Below, in pieces: positions 1 to 64,000 of a DNA stretch of 64,000 nt; position 1 is the first letter of the stretch; each line of letters starts with the position of its first letter. The position numbers and the translations under genes were made by a program. The DNA lies in assembly GCF_016405905.1 (NCBI RefSeq), contig NZ_JAEFCB010000029.1:1-64000 (forward strand). Reading direction: 5' to 3'. Under the pieces are notes generated by a model. The model saw only the letters and a program-made list of their open reading frames with translations, did no database searches and was not told where the DNA came from. The DNA is from Variovorax sp. IB41. GTDB lineage: Bacteria > Pseudomonadota > Gammaproteobacteria > Burkholderiales > Burkholderiaceae_C.

Positions 1-64
1 AAAAAGACACGCGATGGACCTTGAGGAATGACCTTCCAAAAAGTCTGAGGCCTGCATGCCCAGC

Positions 65-82
65 ACCATTGCAAACAATGGT
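65..82. repeat. short perfect inverted repeat in the left-end intergenic stretch
   Basis: ACCATTG and CAATGGT form a perfect 7-bp inverted repeat around a 4-base loop. It lies about 85 bases beyond the stop codon of the leftward AEC gene. No T-run follows on either strand, so it is not a typical intrinsic terminator; it could be a protein-binding site for a gene outside the window. I see no gene in bases 1-167. Confidence 0.4.
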
Positions 83-167
83 CGCACGGCGCCTTTGGCC
101 GGACAAAGCCGGCAAGAGTGCGAAGTAGTTTGCAGATCAGGGCGAGGGGCGCCGCCGCCCCGTCAGG

Positions 168-1094
168 CTATCGCGGCAACGCCAGCGCGAACGGCAGGCT
201 CGCCACCCCCAGCACGGTCGACAGCGTCACCAGCCCCGCCACATACGGCCCGTTGTAGCCCATGCGCGCCGCGAGCACATAGGCGCTCGAGGCGGTCGGC
301 ACCGCCGAGAACGCCATCAGCACCGACGCCTGCACGCCGTCCAGGCGCAGCGCACGCGCCAGGCCCCATGCCACCAGCGGAAGGATCAGGTGCCGTATCG
401 CCAGCACCGACACCGCCAGCACCTTGCCCCGTCCCAGCGTCGCGAACTGCATGCCCGCGCCCGCGGCCAGGAGGCCCAGTGCGAGCGAGGCGGCGCCGAT
501 GCGCGTGAGCGTGGGCGTGAGCCAGTTGGGCACCGTGAGGCCGAGCACGTTCGCGAGCAGTCCGGCCACCGTGGCCACGATCAGCGGGTTGCGCACCAGC
601 TGCCGCACGAAGCCGGTCTGCGCATGGCGCGTCATCGGCCACACGGCCGCGATGTTGAACATCGGCACGCACACGCCGATCAGCACCGCGATGAGCAGGA
701 GGCCCTCGGGCCCCGCGAGCCGGTCGGCCAGCGCGAGACAGATGAATGAGTTGAAGCGGAACGCGACCTGCGCGCTTGCGGCATGGTCGCGCCGGTCGAT
801 GTGCGGGCCGAGGCCCGGCACATAGGGCAGGGCGTAGGCCAGCGCGATGCCGCACAGGCCGATGCCCACGCCCGCGGTCAGCAGGCTGGAGGTGGCACCG
901 AAATCGAGCGGGCTGCGCACGATCGAATGGAACAGCAGAACCGGAAATAGAAAGTAGTAGACCAGGCTCTCGACCTGGTCCCACACGCGGCGGTCCAGCG
1001 CGGTGTAGCGACACAGGAGCCAGCCGATGGCGATGAGGGAGAAGTCGGGGAAGAGCAGCTGCGCGTAGTTCACCGTTTCGAGCATAAACCGCAC
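168..1094 (-). CDS. AEC (auxin efflux carrier) family transporter
   Basis: This is an inner-membrane secondary carrier of the AEC family, whose bacterial members export or exchange malate, malonate and other carboxylates. The 308-residue product is about the usual length, is strongly hydrophobic, and splits into two sets of membrane segments around a short polar centre. The N-terminal segment (near [19 protein letters not shown]) and glycine-rich helices late in the protein fit the family. The start drawn is GTG at 1094; an in-frame ATG at 1085 gives an almost identical protein starting MLETVNY and is equally likely. It is divergent from a Bug receptor, which suggests a carboxylate theme, but the substrate cannot be read from the sequence. 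Confidence 0.82.
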
Positions 1095-1204
1095 GGACCA
1101 TGGGTAATCCAGAGCATGGGGCGGCGGCTGGAGCCGCTAGCATCCGGGCTTCGCTTTTTTTCGACATCCGCCGGGCGGAGTCAGTCAAATCAAGGAGTTA
1201 TTCG

Positions 1205-2179
1205 ATGCAACGTCGTCAATGGAGCGCCCTGATGGGGGCAGTCGCACTGGCCGCAGTCGCGGGCCAGAGCTTTGCACAGGGCTATCCCACCAAGCCGGTC
1301 GAACTGAGCGTGCCGTTCGCTCCGGGCGGCACGACGGACATCGTGGCGCGCGTGATCTCCGATCCGCTGGGCAAGATCCTGGGCCAGCCGGTGGTGGTGA
1401 TCAACCGCGCCGGTGGCGGCGGCATCGTCGGCGCGGCCGAAACCGCACGCGCCACGCCCGACGGCTACAAGCTCGGTGTGGCCACCGTCTCGAGCACGGC
1501 CGCCAACCCGGCCATCAACCCGAAGACGCCGTACGACCCGATCAACGACTTCACGCCGATCACCAACATCGCGGCCACGCCGAACATCATCGCGGTGAAC
1601 CCGAGCTTCCCGGCCAAGAACTACGCCGAGTTCGTCGCCGAGCTGAAGAAGAACCCCGGCAAATACTCGTACGCCTCGTCGGGCACCGGCGGCATCGGCC
1701 ACCTCCTGATGGAGCTCTACAAGAGCCTGACCAACACCTTCGTCACGCACATCCCCTACCGCGGCGCGGGCCCGGCGCTGAACGACGTGGTGGCCGGCCA
1801 GGTGCCGATCATGTTCGACAACATCCCCTCGGCCATGCCCTTCATCACCAGCGGCCGGCTGATCCCGATCGTGGTGTCGGCGCCCCAGCGCCTGGCGGCG
1901 CTGCCCAACGTGCCGACGTTCAAGGAAGTGGGCCTGGAGCCGGTCAACCGCATGGCCTACTACGGCATCCTCGGCCCCAAGGGCCTGCCCAAGGACGTGG
2001 TCGACAAGGTCGCGGCCGGCGTGAAGAAGGCGGTGGAAGATCCGGCCGTCAAGAAGCGCATCGAAGACACCGGCTCGCTGATCGTGGCCAACACGCCCGA
2101 GCAGTTCGCAGCGCAGATCAAGGCCGAATACGAGGTCTACAAGCAGGTCGTGAAAAAGCAGAACCTGAAGCTGGACTGA
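1205..2179 (+). CDS. Bug/TctC-family periplasmic solute receptor
   Basis: This is a periplasmic binding protein of the tripartite tricarboxylate receptor (Bug) family, which bind carboxylates and other small anionic or aromatic solutes. The ATG at 1205 is preceded by AAGGAG at 1192-1197, so the longer upstream reading is rejected. The 324-residue product has a signal peptide ending near SFAQ (about residue 20), then the family motifs [16 protein letters not shown] and, mid-protein, [15 protein letters not shown]. No TctA or TctB membrane partner is encoded nearby, as is usual for the expanded Bug families of Comamonadaceae and Alcaligenaceae. A strong terminator follows. Confidence 0.9.
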
Positions 2180-2196
2180 TCCGCCTCTGCCCCCCG

Positions 2197-2230
2197 AAAG
2201 CCGCCCGCACCCCGGGCGGCTTTTTCTTTT
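2197..2230 (+). terminator. rho-independent terminator after the Bug receptor gene
   Basis: An 8-bp perfect stem, GCCGCCCG (2200-2207) with CGGGCGGC (2213-2220), is followed by a T-rich run from 2221. It ends transcription of the Bug receptor just before xerD, whose start codon is 17 bases further on. Confidence 0.9.
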
Positions 2231-2246
2231 TGTTATCTTGCTCCGC

Positions 2247-3158
2247 ATGACCGAGGCCGCCGCCGCACCCACCCCCGAAATCGACGAGTTCATCGACGCC
2301 CTCTGGCTCGAGGACGGCCTCTCGAAGAACACGCTGGCCGCCTACCGCCGCGACCTCGCGCTGTTCTCGCAGTGGCTCGGCAAGCAGCGCAGCGGCGTCG
2401 CGCTCGACAGCGCACAGGAGTCCGACGTGCAGGCCTACATGGGCGTGCGCCTCTCGACCAAGGGCAAGGCCACCTCGGCCAACCGGCGGCTCACGGTGTT
2501 CAAGCGCTACTACCGCTGGGCGCTGCGCGAGCGCCGCATCACGGCCGACCCGACGATCCGGCTCGCGCCCGCGCGGCAGATGCCGCGCGCCATCAAGACG
2601 CTGTCCGAGAAACAGGTCGACGACCTCCTGGCCGCGCCCGACGTCGAATCGCCGCTGGGCCTGCGCGACCGCGCGATGCTCGAGGTGATGTATGCCAGTG
2701 GCCTGCGCGTGAGCGAACTGGTGGCGCTCAAGGTCATCGACATGAGCCTGAACGACGGCGTGCTGCGCGTGCTCGGCAAGGGCAACAAGGAGCGCCTCGT
2801 GCCCTTCGGCGGCGAGGCGCGGCGATGGATCGAGCGTTATCTGGACGAGTCGCGCCCCGCGATCCTCGACGGCCAGCAGACGCCCGACCTCTTCGTGACC
2901 GCGCGCGGCGCGGGCATGACGCGCGTGATGTTCTGGATCATCGTGAAGAAGCAGGCCGCAGCGGCCGGCATCCACGTGCCACTGTCGCCGCACACATTGC
3001 GGCATGCGTTCGCCACGCACCTGTTGAACCACGGCGTGGACCTGCGCGCGGTGCAGTTGCTGCTGGGCCATGCCGACATTTCGACGACCACCATCTACAC
3101 GCACGTGGCGCGCGAGCGGCTGAAGCAACTGCACGCGGCGCACCATCCGCGCGGCTGA
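2247..3158 (+). CDS. xerD: XerD-type site-specific tyrosine recombinase
   Basis: This recombinase resolves chromosome dimers at dif together with XerC and FtsK. The 303-residue product has an N-terminal SAM-like core-binding domain (about 10-100) and a C-terminal catalytic domain. All catalytic residues are visible: R154 (SGLRVSEL), K178 (LGKGNKE), H249 and R252 (SPHTLRHAFATH), H275 (LGHADIST) and the nucleophile Y284. The ATG at 2247 is chosen; a TTG three codons upstream is less likely. Full length, an intact active site and housekeeping surroundings favour the chromosomal Xer recombinase over a phage integrase. I prefer XerD to XerC by similarity, but the two are close. Confidence 0.88.
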   Translation: MTEAAAAPTPEIDEFIDALWLEDGLSKNTLAAYRRDLALFSQWLGKQRSGVALDSAQESDVQAYMGVRLSTKGKATSANRRLTVFKRYYRWALRERRITADPTIRLAPARQMPRAIKTLSEKQVDDLLAAPDVESPLGLRDRAMLEVMYASGLRVSELVALKVIDMSLNDGVLRVLGKGNKERLVPFGGEARRWIERYLDESRPAILDGQQTPDLFVTARGAGMTRVMFWIIVKKQAAAAGIHVPLSPHTLRHAFATHLLNHGVDLRAVQLLLGHADISTTTIYTHVARERLKQLHAAHHPRG

Positions 3159-3170
3159 GCCCGGGGGCGT

Positions 3171-4055
3171 TCAGCCCTTGCGCTTGCGCGCCTCGATGGC
3201 CGGCACCAGCGTGTCGAAGAAGGCGCTGACCATGCGCATCTCGCGCCGCTCGGCCAGGCACAGCACATGCGCGTACGTGAAGATCTCGGTGTCGCTGAAA
3301 CCGACCATGCGCAGGTCCGGGCTCGGCACGAACTCCACGCTCGACACCGCCGCGATGCCCAGGCCCTGCGCCACGGCTTCGCGGATCACCTCGCGGCTGC
3401 TGATCTCCATCACCACATCGACCTCGACCTTCGCCCTGGCGAGCGCGAGTTCGAGCGCCTTGCGCGTGGTCGATCCCTCTTCTCGCATGATGAGCCGCTC
3501 GCCCTGCAGCTCCGCCAGGCGGATGTTGCGCCGCCGCGCGAAGCGGTGCGTTGAAGGCACGAACATCACGACAGGGTGCTGGCTGAACGGCACCGAGAGA
3601 AAGCGATCGTCGCGCACTATCTGTGCGAGCACGCCGACGTCGGCGCTGTAGTCCAACAGGCTGTCGAGTACGTCCTGCGAATTGCCGGTGCTCACCGTCA
3701 CTTTCACGCCGGGGTAGCGCAGGCTGAAATCGACCAGCATCTTGGTCACGTGGTACGGCCCCACGGCCGCCACGCGCAGGTGGCCGGTGCGCAGCGTGCC
3801 GGCATCGCCCAGGAGCGCGACCGCATCGCCTTCGAGGCTGAAGATCTGCTGCGCGAGCTGCATCAGCTGCTCGCCGATCTCGGTGAGCTGCACGCGCCGG
3901 CCGCGCCGGTGGAAGAGCTCGACCTGGTAGGCCTCTTCGAGAAACCGCACCTGCGTGGTGATGGTGGGCTGGCTCACGTGCAGGTGCTCGGCAGCCTTGG
4001 TGAAGCTGCCCTCGCGGGCCACGGCATAAAAGGATCGCAGCTGTGTGAGGCGCAT
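3171..4055 (-). CDS. LysR-type regulator, probable activator of the phosphonate operon
   Basis: This is a LysR-family transcription factor of 294 residues. A winged helix-turn-helix spans about residues 1-60 (recognition region GSFTKAAEHLHVSQPTITTQ), followed by a two-lobe effector domain. It is transcribed away from phnD, and two perfect inverted repeats lie in the short shared control region, the classic arrangement for a LysR protein that regulates itself and activates its divergent neighbour. The probable inducer is a phosphonate or pathway intermediate, inferred from position only. Its stop codon lies 12 bases from that of xerD, so the two genes converge. Confidence 0.88.
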   Translation of the reverse strand: MRLTQLRSFYAVAREGSFTKAAEHLHVSQPTITTQVRFLEEAYQVELFHRRGRRVQLTEIGEQLMQLAQQIFSLEGDAVALLGDAGTLRTGHLRVAAVGPYHVTKMLVDFSLRYPGVKVTVSTGNSQDVLDSLLDYSADVGVLAQIVRDDRFLSVPFSQHPVVMFVPSTHRFARRRNIRLAELQGERLIMREEGSTTRKALELALARAKVEVDVVMEISSREVIREAVAQGLGIAAVSSVEFVPSPDLRMVGFSDTEIFTYAHVLCLAERREMRMVSAFFDTLVPAIEARKRKG

Positions 4056-4070
4056 AGGGAAGACCCTTTG

Positions 4071-4122
4071 AATCTATAGGTTCAGCATATAGATTATCGA
4101 AAAAAATTGAATTTGTTCGATA
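4071..4122. promoter_or_regulatory. two adjacent palindromes, probable LysR binding sites between lysR and phnD
   Basis: The first element is AATCTATA-N9-TATAGATT (4071-4095), a perfect 8-bp inverted repeat containing the T-N11-A pattern of LysR operators. The second is TATCGAA-N14-TTCGATA (4095-4122), a perfect 7-bp inverted repeat that starts on the last base of the first. The first begins only 15 bases upstream of the lysR start codon, the right place for autorepression. The second lies nearer phnD, where an activation site would be expected. The region is clearly AT-rich compared with its surroundings. Binding itself is inferred. Confidence 0.7.
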
Positions 4123-4257
4123 CCTGGCGCAATGATTTACTTCGCTTCAAGACGGACCAGGCAGCGACAGAAAACGCCGGACGTCCCGAATCTTCCAGCC
4201 GCCGCGACCCTGGGCGGCACCGAAGAATTCATGCAACACAGACCACTGGAGACAACC

Positions 4258-5120
4258 ATGATGAAGCGCAGAAAGTTGCTGTTCGGCACTGCCGCCGTCA
4301 CAGCGTCCGCCTTCGTGCCGATGGCACGGGCACAGCAGGTTCTCACTGTCGGGCTGATTCCTTCCGAGGATTCGCGCGCCATGATCGCCAACAGCCAGGC
4401 CATGATGGACATGCTGTCCAAGGCCCTCGGATTCGCGGTCAAGCCCTTCGTGGCGGCCGACTACAACGGCGTGATCGAGGCGCTGCGTTCCAAGCGTCTT
4501 GACGTGGCCTACCTCGGCCCGTTCTCGTACGTGCTGGGCGCGACGGTGGCCGACATCGAGGCCTTCGCGGTCGCCGAGACCAAGAAGGCCGGGCGCACCT
4601 TCTATTACAGCCAGATCGTCACGCACAAGGACACCGGCATCAAGACGGTGGCCGACCTGAAGGGCAAGACCTTCGCGTTCGTCGATCCGAGCTCGACCTC
4701 GGGCCACCTGTTCCCCAAGGCCGGGCTGATGAAGCTGGGCTTCAACACCGACAAGGACTTCGGCCGCGTGATCTTCTCGGGCTCGCACGACTCCAGCGCG
4801 ATCGCGGTGCAGAACAAGAAGGTGGACGCCGCGGCCGTCGCCGACCGCATCCTGGATGCCGCCGTGGCCAAGGGGCTCGTCAAGCGCGAAGACCTGGTCG
4901 AGGTGTGGAAGTCGGACCCGATCCCCGAGTCGCCCACCGTGTGGCGCAAGGACCTCTCCGCGGACCTGAAGACGCGCGTGCAGGCGGCCTTCCTGCAGGT
5001 GAAGGACATCCCCTGGTCCGACCAGGGCGAGCTCAACGGTTTCCATCCGACCAACGACGCGGCCTACAACATCATCCGCGACACGGCCAAGGTGCTGAAC
5101 CTGGACCTGAGGAAGATGAA

Positions 5121-5124
<4 letters not shown>
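4258..5124 (+). CDS. phnD: phosphonate ABC transporter substrate-binding protein
   Basis: This is the periplasmic receptor of a phosphonate importer. The ATG at 4258 is chosen because GGAG sits at 4248-4251; upstream in-frame ATGs at 4132 and 4231 would break the signal peptide. The 288-residue product begins MMKRRKLLFG, a twin-arginine-like signal, with cleavage expected after ARAQ. The mature part has the PhnD motifs: VAYLGPFSYV, where family members contact the phosphonate, and DPSSTSGHLFPK. It overlaps phnC by 4 bases (ATGA) and is the first gene of the operon. The ligand may be a C2 phosphonate, judging by the enzymes encoded downstream. Confidence 0.92.
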
Positions 5125-8037
<2,913 letters not shown>

Positions 8038-8047
8038 CGAGAAACCC

Positions 8048-9151
8048 ATGAGCGCCAACTACCACAACCCCGTACAGAGCGTGTACGGGGCAGGGGCCCT
8101 GTCGTCCCTGCCGAAGCTGCTCGACGGCCGCCGCGCTGGTCTGGTGACCTTTCCGGAGGCCCGCGCCATCGGCCTGCTGGGCCGGCTGGAGTCGGTGCTG
8201 CAGGGCGCGCTGGCCTGCACCATCGACCAGACGCGGCCCAACCCCGACGTCGCCGAACTGGCCGGCCTCTACGAATGGTTCTGGAAGGAGCACGCGGATG
8301 TGGAAGTGCTCATCGCGGTCGGCGGCGGCAGCGCCATCGACACCGCGAAGGCGCTCATGGTCGCAAACGATGCGGCGAGCTTTGCCGACCTCGTGGCGGG
8401 CCTTGCCGGCGAGCGGCCCTTCGTGCCCACGCGCAGCAAGATGCTGATCGCCGTGCCCACCACCGCGGGCACCGGCAGCGAGGTCACGCCCTGGGCCACG
8501 GTGTGGGACCGCGAGCGGCAGAAGAAGTATTCGCTGCACCTGCCCGAGACCTGGCCGCGCTACGCGGTGGTCGACCCCGAGCTGATGCTCTCGCTGCCCG
8601 CGGCCGTCACGCTGCAGAGCGGGCTCGATGCGCTCTCGCATGCGCTGGAGGCGATCTGGAACGTCAATGCGAACCCGCTCTCGGACACCTTCGCCGTCTC
8701 GGCTGTGCGCGACACGCTCGAGGTGCTGCCGCTGTTGATGGGCCAGCTCGACAACGTCGAACTGCGGGGGCGCATGGCGCTTGCGGCGCTGAAGGCCGGC
8801 ATGGCGTTCTCCAACACCAAGACGGCGCTCGCGCACTCCATCTCGTACGAGATGACGCTTCGCTACGGCCTGCCGCACGGCATCGCCTGCTCGTTCCTGC
8901 TGCCGATGGTGCTGGAGCGCGCCATCGGCCGGCGCGCCGACCGCGACGCGGTGCTGCAGGAAGCCCTCGGCATGCCGCTCGCGGAGGCTCCGCAGCAGCT
9001 GGCGGCCTTCATCGAATCGCTGGGCGTGAAGACGCGCTTCGCCGACTACGGCGTGGGCGACGACGAAGCCCGCGAGATGCTGCGGCACGCGCAGGGCGGC
9101 GCGCGCGGCAAGAACTTCATCGGCAACGACCTCGCGGAGAACCAGGCATGA
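8048..9151 (+). CDS. iron-containing alcohol dehydrogenase, probable hydroxyalkylphosphonate dehydrogenase
   Basis: This is a group III iron-dependent alcohol dehydrogenase of 367 residues. It has the nucleotide-binding GGGSAID motif (92-98) and likely metal ligands D194, H198 (DALSHALEA), H263 and H277 (LPHG). Relatives include the phosphonoacetaldehyde reductases of phosphinothricin and fosfomycin biosynthesis, which interconvert 2-hydroxyethylphosphonate and phosphonoacetaldehyde. It sits between phnA and phnY and overlaps phnY by 4 bases, so its likely job is to oxidise 2-hydroxyethylphosphonate to phosphonoacetaldehyde, the PhnY substrate. Family assignment is firm; the substrate is inferred from context. 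It takes the operon place where many clusters carry the aminotransferase phnW. Confidence 0.8.
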   Translation: MSANYHNPVQSVYGAGALSSLPKLLDGRRAGLVTFPEARAIGLLGRLESVLQGALACTIDQTRPNPDVAELAGLYEWFWKEHADVEVLIAVGGGSAIDTAKALMVANDAASFADLVAGLAGERPFVPTRSKMLIAVPTTAGTGSEVTPWATVWDRERQKKYSLHLPETWPRYAVVDPELMLSLPAAVTLQSGLDALSHALEAIWNVNANPLSDTFAVSAVRDTLEVLPLLMGQLDNVELRGRMALAALKAGMAFSNTKTALAHSISYEMTLRYGLPHGIACSFLLPMVLERAIGRRADRDAVLQEALGMPLAEAPQQLAAFIESLGVKTRFADYGVGDDEAREMLRHAQGGARGKNFIGNDLAENQA

Positions 9152-10608
9152 CGAACGTTTCGACACCCCACCGCGACAGCACCGGCTTTCGCGCCGAAGC
9201 CCTTCGCATCGGCGGCGAGCGCGTGCGGCGCGAGCGCACGCTCGACGTGTTCAACCCGTACAGCAACGAGCGCGTGGGCACGGTGCCGCTCGCCTCGGTT
9301 CAGGATGTGCGCGAGGCCTTTCGCATCGGCCATGCGTACCACTCGACGCTCTCGCGCTACGAGCGCGCGAGCATCCTGCAGCGGGCCTGCGCGCTCTTGC
9401 GCGCACGCGCCGAGGAGGGCGCCGCGATCATCACGATGGAATCGGGCCTGTGCAAGAAAGACGCGCTGTATGAAATCGGCCGCGTCGCCGACGTGCTGAC
9501 CTTCGGCGCGACCGAGGCGCTGCGCGACGATGGGCAGGTGTTCTCGTGCGACCTCACGGCGCACGGCAAGAAGCGCAAGGTCATCACGCTGCGCGAGCCG
9601 CTGCTGGGCGTGATCACCGCGATCACGCCGTTCAACCACCCGATGAACCAGGTCGCGCACAAGGTGGTGCCCAGCATCGCGACCAACAACCGCATGGTGC
9701 TCAAGCCCTCGGAGAAGGTGCCGCTCTCGGCCTTCTACCTGGCCGACATCCTTTATGAAGCGGGACTGCCGCCGGAGATGTTCCAGGTGCTGACGGGCGA
9801 CCCGCGCGAGATCGCCGACGAACTCATCACGAACGCGCAGGTGGACCTGGTCACCTTCACCGGCGGCGTGGCCATCGGCAAGTACATCGCGGCGAAGGCG
9901 GGCTACCGGCGCATCGTGCTGGAGCTGGGCGGCAACGATCCGCTGATCGTGATGGAAGACGCCGACCTGGACCGCGCCTCCGACCTCGCGGTGCAGGGCT
10001 CGTACAAGAACTCGGGGCAGCGCTGCACGGCGGTCAAGCGGATGCTGGTGCACAAGGACGTGGCGAGCGAATTCACCGAGCGCGTGGTCGAGAAGACGAA
10101 GCGCTGGAAGCACGGCGACCCGGCCGATGCGAGCAACGATATGGGCACGGTGATCGACGAGGCCGCTGCGCGCCGCTTCGAGCTGCTGGTGGACGAGGCC
10201 GTGGCGCAGGGCGCGCGGCTGCTCGCAGGCAACCGGCGCGAAGGCGCGCTCTATTCGCCGACCGTGCTGGACAACGTGCGCCCCGAGATGACGGTGGTGC
10301 GCGAGGAAACCTTCGGCCCCGTCTCGCCGATCATCCGCTTCGGCAGCATCGACGAGGCGATCGCCATCTCGAACGGCACGGCCTACGGCCTCTCGTCGGG
10401 CATCTGCACCGATCGCATGGACTACGCCACGCGCTTCGCCAACGAGCTGAAGGTGGGCACGGTCAATGTGTGGGAGGTGCCGGGCTACCGCATCGAGCTC
10501 ACGCCCTTCGGCGGCATCAAGGACTCGGGGCTGGGCTACAAGGAAGGCGTACAGGAGGCGATCAAGTCGTTCACCAACGGCAAGACCTTCACGATGCCCT
10601 GGGGCTGA
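9148..10608 (+). CDS. phnY: phosphonoacetaldehyde dehydrogenase (aldehyde dehydrogenase family)
   Basis: This NAD-dependent aldehyde dehydrogenase of 486 residues is expected to oxidise phosphonoacetaldehyde to phosphonoacetate. Catalytic residues are visible: N163 (PFNHP), E259 (VLELGGNDP) and nucleophile C293 (SGQRCTAVKR). Its position in an operon with phnA supports PhnY rather than a general succinate-semialdehyde or lactaldehyde enzyme. The start ATG overlaps the end of the iron alcohol dehydrogenase gene. It is the last gene of the operon; no hairpin terminator is evident before the DUF72 gene 27 bases on, so some read-through is possible. Confidence 0.88.
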   Translation: MTNVSTPHRDSTGFRAEALRIGGERVRRERTLDVFNPYSNERVGTVPLASVQDVREAFRIGHAYHSTLSRYERASILQRACALLRARAEEGAAIITMESGLCKKDALYEIGRVADVLTFGATEALRDDGQVFSCDLTAHGKKRKVITLREPLLGVITAITPFNHPMNQVAHKVVPSIATNNRMVLKPSEKVPLSAFYLADILYEAGLPPEMFQVLTGDPREIADELITNAQVDLVTFTGGVAIGKYIAAKAGYRRIVLELGGNDPLIVMEDADLDRASDLAVQGSYKNSGQRCTAVKRMLVHKDVASEFTERVVEKTKRWKHGDPADASNDMGTVIDEAAARRFELLVDEAVAQGARLLAGNRREGALYSPTVLDNVRPEMTVVREETFGPVSPIIRFGSIDEAIAISNGTAYGLSSGICTDRMDYATRFANELKVGTVNVWEVPGYRIELTPFGGIKDSGLGYKEGVQEAIKSFTNGKTFTMPWG

Positions 10609-10635
10609 GCCCGACGCAGTGCTTACGATGCGGGG

Positions 10636-11382
10636 ATGACGCCGATCATTCCCGCAACGCCGCGCATCGGGTGCGCGGGCTGGAGCCTGCCGCGTGCCCT
10701 GTGGCCGGCGTTTCCGGCCGAAGGCTCGCACCTCGCGCGCTATGCGCAGCGCTTCGATGCGGTCGAGATCGATACCTCGTTCTACCGGCCGCACCGGCGC
10801 GAGACCTACGAGCGATGGGCCGCGAACACGCCCGAGGGCTTCCGCTTCGCGGTCAAGCTGCCGAAGACCGTCACGCATGAACTGCGGCTCGTCGCCGCGA
10901 TGCCGGCTTTCGATGAATTTCTTGCGCAGGTGGCGGGGCTGGGCGACAGGCTCGGGTGCCTGGTCGTGCAATTGCCGCCGAGCCTTGCCTTCGACGCGCC
11001 CGTGGTCCGGCGTTTTCTCGCCGATGTGCGCACGAGGCACGCCGGTCCTGTGGCGCTGGAACCAAGGCATCGCAGTTGGTTCTTGCCCGAAGCCGAATCG
11101 CTGCTGTCGCGCTTCCAGGTCGGGCGCGTGCTGGCCGATCCGGTGCTGTTCGATGAAGCTGCGGCGCCCGGCGGGTGGCCCGGTCTCGTCTATCTGCGAT
11201 TGCACGGCTCGCCGCGCCGCTACTGGTCGGCCTACGACGACGCGCTGCTCGAGCGGCTCGCATCGCGTCTGCGCCTGGCGCGCGAGGAGGGCGCCGCGTG
11301 CTGGTGCATCCTGGACAACACGGCGGGCGGCGAGGCGGTCGGCAACGCGATGACCCTGGCGCGGCTGCTTCAGAATCGCTGA
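10636..11382 (+). CDS. DUF72 (YecE-like) family protein
   Basis: This cytoplasmic TIM-barrel-like protein of 248 residues belongs to the DUF72/YecE family, whose biochemical role is unknown. Family hallmarks are the N-terminal IGCAGWSLP motif, VEIDTSFYRPHRRETYERWA, FRFAVKLPKTVTHE, and the later YLRLHGSPRRYWS. Length is typical. It starts 27 bases after phnY and could be cotranscribed with it, but DUF72 genes occur in many contexts, so a phosphonate role is not implied. Confidence 0.88.
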   Translation: MTPIIPATPRIGCAGWSLPRALWPAFPAEGSHLARYAQRFDAVEIDTSFYRPHRRETYERWAANTPEGFRFAVKLPKTVTHELRLVAAMPAFDEFLAQVAGLGDRLGCLVVQLPPSLAFDAPVVRRFLADVRTRHAGPVALEPRHRSWFLPEAESLLSRFQVGRVLADPVLFDEAAAPGGWPGLVYLRLHGSPRRYWSAYDDALLERLASRLRLAREEGAACWCILDNTAGGEAVGNAMTLARLLQNR

Positions 11383-11404
11383 TTCATTCGAGGAGACAAA
11401 CACC

Positions 11405-12385
11405 ATGAACTTCCACCGACTCTGTGCCGGCATTGCGCTGGCGACCGCCGCGGGATTCGCTGCGGGACTCGCCGCGGCGCAAGGCTTTCCCACCGCCAAG
11501 CCGATCCGCCTGATCGTCGGCTATCCGCCCGGCGGCGGCATCGACTTCGCGGCGCGCACGGTGCAGGTGCCGCTGCAGGAGGCGCTCAAGCAGCAACTGG
11601 TGGTGGACTACAAGCCCGGCGCGAGCGGCATGATCGCGGCCACCGAGCTCACGCGCCAGCCGGCCGACGGCTACACGCTGCTGCTGGCCAACACGGGTCC
11701 CTTTGCCATCGCGCCGTACCTGCAGAGCAAGCCGCCGTACGACCCCATCAAGCAGTTCACCTACATCGGGCAGATCAGCCAGGGCAGCTACATCGCGGTG
11801 ACGCGGCCCGACCATCCGGCCAAGAACCTCAAGGAGTTCGTCGCCTGGGCCAAGGGGCAGCCGGGCAAGGTCAATTTCGCCTCGGGCGGCAACGGCACCT
11901 CGACGCACCTGAACGGCGAGCTGATGAATCAGGTGACGGGGCTGGACATGACCCATGTGCCCTACAAGGGCAGCGCGCCCGCGGTGCAGGACCTGCTGGG
12001 CGGGCAGACGCAGATCCTCATCGATGCTGGCAGCGTGCTGCTGCCACAGGTCAAGGGCGGCAAGCTCAAGGCGCTGGCGGTGACCGGGCCGGTGCGCGAT
12101 CCGCAACTGCCCGACGTGCCGACAGTGAAGGAGCTGGGCCTTGCGGGCATGGAATCGGTCGGCTTCCAGGGGCTGGTGGGGCCGGCCAACATGCCCAAGG
12201 ACGTGGTCGATCGGCTCTCGAACGAGCTGGCCCGCGCGCTCGCGCAGCCCGACATCAAGGCCAAGTTCGCGACCGCGGGCGCCGAGGTGCATCCGCTCGG
12301 GCCGGCCGAGTTCGCGGCCTTCGTGAAGGCCGACAATGAGAAGTGGTCCAGGCTCATTCGTGAGCGCAAGCTGCAACTGGACTGA
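11405..12385 (+). CDS. Bug/TctC-family periplasmic solute receptor
   Basis: This is a Bug-family periplasmic receptor of 326 residues. The signal peptide ends near LAAAQG (about residue 25), followed by the family signature KPIRLIVGYPPGGGIDFAAR and later THVPYKGSAPAVQDLLGG. No membrane components of a TTT transporter are encoded nearby. It is followed 21 bases later by another, clearly different Bug receptor, so the two are probably cotranscribed but not a recent duplication. The ligand is unknown; GAGG-like ribosome-binding sequence precedes the ATG. Confidence 0.9.
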   Translation: MNFHRLCAGIALATAAGFAAGLAAAQGFPTAKPIRLIVGYPPGGGIDFAARTVQVPLQEALKQQLVVDYKPGASGMIAATELTRQPADGYTLLLANTGPFAIAPYLQSKPPYDPIKQFTYIGQISQGSYIAVTRPDHPAKNLKEFVAWAKGQPGKVNFASGGNGTSTHLNGELMNQVTGLDMTHVPYKGSAPAVQDLLGGQTQILIDAGSVLLPQVKGGKLKALAVTGPVRDPQLPDVPTVKELGLAGMESVGFQGLVGPANMPKDVVDRLSNELARALAQPDIKAKFATAGAEVHPLGPAEFAAFVKADNEKWSRLIRERKLQLD

Positions 12386-12406
12386 TCCTCGACCGATTCC
12401 TTTCTC

Positions 12407-13399
12407 ATGACAGACATGCATTTCAAGTTCAAGCCGTCGTGGCACCTCGCTGCTGCTGCTGCCGCGGCTGCGCTCTGCGCCGCCGCCGGCGCGCACGCAC
12501 AGACCGTTCCCAAGACCATCCGCCTCATCGTGGCGTACCCCGCCGGCGGCGTGAGCGACGTCGTCGCGCGCGCGCTCGGCGACCGGCTCGCCGCGCAACT
12601 GGGCGCGACGGTGGTCGTCGACAACCGCGCCGGCGCGAGCGGCGCCATCGGCATGGATGCCGTGGCCAAGGCCGCGCCCGACGGCGCGACGCTGGGCTTC
12701 TCGGCCATCAGCCCGCTGGTGCTGAGCCCGCACCTGGGCAAGCTGCCGTTCGATCCGCTGAAGGACATCGCGCCGGTCGCGAGCGTGATGTATTCGCCGG
12801 TGCTGCTGATCGCCACGCCGGCGAGCAAGGCGAAGGATTTCCGCGCGCTGCTGGCCGATGCCAAGGCGCAGCCCGGTGCGGTGCGCTGGGCCACCTCGGG
12901 GCCGGCGTCGCTCGGGCACATCGTGCTGGAGCAGGTGAGGGCGGCGACGGGCGTGGACATCACGCACGTGCCCTACAAGGGCGGCGGCCAGCAGCTCAAC
13001 GACGCGCTGGGCGGGCAGTTCGAGATCCTCTCGACCAACGCGAGCCCGACGCTCACCTCGCACATCCAGTCGGGCAAGTTGCGTCCGCTCGCGGTGGGCG
13101 CGCCGGCGCGGCTGGAGAGCCTGCCGCAGGTGCCCACGTTGGGCGAGCTGGGCTACAACGCGGCGAACATCAACTCGCTGTTCGGCGTGTTCGCGCCGGC
13201 CGCCACGCCGCCCGCGCTGATCGCCAAATACAACGCCGAGATCAACAAGGCCCTGGCCAGCCCCGAGCTGCGCGCCAAGCTCACGGCCACCGACAACGTG
13301 CCCACGGGCGGCACGTCCGCGGCCTTCGCCAAGGAGATCGCCTCGGAGTTCGAGAGCAACGGGCGCATCGTGAAGGCCGCGAACATCAAGGCCGATTGA
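12407..13399 (+). CDS. Bug/TctC-family periplasmic solute receptor
   Basis: This is the third Bug receptor of the window, 330 residues. The N-terminus is an unusually alanine-rich signal peptide (a run of eight Ala in residues 14-21) that ends near AHAQ. The motifs TIRLIVAYPAGGVSDVVAR and THVPYKGGGQQLNDALGG are clear. It lies between another Bug gene and a TetR-regulated thiolase-hydratase pair, so its ligand might be a short carboxylate handled by CoA chemistry, which is only a guess from position. Confidence 0.9.
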   Translation: MTDMHFKFKPSWHLAAAAAAAALCAAAGAHAQTVPKTIRLIVAYPAGGVSDVVARALGDRLAAQLGATVVVDNRAGASGAIGMDAVAKAAPDGATLGFSAISPLVLSPHLGKLPFDPLKDIAPVASVMYSPVLLIATPASKAKDFRALLADAKAQPGAVRWATSGPASLGHIVLEQVRAATGVDITHVPYKGGGQQLNDALGGQFEILSTNASPTLTSHIQSGKLRPLAVGAPARLESLPQVPTLGELGYNAANINSLFGVFAPAATPPALIAKYNAEINKALASPELRAKLTATDNVPTGGTSAAFAKEIASEFESNGRIVKAANIKAD

Positions 13400-13432
13400 T
13401 GATTGACCCTTCGGCTTGCGGTTCGAATTTCC

Positions 13433-13450
13433 CTACCTTATAGTAGGTAG
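13433..13450. promoter_or_regulatory. TetR-type operator immediately upstream of tetR
   Basis: CTACC-N8-GGTAG is a perfect 5-bp inverted repeat that directly abuts the tetR ATG at 13451. The same CTACC-N8-GGTAG pattern recurs ahead of the thiolase gene at 14100-14117, so this is very probably the operator through which the TetR protein represses itself. Confidence 0.75.
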
Positions 13451-14044
13451 ATGACCAACGCCACCGCCACCCCTGCCGCGCTCGCTGCCGGCAGCACCCG
13501 GGACCAGATCCTGGGGGTGGCGCGCGGCCTGATCGAAACGCGTTCGTACCTGGGCTTCAGCTTCCAGGACGTGGCCGACGCGGTCGGCATCCGCAAGGCG
13601 AGCCTGTACCACCACTTTCCGACCAAGGAAGCGCTGGGCATCGCGGTGATCCGGCAGGCCACCCAGTACTTCAAGGACTGGGACGCGGCCCGCGAGCGCA
13701 AACCCAAGGACGCGCTCGACTCGTATTTCCGCATGTACCGCAACACGCTGAGGGCCGGCTCGGGCATGTGCCCCGCGGGCTCGCTGGCGCCGGGGTGGGA
13801 CTGCATCAACGACGAGTTGCGCCAGGCCGTGCAGGAGCTGCGCCACACGCAGGTGCTGTGGCTCACCGGCGTGCTGGGCGCGCTGTCGCCTGTGGGCGCG
13901 CGAAAGAAGGGCGCCTCGGTCGCTTCGCAGGCGAGCTACGTGTTCTCGGTGTGCCAGGGCGCGCTGCTCGCCTCGCGCATGACGGGGCGCGTGGAGGACT
14001 TCGACGAAGCCATCGCGCAACTCAGGAGTTCATTGCCCGGCTGA
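13451..14044 (+). CDS. TetR-family transcriptional regulator
   Basis: This is a TetR-type repressor of 197 residues. The helix-turn-helix is at about 30-60 (FQDVADAVGIRKASLYHHFPTKEAL), followed by a helical ligand-binding domain with the motif GMCPAGSLAPGW. It has a near-leaderless layout: the operator sits directly against the ATG, with no clear Shine-Dalgarno sequence, so a short or absent leader is possible. Operators in front of itself and of the thiolase indicate that it controls the thiolase-MaoC pair, presumably in response to an acyl-CoA or carboxylate. The effector is not known. Confidence 0.88.
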   Translation: MTNATATPAALAAGSTRDQILGVARGLIETRSYLGFSFQDVADAVGIRKASLYHHFPTKEALGIAVIRQATQYFKDWDAARERKPKDALDSYFRMYRNTLRAGSGMCPAGSLAPGWDCINDELRQAVQELRHTQVLWLTGVLGALSPVGARKKGASVASQASYVFSVCQGALLASRMTGRVEDFDEAIAQLRSSLPG

Positions 14045-14098
14045 CGGCCGGGCGGCATCGCAGGCACGCATCGGCGTGCTTATTTTTTGACCCGATAG

Positions 14099-14118
14099 CC
14101 TACCGATTGGATGGTAGG
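14099..14118. promoter_or_regulatory. TetR-type operator upstream of the thiolase gene
   Basis: CCTACC-N8-GGTAGG is a perfect 6-bp inverted repeat 22 bases upstream of the thiolase start codon. The arm sequence and 8-base spacing match the element in front of tetR, which ties the regulator to this operon. The Shine-Dalgarno AAGGAG (14128-14133) follows directly, so repression at or just downstream of the promoter is likely. Confidence 0.78.
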
Positions 14119-14140
14119 TTTTGCCTCAAGGAGCATCTTC

Positions 14141-15274
14141 ATGAAAGCCGTCATTTCCGCCTACGCCCGCTCGCCGTTCCACTTCGCCAAGAAGGGCGCG
14201 CTCGCCGAGGTGCGCCCCGACACGCTGGCCGCCGGCGTGGTCAAGGGCCTGCTGCAGCGCACCGACCTGGACCCCGTGCTGCTCGAAGACATCATCCTGG
14301 GCTGCGCGTACCCCGAGGCCTCGCAGGGCAACAACGTCGCGCGCATCGTCGGCCTGCTGGCAGGCCTGCCGCACGAGGTGGGCGGCATGACGGTGAACCG
14401 CTTCTGCGGCTCGTCGATGCAGGCCGTGCACATTGCCGCGGCGCAGATCGAGGCGGGCATGGGCGAGGCCTTTCTGTGCGTGGGCGTGGAGTCGATGACG
14501 ATGGTGCCGCAGGGCGGCTTCAACTTCTCGCCCAGCCCCGAGCTGCTGGCGAACACGGATGCCTATATCTCGATGGGCGAGACGGCCGAGAACGTCGCGC
14601 AGCGCTGGAACGTGAGCCGCGCCGACCAGGAGGCGTTCGCGGTCGATTCGCACCGCAAGGCCGCGGCTGCGCGCGCGGAAGGGCGCCTGGCGGGCGAGAT
14701 CGTGCCGGTGCGCCTGGCCTCGGGCGACATCGTCGATGCGGACGGCTGCATCCGCCCGAGCACCTCGGCCGAAGCGCTGGCCAACCTCAAGCCCGCGTTC
14801 CGCCCCGATGGCGTGGTGACGGCTGGCACCTCGTCGCCGCTCACCGATGGCGCGGCCGTGGTGCTCGTGACCAGCGACGCCTTCGCCGCGAAGCACGGCC
14901 TGCAGATGCTCGCGCGCATCAAGTCGTTCGCGACCGTGGGCGTGGACCCGGCCATCATGGGCATCGGGCCGATTCCCGCGACGCGCAAGGCGCTGGCACG
15001 CGCCGGGCTGACCGCGGCGGACCTCGACGTGATCGAGATCAACGAAGCCTTCTCGTCGCAGGCGCTCGCGTGCATCCGCGACCTGGGCCTCGACCCGGCG
15101 AAGATCAACCTGGACGGCGGCGGTCTTTCGATCGGCCATCCGCTGGGCGCGACCGGCGCGCGCATCACGGGCAAGGCGGCGTCGCTGCTGGTCCGCGAGA
15201 AGGGCCGCTACGCGCTGGCCACGCAGTGCATCGGCGGCGGGCAGGGCATCGCGACGATCCTCGAACGCGTCTGA
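14141..15274 (+). CDS. thiolase (acetyl-CoA acetyltransferase family)
   Basis: This thiolase either cleaves 3-ketoacyl-CoA or condenses two acyl-CoA units. The 377-residue product, with ATG at 14141 preceded by AAGGAG, has the catalytic residues C89 (NRFCGSSMQA), H333 (IGHPLGATGA) and C363 (TQCIGGGQG). It is slightly shorter than the usual 390-400 residues but complete. It is followed by a MaoC-type hydratase and preceded by the TetR operator, which suggests a small fatty-acid or carboxylic-acid degradation module rather than polyhydroxyalkanoate synthesis. Confidence 0.9.
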   Translation: MKAVISAYARSPFHFAKKGALAEVRPDTLAAGVVKGLLQRTDLDPVLLEDIILGCAYPEASQGNNVARIVGLLAGLPHEVGGMTVNRFCGSSMQAVHIAAAQIEAGMGEAFLCVGVESMTMVPQGGFNFSPSPELLANTDAYISMGETAENVAQRWNVSRADQEAFAVDSHRKAAAARAEGRLAGEIVPVRLASGDIVDADGCIRPSTSAEALANLKPAFRPDGVVTAGTSSPLTDGAAVVLVTSDAFAAKHGLQMLARIKSFATVGVDPAIMGIGPIPATRKALARAGLTAADLDVIEINEAFSSQALACIRDLGLDPAKINLDGGGLSIGHPLGATGARITGKAASLLVREKGRYALATQCIGGGQGIATILERV

Positions 15275-15328
15275 CCCAAGCAAAGTTCGAGAATGCGCTC
15301 ATGCGCGAACCCACCACAAGGAGACCCC

Positions 15329-15808
15329 ATGACCGCACCCACTGACACCGGCGCCAGGCGCGCGCTGTACCTCGAAGACCTGTCGGTCGGCGACCGTTTC
15401 CAGAGCGGCGAGCACACGCTGGACGTGGCGCAGATCAAGGCCTTCGCGCTGCAGTTCGATCCGCAGCCCTTTCACACCGACGAAGAAGCCGCAAAAAACA
15501 CCTTCTTCGGCGGCCTCGCGGCGAGCGGCTGGCACACGGCCGCGCTCACGATGAAGCTGCTGGTGGAAAGCGGCGTGCCGCTGGCCGACGGCATCATCGG
15601 CTCGGGCGGCGAACTGCAGTGGCCCAAGCCCACGCGCCCCGGCGACGTGCTGCATGTGGTGAGCGAGGTGCTCGACATCACGCCCTCGCGCTCCAAGCCC
15701 GGCCGCGCGATGGTGACCATGCGCTGCCAGACGCGCAACCAGCGCGGCGAGGTGGTCCAGTACTTCACGCCGAAGCTGGTGGTGCACAGCCGGTCCCCGG
15801 CGGCCTGA
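15329..15808 (+). CDS. MaoC-like (R)-specific enoyl-CoA hydratase
   Basis: This hotdog-fold MaoC-family protein of 159 residues is probably an (R)-specific enoyl-CoA hydratase or related dehydratase. The hydratase motif is visible as FALQFDPQPFHTDEEAA, with D44 and H49 as the predicted catalytic pair. The ATG at 15329 has AAGGAG at 15318-15323; an in-frame upstream ATG is rejected for lack of one. It lies 54 bases after the thiolase and would share its TetR-controlled promoter. Confidence 0.87.
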   Translation: MTAPTDTGARRALYLEDLSVGDRFQSGEHTLDVAQIKAFALQFDPQPFHTDEEAAKNTFFGGLAASGWHTAALTMKLLVESGVPLADGIIGSGGELQWPKPTRPGDVLHVVSEVLDITPSRSKPGRAMVTMRCQTRNQRGEVVQYFTPKLVVHSRSPAA

Positions 15809-15819
15809 AGCCCGGCTTC

Positions 15820-16509
15820 TCAGACCACGCGCAGGCCCAACTCCTCGACCAGCGACGCGGCCTGCCGGTGCGAGATGGTCGCGCCCTTGAACTGCGCCGC
15901 GTTCGCCAGGCGCAGGCCGCCCAGGTCGGCATCGCGCAGGTCCGCGCCCTCGAAGCGCGCGAGCTTCAGGTGCGCGTTGCGCAGGCTCCCGCCTTGGAAT
16001 ACGGCCTCGCGGAAATCGCAGCCCGAGAGGTCGGCTTCGGAGAAGTCCAGCTGCGAAAGCGTCTGTTTGCGGAACGACAGGCTGCGCAGGTGCGCATCGA
16101 CCAGCAGCGAGTCCTTGAAGACGATGCCCAGCGCCGAGACTTCGGCGAAGTGCGCGCCCGTGAGCTTCACGCCCGCGAAATGTGCGGAGGCCAGCTTGGC
16201 GCGCGTCCACTGGGTGTTGTTGAGGTCGCAGTCCTGGAAGCGCGCATTCGTGAGGTCGGCGAGGCCGAAGTCGGCCTGGCGTGCCCGGCATCCGGCCCAG
16301 CGGGTGTCCGACAGCAGCGCCCGTTCGAACGAGGCTTCGGCGAACTGGCACAGCGTGAACTGCGCGCCGCGCAGGTCGAGTCGGGAGAGGTCCGCGTCGT
16401 CGAAGTTGCAGCGCTCGAAATGCACGGGAGCGTCGCGCTCTTGCAGGCAGGCGAGCAGGTCGGCGCGGGACCAGGTCTGGTCGGAAATGACGGAGGCGCT
16501 GGGGGTCAT
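15820..16509 (-). CDS. pentapeptide-repeat protein
   Basis: This is a 229-residue protein built largely of pentapeptide repeats, A(D/N)LXX-like units that fold into a right-handed beta-helix. Examples are CNFDDADLSRLDLRGAQF near residue 35 and the C-terminal RFEGADLRDADLGGLRLANAAQF. The repeats run from about 30 to 215. The start ATG overlaps the stop of the upstream DUF455 gene by 4 bases (TCAT on the plus strand), so the two are translationally coupled. Pentapeptide proteins of the Qnr/MfpA type protect gyrase, but this one lacks clear Qnr features and its function is unknown. Confidence 0.85.
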   Translation of the reverse strand: MTPSASVISDQTWSRADLLACLQERDAPVHFERCNFDDADLSRLDLRGAQFTLCQFAEASFERALLSDTRWAGCRARQADFGLADLTNARFQDCDLNNTQWTRAKLASAHFAGVKLTGAHFAEVSALGIVFKDSLLVDAHLRSLSFRKQTLSQLDFSEADLSGCDFREAVFQGGSLRNAHLKLARFEGADLRDADLGGLRLANAAQFKGATISHRQAASLVEELGLRVV

Positions 16510-17324
16510 GTCGGTGTGTCGGAGCCGGCTGCCAGCATGCGCAGTTCTTCGGCGGTGAAGCCGGCGCGTTCGCGGGCCTCGATGTTGAAGGGCGGCCGGA
16601 TGCGCGGCGCGTCGTAGCGCGCCACGAGCGCCGGGTAGTTCGCTTCGGCGTCGAGCCCCGCGCGCGCGCAGAGCCAGCGGTACCAGTGGTTGCCGATGGC
16701 GACGTGGCCCACCTCGTCGCGCAGGATGATGTCCAGGATCTCCACCGCGCGCAGCGCATCGGGCGTGTTGACGCGCCTGAGCTTGGCCTGGATCAGCGGC
16801 GTGGCGTCCAGGCCGCGCGCCTCCAGCGTGCGCGGCACCAGCGCCATGCGGGCGAGCACGTCGTCTTTCGTTTTCTCGCACATGTTCCAGAGGCCGTCGT
16901 GGCCGGGGAAGTCGCCGTAGCGCCAGCCCATGTCCTGCAGGTGCGCGTGCAGCAGCGTGAAGTGCAGCGCCTCCTCGTCGGCCACGCACAGCCAGTCGCG
17001 GTAGTAGGCCTCGGGCATGCCGTCGTAGCGCCAGACCGCGTCGAGCGCGAGGTTGATCGCGTTGAACTCGATGTGGCAGATCGAATGGATCAGCGAGGCG
17101 CGGCCTTCGGGCGTGAAAGGCGAGCGCTTTTGCACCGCGGTGGCCGAGACGCGCACGGGCCGTTCGGGCCGGCCGGGCACGCCCTGGTCGTCGCCTGCGG
17201 TGCGGATCGGCTCGGTTGCTATGGAATCGGTAGCGGTCAGCGCCGCGATGGCGTGCGTTGCCGCCACCTTTTGTTCAGGATCGGTCAGTCGCAGCGCGGC
17301 GAGCGCGCTCAATCGGGGGTGCAT
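16506..17324 (-). CDS. DUF455 ferritin-like domain protein
   Basis: This is a 272-residue protein of the DUF455 family, which has a ferritin-like four-helix fold. Putative metal-binding pairs occur in SICHIEFNAINLALDA (about residue 82-96), ADEEALHFTLLHAHL and LRDEVGHVAIGNHWY, the E..H arrangement of non-haem di-iron proteins. Relatives include MiaE-like tRNA hydroxylases, but the substrate here is unknown. Residues about 24-50 form a poorly conserved linker in which the DNA carries a 17-bp GCTA-N9-TAGC element. It is divergent from the carbonic anhydrase gene with only 38 bases between start codons. Confidence 0.83.
   Translation of the reverse strand: MHPRLSALAALRLTDPEQKVAATHAIAALTATDSIATEPIRTAGDDQGVPGRPERPVRVSATAVQKRSPFTPEGRASLIHSICHIEFNAINLALDAVWRYDGMPEAYYRDWLCVADEEALHFTLLHAHLQDMGWRYGDFPGHDGLWNMCEKTKDDVLARMALVPRTLEARGLDATPLIQAKLRRVNTPDALRAVEILDIILRDEVGHVAIGNHWYRWLCARAGLDAEANYPALVARYDAPRIRPPFNIEARERAGFTAEELRMLAAGSDTPT
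17218..17234. repeat. 17-bp GCTA-N9-TAGC element inside the DUF455 gene
   Basis: GCTATGGAATCGGTAGC is a 17-bp inverted-repeat element of lower GC than its surroundings, located in the variable linker of the DUF455 protein. An element with the same ends and length occurs inside coaBC at 26852-26868. I recall similar intragenic elements as common in Comamonadaceae, which is knowledge I could not verify here. Confidence 0.45.
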
Positions 17325-17362
17325 CCCTACAATTCTAGTTTTTGCCCCCGGAGACTCCTGCG

Positions 17363-17887
17363 ATGGCCCTCTACGAACTCGACGGCATTGCGCCGCAACT
17401 CGCCCCCGGCGCCTGGGTGGCCGACAGCGCCGAGGTGATCGGCAACGTGAAGCTGGGCGAGAACGCGAGCATCTGGTTCGGCGCCGTGCTGCGCGGGGAC
17501 AACGAGACCATGACCATCGGCCGCAACAGCAATGTGCAGGACATGTCGATGCTGCATTCGGACCCCGGCAGCCCGCTCACCGTGGGCGAGAACGTCACCA
17601 TCGGCCACCAGGTCATGCTGCACGGCTGCACCATCGGCGACAACTCGCTCATCGGCATCCAGGCGGTGGTCTTGAATAACGCCAAGATCGGCCGCAATTC
17701 GATCGTTGGTGCCGGCAGCGTGGTGACCGAGGGCAAGGAGTTTCCCGACAACTCCCTCATCTTCGGCTCGCCCGCCAAGGTGATGCGCACGATCAGCGAC
17801 GAAGACGCTGCGCGCCTGCGTCACGGCGCCGAGCACTATGTCGAAAACGCCATTCGCTACGCGAAGGGCCTGAAGAAAATCGCCTGA
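17363..17887 (+). CDS. gamma-class carbonic anhydrase-like protein
   Basis: This is a left-handed beta-helix (hexapeptide-repeat) protein of 174 residues, close to the YrdA/PaaY type of gamma carbonic anhydrases. The three zinc-ligand histidines are H65 (MSMLHSDPG), H82 and H87 (IGHQVMLHGC). Hexapeptide turns run through most of the chain (for example VIGNVKLGENASIWFGAVLRG). The ATG at 17363 is preceded by GGAG. Catalysis is plausible given the intact zinc site, but several relatives have only weak carbonic anhydrase activity. Confidence 0.88.
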   Translation: MALYELDGIAPQLAPGAWVADSAEVIGNVKLGENASIWFGAVLRGDNETMTIGRNSNVQDMSMLHSDPGSPLTVGENVTIGHQVMLHGCTIGDNSLIGIQAVVLNNAKIGRNSIVGAGSVVTEGKEFPDNSLIFGSPAKVMRTISDEDAARLRHGAEHYVENAIRYAKGLKKIA

Positions 17888-17925
17888 CCCCGCGCAGGCC
17901 CAACACAGCGAAAGAAGAATCCGTT

Positions 17926-18924
17926 TTGAGCGAGCTGCACAAATTCCTGTTCGATGGCCTGCCGGTGCGCGGCATGATCGTGCGCCTGACAGATGCGTGG
18001 CAGGAGATCCTCGCGCGGCGCGCCTCCAACACCGCCACCGGCGCCTACCCGCCGCCCGTGGCCGAGCTGCTCGGCGAGATGACCGCCGCGGCCACGCTGA
18101 TGCAGGCCAACATCAAGTTCAACGGCGCGCTGATCCTGCAGATCTTCGGCGATGGCCCCGTGAAGGTGGCCGTGGCCGAGGCCAAGCCCGACCTGAGCCT
18201 GCGTGCCACCGCCAAGGTGATCGGCGACCTGCCGGCCGATGCGCGCCTGCCCGACATGGTCAATGTGAGCAACAAGGGCCGCTGCGCGATCACGCTCGAC
18301 CCGAAGGACAAGCTCCCGGGCGCCACGCCGTACCAGGGCGTCGTGCCGCTCTTCGGGGACGAAGGCGAGAAGCTCGGCAAGCTGAGCGACGTGCTGCAGC
18401 ACTACATGCTGCAGAGCGAGCAGCTCGACACCACGCTGGTGCTCGCGGCCGACGACAAGGTGGCGGCGGGCTTGCTGATCCAACGCCTGCCGGTGAAGGG
18501 CGAGGGCAACCTCGAAGGCACGTCGGACAAGGATCGCGACCAGGCCAACGAAGACCAGATCGGCCGCAATGAGGACTACAACCGCATCTCGATCCTGGCC
18601 TCGAGCCTCACGCGCGACGAGCTGCTCACGCTGGACATCGAGACCATTCTTCGGCGCCTCTTCTGGGAAGAAAAGCTGCTGCGCTTCGAGCCGCAGGCGG
18701 GCTTGCTCGGTCCGCACTTCGCGTGCACCTGCGGCCGCGAACGCGTGGCGCAGATGATCCGCGGGCTCGGCGTCGAAGAGGCCGAGGAGATCCTTGCCGA
18801 GCGCGGCGACATCGAGGTGGGCTGCGATTTCTGCGGCAAGCAGTACCGCTTCGATGCGATCGATGCGGCGCAGATCTTCAGGCCGCCCACGGACCAGATT
18901 CCGGGCAGCCCGATCGTCCAGTAA
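17926..18924 (+). CDS. hslO: redox-regulated chaperone Hsp33
   Basis: This holdase chaperone is activated by oxidative stress. The 332-residue product has the N-terminal dimerisation fold (residues 1-180) and the C-terminal redox switch with the zinc cysteines CTC and CDFC about 35 residues apart. The start is TTG at 17926, giving MSELHKFLFDG, which matches family N-termini; no suitable ATG is available upstream. It is slightly longer than E. coli Hsp33 because of an acidic insertion around residue 205 (TSDKDRDQANEDQ). Confidence 0.92.
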   Translation: MSELHKFLFDGLPVRGMIVRLTDAWQEILARRASNTATGAYPPPVAELLGEMTAAATLMQANIKFNGALILQIFGDGPVKVAVAEAKPDLSLRATAKVIGDLPADARLPDMVNVSNKGRCAITLDPKDKLPGATPYQGVVPLFGDEGEKLGKLSDVLQHYMLQSEQLDTTLVLAADDKVAAGLLIQRLPVKGEGNLEGTSDKDRDQANEDQIGRNEDYNRISILASSLTRDELLTLDIETILRRLFWEEKLLRFEPQAGLLGPHFACTCGRERVAQMIRGLGVEEAEEILAERGDIEVGCDFCGKQYRFDAIDAAQIFRPPTDQIPGSPIVQ

Positions 18925-18936
18925 GGCGCGCCGCGC

Positions 18937-19920
18937 CTAGCGGGCTTCGTCGTCGAAGCCGCTGAACGCGATGTCGGGCGCGCTCGTGTTGTGCTTGGAC
19001 GGCAGGCTGCGGCCGAAGCGCACCTGCGTGGCGTTGAGCGACTTCACCTCGGGCAAGGGCATGGCTTGCGGCGCGGCGTCCGGCGATGCCTGCCAGCGCA
19101 CTTCGCTCATGTCGGCGTTGTCGGCCGCGACGTACATCGAACGCAGCACCGCGAAGGGTTGCGCGCTCGCGGTGGGCTTGGACAGGCTGACGTCCAGCGC
19201 GGTGCGCTTGCGGCTGATCTCGTCCACGCGCGCGACGGCGCTGCCGCCGTTCGTGAAGCGCAGGTGGATCGCGAGCGGCTTGGGCACCACGCGGATCGAC
19301 GCGATGTTCACCACCGGCCGCCCGGCCTGCTCGACCGGGCCGAGCAGGAACGACGAGCCGTACACGCCGTCGCCGAAGCGCGCCTCGGGCAGCGGCTTCA
19401 GGCGCCAGTAGCCGTCGGAGGGATACAGCACGATCGCCTCGAGCGCCTTGCCGTTTTCCTTCTTGAACACCTGCAGCAGGTGAAAGCCGCGATCGCTGCG
19501 CGCACCCACCTGCACCGGCACGCGCTGCGGCCGCCAGAAGGTCGGCAGCGTCATGCCGACGATGCGCCAGTCGGCGTTGTCCAGCAGCACGACGGTGCGT
19601 TTCTTGAAGCGGTGCGCCGGGTCGGTGGGGTGCGCGCCGCCGTCGAAGTTGCAGCCCGAGAAATCGGGCGCGGTGACGTCGTTGCCGATCTTCTCGAGGT
19701 AGTCGGGCTGCAGCGCCTCGATGCGCAGGTGGCGGATGCCCTCGCCGCGCAGCACCATGGAGACGTTGTCCTCCTCGGCGCAGGCGGTGGTCGTGGTGCC
19801 GTTCTCGACGGTGGCGGCGACGGGGGCCGCGAGGGCCGGGCCAGCCGACAGCAGCGCGGCGACGAACAGGGGCAAGAGGGGCAGGAGGGAGGCGGTGCGC
19901 GGGGTGGGGTGCAGGGGCAT
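18937..19920 (-). CDS. secreted protein of unknown function
   Basis: I do not recognise this family. The 327-residue product starts at the ATG at 19920 with a clear signal peptide (LLPLLPLFVAALLSAGPALAAP), so it is exported to the periplasm or beyond. The mature part is rich in beta-forming stretches and contains two cysteines (TTACAEED and DFSGCNFDGG) that could pair. No transmembrane segment follows. An upstream extension of the open frame overlaps the next gene in another frame and is rejected. It converges with hslO, stop codons 12 bases apart. Confidence 0.75.
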   Translation of the reverse strand: MPLHPTPRTASLLPLLPLFVAALLSAGPALAAPVAATVENGTTTTACAEEDNVSMVLRGEGIRHLRIEALQPDYLEKIGNDVTAPDFSGCNFDGGAHPTDPAHRFKKRTVVLLDNADWRIVGMTLPTFWRPQRVPVQVGARSDRGFHLLQVFKKENGKALEAIVLYPSDGYWRLKPLPEARFGDGVYGSSFLLGPVEQAGRPVVNIASIRVVPKPLAIHLRFTNGGSAVARVDEISRKRTALDVSLSKPTASAQPFAVLRSMYVAADNADMSEVRWQASPDAAPQAMPLPEVKSLNATQVRFGRSLPSKHNTSAPDIAFSGFDDEAR

Positions 19921-19958
19921 CAGGTCTCCGTGAATCTCCGTGAAGAACGGCGGCTTGC

Positions 19959-20639
19959 TTATTCGCGCCGCCCGATCAGGTCTGTGAAAAGGCGATGTTC
20001 GCATTCCGGGTCGGAGCATTTCTCGCAAGGCCATGTCCACGCGGCGGGCTTTGCGTCGGCCTTGCCGCGCGCACGCGTGCGGCGTTCGCGGTCTTCGCCG
20101 CTGGCGATCGAATTGATGGCGTTCCATGCGTTGGCCAGGCGCTCGCCGCCGGTGCCGTGCACGACGGTGAACGAGAGCTTCGCGCCCGTCAGCGCGGCGC
20201 GCACGAGCGTGTCGGTCGGCTGGCGCGCATGGGGGCCGTCGCGCAGGTGGTCGCCGACCCAGGGGATGTCCAGCGCGGTAAGCAGCGTGATGGCGCAGCG
20301 CCGCTGGGCCGCGAGGGCCTCGGCGTAGAGCGAGCGGTCGTCGAAGAGCTGCTCGCTGTAGACCGCGGTCATGAGGGCGGTGGTGTCGGCGATCACCACG
20401 CCCGCTGCCGCGGCGGCATCGATGCGGCGCGTCTGTTCGTCGGCGATGGCCTGCTGCTCGTCGGGGCGCGGCGTGCGGCCTTCGCGGTCGCACCATTCGC
20501 GCAGGTACTCGCCCACCAGCGTCGCCGGAATGCCGCGCTCCTGCAGGCGCTGCGCGATGGCGCGCGCCAGCTCGGTCTTGCCCGTGCTCTCGGCGCCGAG
20601 CACGGCGATGACGCAGCCGCTGGGCAGCACCGGTGTCAT
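19959..20639 (-). CDS. NadR-like P-loop kinase (probable nicotinamide riboside kinase)
   Basis: This 226-residue P-loop ATPase resembles the ribosylnicotinamide kinase domain of NadR. Walker A is GAESTGKTEL (about 14-23), followed by EYLREWCDREGRTP and ADTTALMTAVYSEQLF, typical of the family. It lacks the adenylyltransferase and regulatory domains of E. coli NadR. The start overlaps the pnuC stop by 4 bases, so uptake and phosphorylation of nicotinamide riboside are probably coupled. An unusual C-terminal tail contains PCEKCSDPECEHR, a Cys/His cluster that could bind zinc and is not part of the usual kinase domain. Confidence 0.8.
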   Translation of the reverse strand: MTPVLPSGCVIAVLGAESTGKTELARAIAQRLQERGIPATLVGEYLREWCDREGRTPRPDEQQAIADEQTRRIDAAAAAGVVIADTTALMTAVYSEQLFDDRSLYAEALAAQRRCAITLLTALDIPWVGDHLRDGPHARQPTDTLVRAALTGAKLSFTVVHGTGGERLANAWNAINSIASGEDRERRTRARGKADAKPAAWTWPCEKCSDPECEHRLFTDLIGRRE

Positions 20640-21265
20640 GCGCGCTCCGCCGCGGGCAGGCGCTGGCGCCACGCCAGGTAGCCGGCCACGCTGAGCACCG
20701 CGAACACCGCGTACAGGCCGACCGTGAGCCACAGGCCCTTGTGGATGAACAGGCCCACGCTCACGACGTTCACGGCCAGCCAGACGAGCCAGTTCTCGAT
20801 GAACTTGCGCCCGAGCAGGAACTGGCCAACGAGGCTCAGCCCCGTGGAGAAACCGTCCCACCACGGCACGTCGGTGTCGGTGAAGCGGTGAAGGAAGAGG
20901 GCGATCGCGGGCCACGCAATGGCGCAAGCCGCAAAGGTGAGCATGATGCCGCGCTGCGACAGCCGGCTCACGTGCAGCGCGGTGCCATCGCTGCGATGGC
21001 CGCGCAGCCACTGGGACCAACCCCAGAGCGCCACGAAAGCGAAGAACACCTGCAGCGACGCATCGCCATAGATGCGCGCCTTGGCGAAGACCACCACGTA
21101 GAGCAGCGAACTGGCGATGGCCAGCGGCCAGCCCCAATGGATCTCTCGCATGTTGCAGCCGACCATGGCGAGCGCGAGGACGGCGGCCACGAGTTCGAGC
21201 CAGCTGACAGGAGAGCCCCAGAGCGCAAAAGCGGGGGCCGAGAGAAGCTGGGGAATAAGGCTCAC
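20636..21265 (-). CDS. pnuC: PnuC-type nicotinamide riboside transporter
   Basis: This is an inner-membrane facilitator of the PnuC family. The chosen GTG start at 21265 gives 209 residues with seven predicted membrane segments and the motifs WGWPLAIASSLLYVVVF and NWLVWLAVNVVSVGLFIHKGL, where PnuC proteins bind the vitamin. A longer open reading upstream runs into an intergenic repeat and has no family similarity. Coupling to a NadR-like kinase favours nicotinamide riboside over thiamine (PnuT) as substrate. Confidence 0.85.
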   Translation of the reverse strand: MSLIPQLLSAPAFALWGSPVSWLELVAAVLALAMVGCNMREIHWGWPLAIASSLLYVVVFAKARIYGDASLQVFFAFVALWGWSQWLRGHRSDGTALHVSRLSQRGIMLTFAACAIAWPAIALFLHRFTDTDVPWWDGFSTGLSLVGQFLLGRKFIENWLVWLAVNVVSVGLFIHKGLWLTVGLYAVFAVLSVAGYLAWRQRLPAAERA

Positions 21266-21280
21266 CCCCAGGCTACGCGC

Positions 21281-21350
21281 ACTTCGTGTCGCTTCGCCAA
21301 CCCCCTTCCGGGGGCAGTACTGGCGGCCCGGCAAAGCCGGTTCCGCGGTA
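21281..21350. repeat. intergenic double-hairpin repeat between pnuC and ftsB
   Basis: Two small dyads follow each other: CCCCC-ttcc-GGGGG (21301-21314) and CCGGC-aaa-GCCGG (21328-21340), then CCGCGG (21343-21348). The stretch has no coding character and resembles dispersed intergenic repeats I associate with Variovorax and Acidovorax genomes. It lies just upstream of pnuC and downstream of ftsB; it may act as a processing or termination structure. Only one copy is seen in the window. Confidence 0.5.
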
Positions 21351-21410
21351 CTTCTCGAATGAGCGGGGTTCGGTTGGCCGAGGCCTCGCGAAGGTGGGAG
21401 TTCATCCTGT

Positions 21411-21689
21411 TCAGTGCGCGATCTGCACGAACACTTCGTTCGGCTTGACCATGCCGAGTTCCGCGCGGGCGCGTTCTTCGACCATCTCGAGCCCGTCCTT
21501 GAGGTCGTTGACCTCGGAGGCCAGGCGCTCGTTGGTGATCGTGGCCTTGGCGTTCGCTTCCTTCTGGTCGGTCAGCTTGGTCTGCAGTTGCGTGACGTCG
21601 CGCACGCTGCCGCGCCCGTTCCACAGCTGCCACTGAAGAACGGCCAGCAGGAGCAGCAGGACGATGGGGGGAACGAAGCGCGCGCGCAT
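21411..21689 (-). CDS. ftsB: cell division protein FtsB
   Basis: This small bitopic membrane protein belongs to the FtsQLB divisome complex. The 92-residue product has a single N-terminal membrane helix (PPIVLLLLLAVLQWQLW) followed by a coiled coil (VTQLQTKLTDQKEANAK...NERLASEVNDLKDGLEMVEERARAELGMVK), the standard FtsB layout. The C-terminal EERARAELGMVKPNEVF motif is diagnostic. It follows eno on the minus strand after 98 bases, the usual order in proteobacteria. Confidence 0.92.
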   Translation of the reverse strand: MRARFVPPIVLLLLLAVLQWQLWNGRGSVRDVTQLQTKLTDQKEANAKATITNERLASEVNDLKDGLEMVEERARAELGMVKPNEVFVQIAH

Positions 21690-21787
21690 GGGCGTCTCTG
21701 TCTACGCCACCCGCACGCCGAGGCCGCCGCGCTGCCGTTCCGAAGGGAGCGGCGAAGTACGCGGCCTGGCGAGCCGGGTGGCTGGCA

Positions 21788-23083
<1,296 letters not shown>

Positions 23084-23097
23084 TCAAATAAAACGGA

Positions 23098-23384
23098 TCA
23101 CAGACCTTCGACAACGATCATGCGCATGATCGCGGCGCCCTGGCGCGAGGCGCGCGCCTTGCCGTATTCGGGCGATTCATTGAATTTTTTGGCGGCTTCC
23201 ACGCTCGGGAACTTGAGGACAACGATGCGCTGCGGGGCCCAGTCGCCTTCGAGCACTTCGATCTTGCCGCCGCGCACGCACACCTCGGCACCGTGCGCCT
23301 TCATGGCTTCGGTTGACCACTTCTTGTAGTCCTCGTACTGCGCGGGGTTGGTGACTTCGATGTTGGCGATGATGTAGGCGCTGC

Positions 23385-23388
<4 letters not shown>
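23098..23388 (-). CDS. DUF1330 family protein
   Basis: This is a 96-residue protein of the DUF1330 family, a ferredoxin-like alpha/beta barrel related to antibiotic-biosynthesis monooxygenases. Typical features are [17 protein letters not shown] at the N-terminus and [25 protein letters not shown]. Function is unknown. The start ATG overlaps the kdsA stop by 4 bases, so it is coupled to kdsA and precedes eno. Insertion of this gene between kdsA and eno is a lineage feature rather than the general order. Confidence 0.87.
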
Positions 23389-25960
<2,572 letters not shown>

Positions 25961-26041
25961 TTATAGGTGTGCCCTTTGCGACACCGGCCGCCATAGGCTT
26001 GTTCGCATTGGTTCGACGGCCCATGAGCAACAATACGGCCC

Positions 26042-27265
26042 ATGCAAGATCTCGCCGGAAAACACATCGTCCTGGGCCTCACGGGCGGCATCGCCTGCTA
26101 CAAGTCGGCCGAGCTGTGCCGGCTGTTCGTGAAGGCGGGCGCCACGGTCCAGGTCGTGATGACCGAGGCGGCCGAGCAGTTCATCACCCCGGTGACGATG
26201 CAGGCGCTGTCGGGCCGCACCGTCTACACCTCGCAGTGGGACACCCGCGAGCCCAACAACATGCCGCACATCAACCTGAGCCGCGAGGCCGATGCGATCG
26301 TGCTGGCGCCGTGCAGTGCCGACTTCATCGCGCGGCTGGTGCAGGGCCGCTCCGACGACCTGTTGAGCCTCATGTGCCTCGCGCGTCCCATGGACCGCAT
26401 TCCCCTCCTGATCGCCCCGGCCATGAACCGCGAGATGTGGGCCCACCCGGCCACCCAGCGCAACCTGATGCAGGTCTCGGCCGATGGCGCGACCGTGCTG
26501 GGCGTGGGCAGCGGCTGGCAGGCCTGCGGGGAAACCGGCGACGGGCGCATGCTCGAGCCGGCGCAACTGCTCGAGGACATCACCGCGTTTTTCCAGCCCA
26601 AGCTGCTGGCAGGGCAGAAGGTGCTGGTCACCGCGGGGCCGACCTTCGAGGCGCTCGATCCGATTCGCGGCATCACCAACCACTCGTCCGGGAAAATGGG
26701 CTTTGCCATCGCGCGGGCGGCGCGCGAAGCGGGCGCCGAGGTCACGCTGGTGGCCGGCCCGGTGCACCTGGCCACCCCGCGCGGCGTGACCCGCGTCGAT
26801 GTGCTGTCCGCGCAGGACATGCTCGAAGCGACCGTCCGAGCGGCGCAGAGCGCTAGCATTTTTGTAGCGACGGCCGCCGTCGCCGACTGGCGCCCGGCGA
26901 CGCACAGCGACCAGAAGATCAAGAAGGACGGCAGCGGCAAGACGCCGGTGCTCGATTTCGTCGAGAACGCCGACATCCTGCTCACCGTTGCCAAGAGCGA
27001 GCGGGCGCAGGCGAAGAAGCTGTTCTGCGTCGGCTTCGCGGCCGAGAGCGAGAACCTCGTCGAGCACGCCAAGGCCAAGCGCGAGCGCAAGGGCATTCCG
27101 CTCCTGGTCGGCAACATCGGACCGCTGACCTTCGGTCAGGACGACAACGCACTGCTGCTCGTGGACGCCCAGGGCGTGCGCGAGCTTCCCCGCGCATCCA
27201 AGCTCACGCTGGCGCGTGAACTGATGACCGAGATCGCCGCGCGACTTCCCGACTGGAGGGTCTGA
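26042..27265 (+). CDS. coaBC: bifunctional phosphopantothenoylcysteine decarboxylase/synthetase
   Basis: CoaBC performs two steps of coenzyme A synthesis: ligation of cysteine to 4-phosphopantothenate (CoaB, C-terminal) and decarboxylation with FMN (CoaC, N-terminal). In the 407-residue product the flavodoxin-like CoaC domain (1-185) shows GLTGGIACYKSAEL, the catalytic-His region NMPHINLS, APAMNREMW and ACGETGDGRM. The CoaB domain (about 190-405) shows VTAGPTFEALDPIRGITNHSSGKMG and ATAAVADWRP. It shares one base with the next gene. A 17-bp GCTA-N9-TAGC element lies within the CoaB half. Confidence 0.96.
   Translation: MQDLAGKHIVLGLTGGIACYKSAELCRLFVKAGATVQVVMTEAAEQFITPVTMQALSGRTVYTSQWDTREPNNMPHINLSREADAIVLAPCSADFIARLVQGRSDDLLSLMCLARPMDRIPLLIAPAMNREMWAHPATQRNLMQVSADGATVLGVGSGWQACGETGDGRMLEPAQLLEDITAFFQPKLLAGQKVLVTAGPTFEALDPIRGITNHSSGKMGFAIARAAREAGAEVTLVAGPVHLATPRGVTRVDVLSAQDMLEATVRAAQSASIFVATAAVADWRPATHSDQKIKKDGSGKTPVLDFVENADILLTVAKSERAQAKKLFCVGFAAESENLVEHAKAKRERKGIPLLVGNIGPLTFGQDDNALLLVDAQGVRELPRASKLTLARELMTEIAARLPDWRV
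26852..26868. repeat. 17-bp GCTA-N9-TAGC element inside coaBC
   Basis: GCTAGCATTTTTGTAGC is conspicuously AT-rich for this region and has the same ends and total length as the element in the DUF455 gene. It encodes part of SASIFVATA in CoaB, keeping the frame open and contributing to the hydrophobic strand just before the conserved AVADWRP motif. Confidence 0.45.
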
Positions 27266-27708
27266 TGAACACCGAATCGAACACACCGCCCAATGGCGAC
27301 TTTGCCCGTTACGTGGAGCAGCTCTCGGCACGGGCCGCGCAGCCGGGGCGCGTGGCGCAATCGGGCGAGCACGGACTGGACGTCGGCATGACGCCAGGCC
27401 CCGGCGCCCAAGGCACCGCGGCCACGGCCGCCCAGCGGCGCGAGTCGTCGAACGGCGAAGGGGCCAAGCCCCTGATCGGGCCCACCATGCTCAAGGTGTT
27501 CGGCGGCGTGGGTGCGCTGCTGTTCCTGGTGCTCTGGGCGGCCGGCGTGCCGTTCTTCGTGCTGGTCCTGGCGGTCGGCGCAGCGCTCTGGCTCGGCAAG
27601 AGTTTCTTCAAGGGGCTGAAGCTGACGCCGGGCGTGGCCAAGTGGCAGCAGGTGCTCGAAGAGGCGGCCCGCAGGCAAAGAGAACAGCAACAAAAGCAAG
27701 GCAAGTAA
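27265..27708 (+). CDS. small membrane protein of unknown function
   Basis: I do not recognise a named family. The 147-residue product has a soluble Gly/Ala-rich N-terminal half (1-70), one or two membrane helices at about 75-110 ([35 protein letters not shown]), and a basic, glutamine-rich C-terminus. Its ATG shares the A of the coaBC stop (TGATG), and dut begins 4 bases after it, so the three are very probably one transcript. Confidence 0.75.
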
Positions 27709-27712
27709 ACAA

Positions 27713-28159
27713 GTGAAAGTCGACGTTCGTATCCTCGATCCGCGCATGGTGGATCAATTGCCCGCGTATGCCACCCCCGGAAGCGCCGGCCTCGACCTGC
27801 GGGCCTGCCTCGACGCCCCGATCACGCTGGAGCCCAACGGATGGCAGCTGGTGGGCACCGGCATCGCGATCCACCTGGCGGACCCGGCGTTCGCGGCGTT
27901 GATCCTGCCGCGCTCGGGCCTGGGCCACAAGCATGGCATCGTGCTGGGCAACCTGGTCGGCCTGATCGACAGCGATTACCAGGGCGAGCTCAAGATCAGC
28001 GCCTGGAACCGCAGCGACACGCCCTTCGTGCTGGAGCCGATGGAGCGGCTCGCACAGCTGGTGATCGTGCCGGTGGTGCAGGCCCAGTTCCGGGTGGTCA
28101 CGGAATTCGAGGCGTCGCAGCGCGGCGAGGGCGGCTACGGCTCCACGGGCAAGCACTGA
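27713..28159 (+). CDS. dut: dUTP diphosphatase
   Basis: dUTPase hydrolyses dUTP to dUMP, keeping uracil out of DNA and feeding dTMP synthesis. The 148-residue product starts with GTG at 27713 and contains the five trimeric-dUTPase motifs: [45 protein letters not shown] and the C-terminal [11 protein letters not shown] that closes on the substrate. The dfp/coaBC-dut neighbourhood is conserved widely in proteobacteria. Confidence 0.96.
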
Positions 28160-28341
28160 GCGCCCAAGCTGAAGCGAACCTGAGTAACCGCGAGGTAAGC
28201 GAGGGGTAAAGAGCGGAACCCGGCTGGCATGGCGTTCTCGAAAGTTTCAGCATGTGTCTTGCGTCATCGCGGCGAAAGCTGTGGCGTTATTCACAGGCAG
28301 CGCACTTTTCTCGCGCAGTTTTATTCGAAGAGCCTCTCAAC

Positions 28342-28842
28342 ATGAAGATCTCAATGCGCTTCGTATCCGTCACCGCCTCCGTGCTGGCCCTGGCCACGCT
28401 CACCGCTTGCGTTGCACCGGCGCCGATCTACCAGACCTCGCGCTACCCGTACCAGGCACCGCCGCAGGCCATCCAGTACCGCGAGGCCGCCTACGTCGAA
28501 TATGGCCACGTGGCCAACATCGAGGTGCTGCGCAGCGAAACGGCCGGCACCGGCACCTCCGGCGGCGGTGCTGTCGCCGGTGGCGTCATCGGCGGCGTGG
28601 TCGGCAACCAGTTCGGACGCGGCAACGGCCGCGCGGCGGCCACCGCGCTGGGCATCGTGGGCGGTGCCCTGCTGGGCAACACCATCGAGGCCCAGCAGAA
28701 CGGGCCGCGTGCCTATGAAAGCTATCGCGTGTCGGTGCAGACCGACCGTGGCGGTTTCCGGGCCTTCGACGTGCAAAGCCCGGGCGACCTGCGCATCGGC
28801 GACCGCGTGCGCATCGACAACGGCCAGATTTCGCGCATGTAG
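28342..28842 (+). CDS. glycine-zipper outer-membrane lipoprotein (SlyB/Rickettsia 17 kDa antigen type)
   Basis: This is a 166-residue lipoprotein. The signal peptide ends in a lipobox LTAC with the lipidated Cys at about residue 23. A glycine zipper follows at about 75-115 (GGGAVAGGVIGGVVGNQFG...ALGIVGGALLGNTIE), a membrane-interacting pattern shared with SlyB and Rickettsia 17 kDa antigen. The C-terminal 45 residues form a small beta domain (YRVSVQTDRGG...GDRVRIDNGQI). It is monocistronic, with 182 bases upstream and a terminator downstream. Its role is probably in envelope integrity. Confidence 0.85.
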   Translation: MKISMRFVSVTASVLALATLTACVAPAPIYQTSRYPYQAPPQAIQYREAAYVEYGHVANIEVLRSETAGTGTSGGGAVAGGVIGGVVGNQFGRGNGRAAATALGIVGGALLGNTIEAQQNGPRAYESYRVSVQTDRGGFRAFDVQSPGDLRIGDRVRIDNGQISRM

Positions 28843-28865
28843 GCTGCCCCTGCGGGCACAAACAA

Positions 28866-28891
28866 AAAAGCCGGGCACTGCCCGGCTTTTT
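28866..28891. terminator. bidirectional terminator between the glycine-zipper lipoprotein and FKBP genes
   Basis: GCCGGGC (28870-28876) and GCCCGGC (28880-28886) form a perfect 7-bp stem with a 3-base loop, flanked by an A-run on the left and a T-run on the right. The two flanking genes converge here, so it can terminate both. Confidence 0.92.
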
Positions 28892-28905
28892 GACGTCGGC
28901 AGTCC

Positions 28906-29430
28906 TCAGTGCAGCATCTGGTTGCCCGGGGCCATCGGCGGCACCTTGAAGAAGGCCGTACCGGCCGTGCCGCGGCCGACTTCTTCTTCCGTCGCCTCGC
29001 GCACCGAGCGCACGGTGATGTCCAGGCGGATCGCGATGCCGGCCAGCGGATGGTTGCCGTCGAGCACCAGGTGGTCGGGATAGACCTCGGCCACGGTGTA
29101 GATCGCATCCTTGGGGATGGCGTCGCTCACACCCTTGGGCAGCGCCGAGCCGTCGAAGGTCATGCCTTCTTCCGTGCCCTCGGGAAACAGCGAGCGCGGC
29201 TCCAGGAAGAGCAGCTGGTCGTTGAAGTCGCCGAAGCCCTGTTCGGGCTCGACCTGCAGTTGCACACGGGCGCCGGGCTCATGGCCCTGCAAGGCCGCCT
29301 CGATGACGTCGAAGAGATCGTCGCCGCCCACCATGAATTCGACCGGCTCGTCGAGCACGTCCAGCACGTCGCCGAGCGTGTCTTTCATCGTCCAGGTCAA
29401 ACCGACCACGCATTGTTCAGAGATTTCCAT
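28906..29430 (-). CDS. FKBP-type peptidyl-prolyl isomerase (SlyD-like)
   Basis: This prolyl isomerase/chaperone has 174 residues. The FKBP core is interrupted by an insert-in-flap region as in SlyD: PVEFMVGGDDLFDVIEAALQGHEPGARVQLQVEPEQGFGDFND. It lacks the histidine-rich metal-binding tail of E. coli SlyD, so metal handling is unlikely. No signal peptide is present, so it acts in the cytoplasm. The gene is divergent from the cupin gene, with only 14 bases between the two start codons. Confidence 0.87.
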   Translation of the reverse strand: MEISEQCVVGLTWTMKDTLGDVLDVLDEPVEFMVGGDDLFDVIEAALQGHEPGARVQLQVEPEQGFGDFNDQLLFLEPRSLFPEGTEEGMTFDGSALPKGVSDAIPKDAIYTVAEVYPDHLVLDGNHPLAGIAIRLDITVRSVREATEEEVGRGTAGTAFFKVPPMAPGNQMLH

Positions 29431-29444
29431 TGCAGAATTCTCCC

Positions 29445-30587
29445 ATGGAGATTACACAACCGCTGCCGTTGCTCGGCGGCCTGAGCGCCGCGCAGTTCAT
29501 GCGGCGGTACTGGCAGAAAAAGCCGCTCTTGGTCCGCCAGGCCATTCCCGCCATGGTGCCACCGATCGACCGCAGCGCCCTGTTTGCGCTGGCCGAGCGA
29601 GAAGAGGTGGAATCGCGCCTCATCCGCCACGGCAAGGCCGGCTGGTCGCTCAAGCACGGCCCGCTGCCAAGGCGTGCCCTGCCGCCCCTGAAGCAACCCG
29701 CCTGGACGCTGCTGGTGCAGGGCGTCGACCTGCACCACGGGGGCGTGCACGACCTGCTGCGGCAGTTCCGCTTCCTGCCCGACGCGCGCCTGGACGACCT
29801 GATGATCAGCTATGCGAGCGACACCGGCGGCGTCGGCGCGCATTTCGACAGCTACGACGTGTTCCTGCTGCAGGCGCAGGGCCGGCGCCGCTGGTCGATC
29901 GGCAAGCAGGGCGACCTCAGCCTGCAGCCGGATGTGCCGCTCAAGATCCTCGAGAACTTCGAGCCCGAGGAAACCTTCGTGCTCGAGCCCGGCGACATGC
30001 TCTACCTGCCGCCGAAGTACGCGCATGAAGGCGTCGCGGTGGGCGACGACTGCATGACCTTTTCCATCGGCCTGCGTTCGTCCGCCATGGGCGAGCTCGG
30101 CGCCGACCTGCTCGCGCGCATGGCGCAGGCCTATTCGGAAGACCTCGAGGACGCCGGCCCCGCGGAACTGGCCCGCTACCGCGACCCGGCGCAGCCCGCG
30201 GTCGACGCCCCGGCCGCGATGCCCGCCGCACTGCGGGATTTCGCGCGCAAGGCCGTCGAGGCCGCGCTGCGCGACCCGGACGCCATCGACCGCGCCCTCG
30301 GTGAATCGCTGACCGAGCCCAAGGCGAACATCTGGTTCGACGAAGGCGGCAACATGCCCGGCGCGATGCAGCACGTGGCGCTCGACCGCCGCACGCGCAT
30401 GCTCTACGACACGCGCCACATCTACATCAACGGCGAGAGCTTCCGCGCAGGCGGTGCCGATGCGACGCTGATGCGAAAGCTGGCCGACCAGCGCGCGCTC
30501 GGCGCGCGCGAACTGGCGCGGGCCAGCGAAGGCGCACTGGCGCTGCTGGGCGAGTGGTGCGAGGCGGGCTGGGTCCATGCCGGCTGA
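29445..30587 (+). CDS. ROXA-type JmjC/cupin ribosomal protein hydroxylase
   Basis: This is a 2-oxoglutarate and Fe(II)-dependent oxygenase of the RoxA/YcfD type, whose E. coli member hydroxylates an arginine of ribosomal protein L16. In the 380-residue product the iron-binding facial triad is H133 and D135 (VGAHFDSYDVF) and H194 (YLPPKYAHEGVA). A C-terminal winged-helix-like region follows, as in YcfD. ATG at 29445 (MEITQPLPLLGG) is chosen; an upstream TTG would overlap the divergent FKBP start. The next gene overlaps its end by 11 bases. Confidence 0.86.
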   Translation: MEITQPLPLLGGLSAAQFMRRYWQKKPLLVRQAIPAMVPPIDRSALFALAEREEVESRLIRHGKAGWSLKHGPLPRRALPPLKQPAWTLLVQGVDLHHGGVHDLLRQFRFLPDARLDDLMISYASDTGGVGAHFDSYDVFLLQAQGRRRWSIGKQGDLSLQPDVPLKILENFEPEETFVLEPGDMLYLPPKYAHEGVAVGDDCMTFSIGLRSSAMGELGADLLARMAQAYSEDLEDAGPAELARYRDPAQPAVDAPAAMPAALRDFARKAVEAALRDPDAIDRALGESLTEPKANIWFDEGGNMPGAMQHVALDRRTRMLYDTRHIYINGESFRAGGADATLMRKLADQRALGARELARASEGALALLGEWCEAGWVHAG

Positions 30588-31080
30588 TGACACTTCGCCA
30601 CTGCTGCTGGAAGGCCGCTTCGACGGCCGCGAGGCGTTCGGCGAGATCGTGCGCAATGCACTGTCGGCCGCGGCGCGCGAAGGTTGGAAGGAGATCGTCT
30701 TCAGCGACACCGATTTCGCCGACTGGCCCCTGGGCGAGCGCGCCAGCATCGAGGCGCTGCAGGCCTGGTCGGCCAGCGGCCGGCGCTTCGTGCTGCTGGC
30801 GCAGCGCTTCGACGTGATCGAGCGCGGCCACGCGCGCTTCGTGCCGTGGCGCCGCATGTGGGACCACATCATCGAATGCCGTGCCACCGGCAAGGCGCCA
30901 GGCGCCCAGGTGCCCAGCGCGATCTGGACGCCCACGTGGTTCGCGCACCGCATCGACCCCGAGCGCAGCCGCGGCGTCTGCGGCGCAGATCCGCGCGCGC
31001 GCCGCGAATTGCGCGAAGCCATCGACGAGAGCTGGCGCCTCGCGCGGCCGGCATTTCCGGCATCGACACTCGGCTTGTAA
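30577..31080 (+). CDS. conserved protein of unknown function downstream of the ROXA-type cupin
   Basis: I do not recognise a named family. The 167-residue product has no signal or membrane segment. It contains IVFSDTDFADWPLGERASIEALQAWSASGRRFVLLAQRFDVIERGHARFVPWRRMWDHIIECR, whose alternating strands and helices suggest an alpha/beta fold; a phosphohydrolase- or phospholipase-D-like Asp motif is possible but not clear. Overlap of 11 bases with the hydroxylase gene implies coupled translation, so it may assist or share a substrate with it. Confidence 0.7.
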   Translation: MPADDTSPLLLEGRFDGREAFGEIVRNALSAAAREGWKEIVFSDTDFADWPLGERASIEALQAWSASGRRFVLLAQRFDVIERGHARFVPWRRMWDHIIECRATGKAPGAQVPSAIWTPTWFAHRIDPERSRGVCGADPRARRELREAIDESWRLARPAFPASTLGL

Positions 31081-31174
31081 GCCAATGCCGCGAATGCGGC
31101 CGCGAGACACATTCAGGCGGAGATGCGGGTCTAGAATTTTTTCGTTCCAGACATTCTTTGCCAAAGGAGTTCTC

Positions 31175-31441
31175 ATGAAGAAGTCGTCGTCCGTCCTGAT
31201 TGCCTCGTTGATCGCCGCTGCCGCACTCGTTGCCTGCGGCAAGAAAGAAGACGCCGCACCGGCAGTCGTGACCCCGCCGCCCGCGCCCGTGACCGAGCCC
31301 GCGGCACCGCCCCCCGCCGCCGCACCGGCACCTTCCGCAGATCCGGCCGCAAGCGCGCCGTCGCCTGGCGCTTCGTCGGCCCTGGACAACGCGAACGCAG
31401 CGACGGAAGCCGCGAAGAAGAACGAAGCACCCAAGCAATAA
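31175..31441 (+). CDS. small Pro/Ala-rich lipoprotein
   Basis: This is an 88-residue lipoprotein. The signal peptide ends with a lipobox LVAC (Cys at about residue 21), then a short charged GKKED and a long low-complexity Pro/Ala stretch (about 27-65). The length and composition suggest a spacer-like, unstructured envelope protein with no catalytic role. The ATG is preceded by AAAGGAG, and a strong terminator follows directly, so the gene is monocistronic. Confidence 0.75.
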   Translation: MKKSSSVLIASLIAAAALVACGKKEDAAPAVVTPPPAPVTEPAAPPPAAAPAPSADPAASAPSPGASSALDNANAATEAAKKNEAPKQ

Positions 31442-31461
31442 GCCGGGTCTTCACACAGCAG

Positions 31462-31487
31462 AAAGCCGCCCCAGGGCGGCTTTTCTA
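31462..31487 (+). terminator. rho-independent terminator after the small lipoprotein gene
   Basis: GCCGCC (31465-31470) and GGCGGC (31475-31480) form a GC-rich stem around CCAG, followed by TTTTCTATTT. The preceding A-run means it may also serve the leftward MBL-fold gene. Confidence 0.9.
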
Positions 31488-31515
31488 TTTGGATCTTTGA
31501 CCGGTCAGCTGGCGG

Positions 31516-32292
31516 TCAGACATCCAGCCAGGGCGAGCCCTCGGCGGCGGTGGCGGTAAGCATTTCCGCCTCATGTCCGCCGAGCGCCTCGGCCATCAGG
31601 CGCCGCACGATGTCGGGCCGGTTGTTCTGCTCGCTCAGATGCGCCGCGACCACGTGGCGCAGGCCCTCATGACGAATCGCGCGCGCGATGTCGGCTGCCG
31701 CTGAGTTCGACAGATGACCATAGTTGCCCCCCACGCGCAGCTTGAGGAAGGGCGGATAGGCCGAGCCGGCCAGGAGGTCGCTGTCGTGATTGAACTCGAG
31801 CAGCAGCGCATGCACGCCGGCCAGGCGGTTCAGGACGTGCGCGGTGGCATGACCGAGATCGGTCAGCACCCCGAGCGTGCGTGCGCCATCGGTGCAGCGC
31901 AGTTGCAGCGGCTCGCGTGCATCGTGCGGCACGGTGAAGGGCTGCACGCCGATGTCGCCGACCGCGAATTCCGCATCATCGCGCGCCAGGTTCAGCCGGC
32001 CTTCGAAATCACGTCCGCCCGTGGCGAGCCAGGTGCCTTCGCTCATCCAGACGGGAATGCGGTTGCGCCGCGAGAGCGTGTGGGCGCAGCCGATGTGGTC
32101 GCCGTGCTCGTGGGTGATGAAGATCGCGTCGATGTCGGCGGCGGCGAGGCCCGCCAGGGCCAGCCGCTGGTCGAGCTGCCGGATGCCGAAGCCGCAGTCC
32201 ACCAGGAGCCTGGAGGTGCGGCCGCCGCTGGTCGCTTCGACCAGCGCGGCATTGCCCGTGCTGCCGCTGCCGAGGCTTCGGAAGCGGAGCAT
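31516..32292 (-). CDS. metallo-beta-lactamase-fold hydrolase (YycJ-like)
   Basis: This 258-residue MBL-fold protein starts LRFRSLGSGSTGNAALVEA, typical of the YycJ/WalJ group, some of which act as nucleases. Metal ligands are in THEHGDHIG (61-66), then the later histidine and aspartate in TDLGHATAH and FNHDSD, and the C-terminal AAHLSEQNN. It follows bamC by 5 bases on the minus strand, so it is probably transcribed with dapA and bamC. The substrate is not evident. Confidence 0.85.
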   Translation of the reverse strand: MLRFRSLGSGSTGNAALVEATSGGRTSRLLVDCGFGIRQLDQRLALAGLAAADIDAIFITHEHGDHIGCAHTLSRRNRIPVWMSEGTWLATGGRDFEGRLNLARDDAEFAVGDIGVQPFTVPHDAREPLQLRCTDGARTLGVLTDLGHATAHVLNRLAGVHALLLEFNHDSDLLAGSAYPPFLKLRVGGNYGHLSNSAAADIARAIRHEGLRHVVAAHLSEQNNRPDIVRRLMAEALGGHEAEMLTATAAEGSPWLDV

Positions 32293-32297
32293 GCGGG

Positions 32298-33389
32298 TTA
32301 CTTCAGGTCGTCGGCGATGACCTTGACGATGCGCTGCGCGTTGGCCGAGCTTTCGGGCGCGCCGGCTTCATTGAGCACCGAGACGGTGGTCGATTCGCCC
32401 TGGCTCTTCACGAGGATGCGGAACTTGATCGGCTTTTCGTCCTTGGACGAGCTGCTGAACAGCTTGCCGAAGAAGCCTTCTTCCTTCTTGTCGGGGTTCG
32501 GCGTCACGTAGCGCACGAAGTAGATGCCGGCGCTGCGGTCGCGGTCTTCCACGGTGAAGCCGGTGCGGTCCAGGGCGAGGCCGACGCGGCGCCATGCGCG
32601 GTCGAACCCTTCGCTGATCTGCACCACGGGCTGGTTGCCCACGCTGGCGATGGTGGCGGTCTTCGCCGGTGCCGAGGTGGCGGCCAGGATCTTCGACTGC
32701 TCTTGCGAGACGCCCAGCTTGACCATCAGGCGGCGCAGGAACTCGGTTTCCAGTTCGGGGTCGCTCGGGCGCGGCTGCCACACGGTCTGGTCCTGGCGCG
32801 AGTTGTTGTAGACCTCCTGCATGCCGCGGTGGCTGATGAAGATCTCGGTGCCGTTCGTCGTGCGTTCGATGCGGGTGCGGAAGCGGTCGAGTTCGCCGGT
32901 CGAGTAGACCGAGTCGACCAGCTTGCCCAGCGTGCCGCGGATGATGTCCTGCGGCAGCTTGGCTCGGTTCTCGGCCCAGTCGGTTTCCATGATGCCCAGG
33001 TTGCGCTGCTCGGTGGTCAGGAGGAAGCCGCTTTCCTGCCAGAAGTCCTTCACCGGGTCCCAGAGCTGGTCGGGCGTGCGGTTGACGACGATCCAGCGCT
33101 GCGTGCCTGCGCGCTCCATGCGCACGTCGCCGATGTTGGAGACGGCGGTGGGAACACCTGGTGCGTTCGCGACGCCGGCCTGGTAGGCGTTGGCGGTGAC
33201 TGCGCCGCCGGGCACTGCGTAGCGGTTGTCGCGCGAGAGCTGCGACAGGTCGGGCGGGACTTCGAGCGTCGGGGCCTTGCCGGCGCTCTTGTAGTCGATC
33301 TTGTCGCTCTCGAGCACGGAGCAGGCGGCGAGGCTGGCAACCAGGGTGGCCAGCAGTGCATATCGCGAAAGTTGCGAAAGGTTCTTCAA
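32298..33389 (-). CDS. bamC: outer-membrane assembly lipoprotein BamC
   Basis: BamC is a lipoprotein of the BAM complex that folds outer-membrane beta-barrel proteins. The 363-residue product has a lipobox LAAC (Cys at about residue 23), the unstructured N-terminal stretch with the conserved APTLEVPPDLSQL motif that binds BamD, and two helix-grip domains (about 95-215 and 255-360). It lies downstream of dapA on the same strand, as in E. coli, with a 143-base gap that may contain its own promoter. Confidence 0.92.
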   Translation of the reverse strand: MKNLSQLSRYALLATLVASLAACSVLESDKIDYKSAGKAPTLEVPPDLSQLSRDNRYAVPGGAVTANAYQAGVANAPGVPTAVSNIGDVRMERAGTQRWIVVNRTPDQLWDPVKDFWQESGFLLTTEQRNLGIMETDWAENRAKLPQDIIRGTLGKLVDSVYSTGELDRFRTRIERTTNGTEIFISHRGMQEVYNNSRQDQTVWQPRPSDPELETEFLRRLMVKLGVSQEQSKILAATSAPAKTATIASVGNQPVVQISEGFDRAWRRVGLALDRTGFTVEDRDRSAGIYFVRYVTPNPDKKEEGFFGKLFSSSSKDEKPIKFRILVKSQGESTTVSVLNEAGAPESSANAQRIVKVIADDLK

Positions 33390-33532
33390 CGTCGTCTTCC
33401 TTGTTGGAATGGTTCGGTCAATCTATGGGCCGCAGTGCCCGCCATCTCTGAGCACAGTTCGGGCAAAAGGTTGCTTAACCTTGTTGCGGCCAGGGAAACA
33501 TCAAATCGCGAGGCGTGTGTCGGGGAGGGCGC

Positions 33533-34423
33533 TCAGTCCTTGAGCAAGCCGGTGGCGCGCAGCGCACCCTCGACCGCCGGACGGCTGGCTTCACCGAGTT
33601 CGGTGAGCGGCAGGCGCAGGGTGCCACCGCACAGGCCGAGCCGGGCCATGGCCCACTTGAGCGGAATCGGATTGGGCTCGACGAACAGGTTGCGGTGCAG
33701 CGGCATGAGCTCGAACTGGATCTGCATCGCGCGCTTCACGTCGCCGGCAAGCGCCGCCACGCACAGCTCGTGCATCTTGCGCGGCGCGATGTTGGCCGTG
33801 ACGCTGATGTTGCCCTGGCCGCCGCAGAGCATGAGCGCGACGGCGGTCGGGTCGTCGCCCGAATAGACGGCAAAGTTCTTGGGCAGGTCGCGAATGAGCC
33901 ACTGGGCGCGTTCGATGTTGCCGGTGGCTTCCTTGATGCCGATGATGCCGGGCACTTGCGCCAGGCGCAGCACGGTGTCGTGCGCCATATCGGCGACGGT
34001 GCGGCCGGGCACGTTGTACAGCACGACGGGCAGGTCGCCCACGGCCTCGGCGATGGCCTTGAAGTGCTGGTACTGGCCTTCCTGCGTCGGCTTGTTGTAG
34101 TAGGGCACGACCTGCAGCTGCGAATCGGCGCCCACGCCCTTGGCGAACTTGGCCAGCTCGATCGCTTCCTTCGTCGAATTGGCGCCGCAGCCGGCCATCA
34201 CGGGCACGCGGCCCTTGGCTTGCTCGACCGAGACGCGGATGATTTCGCAGTGCTCTTCGACGTCGACCGTCGGCGATTCGCCGGTGGTGCCGACCACGCC
34301 GAGGCAATCGGTGCCTTCGTCGATGTGCCAGTCGATGAGTCGCCGCAGGGCGGGGTAGTCGACACTGCCGTCGTCGTGCATCGGCGTGACGAGCGCGACG
34401 ATGCTGCCTGTCAGTTGCTCCAA
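33533..34423 (-). CDS. dapA: 4-hydroxy-tetrahydrodipicolinate synthase
   Basis: DapA condenses pyruvate and aspartate semialdehyde, the first lysine- and diaminopimelate-specific step. The TTG at 34423 is chosen ([15 protein letters not shown] read as Met-Glu-Gln), giving 296 residues, close to the family norm of about 292; no nearer ATG fits the conserved N-terminus. Motifs are GTTGESPT, the catalytic Tyr in [16 protein letters not shown] and the Schiff-base Lys in [10 protein letters not shown]. It precedes bamC. Confidence 0.94.
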
Positions 34424-34502
34424 GGGGGAATCTCTTTGTCGGTGGACGAAAGCGCCGATTCTACTTACTCCGGGCCCCGCCAAGACAGCCGGCCCTGTCC
34501 CC

Positions 34503-35072
34503 TCAGTTTCCCTTCAGGAGGGCGCGCGGGGGCTGGCCGGTCACCGGGGCCGACGGGCGGATGGCGGCAATACGCTGCACGAAGCGGGCCGGTTCGGCCA
34601 GGAACCCGTCCTCGTAGGCCACCACGCGCAGACCCCGGCAGGCGGCCAGCAGCTCGCCGGGCTGCAGCAGGAAGTCGGCCCGCGACGGCTTGCCCACGGT
34701 TTCGTTGCCCGCGGCGAAGGTCTCGTAGAGCAGCACGCCGCCAGGGGCCACGGCGGCCACGATGTCGGCCATGCGGTCGCGCCACAGGTAGTTGGTGACG
34801 ACCACTGCGCCAAAGGTCTGGCCTGTGAAAGGCCAGGGGCCGGACTCGATGTCGGCCATGACGGTCTGCCCGAAGGCGCGTGCTGCCCCAGTGGCTTCCG
34901 GCGACCGGTCGACGCCCGTGACGGGATGCCCGCGCCCGGCAAACCACTGCATGTGCCGGCCCGAGCCGCAGGCCACGTCGAGCACGGTCGCGTCAGTGGC
35001 CAGCAGGTGCGACCAGCGCACGATCCATTCCGAAGGCGCACCCGTTCCGTGCAGTGGCGCTGCATCTTTCAT
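34503..35072 (-). CDS. class I SAM-dependent methyltransferase
   Basis: This is a 189-residue methyltransferase with the nucleotide-binding motif [31 protein letters not shown] (about 29-60) and the later TNYLWRDR motif. It resembles TehB-like small-molecule methyltransferases. The substrate cannot be told. It is followed leftward by dapA after 79 bases and lies 16 bases downstream of a tiny membrane-protein gene. Confidence 0.85.
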
Positions 35073-35088
35073 GGCAGATCGACCCGCC

Positions 35089-35229
35089 TCAGAAGCACGA
35101 CCACACCTGGTCGACCAGCGTCACGAGAAATTCCGGATGGGTATAGAGCATGAACACGCCCCCCAGCGCCGCCAGCACGGCCGCGAGCCAGCCGGCGTGG
35201 GCGAGGTGGTGGCGCATTTGCGAGGTCAT
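35089..35229 (-). CDS. very small single-pass membrane protein
   Basis: This is a 46-residue product starting at the ATG at 35229, ending just before the methyltransferase gene. It has one membrane helix (GWLAAVLAALGGVFMLYTHPEFLVTLVDQVW). It fits in the otherwise empty 174 bases between the MFS and methyltransferase genes on the same strand, 17 bases from the MFS stop and 16 from the methyltransferase start, which supports it being a real small gene. Function is unknown. Confidence 0.55.
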   Translation of the reverse strand: MTSQMRHHLAHAGWLAAVLAALGGVFMLYTHPEFLVTLVDQVWSCF

Positions 35230-35246
35230 GGTCCGATTGTCCGCAA

Positions 35247-36470
35247 TCAGCCCGGCACCGCCGCCGGTCCGGTCCCGCGGGCGATGGCGTGTTCCTTGAC
35301 CGGCAGGTTGATCAGCGCCGCGAACACGCCCAGCGCGATCGCGATGTACCAGACGATGTCGTAGCTCCCGGTGGTGTCGTACAGGTAACCGCCCAGCCAC
35401 ACGCCCAGGAACGAGCCGACCTGGTGGCTCAGGAACACGAAGCCGCTCAACATCGACAGGTGCGCCACCCCGAAGATGCCCGCCACGATCGCATTGGTCG
35501 CGGGCACGGTCGAGAGCCAGAGGAAGCCCATCGCCGCCGAGAACACGTACACGCTGACCGGCGAGATCGGCACGATCAGGAACAGCGCGATCGACACCGC
35601 CCGCGCGAAGTAGATCGCCGCGAGGATCTTGCGCTTGGCCAGCGTCTGCCCCAGCAGGCCGACCGTGTACGTGCCGAACACGTTGAAGAGCCCGATCAGC
35701 GCCAGCGCATAGCCGGCCACGTCGGCCGACAGGCTCCGGTCGCGCAGGTACGTCGGCATGTGGATGCCGATGAACGCCAGCTGGAAGCCGCAGACGAAAT
35801 AACCCGCCATCAGGAGGCCGAAGCTCGGGTAGCGGAAGGCTTCGCCCACCGCCTGCAGCACCGACTGCTCACGATGGCCGGCCAGGGCCTCGCGCCGCGG
35901 CTCGCGCAGGCCGAAGGCCAGCGGCACGATCACCAGCACCAGCACCGCGAGCACCGCTAGCGCGGTCTGCCAACCCAGGTGGCCGATCAGGCGCCCCTCG
36001 ATGGGCGCCATCAGGAACTGGCCGAACGAGCCGGCGGCGGCCGCCACGCCCATCGCCCAGGAGCGCCGCTCTGCCGGAATCTGCCGCCCGATCACGCCGT
36101 AGATCACCGCGTAGGTGGTGCCCGCCTGCGCCGCGCCGATCAGCACCCCCGCGCTCAGGGTGAACAGCAGCGGCGTCGGCGAATGCGCCATGCCCAGCAG
36201 CCCCAGCCCGTAGAAGATCGCCCCGCCGATCAGCACCCGGAACGCGCCGAACCGGTCGGCCAGCATGCCCGCGAACACGCCGAAGATGCCCCACGAGAGG
36301 TTCTGGATCGCGAGAGCGAAGGAGAAGGTCTGCCGGCTCCAGTCCTGCGCCTGGGTGATCGGCTGCAGCCAGAGCCCGAAGCCGTGGCGGATGCCCATCG
36401 AGAGCGTGACGATCATGGCGCCGCAAAAGAGCACTTGCTTGATCGATAGGGTGGGCGTTGGAGCTTGCAT
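35247..36470 (-). CDS. major facilitator superfamily transporter (oxalate/formate- or monocarboxylate-like)
   Basis: This is a 12-segment inner-membrane carrier of the major facilitator superfamily, 407 residues from ATG at 36470. The motif between segments 2 and 3 reads GMLADRFGAFRVL, a good MFS A-motif, and GLWLQPITQAQDW in the first loop resembles the oxalate/formate antiporter and monocarboxylate group. A GTG six codons upstream is an alternative start. No linked catabolic gene identifies the substrate. Confidence 0.85.
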   Translation of the reverse strand: MQAPTPTLSIKQVLFCGAMIVTLSMGIRHGFGLWLQPITQAQDWSRQTFSFALAIQNLSWGIFGVFAGMLADRFGAFRVLIGGAIFYGLGLLGMAHSPTPLLFTLSAGVLIGAAQAGTTYAVIYGVIGRQIPAERRSWAMGVAAAAGSFGQFLMAPIEGRLIGHLGWQTALAVLAVLVLVIVPLAFGLREPRREALAGHREQSVLQAVGEAFRYPSFGLLMAGYFVCGFQLAFIGIHMPTYLRDRSLSADVAGYALALIGLFNVFGTYTVGLLGQTLAKRKILAAIYFARAVSIALFLIVPISPVSVYVFSAAMGFLWLSTVPATNAIVAGIFGVAHLSMLSGFVFLSHQVGSFLGVWLGGYLYDTTGSYDIVWYIAIALGVFAALINLPVKEHAIARGTGPAAVPG

Positions 36471-36625
36471 GCCGTCGAATGTAGCCACTTGCGTGCTGTG
36501 GCAGGCGGGCGGGCGGCCGAAGCCATTGATGATTTATCGGGGGCGTTTCAATGCGCATCCGGCATCAAAGCGCCTGCTGTATGGGTATCCAGTTGTTTGG
36601 CGGCGACTGACTACAATCCGCCCCC

Positions 36626-38614
<1,989 letters not shown>

Positions 38615-38648
38615 TTTCCCGGACCCGAGGCATTCTTCACGACAGGGC

Positions 38649-39107
38649 ATGAACAGGCACCAGATCATCTGCGGTTCGTTGGCATGGGCTTGCGCCGCGG
38701 GCGCGATCCTCATGGTGGCGCGCGCCCATCCGGTGGTCACGCCGCCGGACATGCTCTTTGCCGGCCTCGTTGTCCTGCTGGCAGTGCTGTTCGTCTGGAT
38801 GGGCTGGTGGGACGACGCGGCCAACGACGGCCCCGAACCCAGCTGGCTGGAGCGCGCCGTGGCCACCGGGTGGCTGTGGATGCGCCGGATCGTCTGCTGG
38901 ACCGCGGCCGCCGCCTTTCTCGCGGTCGCCGTGAGGCTGCTCGCCGATGGCATCGAAGTGCGGCAGGTGCCGTTCTTCCTCGCCGCGGTGATGCTGGGCG
39001 TGCTGCTGATCTGGGTCGGCCTGAAGGGCACGGGGCGCGTGCGCAGCCTGAGCGACGACGCCGCGGTCCACGCCGGGCGCCGCAAGCGCTACGGCTGGTG
39101 GTTCTGA
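38649..39107 (+). CDS. small integral membrane protein of unknown function
   Basis: I do not recognise a family. The 152-residue product has about four membrane helices (IICGSLAWACAAGAILMVA, LFAGLVVLLAVLFVWMGWW, RIVCWTAAAAFLAVAVRLL, VPFFLAAVMLGVLLIWVGL) with a tryptophan-rich loop and a basic C-terminus. It starts 34 bases after parE and is followed 19 bases later by the lytic transglycosylase gene, so it is probably part of a parE-to-parC transcription unit. Confidence 0.72.
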   Translation: MNRHQIICGSLAWACAAGAILMVARAHPVVTPPDMLFAGLVVLLAVLFVWMGWWDDAANDGPEPSWLERAVATGWLWMRRIVCWTAAAAFLAVAVRLLADGIEVRQVPFFLAAVMLGVLLIWVGLKGTGRVRSLSDDAAVHAGRRKRYGWWF

Positions 39108-39126
39108 GGCAAGGGCCCGCATCGCC

Positions 39127-40017
39127 ATGACACGCTGGCTTCGTCCGTTCCTCCTGTGTGCGGCCCTCGTGCTGTCGCAGCAGGGCGCGCACGCCGCTGA
39201 CATCTACGGCTACATCGACAGCAAGGGCGTCGCGCACTTCGCCTCCGAGAAGATCGACGAGCGTTACCAGATCTTCTTTCGCGGCGGCCAGAGCTTCGAC
39301 ACGGCGCAGGGCATCTCCCCGCTTGGGCGCAACGGCCGCAAGATCGACGGCAAGGTGCCGCCCGCCTCGCAAACGTTGCTCGCGCTCTTCGAGGCCTCGC
39401 CCAGCTACAAGACCGCCAAGTCGGCATTGCGCGATGCGTCGAACAAGCACTCGATCGACTACGAACTGCTGCAGGCGCTGATCGCCACCGAATCGGGCTT
39501 CGACGCGCAGGCCGTCTCGCCCAAGGGCGCGATGGGCCTCATGCAGCTCATGCCCGCGACCGCGCAGCGCTACGGCGTCGCGGCGGACAAGCGCAGCACC
39601 ATCGAGAAGAAGCTGTTCGATCCGCGCATCAACATCGCCGCGGGTTCGCGGTACCTGCGCGACCTGATCGCGATGTTCCCGGGGCAGATCGAACTCGCGC
39701 TCGCCGCCTACAACGCGGGAGAGGGCGCGGTGCAGCGCGCGGGCAACAAGATCCCGAACTACAAGGAAACGCAGAACTACGTGCAGACCGTGCTGCAGCT
39801 GTACGCCTACCTCAAGCCCTCGGTGGCAACGGGCGGCGGCGGCGCGCGCGGCGGCAAGACGCCGGGGCGCATCCGCATGGAGCTGGTGGTGCCCAAGGGC
39901 GGGGCGCTGGGCCGTGGCAACATGCCGCCCGATTCGCCCGGCGGCATGCCCGCGATGCCAGACATTCCCGAGCAACCGCAGGTGCCGGCCGGCGCGGTCG
40001 AGCCGCCCGTGTCCTGA
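39127..40017 (+). CDS. soluble lytic murein transglycosylase-like protein
   Basis: This periplasmic enzyme of the Slt/MltC type is expected to cleave the glycan strands of peptidoglycan. The 296-residue product has a signal peptide ending at AHAAD, a short N-terminal domain (ADIYGYIDSKGVAHF...) and an SLT domain at about 105-215. The catalytic Glu is E122 in LIATESGFDAQAVSPKGAMGLMQLMPATAQRYG, and the family motif AYNAGEGAVQ follows. The C-terminal 75 residues are Gly/Pro-rich. Confidence 0.9.
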   Translation: MTRWLRPFLLCAALVLSQQGAHAADIYGYIDSKGVAHFASEKIDERYQIFFRGGQSFDTAQGISPLGRNGRKIDGKVPPASQTLLALFEASPSYKTAKSALRDASNKHSIDYELLQALIATESGFDAQAVSPKGAMGLMQLMPATAQRYGVAADKRSTIEKKLFDPRINIAAGSRYLRDLIAMFPGQIELALAAYNAGEGAVQRAGNKIPNYKETQNYVQTVLQLYAYLKPSVATGGGGARGGKTPGRIRMELVVPKGGALGRGNMPPDSPGGMPAMPDIPEQPQVPAGAVEPPVS

Positions 40018-40030
40018 AGAGGAGCCAGCC

Positions 40031-41152
40031 ATGCACCGTCGAAGCTTCGTCCTCGCGACCGCCGCCTGCGCGGTGGGCGGCGCCGCGCGCGCCCAGCATG
40101 CGGCCACGCACGACACGCTGCCGGCAGCGCCTTCGTCGAAGGAACCCTACGCGCGATTGCAAGGCGGCGTGCCGCACCACATGACGCCCGAGCAGGAGTC
40201 GCAACGCGTCACCGACAGCCCCGCGCCTGCCGGCCCGCAAGGCCGCTGGATGGCGCGCGCCGCCTTGCCGATCCCGCGCAGCGAAATGGCCTGGGCGACC
40301 GCCGCGATGGGCCGCATGCACGTGGTCGGCGGCTACGGCGAAGGCGCGGTCAACCGCGACTACCACCACATCTACGACCCGAAGGCCGACCGCTGGCTCG
40401 ACGGCGCGCCGCTGCCGCGCGGCGCCAACCACGTCGCGGTGACGGCAGAGGACGGTCGCGTCTACGCGCTCGGCGGCTTCGTCGAGCAGAACCGCCGCTC
40501 GGACACCAACGCCTACGTCTACGACATCGCGGCCAACCGGTGGACCGCGATTGCGCCGTTGCCGCGTCCGCGCGGCGCGGCGGCCGCGGTGATGCTCGGC
40601 GGCGCGCTGCACCTGATCGGCGGCGCCTCGGAGCCCGCGGTCGAGCGCGCGAGCGTCGGCTGGCACGAGGTGTACGACCCGAAGGCCGACCGCTGGACGG
40701 CACGCAAGCCGCTGCCCGGCGCGCGCGACCACGTGGGTTGCGTCTCGCACGGCAACCAGATCCACGTGATCGGCGGGCGCTTCAACACCTTCGAATACAA
40801 CACCGACCTGCACCACGTCTACCTGCCCACGCGCGACACCTGGGAGCTGCGCGCGCCGCTGCCCACCGCGCGCTCGGGCCATGGCCTCGTGGTGTACCGG
40901 GGCCGCTTCTTCGCCATGGGCGGGGAGGGGGGCTTCCTCGTGGGCGGCGTGCCGCGCCAGGCCAAGGTGTTCGGCCAGATGGAAAGCTACGACCCCGTGG
41001 ACGACACCTGGCAGCGCCATGCCCCGATGACCACGCCGCGCCATGCCGTCGGCGCCGCGGTGATCGGCGATTTCATCTACGTGGCCGGCGGCGGCGCGGT
41101 GCTCGGCGGTGCCGTGCAGTCCGCGGTGCACGAGGCTTTCACACTGGGCTGA
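40031..41152 (+). CDS. secreted Kelch-repeat protein
   Basis: This 373-residue protein begins [22 protein letters not shown], a Tat-like signal peptide. Most of the rest is Kelch repeats, at about 75-370. Units carry the GG doublet after strands and the Trp about 15-20 residues later, for example [10 protein letters not shown]...[28 protein letters not shown]...[17 protein letters not shown], and the later IHVIGGRFN...[13 protein letters not shown]. About six blades are visible, so it should form a beta-propeller. A periplasmic or exported propeller can bind sugars or proteins; no catalytic residue is evident. It lies between parE and parC. Confidence 0.85.
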
Positions 41153-41204
41153 GCGCAAACCAAGCGCACGGCCTGCAGCAACTGTTTTTCTTTCTCTCTT
41201 CTTC

Positions 41205-43610
41205 ATGGACGACTCCCAACCTCCGCTCGATCTCGCCGGTCCCACCGACGGTGACACCACCCTCACGCTGGCCGACTACGCACAGACCGCCTACCTCGAA
41301 TACGCGCTCAGCGTGGTCAAGGGCCGCGCGCTGCCCGATGTGTCCGACGGCCAGAAGCCGGTGCAGCGGCGCATCCTGTACTCGATGTCGCGCATGGGCC
41401 TGGGGTTCGGCGGCACCAACGGCACCGTGGGCGCCAAGCCGGTCAAAAGCGCGCGCGTGGTCGGCGACGTGCTCGGCCGCTTCCACCCGCACAGCGACCA
41501 GGCCGCCTACGACGCGCTGGTGCGCATGGCGCAGGACTTCTCGCAGCGCTATCCGCTGGTCGACGGCCAGGGCAACTTCGGCAGCCGCGACGGCGACGGC
41601 GCCGCGGCCATGCGCTACACCGAGGCGCGTCTGGCGCGCATCACCAGCCTCTTGCTCGACGAGATCGACGAAGGCACGGTCGACTTCATTCCCAACTACG
41701 ACGGCAGCACCGAGGAGCCGCGCCTCCTGCCCGCGCGGCTGCCCTTCACGCTGCTCAACGGCGCGAGCGGCATCGCCGTGGGCCTGGCCACCGAAATCCC
41801 GAGCCACAACCTGCGCGAGATCGCCGACGCGTGCGTGGCGCTCATCAAGTCGAATGGCAAGCTGAGCGAAGAAGAACTCCTGGCCATCGTGCCCGGCCCC
41901 GACTACCCGGGCGGCGCGCAGATCATCAGCGGCGCGAGCGACATCGCCGACGCCTACCGCACCGGCCGCGGCTCGCTCAAGGTGCGCGCGCGCTGGAAGA
42001 TCGAAGACCTCGCGCGCGGCCAGTGGCAGCTCGTGGTGAACGAGCTGCCGCCCGGCGTGAGCACGCAGAAGGTGCTCGAAGAGATCGAGGAAATCACCAA
42101 CCCGAAGGTCAAGGCCGGCAAGAAGGCGCTCTCGGCCGACCAGACGCAGCTGAAGGCCGCGATGCTCTCGGTGCTGGACGTGGTGCGCGACGAATCGAGC
42201 AAGGACGCCGCCGTGCGCCTGGTGTTCGAGCCCAAGACCTCGCGCATCAGCCAGGAAGAATTCATCACCACGCTGCTCGCGCAGACCTCGCTGGAGACCT
42301 CCTCGTCGATCAACCTCACGATGGTGGGCATCGACGGCAAGCCCACGCAGAAGTCGCTGCGCCAGATGCTCAACGAGTGGATCGCGTTCCGCGAGATCAC
42401 CGTCGAGAAGCGCTCGCGGCATCGCCTGAACAAGGTGCTCGAGCGCATCCACATCCTCGAAGGCCGGCAGCTGGTGCTGCTGAACATCGACGAGGTGATC
42501 GCGATCATCCGCGCGGCGGAAGATCCGAAGGCGGCGCTCATCGCGCGCTTCAATCTCTCTGACGTGCAGGCGGAAGACATTCTTGAAATCCGGCTGCGCC
42601 AGCTTGCGCGGCTCGAAGCCATCAAGATTCAGCAGCAGCTCGACGAGTTGCGTACGGAGCAGAAGAAGCTCGAAGACATCCTGGGCAGCCCGGCCACGCT
42701 GCGCCGCCTGCTGATCAAGGAAATCGAGTCCGATGCCAAGACCTTCGAAGACCCGCGCCGCACGCTGATCCAGGCCGAGAAGCGCGCCGTGGCCGAAGTG
42801 AAGGTGGTGGACGAGCCCGTCACCGTGATCGTGTCGCAGAAGGGCTGGGTCCGCGCGCAGAAGGGCTGGGCCAGCGAGAAGGCCGGTGCGAACGGCGGCA
42901 ACGGTTCTGCAACGCCGGAGTACAGCTTCAAGTCCGGCGACGCGCTCTACGGCGCCTTCGAGTGCCGCAGCGTCGACACGCTGCTGGTCTTCGGCTCCTC
43001 CAAGGACAAGTCGGTGCGCGTCTACACCGTGCCCGTGGCGTCGCTGCCCGGCGCGCGCGGCGACGGCCAGCCTGTCACCACGCTCATCGAGCTCGACGCC
43101 GGCACGCACGTCACGCACTTCTTCGCGGGCCCGGTGGGCGCGAGCGTGCTGCTGGCCAACACCGGCGGCTACGGTTTCATCGCGACGGTGGAAAACATGA
43201 TGTCGCGCCAGCGCGGCGGCAAGGCCTTCATCGACGTGGGCGAGGGCGAACAGCTGTGCCGCCCGTCGCTCGTGGGCGGTGCGAGCGGCGCCGAACCGAT
43301 GCCCGCGGCCACGCACGTGGCCTGCGCCTCGACCGGCGGCCGCATCCTGACCTTCGACATCGCCGAGCTCAAGAGCCTGCCCAAGGGCGGCCGCGGCCTC
43401 ACGCTGATCGACCTGGAACCCAAGGACACCCTGGCGGGCGCCGCGGCCTACACGCGCAGCGTGAAGATCGAAGGCATCGGCCGCGGCGGCAAGGAGCGCG
43501 ACGAGACGCTGGAGATCCGCACCCTCAACAACGCGCGCGGCACCCGTGCGCGCAAGGGCAAGGCGGCCGACCTGGGCTTCAAGCCGGCCAGCATCGTGCG
43601 GGTGTTGTGA
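41205..43610 (+). CDS. parC: DNA topoisomerase IV subunit A
   Basis: ParC is the DNA-cleaving subunit of topoisomerase IV. The ATG at 41205 gives 801 residues. The winged-helix domain contains the quinolone-determining region with [37 protein letters not shown], and the catalytic tyrosine lies in [10 protein letters not shown] coiled-coil and gate region follow (about 350-520) and a C-terminal beta-propeller DNA-wrapping region (about 560-800). An upstream in-frame extension overlaps the Kelch gene and is rejected. The residue before the Asp of the QRDR is His where many ParCs have Ser (FHPHSDQ), as is usual for ParC. Confidence 0.95.
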
Positions 43611-43801
43611 TGGGCGGCATCGACATCAGCGTCATCGGCCTTTTCATCGCGGTGGTGACCGGCCTCGCCAGCTTCCTGGTGGGCCGGCACTTCCGGATGA
43701 AGCGCGCGGCCAAGCGGCGCGAGAAGGACCGCGCCGCGGCGCAGGCCATCGAGACGCGGCAGGTGCGCCGGGCGCGCGAGCGGCGCGAAAGCGGCAAGTA
43801 A
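43610..43801 (+). CDS. small membrane-anchored basic protein
   Basis: This 63-residue product begins at an ATG that shares its A with the parC stop codon (TGATG), so it is translationally coupled to parC. It has one membrane helix (VIGLFIAVVTGLASFLVG) and a highly basic tail (about 14 Arg/Lys in the last 30 residues). Function is unknown; the layout suggests a small protein tethered to the inner face of the membrane. Confidence 0.65.
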   Translation: MGGIDISVIGLFIAVVTGLASFLVGRHFRMKRAAKRREKDRAAAQAIETRQVRRARERRESGK

Positions 43802-43827
43802 GTAGGGGCGGGGCGCGCAGGCAGTGG

Positions 43828-44949
43828 CTAGCGCAGCCCCTGCCACCACCGCGTGTTCGTCCGGGCCTGCCCCACCGTCACCACCTCGCCGATCACCGGC
43901 GTCGCCAGCTCGATCTTCCTGGCTTCCGTGAGGCTCGCGATGCGGTCCAGCGGGTCGTGCCAGGTGTGGAACGAGAGGTCGAAGGTGCTGTTGTGCACCG
44001 AGAAGAACACCTTGCCGCGCAGGTCCTCGAAGGCCTGCACGCTCTGCTCGGGCGTCATGTGCACGCCGGGCCAGTAGGCGTCGTAGGCGCCGTTTTCCAT
44101 CAGCGCGAGGTCGAAGCCGCCGAAGCGTTCGCCGATCTGCTTGAAGCCCTGGAAGTACCCCGAGTCGCCGCTGTAGAAGATGCGCTGCTCGCCGCTTTGC
44201 ACCACCCATGAAGCCCACAGCGTGCGGCCGCGGTCCGAGAGCGTGCGGCCCGAGAAATGCTGGGCCGGCGTGGCGGTGAGCTTCACGCCGTCGTGCTCGG
44301 CGTCCTGCCACCAGTCCAGCTCGGTCACGCGCTCGGCCGGCACGCCCATCACCACCAGCCGCGAGCGCACGCCCAGCGGCACGAAGTAGCGCTTGACGCT
44401 TTTCGAGAGGTACTCGATGGTCGCCACATCCAGGTGGTCGTAGTGGTCGTGCGAGAGGATCACGCCTTCGATGGGCGGCAACTGCTCCAGCGTGAGCGGC
44501 GGCTTGTGAAAGCGCTTGGGCCCGGCCCACTGCACGGGCGATGCGCGCTCGCTGAAGACGGGGTCGATCAGCCAGTACTTGCCGCGCAGTTTGAGCAGGT
44601 GCGACGAGTGGCCCAGCCGCACCACGTGGTTGGCCTTGGCGTCGAGCGCGTCCAGGTCCTTGGCGCTGATTTCGCGCACGGGAATCGCATCGACCGGCAC
44701 CGTGTCGACCTTGCTGCCGACGATGAAGCGCGACCAGATGCGCCAGGCGCTGGCCGAGGGTTTCTCGTCGGGGTTGGCCATGTTCTGGAAGACGCCGTCG
44801 CGGAACTGCGGCGAGTTCTCGTAGCGGGTTTCACCGCCGCCGGCGGCGCTGCAGCCCGCGACGAAAGCGCAGCCGGCCGCGGCGAGCGCCGTGCCCCGGC
44901 GCAGGAGTTGGGGCAGGTAGGACCCCTGCGAAGCCGAATCGTCAGCCAT
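43828..44949 (-). CDS. MBL-fold lipoprotein hydrolase (NAPE-PLD/RomA-like)
   Basis: This is a 373-residue metallo-beta-lactamase-fold protein related to N-acyl phosphatidylethanolamine phospholipase D and to RomA/UlaG. The metal-binding motif is LSHDHYDHLD (167-172), with later ligands at ATPAQHFSGR and YSGDSGYF. A probable lipobox FVAGC (Cys at 33) follows a hydrophobic N-terminus, so it may be a lipoprotein. The substrate is unknown; phospholipid or acylamide hydrolysis is a guess from the family. Confidence 0.82.
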   Translation of the reverse strand: MADDSASQGSYLPQLLRRGTALAAAGCAFVAGCSAAGGGETRYENSPQFRDGVFQNMANPDEKPSASAWRIWSRFIVGSKVDTVPVDAIPVREISAKDLDALDAKANHVVRLGHSSHLLKLRGKYWLIDPVFSERASPVQWAGPKRFHKPPLTLEQLPPIEGVILSHDHYDHLDVATIEYLSKSVKRYFVPLGVRSRLVVMGVPAERVTELDWWQDAEHDGVKLTATPAQHFSGRTLSDRGRTLWASWVVQSGEQRIFYSGDSGYFQGFKQIGERFGGFDLALMENGAYDAYWPGVHMTPEQSVQAFEDLRGKVFFSVHNSTFDLSFHTWHDPLDRIASLTEARKIELATPVIGEVVTVGQARTNTRWWQGLR

Positions 44950-45164
44950 GGAAAGAACCTCTGGACGTGTGTTTGTGTTGGGCGCGAGACTATCCCGGGC
45001 GCATGTTTCAATGGTTTCAGCGACAGAAACATTCGGCCGGCAGGGGGATTCGCAACCGGGCGCACCGAGCCCGCCGGGCCCGCTCCTATGCCATGCGCTC
45101 TATGGCACGCCGCGCGCCACCCCGGCACACTCGGGCCCTTCATGGCCATGAGAAGGCGATACAC

Positions 45165-46754
45165 ATGAGCGGCAACCGCTATCCCATCATCTACGTGCGT
45201 GGCTACGCCATGACCGAATCGGAGCGCGACGAGACCGCGGCCGACCCCTTCTGCGGCTTCAACATCGGCTCCACGGTCTACCGCGCCACCGTCAAGAAAG
45301 ACGCGCCCGCGCAGAAGTTCGTCTTCGAGTCGCCGGTGGTGCGCCTGCTGGCCGACTTCCAGTACCAGAGCGTCTACCAGAACGGTCTGGACATCCTGGA
45401 CGACGACTGGAAGCCCTCGCCCGACGAGACCGGCAAGGACGTGGACGGCATCCCCTCGGCCTCGGTCATCATCTATCGCTACTACGACACCGGCTCGGAG
45501 CTCCTGGGCGACGGCAAGTCGCGCAACATCAAGTTCTATGCGCAGGGGCTGAGCAAGTTGATCCTGCGGGTGCGCGACCTCGTGGCGCAGCGCGAAGGGG
45601 CGGCCGCCGCACCGGGTTTTCGCTGCTACCTCGTGGCGCATTCGATGGGCGGGCTGGTGGTGCGCGCCTTCCTGCAGAACCCGGCACTGGGCGACCCTGC
45701 CGCGCGGGCCTGCGTCGACAAAGTGTTCACCTATGCCACGCCGCACAACGGCATCGACATGGGCGGCGTCAACATCCCGGCCTGGCTCACGGCCAACGAG
45801 ATGAACACCTTCAACCGCGAGAAGATGTCCGAGTTCCTCGCCACGCCGGCCGTCAACGGCCGCATGGACTACCTGCCGGCCACCGCCTTTCCGGCCGAGC
45901 GCGTCTTCTGCATGGTCGGCTCCAACCGCGGCGACTACGAGACCGCCAAGGGGCTCTCGCGCATGTTCGCGGGCCACGGCAGCGACGGGCTGGTGCGCAT
46001 CGAGAACGCCTCGCTCTGGTCCATCGACGCGAACAAGAAGACGCAGCCCGTGGCCACCGCCTACGCCTTTCGTTCGCACTCGGGCTACTTCGGCATCGTC
46101 AATTCCGAGGAGGCCTACCAGAACCTGGTGCGCTTTCTCTTCGGCGACGTGCGGGTGGACCTGTGGTTCGACGTCGACGGCGTGACCCTGCCGCCCGATC
46201 TCCCCAAGGACGCCGACATCGATGCGCTCTACCAGGTCGAACTCCTGGCCGCGCCGCGCGGCAAGCGCTGGTACCTGAGCCGCCGCGTGGCCGAGGAAGA
46301 CTCGCCCGCCTGCCGCACGCACAAGGAGCTGACCGATCCGAAGACGATCGAGCGCCGCTCGATCTATCTCTCGACCGTGTTCCTCGCCAACAAGGCCCGC
46401 GTCAACCAGGACCGCCCGACGCTCGCCTACGCCATGACGCTGGGCGTGCGCGTGCCCGACTACCAGGTGAACAAGAAGTTCTGGCTCGACGGGCATTACG
46501 AAGGCAGCTCGCTCTTTCGCGACACGCTCATCATCGAGATCGCGCCGCCCCAGGCGGGCGACGCGGCGCAGAACTGGAACGTCAAGTACGGCTGGCAGAC
46601 CGACACCGCGGGGCAGGCGTCGCTGCCGATGAGCCCCAAGCAGCTGGCCGGCGGCAAGCAGCAGTTCATCGTGCCGCTCTCCAGCCTGGGCGCCGGGCCG
46701 GGGGCGCCCGGCATCACGGGCAAGGTGCGGCTGGAAGTGAGCGCCTGGAGCTGA
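45165..46754 (+). CDS. lipase/esterase-like alpha/beta hydrolase
   Basis: This alpha/beta hydrolase of 529 residues has the nucleophile-elbow motif LVAHSMGGLVV with S160, and a distal GSDGLVRI...HSGYF region likely to contribute the catalytic His. The long C-terminal portion (about 330-529) contains beta-rich modules with no recognised family. No signal peptide is present from this start. An upstream in-frame extension starting near 44967 is low-complexity arginine-rich and rejected. The substrate is unknown; lipases with this size and Ser motif act on acyl esters. Confidence 0.78.
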   Translation: MSGNRYPIIYVRGYAMTESERDETAADPFCGFNIGSTVYRATVKKDAPAQKFVFESPVVRLLADFQYQSVYQNGLDILDDDWKPSPDETGKDVDGIPSASVIIYRYYDTGSELLGDGKSRNIKFYAQGLSKLILRVRDLVAQREGAAAAPGFRCYLVAHSMGGLVVRAFLQNPALGDPAARACVDKVFTYATPHNGIDMGGVNIPAWLTANEMNTFNREKMSEFLATPAVNGRMDYLPATAFPAERVFCMVGSNRGDYETAKGLSRMFAGHGSDGLVRIENASLWSIDANKKTQPVATAYAFRSHSGYFGIVNSEEAYQNLVRFLFGDVRVDLWFDVDGVTLPPDLPKDADIDALYQVELLAAPRGKRWYLSRRVAEEDSPACRTHKELTDPKTIERRSIYLSTVFLANKARVNQDRPTLAYAMTLGVRVPDYQVNKKFWLDGHYEGSSLFRDTLIIEIAPPQAGDAAQNWNVKYGWQTDTAGQASLPMSPKQLAGGKQQFIVPLSSLGAGPGAPGITGKVRLEVSAWS

Positions 46755-46794
46755 GACCTTGGCCGGTGCGGAAGGCCCCACAATCGCACCTCAC

Positions 46795-47208
46795 ATGCAT
46801 TACCTCCTCTTCATCGGCGCCTTCGTCTTCTTCGCCTTCATGGCGCCGCTCAAGCTCACGATCGCGGTCTGTGCGCTGGTGCTGTTCGTGACGGTGGTGG
46901 TGAAGATCTCGGCGCAGGTGGTGGCGGGCGTGTCGCCGAGCCTGGGCGAATCCTTCAAGTCGGTCTTCTACGCATCTCTTTTCGTGGCACTGGCCCTGCT
47001 GGCCTACATGAGCTTCTTCGCCGCGGCAGGCATTCACCACGTGAACGGCACACCGGCGCTGCTGGCGATGGCGGCGCTGTTCGTGGCCTACACACTGGGC
47101 TTCCAGATCGGCATCGGCACCTCGTTCGGTGCCAGCGCTGTCGTCGCACTCATCTCCACGCTCTTGTCCGGCGCCATCCTCTGGTCGGTCAAGGGCCTTG
47201 CCTTCTGA
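46795..47208 (+). CDS. four-helix membrane protein of unknown function
   Basis: The 137-residue product is almost entirely hydrophobic, with about four membrane helices (LLFIGAFVFFAFMAPLKLTIAVCALVLFVTVVVKI, SVFYASLFVALALLAYMSFFAA, PALLAMAALFVAYTLGFQIGIG, ASAVVALISTLLSGAILWSV). No family is recognised. It starts 40 bases after the hydrolase gene and ends 4 bases before the isochorismatase gene, so these probably form one transcript. Confidence 0.7.
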   Translation: MHYLLFIGAFVFFAFMAPLKLTIAVCALVLFVTVVVKISAQVVAGVSPSLGESFKSVFYASLFVALALLAYMSFFAAAGIHHVNGTPALLAMAALFVAYTLGFQIGIGTSFGASAVVALISTLLSGAILWSVKGLAF

Positions 47209-47212
47209 CGCC

Positions 47213-47749
47213 ATGACAACTGCGGTTCTGGTCATCGATGTGCAGCGCGGGCTTTGCGACGATCCGCCCCGGCCGCACGAGGCGAAGGAAACGATCGAGC
47301 GCATCAACGCGCTCACCGCGCGCGCCCGCGAGGCCGGCGTGCCGGTGGCCTTCATCCAGCACGAGAACGCGGTCGACCTGGAATTCGATTCCGAGCGCTG
47401 GCAGCTCGCCGATGCGCTCGAGGTCGATGCGGCCGACACGAAAATCCGCAAGACCACGCCCGATTCCTTCCTGCGCACGCCGCTCGAGGCATGGCTCATG
47501 GGGCAGGGCGTGCGGCGCGTGGTGATCTGCGGCTACTCGTCGGAGTTCTGCGTGGACACCACCGCCCGCCGCGCCGCGGCGCTCGGCTACGAGGTGGTGC
47601 TCGCGGCCGATGCGCACACGTCGCACGACAAGCCGCATGCCACCGGCGCGTTCATCCGCGCGCACCACAACGCGACGCTCGCGGACATCACGAGCTTCGG
47701 CGTGCGCATCGGCGCCATCGACAGCGCACGGATCGCGTTCGGCGATTGA
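47213..47749 (+). CDS. isochorismatase-family cysteine hydrolase
   Basis: This 178-residue cysteine hydrolase belongs to the isochorismatase/nicotinamidase superfamily. The catalytic triad D9 (LVIDVQ), K80 (RKTTPDSF) and C113 (YSSEFCVDTTAR) is intact. Relatives hydrolyse nicotinamide, N-carbamoylsarcosine or isochorismate; the specificity cannot be read here. It converges with a metallophosphatase gene, stop codons 3 bases apart. Confidence 0.85.
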   Translation: MTTAVLVIDVQRGLCDDPPRPHEAKETIERINALTARAREAGVPVAFIQHENAVDLEFDSERWQLADALEVDAADTKIRKTTPDSFLRTPLEAWLMGQGVRRVVICGYSSEFCVDTTARRAAALGYEVVLAADAHTSHDKPHATGAFIRAHHNATLADITSFGVRIGAIDSARIAFGD

Positions 47750-47752
47750 TCC

Positions 47753-48490
47753 TCAGGGCATGCGCCCGGTGGCCAGCGCATGGGCCCAGTCCGGCCGCCC
47801 GTTCTCCTGCGCCAGTCTTGCCATCGCCGTGTGGTCGTACGGAACGGAGATCAGCCTGGCGCTCCAGTCGCCGTCGCGCTGCTCGACGATCGCATAGCGC
47901 GCATTCGGCGAGCCGGTTTCGACAACGTGCGGGTAAGGATGGATGTCGTCGTAGGCCGGCAGGCCGACGCTGCCCGGGTTGACGATCAGTTGCCCGCCCG
48001 ATGCATGCGCCACCCGCGGCACATGCGTGTGGCCGCAGGAGATCAACGCCGCATCGACATCGCCGGTCCGCGCATCGATCTCCGCCTGCGTGGCGGCGCG
48101 GAAGTCATCGGGCTCGACGGTCTCCAGGAAGTATTCGAGATCGCTCGACGGCGTGCCGTGGCACAGCATCACGTCCGCGCTCAAGCGGTGCGTGTGCGCG
48201 AGCGATGCGATCCACGCGAACTCCTTTGCGCCGAGGCGCGCATGCGCGAATGCATCGGACGCGCCGCGCCGGTCCGCAGGCACGGTGAGCAGCTGGCGCT
48301 CATGGTTGCCCGCAAGCTGAACCCAGTCCTGCGCCATCAGGAACCGCGCAGTCTCCAGCGGCATCAGCGGGCCCGAGAGGCTGTCGCCCAGGTTGACGAT
48401 GGCATCCGCGCCGCGGCGCTCGATGTCCTCGACCACGGCTTCGAGTGCGGGGAGGTTGCCGTGAATGTCCGAGACGATGGCGATGCGCAT
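47753..48490 (-). CDS. calcineurin-like metallophosphatase
   Basis: This is a 245-residue metallophosphoesterase with the five metal-binding blocks: SDIHGN (residues 7-12), GDSLSG, GNHE, the H of CHGTPSSD and GHTHVPR. It resembles the YfcE/serine-threonine phosphatase-like predicted phosphodiesterases. The substrate is not known. It ends against the isochorismatase gene and is followed leftward by no further gene on its strand. Confidence 0.87.
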   Translation of the reverse strand: MRIAIVSDIHGNLPALEAVVEDIERRGADAIVNLGDSLSGPLMPLETARFLMAQDWVQLAGNHERQLLTVPADRRGASDAFAHARLGAKEFAWIASLAHTHRLSADVMLCHGTPSSDLEYFLETVEPDDFRAATQAEIDARTGDVDAALISCGHTHVPRVAHASGGQLIVNPGSVGLPAYDDIHPYPHVVETGSPNARYAIVEQRDGDWSARLISVPYDHTAMARLAQENGRPDWAHALATGRMP

Positions 48491-48506
48491 CGGCCGACTC
48501 TAAATC

Positions 48507-50210
48507 CTAATCCGCCCCCGGCCGCCACACCCGCGCGAGCGCCGCCATCTTGCCGCGGAACCCCAGCCGGTCGTTCGACAGCGCATCGATGAAGTCCGAC
48601 AGCCGCTGCGACTTCACCATCGTGTAGATCGTGAGCCAGGTCGTCGCGACGAACACCACGCCGAACCAGATCGCCTTTCGCCACAGCGGCGCATCGGCCT
48701 CGGCCAGCAGGTTCATGCCGAGAAAGCCCGTGGTGATGGTGCCGATCAACCCGAACAGCGTGACCACCGTGAGCCGCACGACGGTGCTCGCTTGCCGGCG
48801 CAGGCTGTCGGCATCGAGGTAGGTGTTCATGTCGGCGATGCGCGACTTGACCTCGTCGTACAGCGGATCGAGCCCGAGGTGCGCGGCGCACATGTGCGAG
48901 AGCGCGCGCACCTGCGCCTGCTCGGAGATCTCGTGGAACCAGTAGCGGTGCGTGAAGCGCAGGAACCGCTCGAAGCTCGAACGGATCGCGCGCTTGAACT
49001 GCTTCACGCTCGGCGTGCTGCGGATATCGAGCCGCTTGAGCGCCTCGACCAGCTGGTCCGAGAACATCAGGAGCGATGCCTTCTGGAAATGCGCGATGAG
49101 AAACAGCAGGAAGTGCTGGTGCCTGAACTGCGCGAGCACGCCGCGGTCGCGGCAGCAGAAGAACTCCGAATGCGCATCGCCCACCACGACCAGCGCGTGG
49201 CCGTTGCACAGGTACCGCGTGTTGGGCGCGGCGCCCGCATCGACCCAGAAGCGGTCGTAGCAGTACTTGTGCTCGAAGTCCGCGAGGTGATGGTCGGCGT
49301 AGGGCAGGTGGGCATCGGTCGTGCCCGCGCCCGTCACGAGCGCCAGGCGCACGAAGTCGTCGCGCGTGAGGCGGCGCGGATCGTCCATCGACAGGTACGC
49401 CATCACCGGCATGCGGTAGTACTCGATCTGCCGGTAGCGCAGCGCGCCAGGGTCCTCCGAATGGTCGCTCACCAGCGGCTGCATCAGGTAGGCCCAGTGC
49501 GAGGAGATGCGCGGTGCGCGGTGCTGCGCCACGTGCGAGAGAAAGCTCTCGCGCTGCTGCGCATCGGAACTCGCGAGCACGCGGCCGTCGGCCCCCAGCC
49601 ACTCGACGCTCGCCATGCAGTGCAGCGCGGAGCCGTCAGGCTCCCAGCCCGAGGGGTAGGCGCGCCCGAAGCGGTAGAGGATGTCCTGCGCCTGCGCAAG
49701 GCTCAGGTGGTTCGCCCCGACCTCGAGGTTGAGCAGCACCACGTCGATGTCGAAGAAGAAATAGAGATCGCAGTGCACCACGTCCAGCGTGATGGGCGCA
49801 TCGCCGGGCTGCGACACCACGCGCACGGCGGCGATGTCGTGGCGGCGAAAGATGCGCATCGGCGAATCGCCATCGCTGCCGGAAGCGGCGTCGTCGCCCT
49901 TGGTGCGCGAACGCCCTTCGCCGTAGAGAAAGCGCTGCACATACGGCAGGAAGCTCACGAACTCGTTGTAGTGCCGCTCGTGAAAGCGGCTGCTGTCGCC
50001 GGTGTATTCGTCGACCTCCTCCCGCCAGGGCGAGGCATCGCCCATGTCGCGCAGCACCTGCCAGGGGCCGTGGTGCGCGTACCTCGCATCGGGCGAGGGC
50101 ATGAGGCGCAGCGGCCAGAGCAGGGCCTGCCGGAAATGCTGAACGACGGGAGCACCGGGGGCAGGTGCATGCGCCTCTGTGGTCAAGGTAGCCGCGGGTG
50201 GGTTCAGCAT
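48507..50210 (-). CDS. CorA-like membrane protein with long N-terminal domain
   Basis: This 567-residue protein ends in a CorA-type module: two membrane helices near residues 475-497 and 512-534, with the GMN motif at 498-500 (GFLGMNLL) that forms the selectivity entrance of Mg2+ channels. The N-terminal part is unusually long (about 470 residues, against roughly 240-290 in CorA) and has two sections of its own, including QPGDAPITLDVVHCDLYFFFDIDVVLLNLEVG. The membrane module suggests ion transport, but the N-terminal part is not canonical, so the substrate is uncertain. It is divergent from the ABC operon. Confidence 0.75.
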   Translation of the reverse strand: MLNPPAATLTTEAHAPAPGAPVVQHFRQALLWPLRLMPSPDARYAHHGPWQVLRDMGDASPWREEVDEYTGDSSRFHERHYNEFVSFLPYVQRFLYGEGRSRTKGDDAASGSDGDSPMRIFRRHDIAAVRVVSQPGDAPITLDVVHCDLYFFFDIDVVLLNLEVGANHLSLAQAQDILYRFGRAYPSGWEPDGSALHCMASVEWLGADGRVLASSDAQQRESFLSHVAQHRAPRISSHWAYLMQPLVSDHSEDPGALRYRQIEYYRMPVMAYLSMDDPRRLTRDDFVRLALVTGAGTTDAHLPYADHHLADFEHKYCYDRFWVDAGAAPNTRYLCNGHALVVVGDAHSEFFCCRDRGVLAQFRHQHFLLFLIAHFQKASLLMFSDQLVEALKRLDIRSTPSVKQFKRAIRSSFERFLRFTHRYWFHEISEQAQVRALSHMCAAHLGLDPLYDEVKSRIADMNTYLDADSLRRQASTVVRLTVVTLFGLIGTITTGFLGMNLLAEADAPLWRKAIWFGVVFVATTWLTIYTMVKSQRLSDFIDALSNDRLGFRGKMAALARVWRPGAD

Positions 50211-50271
50211 CGCGCCAGTGTAGGCAGAAGGTAGGTCAAAACGCCCACCTAGGGGAATCCCTAGTCAAGTC

Positions 50272-50285
50272 TGAAACCGGTTTCA
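50272..50285. promoter_or_regulatory. PtxS-type operator in front of the ABC-kgu-ptxS operon
   Basis: TGAAACCGGTTTCA is a perfect 14-bp palindrome, 59 bases upstream of the first permease ATG. It equals the operator reported for PtxS, the LacI-family 2-ketogluconate repressor of Pseudomonas. It directly adjoins a -10-like TATAAG (50286-50291), so a bound repressor would cover the promoter core. The LacI-family gene at the end of this operon is the obvious ligand. Confidence 0.85.
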
Positions 50286-50344
50286 TATAAGCTGCAAGCA
50301 TTCTTTTGGAGGCCTGCGCACGGCCCTGCCGTGTACGCCGAACC

Positions 50345-51016
50345 ATGAACTACCAGTTTCAATTCGACGCCGTTTTCGCCGCCTGGCCGCTCTTGCTCAA
50401 GGGCACGTGGATCACGGTCCAGCTCTCGCTCATCGCGACGGTGCTGGGCCTGGTGGTCGCGATCTTCTGCGCCTGGGGCAAGACCTCGGGGCCGGGGTGG
50501 CTGCGCTTCATCGTCAATGCCTACATCGAGGTGATCCGCAACACGCCGTTCCTCGTGCAGCTGTTCTTTTTCTTCTTCGCGCTGCCGGCCATCGGCCTGC
50601 GCTGGTCGCCGCAGACGGCCGCGCTGGTGGCGATGGTGGTGAACCTGGGCGCCTACGCCACCGAGATCATCCGCGCGGGCATCGAGTCGATTCCCAAGGG
50701 GCAGATCGAGGCGGGCCGCGCGCTCAACCTCAAGCCCTGGGAGATCTTCCGCTTCGTCATCATCAAGCCCGCGCTCAAGGCCATCTATCCGGCGCTCACG
50801 AGCCAGTTCATCCTCTTGATGCTGAGCTCGGCGGTGGTGTCGGTCATCTCGGCCGACGACCTCACTTCGGTGGCCGCCAACCTGCAGTCGCAGACCTTCC
50901 GCAGCTTCGAGATCTACATCGTGGTGGCCGCCATCTATCTCGCGCTGGCGCTGGCCTTCTCGGCGATGTTCAAGCTCATCTACAAGCGCACGCTCAACTA
51001 TCCGGACCGCCGGTAA
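50345..51016 (+). CDS. PAAT-family ABC transporter permease (probable 2-ketogluconate importer)
   Basis: This inner-membrane permease of 223 residues belongs to the polar amino acid (His/Glu/Arg/opine) ABC family. It has about five membrane helices and an EAA loop (GIESIPKGQIEAGRALNLKPWEIFRFVII). It is the first gene of an operon encoding two permeases, a binding protein, an ATPase and 2-ketogluconate enzymes. Family and partners are clear; the sugar-acid substrate is inferred from the operon and operator. Confidence 0.85.
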   Translation: MNYQFQFDAVFAAWPLLLKGTWITVQLSLIATVLGLVVAIFCAWGKTSGPGWLRFIVNAYIEVIRNTPFLVQLFFFFFALPAIGLRWSPQTAALVAMVVNLGAYATEIIRAGIESIPKGQIEAGRALNLKPWEIFRFVIIKPALKAIYPALTSQFILLMLSSAVVSVISADDLTSVAANLQSQTFRSFEIYIVVAAIYLALALAFSAMFKLIYKRTLNYPDRR

Positions 51017-51041
51017 CGAGCGCCGAACGGAAGAAAACATC

Positions 51042-51695
51042 ATGCGCACCTTCGGCTTTCCCGAATTCCTTTTCATCCTCGAAGCGGCCCAGTGGACGCT
51101 GGCGCTGTCGGCCATCGCGTTCGTCGGCGGCGCGGTCCTGGGCCTGGTCATCGCGCTCATGCGCACCTCCGATTCGACCTGGGCGCGCAATGCCTCGATG
51201 GTCTTCATCCAGGTGTTCCAGGGCACGCCGCTCCTGCTGCAACTGTTCCTCATCTTCTTCGGCGCGCCGGTGCTGGGGCTGGACATCAACCCGTGGATCG
51301 CCGCGGGCGTGGCGCTCATCCTGAACAGCGCGGCGTTCCTCGGCGAGATCTGGCGCGGCTGCATCGAGGCCATTCCGCGCGGCCAGTGGGAAGCGGCCGA
51401 GGCGCTGAGCCTGAAGTACGGCGCACGCATGCGCGACGTGGTGCTGCCGCAGGCCTTCAAGATCGCGCTCGCGCCCACGGTGGGGTATCTCGTGCAGATC
51501 ATCAAGGGCACCTCGCTGGCGGCCATCATCGGCTTCACCGAGATCACCCGCGCGGGGCAGATCATCAACAACGCCACCTTCCAGCCGCTCATCGTGTTCT
51601 CGGTGGTGGCGGCGATCTACTTCGTGATCTGCTGGCCGCTGTCGCTCCTCGCGGCGCGCATGGAGCGCAAGCGCGCCCGGGCCCTCGCACGCTGA
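51042..51695 (+). CDS. PAAT-family ABC transporter permease, second subunit
   Basis: This is the partner permease, 217 residues, starting 25 bases after the first. It has about five membrane helices and an EAA loop (CIEAIPRGQWEAAEALSLKYGARMRDVVLPQ). The presence of two different permeases gives a heterodimeric HisQM-like channel. It shares the family of amino acid importers, but the following genes encode a 2-ketogluconate pathway. Confidence 0.85.
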   Translation: MRTFGFPEFLFILEAAQWTLALSAIAFVGGAVLGLVIALMRTSDSTWARNASMVFIQVFQGTPLLLQLFLIFFGAPVLGLDINPWIAAGVALILNSAAFLGEIWRGCIEAIPRGQWEAAEALSLKYGARMRDVVLPQAFKIALAPTVGYLVQIIKGTSLAAIIGFTEITRAGQIINNATFQPLIVFSVVAAIYFVICWPLSLLAARMERKRARALAR

Positions 51696-51747
51696 TTCAT
51701 TTCCGTTTTTCTCGTCGCTTCCTTTCTTTATTCAGGAGACACATCCC

Positions 51748-52545
51748 ATGACCCGTACCTCTACCCGCCGCGCAGCGCTCGCAGCCCTTGGCCTCGGTGC
51801 CGCCCTCACCGTGTTCGCGCCTTTCGCCTCGGCGCAAAGCGTGGCCGACATCAAGAAGAAGGGCGAGATCACCATCGGCATGCTGGTCGACTTTCCGCCC
51901 TACGGCACCACCGATGCGAAGAACCAGCCCGACGGCTACGACGCCGACGTGGCCAAGCTGCTGGCCAAGGACTGGGGCGTGAAGGCCAACATCGTGCCGG
52001 TGACCGGCCCGAACCGCATTCCCTTCCTCCTGACCAACAAGGTCGACCTGCTGGTCGCCTCGCTGGCCGTGACGCCCGAGCGCGCCAAGCAGGTGCAGTT
52101 CTCGCAGCCCTACGCGGCCGCCACCATCGTGCTGTACGGCGCGACCAAGACGCCCATCAAGGCAGCGACCGACCTGAAGGGCCTGCGCGTGGGCGTGGCT
52201 CGCGCCTCGACGCAAGACGTGGCCGTGACCAAGGCCGCACCCGAGGGCACCGAGATCCGCCGCTTCGACGACGACGCCTCGGCCATGCAGGCGCTGATCT
52301 CGGGCCAGGTCGATGCGATCGGCTGCTCGGTCACCGTCGCCGCGCAGATCGCCAAGCGCGTGCCCGCCGGCACCTACGAAAACAAGTTCACGCTGGTGCA
52401 GCAGTCGATGGGCATCGCGATGCGCCCGGGCCAGGAAGAGCTGACCAAGGCGGTGAACGAGTTCGTGCAGAAGAACACCGCCAACGGCGAGCTGAACAAG
52501 CTCTATCAAAAGTGGCTGCAGGCCGACCTCCCGAAGATGCAATAA
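51748..52545 (+). CDS. PAAT-family periplasmic binding protein, atypical ligand pocket
   Basis: This periplasmic receptor (265 residues) belongs to SBP family 3. The signal peptide ends near ASAQ (residue 30). The carboxylate-binding Arg of the family is present (R112 in TPERAKQVQF). At the place where HisJ, GlnH and related proteins carry the Asp that binds the alpha-amino group (DAxxxD), this protein has D189-A-I-G-C-S194, so the amino-group ligand is lost. This fits a ligand with a carboxylate but no alpha-amino group, such as 2-ketogluconate. The alignment was made by eye. Confidence 0.82.
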   Translation: MTRTSTRRAALAALGLGAALTVFAPFASAQSVADIKKKGEITIGMLVDFPPYGTTDAKNQPDGYDADVAKLLAKDWGVKANIVPVTGPNRIPFLLTNKVDLLVASLAVTPERAKQVQFSQPYAAATIVLYGATKTPIKAATDLKGLRVGVARASTQDVAVTKAAPEGTEIRRFDDDASAMQALISGQVDAIGCSVTVAAQIAKRVPAGTYENKFTLVQQSMGIAMRPGQEELTKAVNEFVQKNTANGELNKLYQKWLQADLPKMQ

Positions 52546-52572
52546 GCCAGAGCGCTTGAAGGAAACCCTGGC

Positions 52573-53320
<748 letters not shown>

Positions 53321-53328
<8 letters not shown>

Positions 53329-53363
53329 TCGCCCACTGATCGCCCACTGATCGCCTATTGATG
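53321..53363. repeat. 11-bp tandem repeat at the ATPase-kguE junction
   Basis: Three consecutive copies of CCCAnTGATCG (53321-53331, 53332-53342 and 53343-53353; n is T in the first copy and C in the others) are followed by a degenerate fourth (CCTATTGATG). The first copy carries the ATPase stop codon (TGA at 53326-53328) and the last carries the kguE start ATG at 53361. The 11-base unit is not a multiple of three, so the copies fall in different frames. Confidence 0.7.
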
Positions 53364-54104
53364 TCCTTCGAGGTCCTGATTTCCCTGTCCTCCTTCGGCG
53401 CGGCCGAGGTGGGGCGGCACGGCCAGCTCTGGTGCTCGCAGCTCGCGCGCACGGCTGGCGCCGATTCGGTGGAAGTGCGCGGCGAGATGCTGCGCGATGC
53501 CGAGGCCGAACTGCCTGCGCTCAACGGTCTTGCTTCTGTCTATTCGAGTCCCGAAGGCCTGTGGGCCCAAGGCGGCTGGCTCGACAGCGCGGCGCTCAAG
53601 CGCGGCATCGCCGCCGCCACGCGCGTCGGCGCGAAGCGGCTGAAGATGTCCATCGGCGATTTCCAGGCGTCCTCGCACGGCTCGCTCTGGGGCTTGAAGG
53701 TGGAGCTCGCCGAGACCCGCGTCGAACTCCTGATCGAGAACGACCAGACCGTGCGCGCCGGCACGCTGCCCGCGCTGCAGGCCTTCTTCGACGCGGCCGA
53801 CCGCGCCGGCGTCTCGCTCGGCATGACCTTCGACATGGGCAACTGGCACTGGCTCGGCGAATGCCCGCTGCAGGCCGCGCAGGTGCTCGGCCATCGCGTG
53901 CGCTATGTGCACTGCAAGGGCGCGCAGCGGCTGCCGCACAAGTGGGTGGCGGTGCCGCTGGGCGATTCGGTCGCGCCATGGCGCGCGGTGCTCCGCGCGT
54001 TGCCCGCCGATGTGCCCCACGCCATCGAATACCCTCTGGTGGGCGACGACCTCTTGGCCGTCACCCGCACGCAAATCGAATTCATCCGCGCCGCACGGGC
54101 GTAG
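53361..54104 (+). CDS. kguE: TIM-barrel sugar isomerase/epimerase-like protein KguE
   Basis: This 247-residue xylose-isomerase-like TIM-barrel protein matches the position and length of KguE of Pseudomonas 2-ketogluconate operons, whose exact role is unclear. Conserved metal-binding residues of the fold are visible in VELLIENDQTV (Glu, Asp), GMTFDMGNWHW (Asp, His) and VRYVHCKGAQR (His). The ATG at 53361 is chosen. kguK follows after 7 bases. Confidence 0.78.
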   Translation: MSFEVLISLSSFGAAEVGRHGQLWCSQLARTAGADSVEVRGEMLRDAEAELPALNGLASVYSSPEGLWAQGGWLDSAALKRGIAAATRVGAKRLKMSIGDFQASSHGSLWGLKVELAETRVELLIENDQTVRAGTLPALQAFFDAADRAGVSLGMTFDMGNWHWLGECPLQAAQVLGHRVRYVHCKGAQRLPHKWVAVPLGDSVAPWRAVLRALPADVPHAIEYPLVGDDLLAVTRTQIEFIRAARA

Positions 54105-54111
54105 ACCCCAC

Positions 54112-55065
54112 ATGCCAGAACCCACCGCTTTCGATGTCGCCCTGTTCGGCGAGGCCATGCTGCTGCTCGTGGCGGACCGCCCCGGGCCGCTGGAGGACGC
54201 ACAGGCGTTCCACAAGCGCACCGCGGGCGCCGAGACCAACGTGGCCATCGGCCTTTCGCGGCTTGGCCTGAAGGTGGGCTGGGCCAGCCGCCTGGGCACC
54301 GACTCGATGGGGCGCGCGCTGCTCGCGACGATGAAGGGCGAGGGCATCGACTGCTCGCACGTCATCTGCGACGCGGCGCAGCGCACCGGCTTCCAGTTCA
54401 AGGGCCGCGTCACCGACGGCAGCGATCCGCCGGTCGAATACCACCGCAAGGGCTCGGCCGCGAGCCAGATGGGCCCGGCCGATGTTGACGAGGCCTGGCT
54501 GCGCTCGGCGCGCCACCTGCACGCCACCGGCGTGTTCGCCGCGATCTCCGAGACCAGCCTGCAGGCCGCGCTCAAGACCATGGACGTGATGCGCGCCGCG
54601 GGCCGCACGATCTCATTCGACACCAACCTGCGCCCGACGCTGTGGTCTTCAACCGAGACGATGCGCCACTGGATCAACGAGCTCGCCTCGCGCGCCGACT
54701 GGGTGCTGCCCGGCATCGAAGAGGGGCTGCTGCTCACCGGCCACAGCGAGCCCGAGGCCGTCGCGCGCTTCTACCGCGAACGCGGCGCGAAGCTCGTGGT
54801 GGTGAAGCTCGGCGCCGAGGGCGCCTACTACGACAGCGACGTGGCGGGCACCGGCCGTGTCGATGGTTTTCCGGTGAAGGAAGTGATCGACACCGTGGGT
54901 GCGGGCGACGGCTTCGCGGCCGGCGTGGTGAGCGCGCTGCTCGAAGGCCGGAGCGTGCCCGAGGCGGTGCGCCGCGGCGCCTGGATCGGCGCTCGCGCCG
55001 TGCAGGTGCTGGGCGATACCGAAGGCCTGCCGACGCGCGCCGAACTCGAAGCAGCGGGGCTCTGA
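54112..55065 (+). CDS. kguK: 2-ketogluconokinase (PfkB family)
   Basis: This PfkB/ribokinase-fold kinase has 317 residues. It probably phosphorylates 2-keto-D-gluconate to 2-keto-6-phosphogluconate. Signatures are the N-terminal FGEAMLLLV, KRTAGAETNVAIGLSRLG and the C-terminal catalytic motif DTVGAGDGFAAGVVSALLEG, where the Asp is the base. Similar enzymes include 2-keto-3-deoxygluconate kinase; I prefer the 2-ketogluconate role because of the KguE-KguK-KguD-PtxS order. Confidence 0.82.
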   Translation: MPEPTAFDVALFGEAMLLLVADRPGPLEDAQAFHKRTAGAETNVAIGLSRLGLKVGWASRLGTDSMGRALLATMKGEGIDCSHVICDAAQRTGFQFKGRVTDGSDPPVEYHRKGSAASQMGPADVDEAWLRSARHLHATGVFAAISETSLQAALKTMDVMRAAGRTISFDTNLRPTLWSSTETMRHWINELASRADWVLPGIEEGLLLTGHSEPEAVARFYRERGAKLVVVKLGAEGAYYDSDVAGTGRVDGFPVKEVIDTVGAGDGFAAGVVSALLEGRSVPEAVRRGAWIGARAVQVLGDTEGLPTRAELEAAGL

Positions 55066-55070
55066 ACACC

Positions 55071-56051
55071 ATGGCGAAAAAGAACGTGCTCGTTTTCCGG
55101 CCCCTGCCCGAAGACCAGTTGGCGCGCCTGCAGTCCGCGCACCACGTCACCCTGGCCGATCCGCGCAAGGAGCCAGAGGCCTTCGCCGCCGCGCTCGCGA
55201 CCGCGAACGGCCTGATCGGATCGAGCCACACGGTCGATGCCGCGCTGCTGGATGCGGCGCCGCAACTCGAGGTGATTTCGAGTGTCTCGGTCGGCGTGGA
55301 CAACTACCCGCTGGCCGAGCTGCACCGGCGCGGCATCGTGCTGTGCCACACGCCCGACGTGCTCACCGAGACGGTGGCCGACACGGTGTTCGCGATCCTC
55401 ATGGCCACGCAGCGCCGCGTCGTCGAACTCTCGAACCTCGTGCGCGAAGGCCGCTGGACGAAGAACATCGGCGAAGAACTCTTCGGCACCGACGTGCATG
55501 GCAAGACGCTGGGCATCCTCGGCTTCGGCCGCATCGGCCAGGCCGTGGCACGCCGCGCCGCGCTGGGCTTCGGCATGCCGGTGCTCTATCACGCGCGCCG
55601 CCCGGTCGACCTGGCCGTGCAGGCGCCCGAGCTGCAGGGCCGCGCCACGCACACGCCGCTGGACGACCTGCTCGCGCGCGCCGACATCGTGCTCGCGATG
55701 CTGCCGCTGACCGATGCCACGCGCGGCATGATCGACGCCGCCTTCTTCGCGCGCATGAAGCCGGGCGCATCGTTCATCAACGGCGGCCGCGGCGCCACCG
55801 TGAACGAAGCGGCGCTGCTGCACGCGCTGGACCACGGCACGCTGCGCGCTGCGGGCCTGGATGTGTTCGCGAAGGAACCGCTGCCCGCCGATTCGCCGCT
55901 GCGCACGCACCCGCGCGTGACGCCACTGCCGCACATCGGCTCGGCCACGCATGAGACGCGGCACGCGATGGCCGAGCTCGCGACGACCAATCTGCTGCAG
56001 GTGCTGGCCGGCGAGAAGCCGACGGCGCCGTACGACACCGCTGCCGCGTGA
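55071..56051 (+). CDS. kguD: 2-ketogluconate-6-phosphate reductase
   Basis: This is a D-isomer-specific 2-hydroxyacid dehydrogenase of 326 residues, expected to reduce 2-keto-6-phosphogluconate to 6-phosphogluconate. The Rossmann fingerprint GILGFGRIGQAVARRA is near 150-165. The catalytic Arg lies in SVGVDNYPLAEL-to-INGGRGATVNE, the Glu in FAKEPLPADSPL and the His in PHIGSATHETR. Similar to glyoxylate/hydroxypyruvate reductases, which have the same fold; the operon decides for KguD. It ends 1 base before the ptxS start. Confidence 0.82.
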   Translation: MAKKNVLVFRPLPEDQLARLQSAHHVTLADPRKEPEAFAAALATANGLIGSSHTVDAALLDAAPQLEVISSVSVGVDNYPLAELHRRGIVLCHTPDVLTETVADTVFAILMATQRRVVELSNLVREGRWTKNIGEELFGTDVHGKTLGILGFGRIGQAVARRAALGFGMPVLYHARRPVDLAVQAPELQGRATHTPLDDLLARADIVLAMLPLTDATRGMIDAAFFARMKPGASFINGGRGATVNEAALLHALDHGTLRAAGLDVFAKEPLPADSPLRTHPRVTPLPHIGSATHETRHAMAELATTNLLQVLAGEKPTAPYDTAAA

Positions 56052-56052
56052 C

Positions 56053-57078
56053 ATGAAGCCCACGGGCCGCGCCACCATCGCCGATGTCGCCGAAGCGGCG
56101 GGCGTTTCCAAAGCCACCGTCTCTCGCTTCCTCAACCACCGTGAGCGCTTGCTCAGCCCCGACATCGCCGCGCGCGTCGAGGTGGCCATCGCCAAGCTCG
56201 CGTATTCGCCGAGCCCGATGGCGCAGGCGCTGAGCCATGGACGCTCGCGGCTCATCGGCCTGATCGTGGCCGACATCACCAACCCGTATTCGGTGGCGGT
56301 GCTGCGCGGCGCCGAGAAGGCCTGCCAGGACGCCGGCTACCTCGTGATGCTGTTCAACCTCGGCAACGAGAGCGAACGCGAGCGCGAAGCGATCGATGCG
56401 CTCGCGGGCTACCAGGTCGACGGGTTCATCCTCAACACGCTGGGCCGCGGCAGCAACGTGGTCGATGCGGTCACGCTGCACGGCAAGCCCGCGGTGCTGG
56501 TCGACCGGCGCCACACCGGCATGCACACCGATTTCGTCTCGCTCGACAACCACGCAGCGATGCAGGCCACCTGCGGACATCTGCTCGAAGGCGGCTACCG
56601 CGAACTGCTCTACGTCACCGAGCCGCAGAAGGGCGTGAGCTCGCGGCGCGAGCGAACCGCGGCGTTCGGTGCCTGCGTGACGGCACACGAGCCGCGCGTG
56701 GCGGGCGAGGTGTTCGAATCGGTCGAGGGCGAAAACGATGCGCTGGACGCCGCACTGACCGCCTTGCGCAAGCGCGCCAGGCGCGGCCGTCGCGCCGCCG
56801 TGGTCGCGGGCAATGCCGTGGTCACGCTGCGCGTGGCGCAGGCCATGGCGCGCCTGGGCCTGCAGTTCGGCGACGACCTGGGCTTCGTCGGCTTCGACGA
56901 TCCCGAGTGGGCGTCGCTGATCGGGCCGGGCCTGAGCACCGTCGCTCAGCCCACCGATGCCATCGGCCGCACGGCTGCTACATGCCTGATCGAGCGGCTG
57001 CGGGGGCTGGATTCGGCGCCGCGCCAGCTGCTGCTTCCGGGAGAGCTGATGGTGCGGGGTTCGTCGCAGGCGCTCTAG
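56053..57078 (+). CDS. ptxS: LacI-family repressor PtxS
   Basis: This is a LacI-type regulator of 341 residues. The helix-turn-helix (TIADVAEAAGVSKATVSRFLN, 8-28) is followed by the hinge and a periplasmic-binding-protein-like effector domain (about 60-335). It closes the operon that begins with the TGAAACCGGTTTCA palindrome, the known PtxS recognition sequence. PtxS releases its operator when it binds 2-ketogluconate. The final 101 bases overlap the convergent GMC oxidoreductase gene. Confidence 0.85.
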   Translation: MKPTGRATIADVAEAAGVSKATVSRFLNHRERLLSPDIAARVEVAIAKLAYSPSPMAQALSHGRSRLIGLIVADITNPYSVAVLRGAEKACQDAGYLVMLFNLGNESEREREAIDALAGYQVDGFILNTLGRGSNVVDAVTLHGKPAVLVDRRHTGMHTDFVSLDNHAAMQATCGHLLEGGYRELLYVTEPQKGVSSRRERTAAFGACVTAHEPRVAGEVFESVEGENDALDAALTALRKRARRGRRAAVVAGNAVVTLRVAQAMARLGLQFGDDLGFVGFDDPEWASLIGPGLSTVAQPTDAIGRTAATCLIERLRGLDSAPRQLLLPGELMVRGSSQAL

Positions 57079-58708
57079 CATCCTGCACCGCGCGGTCGAA
57101 CGTGATCGGCCCGCGCATCCAGTCGGCCGCGCGCTCCGCAATCATGATCGTCGGCGCATTGGTGTTGCCGCCGACGAGCGTCGGCATCACCGAGGCATCG
57201 ACCACGCGCAGGTTTTCGATGCCGTGCACGCGCAGTTTCGGATCGACCACCGCCATCGCGTCCACGCCCATCTTGCAGGTGCCCACCGGATGGTAGATGG
57301 TGTCGGCGCGCGCGCGGATGTGCTGCGTGAGTTCTTCGTCGGTGTGCGCATCGGCCGTGTAGAGCTCGCTGTGCCGGTACTTCTGAAGCGCTGGTGCGCG
57401 CAGGATCTCGCGCATCTTCTTCACGCCCTGCAACAGCAGCGCCATGTCTTCGGGCTCGGAGAGAAACCGTGGGTCGATGCGCGGCGCGGACAGCGGGTTC
57501 GCGTCGTTCAGCCGCACGTCGCCGCGGCCCTTGGGCCGCAGCACGCACACATGGCATGAGAAGCCGAAGCCCATGTGCAGCTTGCGCGCATGGTCGTCGG
57601 TGATCGCGATCACGAAGTGCAATTGCAGGTCGGGCCGGCGCAGCTCGGGCGATGACTTGATGAAGGCGCCGCCTTCGGCAAAGGGCGTCGCGACCAGGCC
57701 CTTGCCACTCTTGCGCCATTCGAAGACCGCCTTCATCAGATTCAGCCCGGCCTTCACGCCGATGCCGAAGAGGTCGGTGTCCTTTGAGGTGTAGGCGAGG
57801 ATGAAGTCGGTGTGGTCCTGCAGGTTCTGGCCGACGCCCGGCAGCGCATGCCGCACCGCGATGCCGTGGCGGGCCAGCTCGGCGGGGTCGCCGATGCCCG
57901 AGAGCATCAACAGCTGCGGCGAGTTGAAGGCGCCGCCGCACAGCGCCACTTCGCGGTGCGCGCGGATGACTTCGGTGGTGCCGCCGCGCCGCACTTCCAC
58001 GCCGGTGGCGCGCTTGTCCTCGAGCACCACGCGCAGGGCCTGCGTGCCGGTCAGCACCTTGAGGTTGGGGCGGTTCATCGCCGGATGCAGGTACGCCGCG
58101 GCGGCCGAGCAGCGCTCGCCGTTCTTGGCGCCGCCGTGGAACTGCGTGACCTGGTAGAGGCCCGCGCCCTCCTGCTCGGGGCCGTTGAAATCGTCGTTGC
58201 GTGCAATGCCGCACTCCGCCGCCGCGCGCACGAAGTCTTCGGTGATCGGGCGCGGGCTCTGCTGCTCGGAGACCTGCAGCGGCCCGTCGGCGCCGTGCAG
58301 CGCGCTCTCGCCGCGCTCGTTGCCTTCGGCGCGCTTGAAGTACGGCAGCACCTCGTCGAACGACCAGCCCGCGCAGCCGGCGTTCGCCCAATCGTCGTAG
58401 TCGTCGCGGTGGCCGCGCACGTAGAGCATGGCGTTGATCGCGCTCGATCCGCCGAGGCCGCGCCCGCGCGGCTGGTAGCCGCGGCGCCCGTTCAGGCCGG
58501 GCTGCGGCACGGTCTGGTAGGCGTAGTTGTTGATGCGCGGGCGGCCCGGCAGCATCGCCACCGTGGCAGCCGGCGCCCGCACCAGGATGCCGCGGCCGTC
58601 GCCGCCGGCTTCGAGCAGGCAGACCGTGACGCCCGGGTCTTCGCTGAGGCGGGAGGCCAGCGTGGCGCCGCCCGAACCTCCGCCCACGATCACGTAGTCG
58701 AATTCCAT
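56978..58708 (-). CDS. GMC oxidoreductase (choline dehydrogenase-like)
   Basis: This FAD-dependent GMC-family enzyme oxidises alcohols or sugars. The 576-residue product starts at ATG 58708 with the dinucleotide fold MEFDYVIVGGGSGGATLASRLSE, followed by RGRGLGGSSAINAMLYVRG (GMC signature 1) and, near the end, YHPVGTCKMG...DASVMPTLVGGNTNAPTIMIAERAAD. It resembles BetA and alcohol dehydrogenases. The natural C-terminus of the family ends near AADWMRG; here about 38 more residues follow, Ala/Pro-rich, reading antisense to the end of ptxS. Confidence 0.87.
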   Translation of the reverse strand: MEFDYVIVGGGSGGATLASRLSEDPGVTVCLLEAGGDGRGILVRAPAATVAMLPGRPRINNYAYQTVPQPGLNGRRGYQPRGRGLGGSSAINAMLYVRGHRDDYDDWANAGCAGWSFDEVLPYFKRAEGNERGESALHGADGPLQVSEQQSPRPITEDFVRAAAECGIARNDDFNGPEQEGAGLYQVTQFHGGAKNGERCSAAAAYLHPAMNRPNLKVLTGTQALRVVLEDKRATGVEVRRGGTTEVIRAHREVALCGGAFNSPQLLMLSGIGDPAELARHGIAVRHALPGVGQNLQDHTDFILAYTSKDTDLFGIGVKAGLNLMKAVFEWRKSGKGLVATPFAEGGAFIKSSPELRRPDLQLHFVIAITDDHARKLHMGFGFSCHVCVLRPKGRGDVRLNDANPLSAPRIDPRFLSEPEDMALLLQGVKKMREILRAPALQKYRHSELYTADAHTDEELTQHIRARADTIYHPVGTCKMGVDAMAVVDPKLRVHGIENLRVVDASVMPTLVGGNTNAPTIMIAERAADWMRGPITFDRAVQDARAPATNPAPSALPEAAAGAAPNPAPAAARSGM

Positions 58709-58808
58709 GGCATGTCTCCGTCGTTGTTGTGTTCTGCCGCGGGAGCCCGAACTGTACGATGGCGCGCAAGGGCCGGCACCGATGCCGCCGCCTTCGAGAG
58801 GAGTCACG

Positions 58809-59156
58809 ATGCCAGAGCCCGATGTGCGTTCCCGCTACGAAGCCGCAGTGAATGCGCTCGCCCGGTCGGCATCGGCAATGCGCGCTGCGGGCACGGGCGA
58901 GGAGCAGGTCGCCCGCTGGGTCGTGGCCGAGCGCAATCGCCTCAAGGAGGCCTACCGCGACCTGACGCCGCCCGACCTGCTCGCGCGCATCGAGGCCCGG
59001 ACGATGCAGGCATACGGCAACGTCCTCGGGCCCTCGGTGGACCAGTTGCGGGCCGCGGGAAAGTCGTGGACCGAGATCATCGATTCCGCCGCCCGGGCCG
59101 GCGTGCATCCCTTCGGGCCGGCCGGGTTTCCCCTGCCGGAGCCGACAGGCGACTGA
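58809..59156 (+). CDS. small protein of unknown function
   Basis: I do not recognise this 115-residue protein. It is predicted to be mostly helical (YEAAVNALARSASAMRAAGTGEEQVARWVVAERNRLKEAYRDL), with a C-terminal Pro-rich segment. The ATG at 58809 is preceded by AGAGGAG (58796-58802), a good ribosome-binding site. No membrane or signal segments. It is divergent from the GMC gene, 100 bases between starts. Confidence 0.7.
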   Translation: MPEPDVRSRYEAAVNALARSASAMRAAGTGEEQVARWVVAERNRLKEAYRDLTPPDLLARIEARTMQAYGNVLGPSVDQLRAAGKSWTEIIDSAARAGVHPFGPAGFPLPEPTGD

Positions 59157-59224
59157 CAGCTGCCGGCGCCAAACTGGGGCGACCTGTCCACCAGCAAGAC
59201 AGGGAAGACCAGGAAGCCAACAAC

Positions 59225-60793
59225 ATGCAAGAGACAACGACGATCCCTTCCGCCATCTCGCGCCGCGGCCTGCTGCGGCTTTCCCTCGGTGGCACCGCCA
59301 TGGCGTGGCTCCCCGGCATCGGCTGGGCCGCCACCGGCACCACCGGCACCGCCACACCGGTGTTCGCCGACGGCCTGCCGCGCAGCCGGCCCGAGGCGCA
59401 GGGCATCTCGCCCGCGGCGATCCTCGCCTTCCTCGACGATGCCGAGCGCGGCGCGTTCGAGCTGCACAGCTTCATGCTCTGGCGCAACGGCCATGTGGTG
59501 GCCGAAGGCTGGTGGGACCCCTACAAGCCCGAGCGCCGGCACATGACGCACTCGCTCACCAAGAGCGTGACCGTGTGCGCCGTGGGCATGGCCATTGCCG
59601 ACGGCAAGTTCGGCCTCGACGACAAGGTCGTCTCCTTCTTCCCCGAGCACCTGCCGCCCACCGTCAGCGCCAACCTCGCGGCCATGACCGTGCGCGACCT
59701 CTTGACGATGCGCACCGGCCACGAGTCGATGGTGTCGGGCTCGGTGTGGCGGCCGATCCGCACGAGCTGGATCGCGGAGTTCTTCAAGATCCCGGTGGTC
59801 TACACGCCGGGCAGCAAGTTCGTCTACACGAGTGCGGCGACCTACATGCTGTCGGCCATCGTCACGAAGACCACGGGGCAGTCGACGGCCGATTACTTGA
59901 AGCCCCGCTTCTTCGATCCGCTGGGCATCACCGGCTACGAGTGGGACGTGGGGCCCGAGGGCATCTCGCCCGGCGCCAACGGCCTGAGCTGGAAGACGGT
60001 CGATTCGCTCAAGCTGGGCATCCTGCATGCGCAGAACGGCCAGTGGAACGGCAAGCAGATCCTCACGAAGGAATGGGTCGCCTCGGTGCACCAGCCACAC
60101 ACCAAGGACCGCTATGGCTACCAGTGGTGGCTGGGCCAGCACGGCGCCTACAACGCCGACGGATTGTTCGGGCAGTACTCGGTGGTGTTTCCCGAGCAGA
60201 ACGCGGTGCTCGCGCTCAACTCGGCGCTGCCGCCGAAGGCGGGCTTCAATGCGGGCATCCTCTACAAGCACTTTCCCGCAGCGTTCGCCAGCACGGCGAC
60301 GGCCAACGAAAAGGACTACGCCGCGCTGAAGAACCGCACGCGCACATTGCAACTGTTGCCACCAGTGAAGCCGACGAGTTCGCCCGTCGCGGCGAACGTC
60401 TCGGGCGTGCGCTTCGACTTTCCGGAAAATGCTGAGAAGGTCAAGTCGATGCGCCTGGATTTCACAGGCGACACCTGCACCTTCACGATGGAAGACGACC
60501 GCGGCACGCACAAGGTGCAGGCCGGTTTGAAGCAGCCCTTCGAGGGCGACACCACCATCACCGGCAACAAGCTGCACCACGAGTACCAGCCCGACGTGAT
60601 GCGCGTGGTGGCCAGCGGCGAGTGGCGCGATGCGCGCACCTTCGTCATGACCTGGACCTTCGTGGAGTCGGCGTTCCGCGACACGGTGGAGTGCCGCTTC
60701 TCGGGGCCTTACATGCGCTTTGACCGCAGCGTGAACGTCAACTCGAGCGCGACCGAATTGCCGACGCTCACAGGGACCCGCGCGAAGGCCTGA
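59225..60793 (+). CDS. secreted class C beta-lactamase-like serine hydrolase
   Basis: This is a 522-residue exported serine hydrolase. It begins with a Tat-type signal (ISRRGLLRLSLGGTAM...). The beta-lactamase/DD-peptidase nucleophile motif is S110-L-T-K113 and the second motif is Y201-T-S203, with a later HGA-like segment (GQHGAYN). A C-terminal extension (about 390-522) forms a separate beta-rich domain. Relatives include esterases and 6-aminohexanoate-dimer hydrolase (NylB) as well as penicillin-binding proteins, so beta-lactam hydrolysis is not implied. Confidence 0.83.
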   Translation: MQETTTIPSAISRRGLLRLSLGGTAMAWLPGIGWAATGTTGTATPVFADGLPRSRPEAQGISPAAILAFLDDAERGAFELHSFMLWRNGHVVAEGWWDPYKPERRHMTHSLTKSVTVCAVGMAIADGKFGLDDKVVSFFPEHLPPTVSANLAAMTVRDLLTMRTGHESMVSGSVWRPIRTSWIAEFFKIPVVYTPGSKFVYTSAATYMLSAIVTKTTGQSTADYLKPRFFDPLGITGYEWDVGPEGISPGANGLSWKTVDSLKLGILHAQNGQWNGKQILTKEWVASVHQPHTKDRYGYQWWLGQHGAYNADGLFGQYSVVFPEQNAVLALNSALPPKAGFNAGILYKHFPAAFASTATANEKDYAALKNRTRTLQLLPPVKPTSSPVAANVSGVRFDFPENAEKVKSMRLDFTGDTCTFTMEDDRGTHKVQAGLKQPFEGDTTITGNKLHHEYQPDVMRVVASGEWRDARTFVMTWTFVESAFRDTVECRFSGPYMRFDRSVNVNSSATELPTLTGTRAKA

Positions 60794-60900
60794 ACGCCCT
60801 CCGGGTCGGAGGTGTCCTGCATCGCAATCGGGCATCGGCATGCATGCCGCGGCCGGCGGCTGCCGCACAACAGGTCATTCCCCTGTTGAAAAGGACACCC

Positions 60901-61332
60901 ATGACAGACAGCAAGGACCTCGCTCACTTCGAGCGATTCATGAAGCAGCGCGAGCAGGCCGCGCAAGCCTATGTGTGCGGCGATGCGGAGCCCCTGGGCG
61001 CGCTGCTTGCGCGCACGTCCGACGCCACCTTCTTCGGGCCGGGCGGCGGGCATGTGCACGGCACCGAGGACGTCGCCACGCGCTACACGCTCGATGCCGC
61101 CTCTTTCGACAAGGGCAGCGAAAGCAGCTTCGAGATCTTCCAGATGGGCGCTGGCGACGGCGTGGCCTATTGGGTCGGCATCCAGCACGCCAGGGTGAAC
61201 ATGGAGGGCAAGCGCGAACCTGTGCCGATGGACCTGCGCATCACCGAGGTCTTCCGGCGCGAGGGCGATGACTGGAAGCTGGTGCACCGCCACGCCGACG
61301 GCATGGCGAAGGAAGCGCCGAAGAAGAAGTGA
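60901..61332 (+). CDS. SnoaL-like/DUF4440 small NTF2-fold protein
   Basis: This 143-residue protein of the NTF2-like fold resembles the SnoaL-like/DUF4440 group, which includes many ketosteroid-isomerase-like enzymes and unknowns. Typical features are the N-terminal helix, ATFFGPGGGHVHGTEDVATRY and the C-terminal strand pair VFRREGDDWKLVHRHADG. No active-site residue can be named. It follows the serine hydrolase by 107 bases and converges with the aldolase gene. Confidence 0.75.
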   Translation: MTDSKDLAHFERFMKQREQAAQAYVCGDAEPLGALLARTSDATFFGPGGGHVHGTEDVATRYTLDAASFDKGSESSFEIFQMGAGDGVAYWVGIQHARVNMEGKREPVPMDLRITEVFRREGDDWKLVHRHADGMAKEAPKKK

Positions 61333-61355
61333 AAAAAGAAGTGAAGAAGAGCTGA

Positions 61356-62495
61356 TCACCAGCCGTGGAAGCGCCCCCACGTCTGCAGCGCGCCGTCTTC
61401 GCCCAGCGCCTGGTACTCGGGATACTGCGCACCGGTGGCGCAGGCGTGATTGGGCAGGATGCGCAGGCGCGTGCCGATCGGAAAGCGTGTCGCGATGTCG
61501 GTGTCGGGCGTGCCTTCGCGCGAGAGGATGCCGTGCTCCTGGTTCGCGCCGCTGAGCACGTAGCCGTCGAGCACTGCGCCGTCGAGATCGCAGACCTGGC
61601 CGTAGCCGAAGTCGCGTTTCTGCTTCTGCGTGCCGCGGTCGCGGCTCATCGCCATCCAGCCCGCATCGACGATGGCCCAGCCTTTCTCGACCTGGTGGCC
61701 GATCACGGTGGTGAGCACGCTCAGCGCGACCTCGTCCGTGCTGCAGACGCCGACGTTGCGCATCACGAGGTCGAAGAACACGTAGACGCCCGCGCGCACT
61801 TCGGTCACACCATCGAGGCCCTCGGCCATCAACGCCGTCGGCGTGGAGCCCACGCTGACGATGGCGCAGGGCAGGCCCGCATCGCGCAGCCGCTGTGCGG
61901 CGCGCACGCAGCCGCTGCGCTCCTGCTCGGCCATGGCCTTGAGCGCTTCCGGCGTGTCGAGGTCGTAGCTGGAGCCGGCGTGCGTCATCACGCCGGCCAG
62001 GCGCATGCCGCCGTCGTGCAGCACGTGGGCGACTTCGCGCAGCACGTCGTCGTCCGGCCGGATGCCGGAGCGGTGGCCGTCGGTGTCGACTTCGATCAGC
62101 ACCTCGAAGGCCTCGCCGTTCGCGCGGCCGAACTCGGCAATGGCGCGCGCCGAGGCCACGCCGTCCGTGATGATCGAAAGCGCGCAGCCGCGGCGGCGCA
62201 GTTCGAGCGCATGCGGCAGCCGGTGCGCCGCCATGCCCACGGCGTAGAGGATTTCGGTGAAGCCGGCGGCGAAGAACTGCTCGGCTTCCTTGAGCGTGGA
62301 GACGGTGATGCCCTGCGCACCCGCATCGCGCTGCGCACGCGCCACGTCGATGCACTTGCTGGTCTTCACGTGCGGGCGGAATCGCACGCCGAGCGCATTC
62401 ATGCGCGCCTGCATCCGTGCGATGTTGTGCTGCATGCGCGGGCGCTCGACGATGGCGGCGGGCGTGTCGATGGTGGCGAGGGTAGGGGCGTTCAT
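61356..62495 (-). CDS. D-threonine aldolase-like/DSD1 PLP-dependent enzyme
   Basis: This fold-type III PLP enzyme of 379 residues belongs to the D-threonine aldolase/D-serine dehydratase (DSD1) family. The PLP lysine is K44 in RPHVKTSK. The metal-binding pair is H350 and C352 in NHACATGAQ. Substrates are probably D-3-hydroxyamino acids such as D-threonine or D-threo-3-hydroxyaspartate. It is divergent from a LysR regulator, the likely controller, with 143 bases between starts. Confidence 0.85.
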   Translation of the reverse strand: MNAPTLATIDTPAAIVERPRMQHNIARMQARMNALGVRFRPHVKTSKCIDVARAQRDAGAQGITVSTLKEAEQFFAAGFTEILYAVGMAAHRLPHALELRRRGCALSIITDGVASARAIAEFGRANGEAFEVLIEVDTDGHRSGIRPDDDVLREVAHVLHDGGMRLAGVMTHAGSSYDLDTPEALKAMAEQERSGCVRAAQRLRDAGLPCAIVSVGSTPTALMAEGLDGVTEVRAGVYVFFDLVMRNVGVCSTDEVALSVLTTVIGHQVEKGWAIVDAGWMAMSRDRGTQKQKRDFGYGQVCDLDGAVLDGYVLSGANQEHGILSREGTPDTDIATRFPIGTRLRILPNHACATGAQYPEYQALGEDGALQTWGRFHGW

Positions 62496-62638
62496 GGCAG
62501 CGTTCCGTTCAGGTCGAGGAGCTTGGCGCGCGGGTGGGCGCTGGCTGGGGCAACAAGGGCTTGCATGGTCACGGACTGTACGTTCCCGAGCCGTCGTTGT
62601 GCTTCAATGCGGACTCATCAATCGTTAAGCACAGGTTA

Positions 62639-63574
62639 ATGATCCAGATCGAGGACATGCAACTGGCAGCGGCCCTGCTGCGCGAGCCTTCACTCAGCGC
62701 CGCGGCGCGTTCGCTCGACGTCACGCCGCCCGCGCTGTCGATGCGGCTGCGCAAGCTCGAGGCCGCGCTCGGCCTCTCGCTCGCCACCCGCACCGCGCGG
62801 CGCCTGAGCCTCACGGCCGAGGGCGAGCGCTTCGCGCGCGAGGCCGCGGCGCTGCTCGGGCAGATCGAGGGGCTGCGCGAATCGATGCAGCGCGACGACC
62901 GCCGGCTCACCGGCACGCTGCGCATCGCCGCGCCCTTCGGCTACGGCCGGCAGTACGTAGCGCCGATGCTCGCGCGCTTCGCGCGGCTGCACCCGGGCCT
63001 GCGCATCCAGTTCGACCTGCGCGAGACGCCGTGGCCCGACCGGCACGATGCCGACGCGATCATCCACATCGGCACGGTGCGCGATTCGTCGTGGGTCGCG
63101 CGCACGCTGAGCGCCAACGCGCGCTGGCTGTGCGCGAGCCCCGCGTACCTGCGCGCGCGCGGCACGCCCCGCGTTCCGCGCGACGTGATGGCGCACGACT
63201 GCATCGTCATCCGCGAGAACGACGAGGACGTCACGCTGTGGCATGTGCGCCGGGCCGCGAAGCCCAAGGCTAAGGCGAACGCGAAGACACCCGGGCGCGC
63301 GGGCGCGCGAGAGACGCTGCGCATCGCGCCGGCCTTCGTCACCAACGACGGCAGCGTGGCGCGGCACTGGGCCGAGCAGGGCATGGGGCTGGTGCTGCGC
63401 TCCGAATGGGACGCGGCCGACGCGATCGCGCGAGGCTCGCTGGTGCGGGTGCTGAAAGATTGGGAGTTCGACAGCGCACCGGTCGTGCTGCTGGTGCCGA
63501 CGCGCAAGGGGCGCACGGCGCGTGTGCAGGCGTTGATCGAATTCCTGGAGGAGAGCTTCGGCAGCTCGCCCTAG
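62639..63574 (+). CDS. LysR-type transcriptional regulator
   Basis: This LysR-family regulator has 311 residues, with the helix-turn-helix in residues 1-65 (PSLSAAARSLDVTPPALSMRLRKLEA) and a substrate domain after. The start is ATG at 62639; a longer in-frame extension upstream overlaps the promoter region and is rejected. An insertion of Lys/Ala/Gly-rich residues (AKPKAKANAKTPGRAG, about 205-220) interrupts the effector domain. It is divergent from the D-threonine aldolase gene and probably regulates it. Confidence 0.85.
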   Translation: MIQIEDMQLAAALLREPSLSAAARSLDVTPPALSMRLRKLEAALGLSLATRTARRLSLTAEGERFAREAAALLGQIEGLRESMQRDDRRLTGTLRIAAPFGYGRQYVAPMLARFARLHPGLRIQFDLRETPWPDRHDADAIIHIGTVRDSSWVARTLSANARWLCASPAYLRARGTPRVPRDVMAHDCIVIRENDEDVTLWHVRRAAKPKAKANAKTPGRAGARETLRIAPAFVTNDGSVARHWAEQGMGLVLRSEWDAADAIARGSLVRVLKDWEFDSAPVVLLVPTRKGRTARVQALIEFLEESFGSSP

Positions 63575-63577
63575 TTC

Positions 63578-63940
63578 TTACTGGACGCGATCGCCGTCGC
63601 GCACCGATTCGACGGCGCCGTTGTAGAAGCGAACGATCCCGAGGAAGTTGCCCTGGCCGCGGTGGTAGGTCCAGTCTTCCATCGGGATGCACTGCTGGCT
63701 GATGATCTGCCGCGTGCCGCCGCGCACGCCCGGCGCGAGGATCACTTCGACCTGCGGGCGGGGGACGCAGACGATGTCCTTGAGCACCGGCTCGCCGCAT
63801 TTGTTGAGGACGGAGAACTTCGATTCGCCAACGCCCGCGAGAAAGCCGCCGCAGCTGAGCGATTGCGCGGAAGCGCCGCCGGGCTGCAGGACGGCGAACA
63901 GAAGCGCGGTCGAGGCGAGGGTTCGCAGGACGGTGTTCAT
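63578..63940 (-). CDS. DUF2845 family secreted protein
   Basis: This is a 120-residue exported protein with an N-terminal signal peptide (about 25 residues, ending ASAQS) and a DUF2845 domain. Cysteines at SLSCGG, LNKCGEP, IVCVP and QQCIP are probably paired in the periplasm. Function is unknown. Its stop lies 3 bases from the LysR stop on the opposite strand. Confidence 0.82.
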   Translation of the reverse strand: MNTVLRTLASTALLFAVLQPGGASAQSLSCGGFLAGVGESKFSVLNKCGEPVLKDIVCVPRPQVEVILAPGVRGGTRQIISQQCIPMEDWTYHRGQGNFLGIVRFYNGAVESVRDGDRVQ

Positions 63941-63960
63941 GACGGTCGAAGGTTCGAAAA

Positions 63961-63990
63961 AAAGCCCCGGCCAGCGGGGCGTTTTTTTCT
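63961..63990. terminator. hairpin with flanking A- and T-runs at the right end
   Basis: GCCCCG (63964-63969) and CGGGGC (63975-63980) form a 6-bp stem with a 5-base loop, flanked on the left by A-run and on the right by GTTTTTTT. It lies upstream of the leftward DUF2845 gene, so it probably ends transcription of a gene beyond the window's right end or entering from the left. Confidence 0.75.
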
Positions 63991-64000
63991 GACGGATCAG

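Follow-up and report, generated by a model that had tools for sequence, protein, structure and literature searches.

The question raised by this locus is how 2-ketogluconate (2KG), an oxidised form of glucose, would enter a cell whose kgu operon lacks the proton-driven KguT-type carrier. The operon lies in a window of 64,000 nucleotides from Variovorax sp. IB41, i.e., the whole stretch of DNA analysed here. With a probability of roughly 0.8, we read it from its sequence as a 2KG-utilisation operon, in which KguT has been replaced by a PtxS-controlled ABC importer of the PAAT type that would take up 2KG or a closely related 2-keto sugar acid.

An exact copy of the 14-bp palindrome TGAAACCGGTTTCA (50272..50285), the predicted PtxS operator that a first-pass annotation had noticed ahead of the gene row, is followed on the + strand by eight intact genes. 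These code, in order, for two PAAT-type permeases (223 aa, 50345..51016; 217 aa, 51042..51695), each with a BPD_transp_1 domain and recovered by TIGR01726 with 101.9 and 101.6 bits, respectively (cut-off 42.2); a periplasmic receptor of SBP family 3 (SBP_bac_3; 265 aa, 51748..52545), with 2KG or a close 2-keto sugar acid as its predicted ligand; an ABC ATPase (251 aa, 52573..53328), for which GlnQ is the nearest model (325 bits, under its cut-off of 379); KguE, a putative epimerase with a xylose-isomerase-like TIM barrel (247 aa, 53361..54104); KguK, the 2-ketogluconate kinase with a PfkB domain (317 aa, 54112..55065); KguD, the 2-keto-6-phosphogluconate reductase with a D-2-hydroxyacid dehydrogenase domain (326 aa, 55071..56051); and PtxS, a LacI-family repressor combining LacI and Peripla_BP_3 domains (341 aa, 56053..57078). 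The successive intergenic gaps are 25, 52, 27, 32, 7, 5, and 1 bases; the first-pass annotation also lists eight genes, and its description of a "nine bases-to-tens-of-bases" spacing fits only approximately.

The co-occurrence of kguE, kguK, and kguD marks this as a kgu operon. At an E-value of 0.001, KguE has a single PDB match, 1yx1 (hypothetical protein PA2260, E 1.1e-39), and KguE shows 37–38% identity to the enterobacterial KguE proteins whose genes adjoin kguK-kguT-kguD. KguK is 52–53% identical to the kinase of the enterobacterial kgu clusters, KguD is 52–55% identical to its enterobacterial counterpart, with 9m0t ("Probable 2-ketogluconate reductase") as its top PDB match, and PtxS is 44% identical to the LacI regulator from the enterobacterial kgu cluster L087. 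The HEQRo-type permeases, the family 3 receptor, and the GlnQ-like ATPase together constitute a PAAT importer, and these are the only transporter genes of the operon. No MFS carrier is encoded among its genes; as KguT is missing, we class it as a kgu variant rather than a classical kguEKTD operon.

In P. aeruginosa, a kguT deletion prevents growth on 2KG (PMC6237876); if KguT is missing from a kgu operon, some other importer should therefore be required. The genome of the window yielded no intact KguT: it has five KguT-like MFS genes of 23–32% identity, and the two best of these were rejected as KguT because the 4.2-kb loci around each contain no kgu gene. At a threshold of 1e-60, KguT was likewise found in none of 32 family genomes. 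The search, from which G339, G346, and G368 were left out, also took in six genomes outside the family: in family f202, KguT is present in all three genomes, at 76–77% identity and inside the kgu cluster, G699 combines a 32% relative with the second PAAT importer, and G622 and G277 gave no KguT at 1e-60. The replacement of KguT by a PAAT importer, as first proposed, gains from this result and from the occurrence of a different PAAT importer in two more genomes. The five MFS genes would also accommodate a reading in which 2KG at ordinary concentrations enters via an unrelated MFS or TRAP carrier, with the ABC importer serving as a high-affinity supplement that matters only at low 2KG. The lack of kgu genes around the two best MFS candidates, and of any other transporter gene within the operon, speaks against this reading, and we consider it fairly unlikely.

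The row from the permeases through the receptor and ATPase to kguE-kguK-kguD recurs in 71 of the 80 loci nearest to this one; many loci are closely related, and the counts are hence not independent. In the other nine, contig ends cut the row in six and the importer is missing in three; PtxS comes next in 67 of the 71 full rows, and the remaining four run into contig edges. As both the gene order and the operator are kept in relatives, the operon is not a chance assembly. Searches of the importer-less genomes at 1e-40 recovered KguT matches of at best 32% (L030) and 31% (L049) and none in L053, and a single receptor copy, at 34%, in L030, with none in L049 or L053. In a survey of 250 genomes of the family (including that of the window), KguE was found in 28, with the receptor orthologue adjoining it on one contig in 22 and split from it at contig ends in two; another PAAT importer occupies the site in one, and none is present in three, all of one genus. 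Adjoining PAAT importers are lacking in the kgu clusters L163–L165 (one genus), and in L163 kguD is followed by a gene for a TRAP receptor, both of which would fit the supplementary role set out above. A class-wide survey, with KguE and the receptor each in 2 of 274 genomes, is too thin a sample to add to this picture.

The receptor orthologue also occurs without KguE in eight genomes, and in the seven that are readable KguK adjoins the importer in all, KguD in five, and PtxS in six. Locus L167 retains only the importer and KguK, having neither KguD nor PtxS nor the operator, and in L168 the operator is missing 5' of permease 1. The reduced L167 would suit 2-keto-3-deoxygluconate and thereby an importer dedicated to some other 2-keto sugar acid (that compound, 2-ketogulonate, or similar) which KguK also phosphorylates, with 2KG entering via another carrier; the abstract of PMC6651773 has been cited in favour of this. 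The presence of KguD and a PtxS-type operator beside the importer in nearly all loci examined, together with the response of Pseudomonas PtxS to 2KG (PMC11678583), makes this improbable in our estimate.

The operator itself is the sole match with up to two mismatches in the window, against 0.04 expected after shuffling, and the 6.87-Mb genome has one exact copy, plus one site with 1 mismatch and three with 2 mismatches elsewhere. The 1-mismatch palindrome (G000:C15:45944) was rejected as a PtxS site, as by eye it is flanked by a sugar-type ABC ATPase on one side and a GntR-type regulator on the other. All 71 nearest loci holding permease 1 have the operator in exact form, starting 26–119 bases 5' of that gene; the nine of the 80 without permease 1 (L014, L023, L030, L049, L053, L056, L062, L066, and L084) were left out of this count. 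A wider set of 17 loci has it exactly in eight, nearly in seven, and not at all in two, and with up to three mismatches it was not found at L102 or at either of two gluconate-dehydrogenase-like loci (L093 and L094). The site published for PtxS of Pseudomonas comprises the same 14 bases as 50272–50285 (PMC11678583). This conservation of the operator argues for the control of the promoter by PtxS claimed at the outset. A candidate -10 hexamer, TATAAG (50286..50291, + strand), adjoins the operator; the A at its second position, kept in 67 of the 71 loci, and that at its fourth, kept in 64, are the best-conserved flanking columns. A strict sigma-70 scan returned zero promoter matches (0.7 expected in shuffles), which counts against the hexamer.

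The receptor might instead belong to an ordinary importer of amino acids or amino-sugar acids (e.g., glucosaminate) that merely shares the promoter, as its PAAT family assignment and the solved structures scoring best against it, which are amino-acid receptors, would have it. The alignment of its orthologues comprises 109 loci minus six without a receptor match (L023, L030, L049, L053, L062, and L084). Arg77 (ArgT numbering), which we take to be the carboxylate-binding arginine of the alpha-amino-acid receptors of SBP family 3, is kept in 103 of 103, as is Thr121. Asp161, presumably the binder of the alpha-amino group in those receptors, is Ser in all 103, and Asp11 is Leu in all 101 orthologues covering that position. 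The receptor thus retains the carboxylate Arg and lacks the amino-group Asp of alpha-amino-acid receptors. The loss of the Asp alone does not signify a sugar acid, as 12 of the 23 family 3 receptors of the same genome lack it (one with Glu in its place). The structure model (mean pLDDT 87.7) confirms the family 3 receptor fold, and the ligand is not readable from it. Beyond these substitutions, the linkage to KguK survives the loss of other kgu genes, and elsewhere this kgu slot has been filled by a second PAAT importer; we accordingly regard an amino-acid importer as highly improbable.

Growth reports bear on the proposed import of 2KG from two sides. Five Variovorax species with the importer (L033, L036, L040, L042, and L045) are reported 2KG users in species-level API data (PMC12396923). 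In Variovorax J22R193 (L049), the importer, KguD, and most of PtxS have disappeared from the locus, and its genome gave no receptor match at 1e-40 and a KguT match of at best 31%; this strain is also reported as 2KG-positive on the API strip (PMC12396923). Either another 2KG route is present in this strain or the strip is misleading; a 2KG-negative strain was sought for contrast and none was found. Use of 2KG without the importer is a point for both a supplementary role and a substrate other than 2KG. The initial proposal of a 2KG importer is favoured in its main part by the kgu operon, the PtxS-type operator, and a PAAT importer in place of KguT; the J22R193 result speaks against an exclusive role.

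In L162 and L212, the kgu slot is filled by a different PAAT importer. A single origin of the two kgu importers was rejected by one-clade tests (p-AU 7e-6 for ATPases and 3e-6 for permeases), with only six and five outside rows, respectively, and with groups defined by operon context after the pairwise identities were known. Importer type 1 was not recovered as a single clade in the ATPase tree, and the receptor tree, from which the L174 receptor was left out, does not settle the order of the two types. We infer that they were recruited separately. The closest permease relative, from L174 (67% identity to permease 1), adjoins a 2,4-didehydro-3-deoxy-L-rhamnonate-hydrolase-like gene. The PAAT importer in the kgu operons of Variovorax and many relatives, where other bacteria have KguT, suggests that the PAAT family also imports sugar acids; that one of its branches does so in place of amino acids, having replaced KguT in 2KG uptake on at least two independent occasions within PtxS-controlled kgu operons, with sister importers serving other sugar-acid pathways (rhamnonate-type and uronate-type neighbourhoods), is a broader scenario to which we lean slightly.

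Under the 2KG-import reading, the conserved Arg of the receptor would bind the carboxylate of 2KG (or of a closely related 2-keto sugar acid), with Ser at the position of the Asp that contacts the amino group in amino-acid receptors, and the two permeases and the ATPase would carry the substrate inward at the cost of ATP. KguK would then convert 2KG to 2-keto-6-phosphogluconate and KguD would reduce this to 6-phosphogluconate, while PtxS would occupy the palindrome beside the -10 region, repressing the operon until released by 2KG. Pseudomonas-type bacteria growing on glucose release 2-ketogluconate (PMC10634833); an ATP-driven receptor system could therefore let Variovorax and its relatives scavenge it at low concentration. 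The changed carrier type under an unchanged operator would make this a clean case of transporter replacement. Names of the receptor in the sources are generic, the best 120 of 2651 matches being mostly labelled "polar amino acid transport system substrate-binding protein" or "transporter substrate-binding domain-containing protein"; should this branch transport sugar acids, these amino-acid names are misleading across many genomes. Titles and abstract beginnings disclosed no ABC importer for 2KG among the matches listed, and the phrase "2-ketogluconate ABC" was absent from the papers searched for it. The searched passages of a study of LacI regulons (PMC4052901) have no PtxS, kgu, or ketogluconate, with an earlier computer prediction possible in its supplements or RegPrecise, and ketogluconate is absent from the main text on GapMind (PMC9007349).

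Among known systems, the Pseudomonas kgu operon (kguE-kguK-kguT-kguD with ptxS) has in common with the present one KguE, KguK, KguD, PtxS, and the identical 14-bp operator, whereas the latter lacks KguT and has a four-gene PAAT importer first and ptxS last. The kgu clusters of enterobacteria and of f202 in Burkholderiales (L086, L087, L213, L215, and L216) share KguE, KguK, KguD, and a PtxS-like regulator, but, unlike the window, have the MFS carrier KguT between kguK and kguD; the palindrome of L087, L213, L215, and L216 reads TGGAACCGGTTCCA, and that of L086 reads TGGAACCGGTACCA. The PAAT amino-acid importers GlnHPQ, HisJQMP, and EhuABCD are alike in their SBP_bac_3 receptor, two HEQRo-type permeases, and GlnQ-like ATPase, in contrast to which the receptor described here is devoid of the amino-group Asp and its genes are tied to sugar-acid catabolism.

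The operon is headed by a predicted PtxS operator, the palindrome TGAAACCGGTTTCA (50272-50285, an exact sequence match), downstream of which lie eight intact genes on the + strand, coding for two permeases (50345-51016 and 51042-51695, both passing TIGR01726), an SBP_bac_3 receptor (51748-52545), an ATPase closest to GlnQ (52573-53328), KguE (53361-54104), KguK (54112-55065), KguD (55071-56051), and PtxS (56053-57078), with intergenic gaps of 25, 52, 27, 32, 7, 5, and 1 bases. The window sequence and gene models thus confirm the palindrome and eight-gene row described in the first-pass annotation, and by their sequences the four transport genes fit the polar-amino-acid ABC importer (PAAT) family. 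At E 0.001 KguE matches a single solved structure, 1yx1, titled 'hypothetical protein PA2260', which we take to be kguE. Compared with two enterobacterial kgu clusters, KguK is 52-53%, KguD 52-55%, and KguE 37-38% identical to its counterparts, and PtxS shares 44% identity with the regulator in one of the two. Among solved structures the kinase (54112-55065) is additionally very close to 4du5 (548 bits), named only 'PfkB' and probably a 2-ketogluconate (2KG) kinase. A choline-dehydrogenase-like GMC oxidoreductase gene on the - strand (56981-58708; 598 bits, cut-off 605) converges on the operon.

KguE, used as query against species genomes, recovered 187 relatives, and among the best 80 of these, mostly from Variovorax and Acidovorax, plus Pseudacidovorax, Simplicispira, Xenophilus, and others, 71 loci retain the whole row from permease 1 to KguD. 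Of these, 67 continue into PtxS and the remaining four stop at contig edges; six further loci are cut by contig ends with the ATPase still before KguE, and three, all from Variovorax (L030, L049, L053), are without the importer. The palindrome is the only window match with two or fewer mismatches (0.04 expected), its exact copy is single in the 6.87-Mb genome, and PMC11678583 gives exactly this 14-mer as the Pseudomonas PtxS site, with 2KG as effector. It occurs exactly in 71/71 of the nearest loci with permease 1, its first base 26-119 bases 5' of that gene; across them all 14 operator columns are invariant, the ten closest flanking columns being only 42-94% conserved. A TA-A-like -10 motif directly abuts it in this alignment, which would place the promoter under bound PtxS. 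L030 and L053 retain the exact operator before KguE. In a wider family set, comprising 17 permease-1 loci (L166-L173, L179-L181, L218, L220, L222-L225), the operator is looser: eight have an exact copy, in seven every copy deviates at one or two positions, often with the copies in pairs, and two (L167, L168) have none.

The enterobacterial KguT, an MFS carrier, retrieved five MFS proteins from the window's genome at 1e-10, with 23-32% identity, and the 4.2 kb surrounding the gene of each of the two best contain no kgu gene. At 1e-60, among 38 genomes, KguT was found in none of 32 from the same family (Burkholderiaceae_C); of the six outside it, all three from another Burkholderiales family have KguT at 76-77% identity inside a kgu cluster, one has only a 32% relative, and two have none. 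This recovery indicates that the query detects true KguT across the order; in the window's genome no KguT was found, the best match there being 32%. According to PMC6237876, which gives PA2262 as kguT, its loss abolishes growth of P. aeruginosa on 2KG.

Among 250 family genomes, the window's included, KguE occurs in 28 and a receptor orthologue (71-100% identity) in 32, with three further genomes having only a 45-50% relative at 1e-60. Receptor and KguE adjoin on one contig in 22 of the 28, and are split at contig ends in two; one (G322) has a different PAAT importer in that place, and three from one genus (L163-L165) have no PAAT importer beside kgu, their genomes giving, at 1e-40, either no receptor match or matches on different contigs. 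In L163 (by models) and L164 (by eye), kguD is followed by two genes, one shikimate-dehydrogenase-like and the other coding for a TRAP receptor (DctP); the genes picked there include no TRAP permease. Conversely, eight genomes have the receptor without KguE, and in the seven that are readable KguK adjoins the importer in all, KguD in five, and PtxS in six, so that linkage to the importer is tightest for the kinase. One locus (L167:5622-9591) comprises the importer and KguK alone, lacking KguD, PtxS, and operator, which hints at a substrate needing no reductase.

An exclusive role of the importer can be weighed against phenotypes: in PMC12396923 all eight new Variovorax species are recorded as using 2KG on API ID 32 GN strips. 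Leaving aside J2L1-78, five of these have the importer at the locus (L033, L036, L040, L042, L045), J22R133 has the receptor (P0081), and J22R193, likewise recorded as positive, has a decayed locus (L049) that keeps only KguE, KguK, and a PtxS tail and has lost the importer, KguD, and most of PtxS. In the J22R193 genome no receptor is found at 1e-40, and the best KguT match reaches 31%; hence, either 2KG is usable without the importer in this strain or the strip result misleads, and no other result speaks as strongly against an exclusive role. By eye, a GMC oxidoreductase gene similar to that at 56981-58708 adjoins this decayed locus. The window's genome also has two Gluconate_2-dh3 genes, which match no curated NCBIfam family and have no PtxS operator at their loci; the one scanned is followed by a GMC oxidoreductase, a pair consistent with, though not proof of, periplasmic 2KG formation.

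In an alignment with E. coli ArgT, HisJ, and GlnH, all 103 receptor orthologues keep Arg77 and Thr121 and have Ser for Asp161, the residue holding the amino group in amino-acid receptors, and Leu replaces Asp11 in all 101 covering that position. As only 11 of 23 family-3 receptors of the window's genome have Asp at position 161 (one has Glu), its loss is informative rather than diagnostic. The predicted receptor structure (mean pLDDT 87.7) best matches family-3 amino-acid receptors. From the operon context we infer that the ligand is probably 2KG or a close 2-keto sugar acid, perhaps with the high affinity and distinct import energetics that the first-pass annotation proposed.

A second PAAT importer type, ordered receptor-permease-permease-ATPase, directly precedes kguE-kguK-kguD in G322 (L162:4015-6947) and in another family of the order (L212:4024-7023); its receptors are 44-46% and its ATPases 51-53% identical to the window's, and the palindrome differs by one base in L162 and two in L212. 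A single clade of both types was rejected for ATPases (p-AU 7.4e-6) and for permeases (p-AU 3.0e-6), with few outside rows (six ATPases, five permeases), groups set by operon context after pairwise identities were seen, and an ATPase tree that does not recover the first type as one clade. A paralogous importer on contig C3 of the window's genome (L178, G000:C3:16000-31000) groups with the second type and adjoins gluconolactonase-like and epimerase-like genes, the latter perhaps a uronate dehydrogenase; TRAP and GntR-type genes were also seen there by eye. L174, the nearest permease relative of the first type, neighbors a gene scoring below the cut-off against a 2,4-didehydro-3-deoxy-L-rhamnonate hydrolase model (406 bits, cut-off 500), and its receptor likewise has Ser161. 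These sugar-acid-type neighbors, together with the L174 serine, give ground for a bolder reading, to which we assign slightly better than even odds, of a PAAT branch importing sugar acids that took over 2KG uptake from KguT at least twice independently and whose sister importers serve other sugar-acid pathways.

The literature searched, mostly at title and abstract level, yielded no description of a PAAT or ABC importer in KguT's place. On gene content and order, the core of the first-pass annotation holds: this is a kgu operon of the PtxS type in which an ABC importer substitutes for KguT. In the enterobacterial kgu clusters the MFS carrier gene sits between kguK and kguD, whereas the window's operon has the PAAT importer instead.
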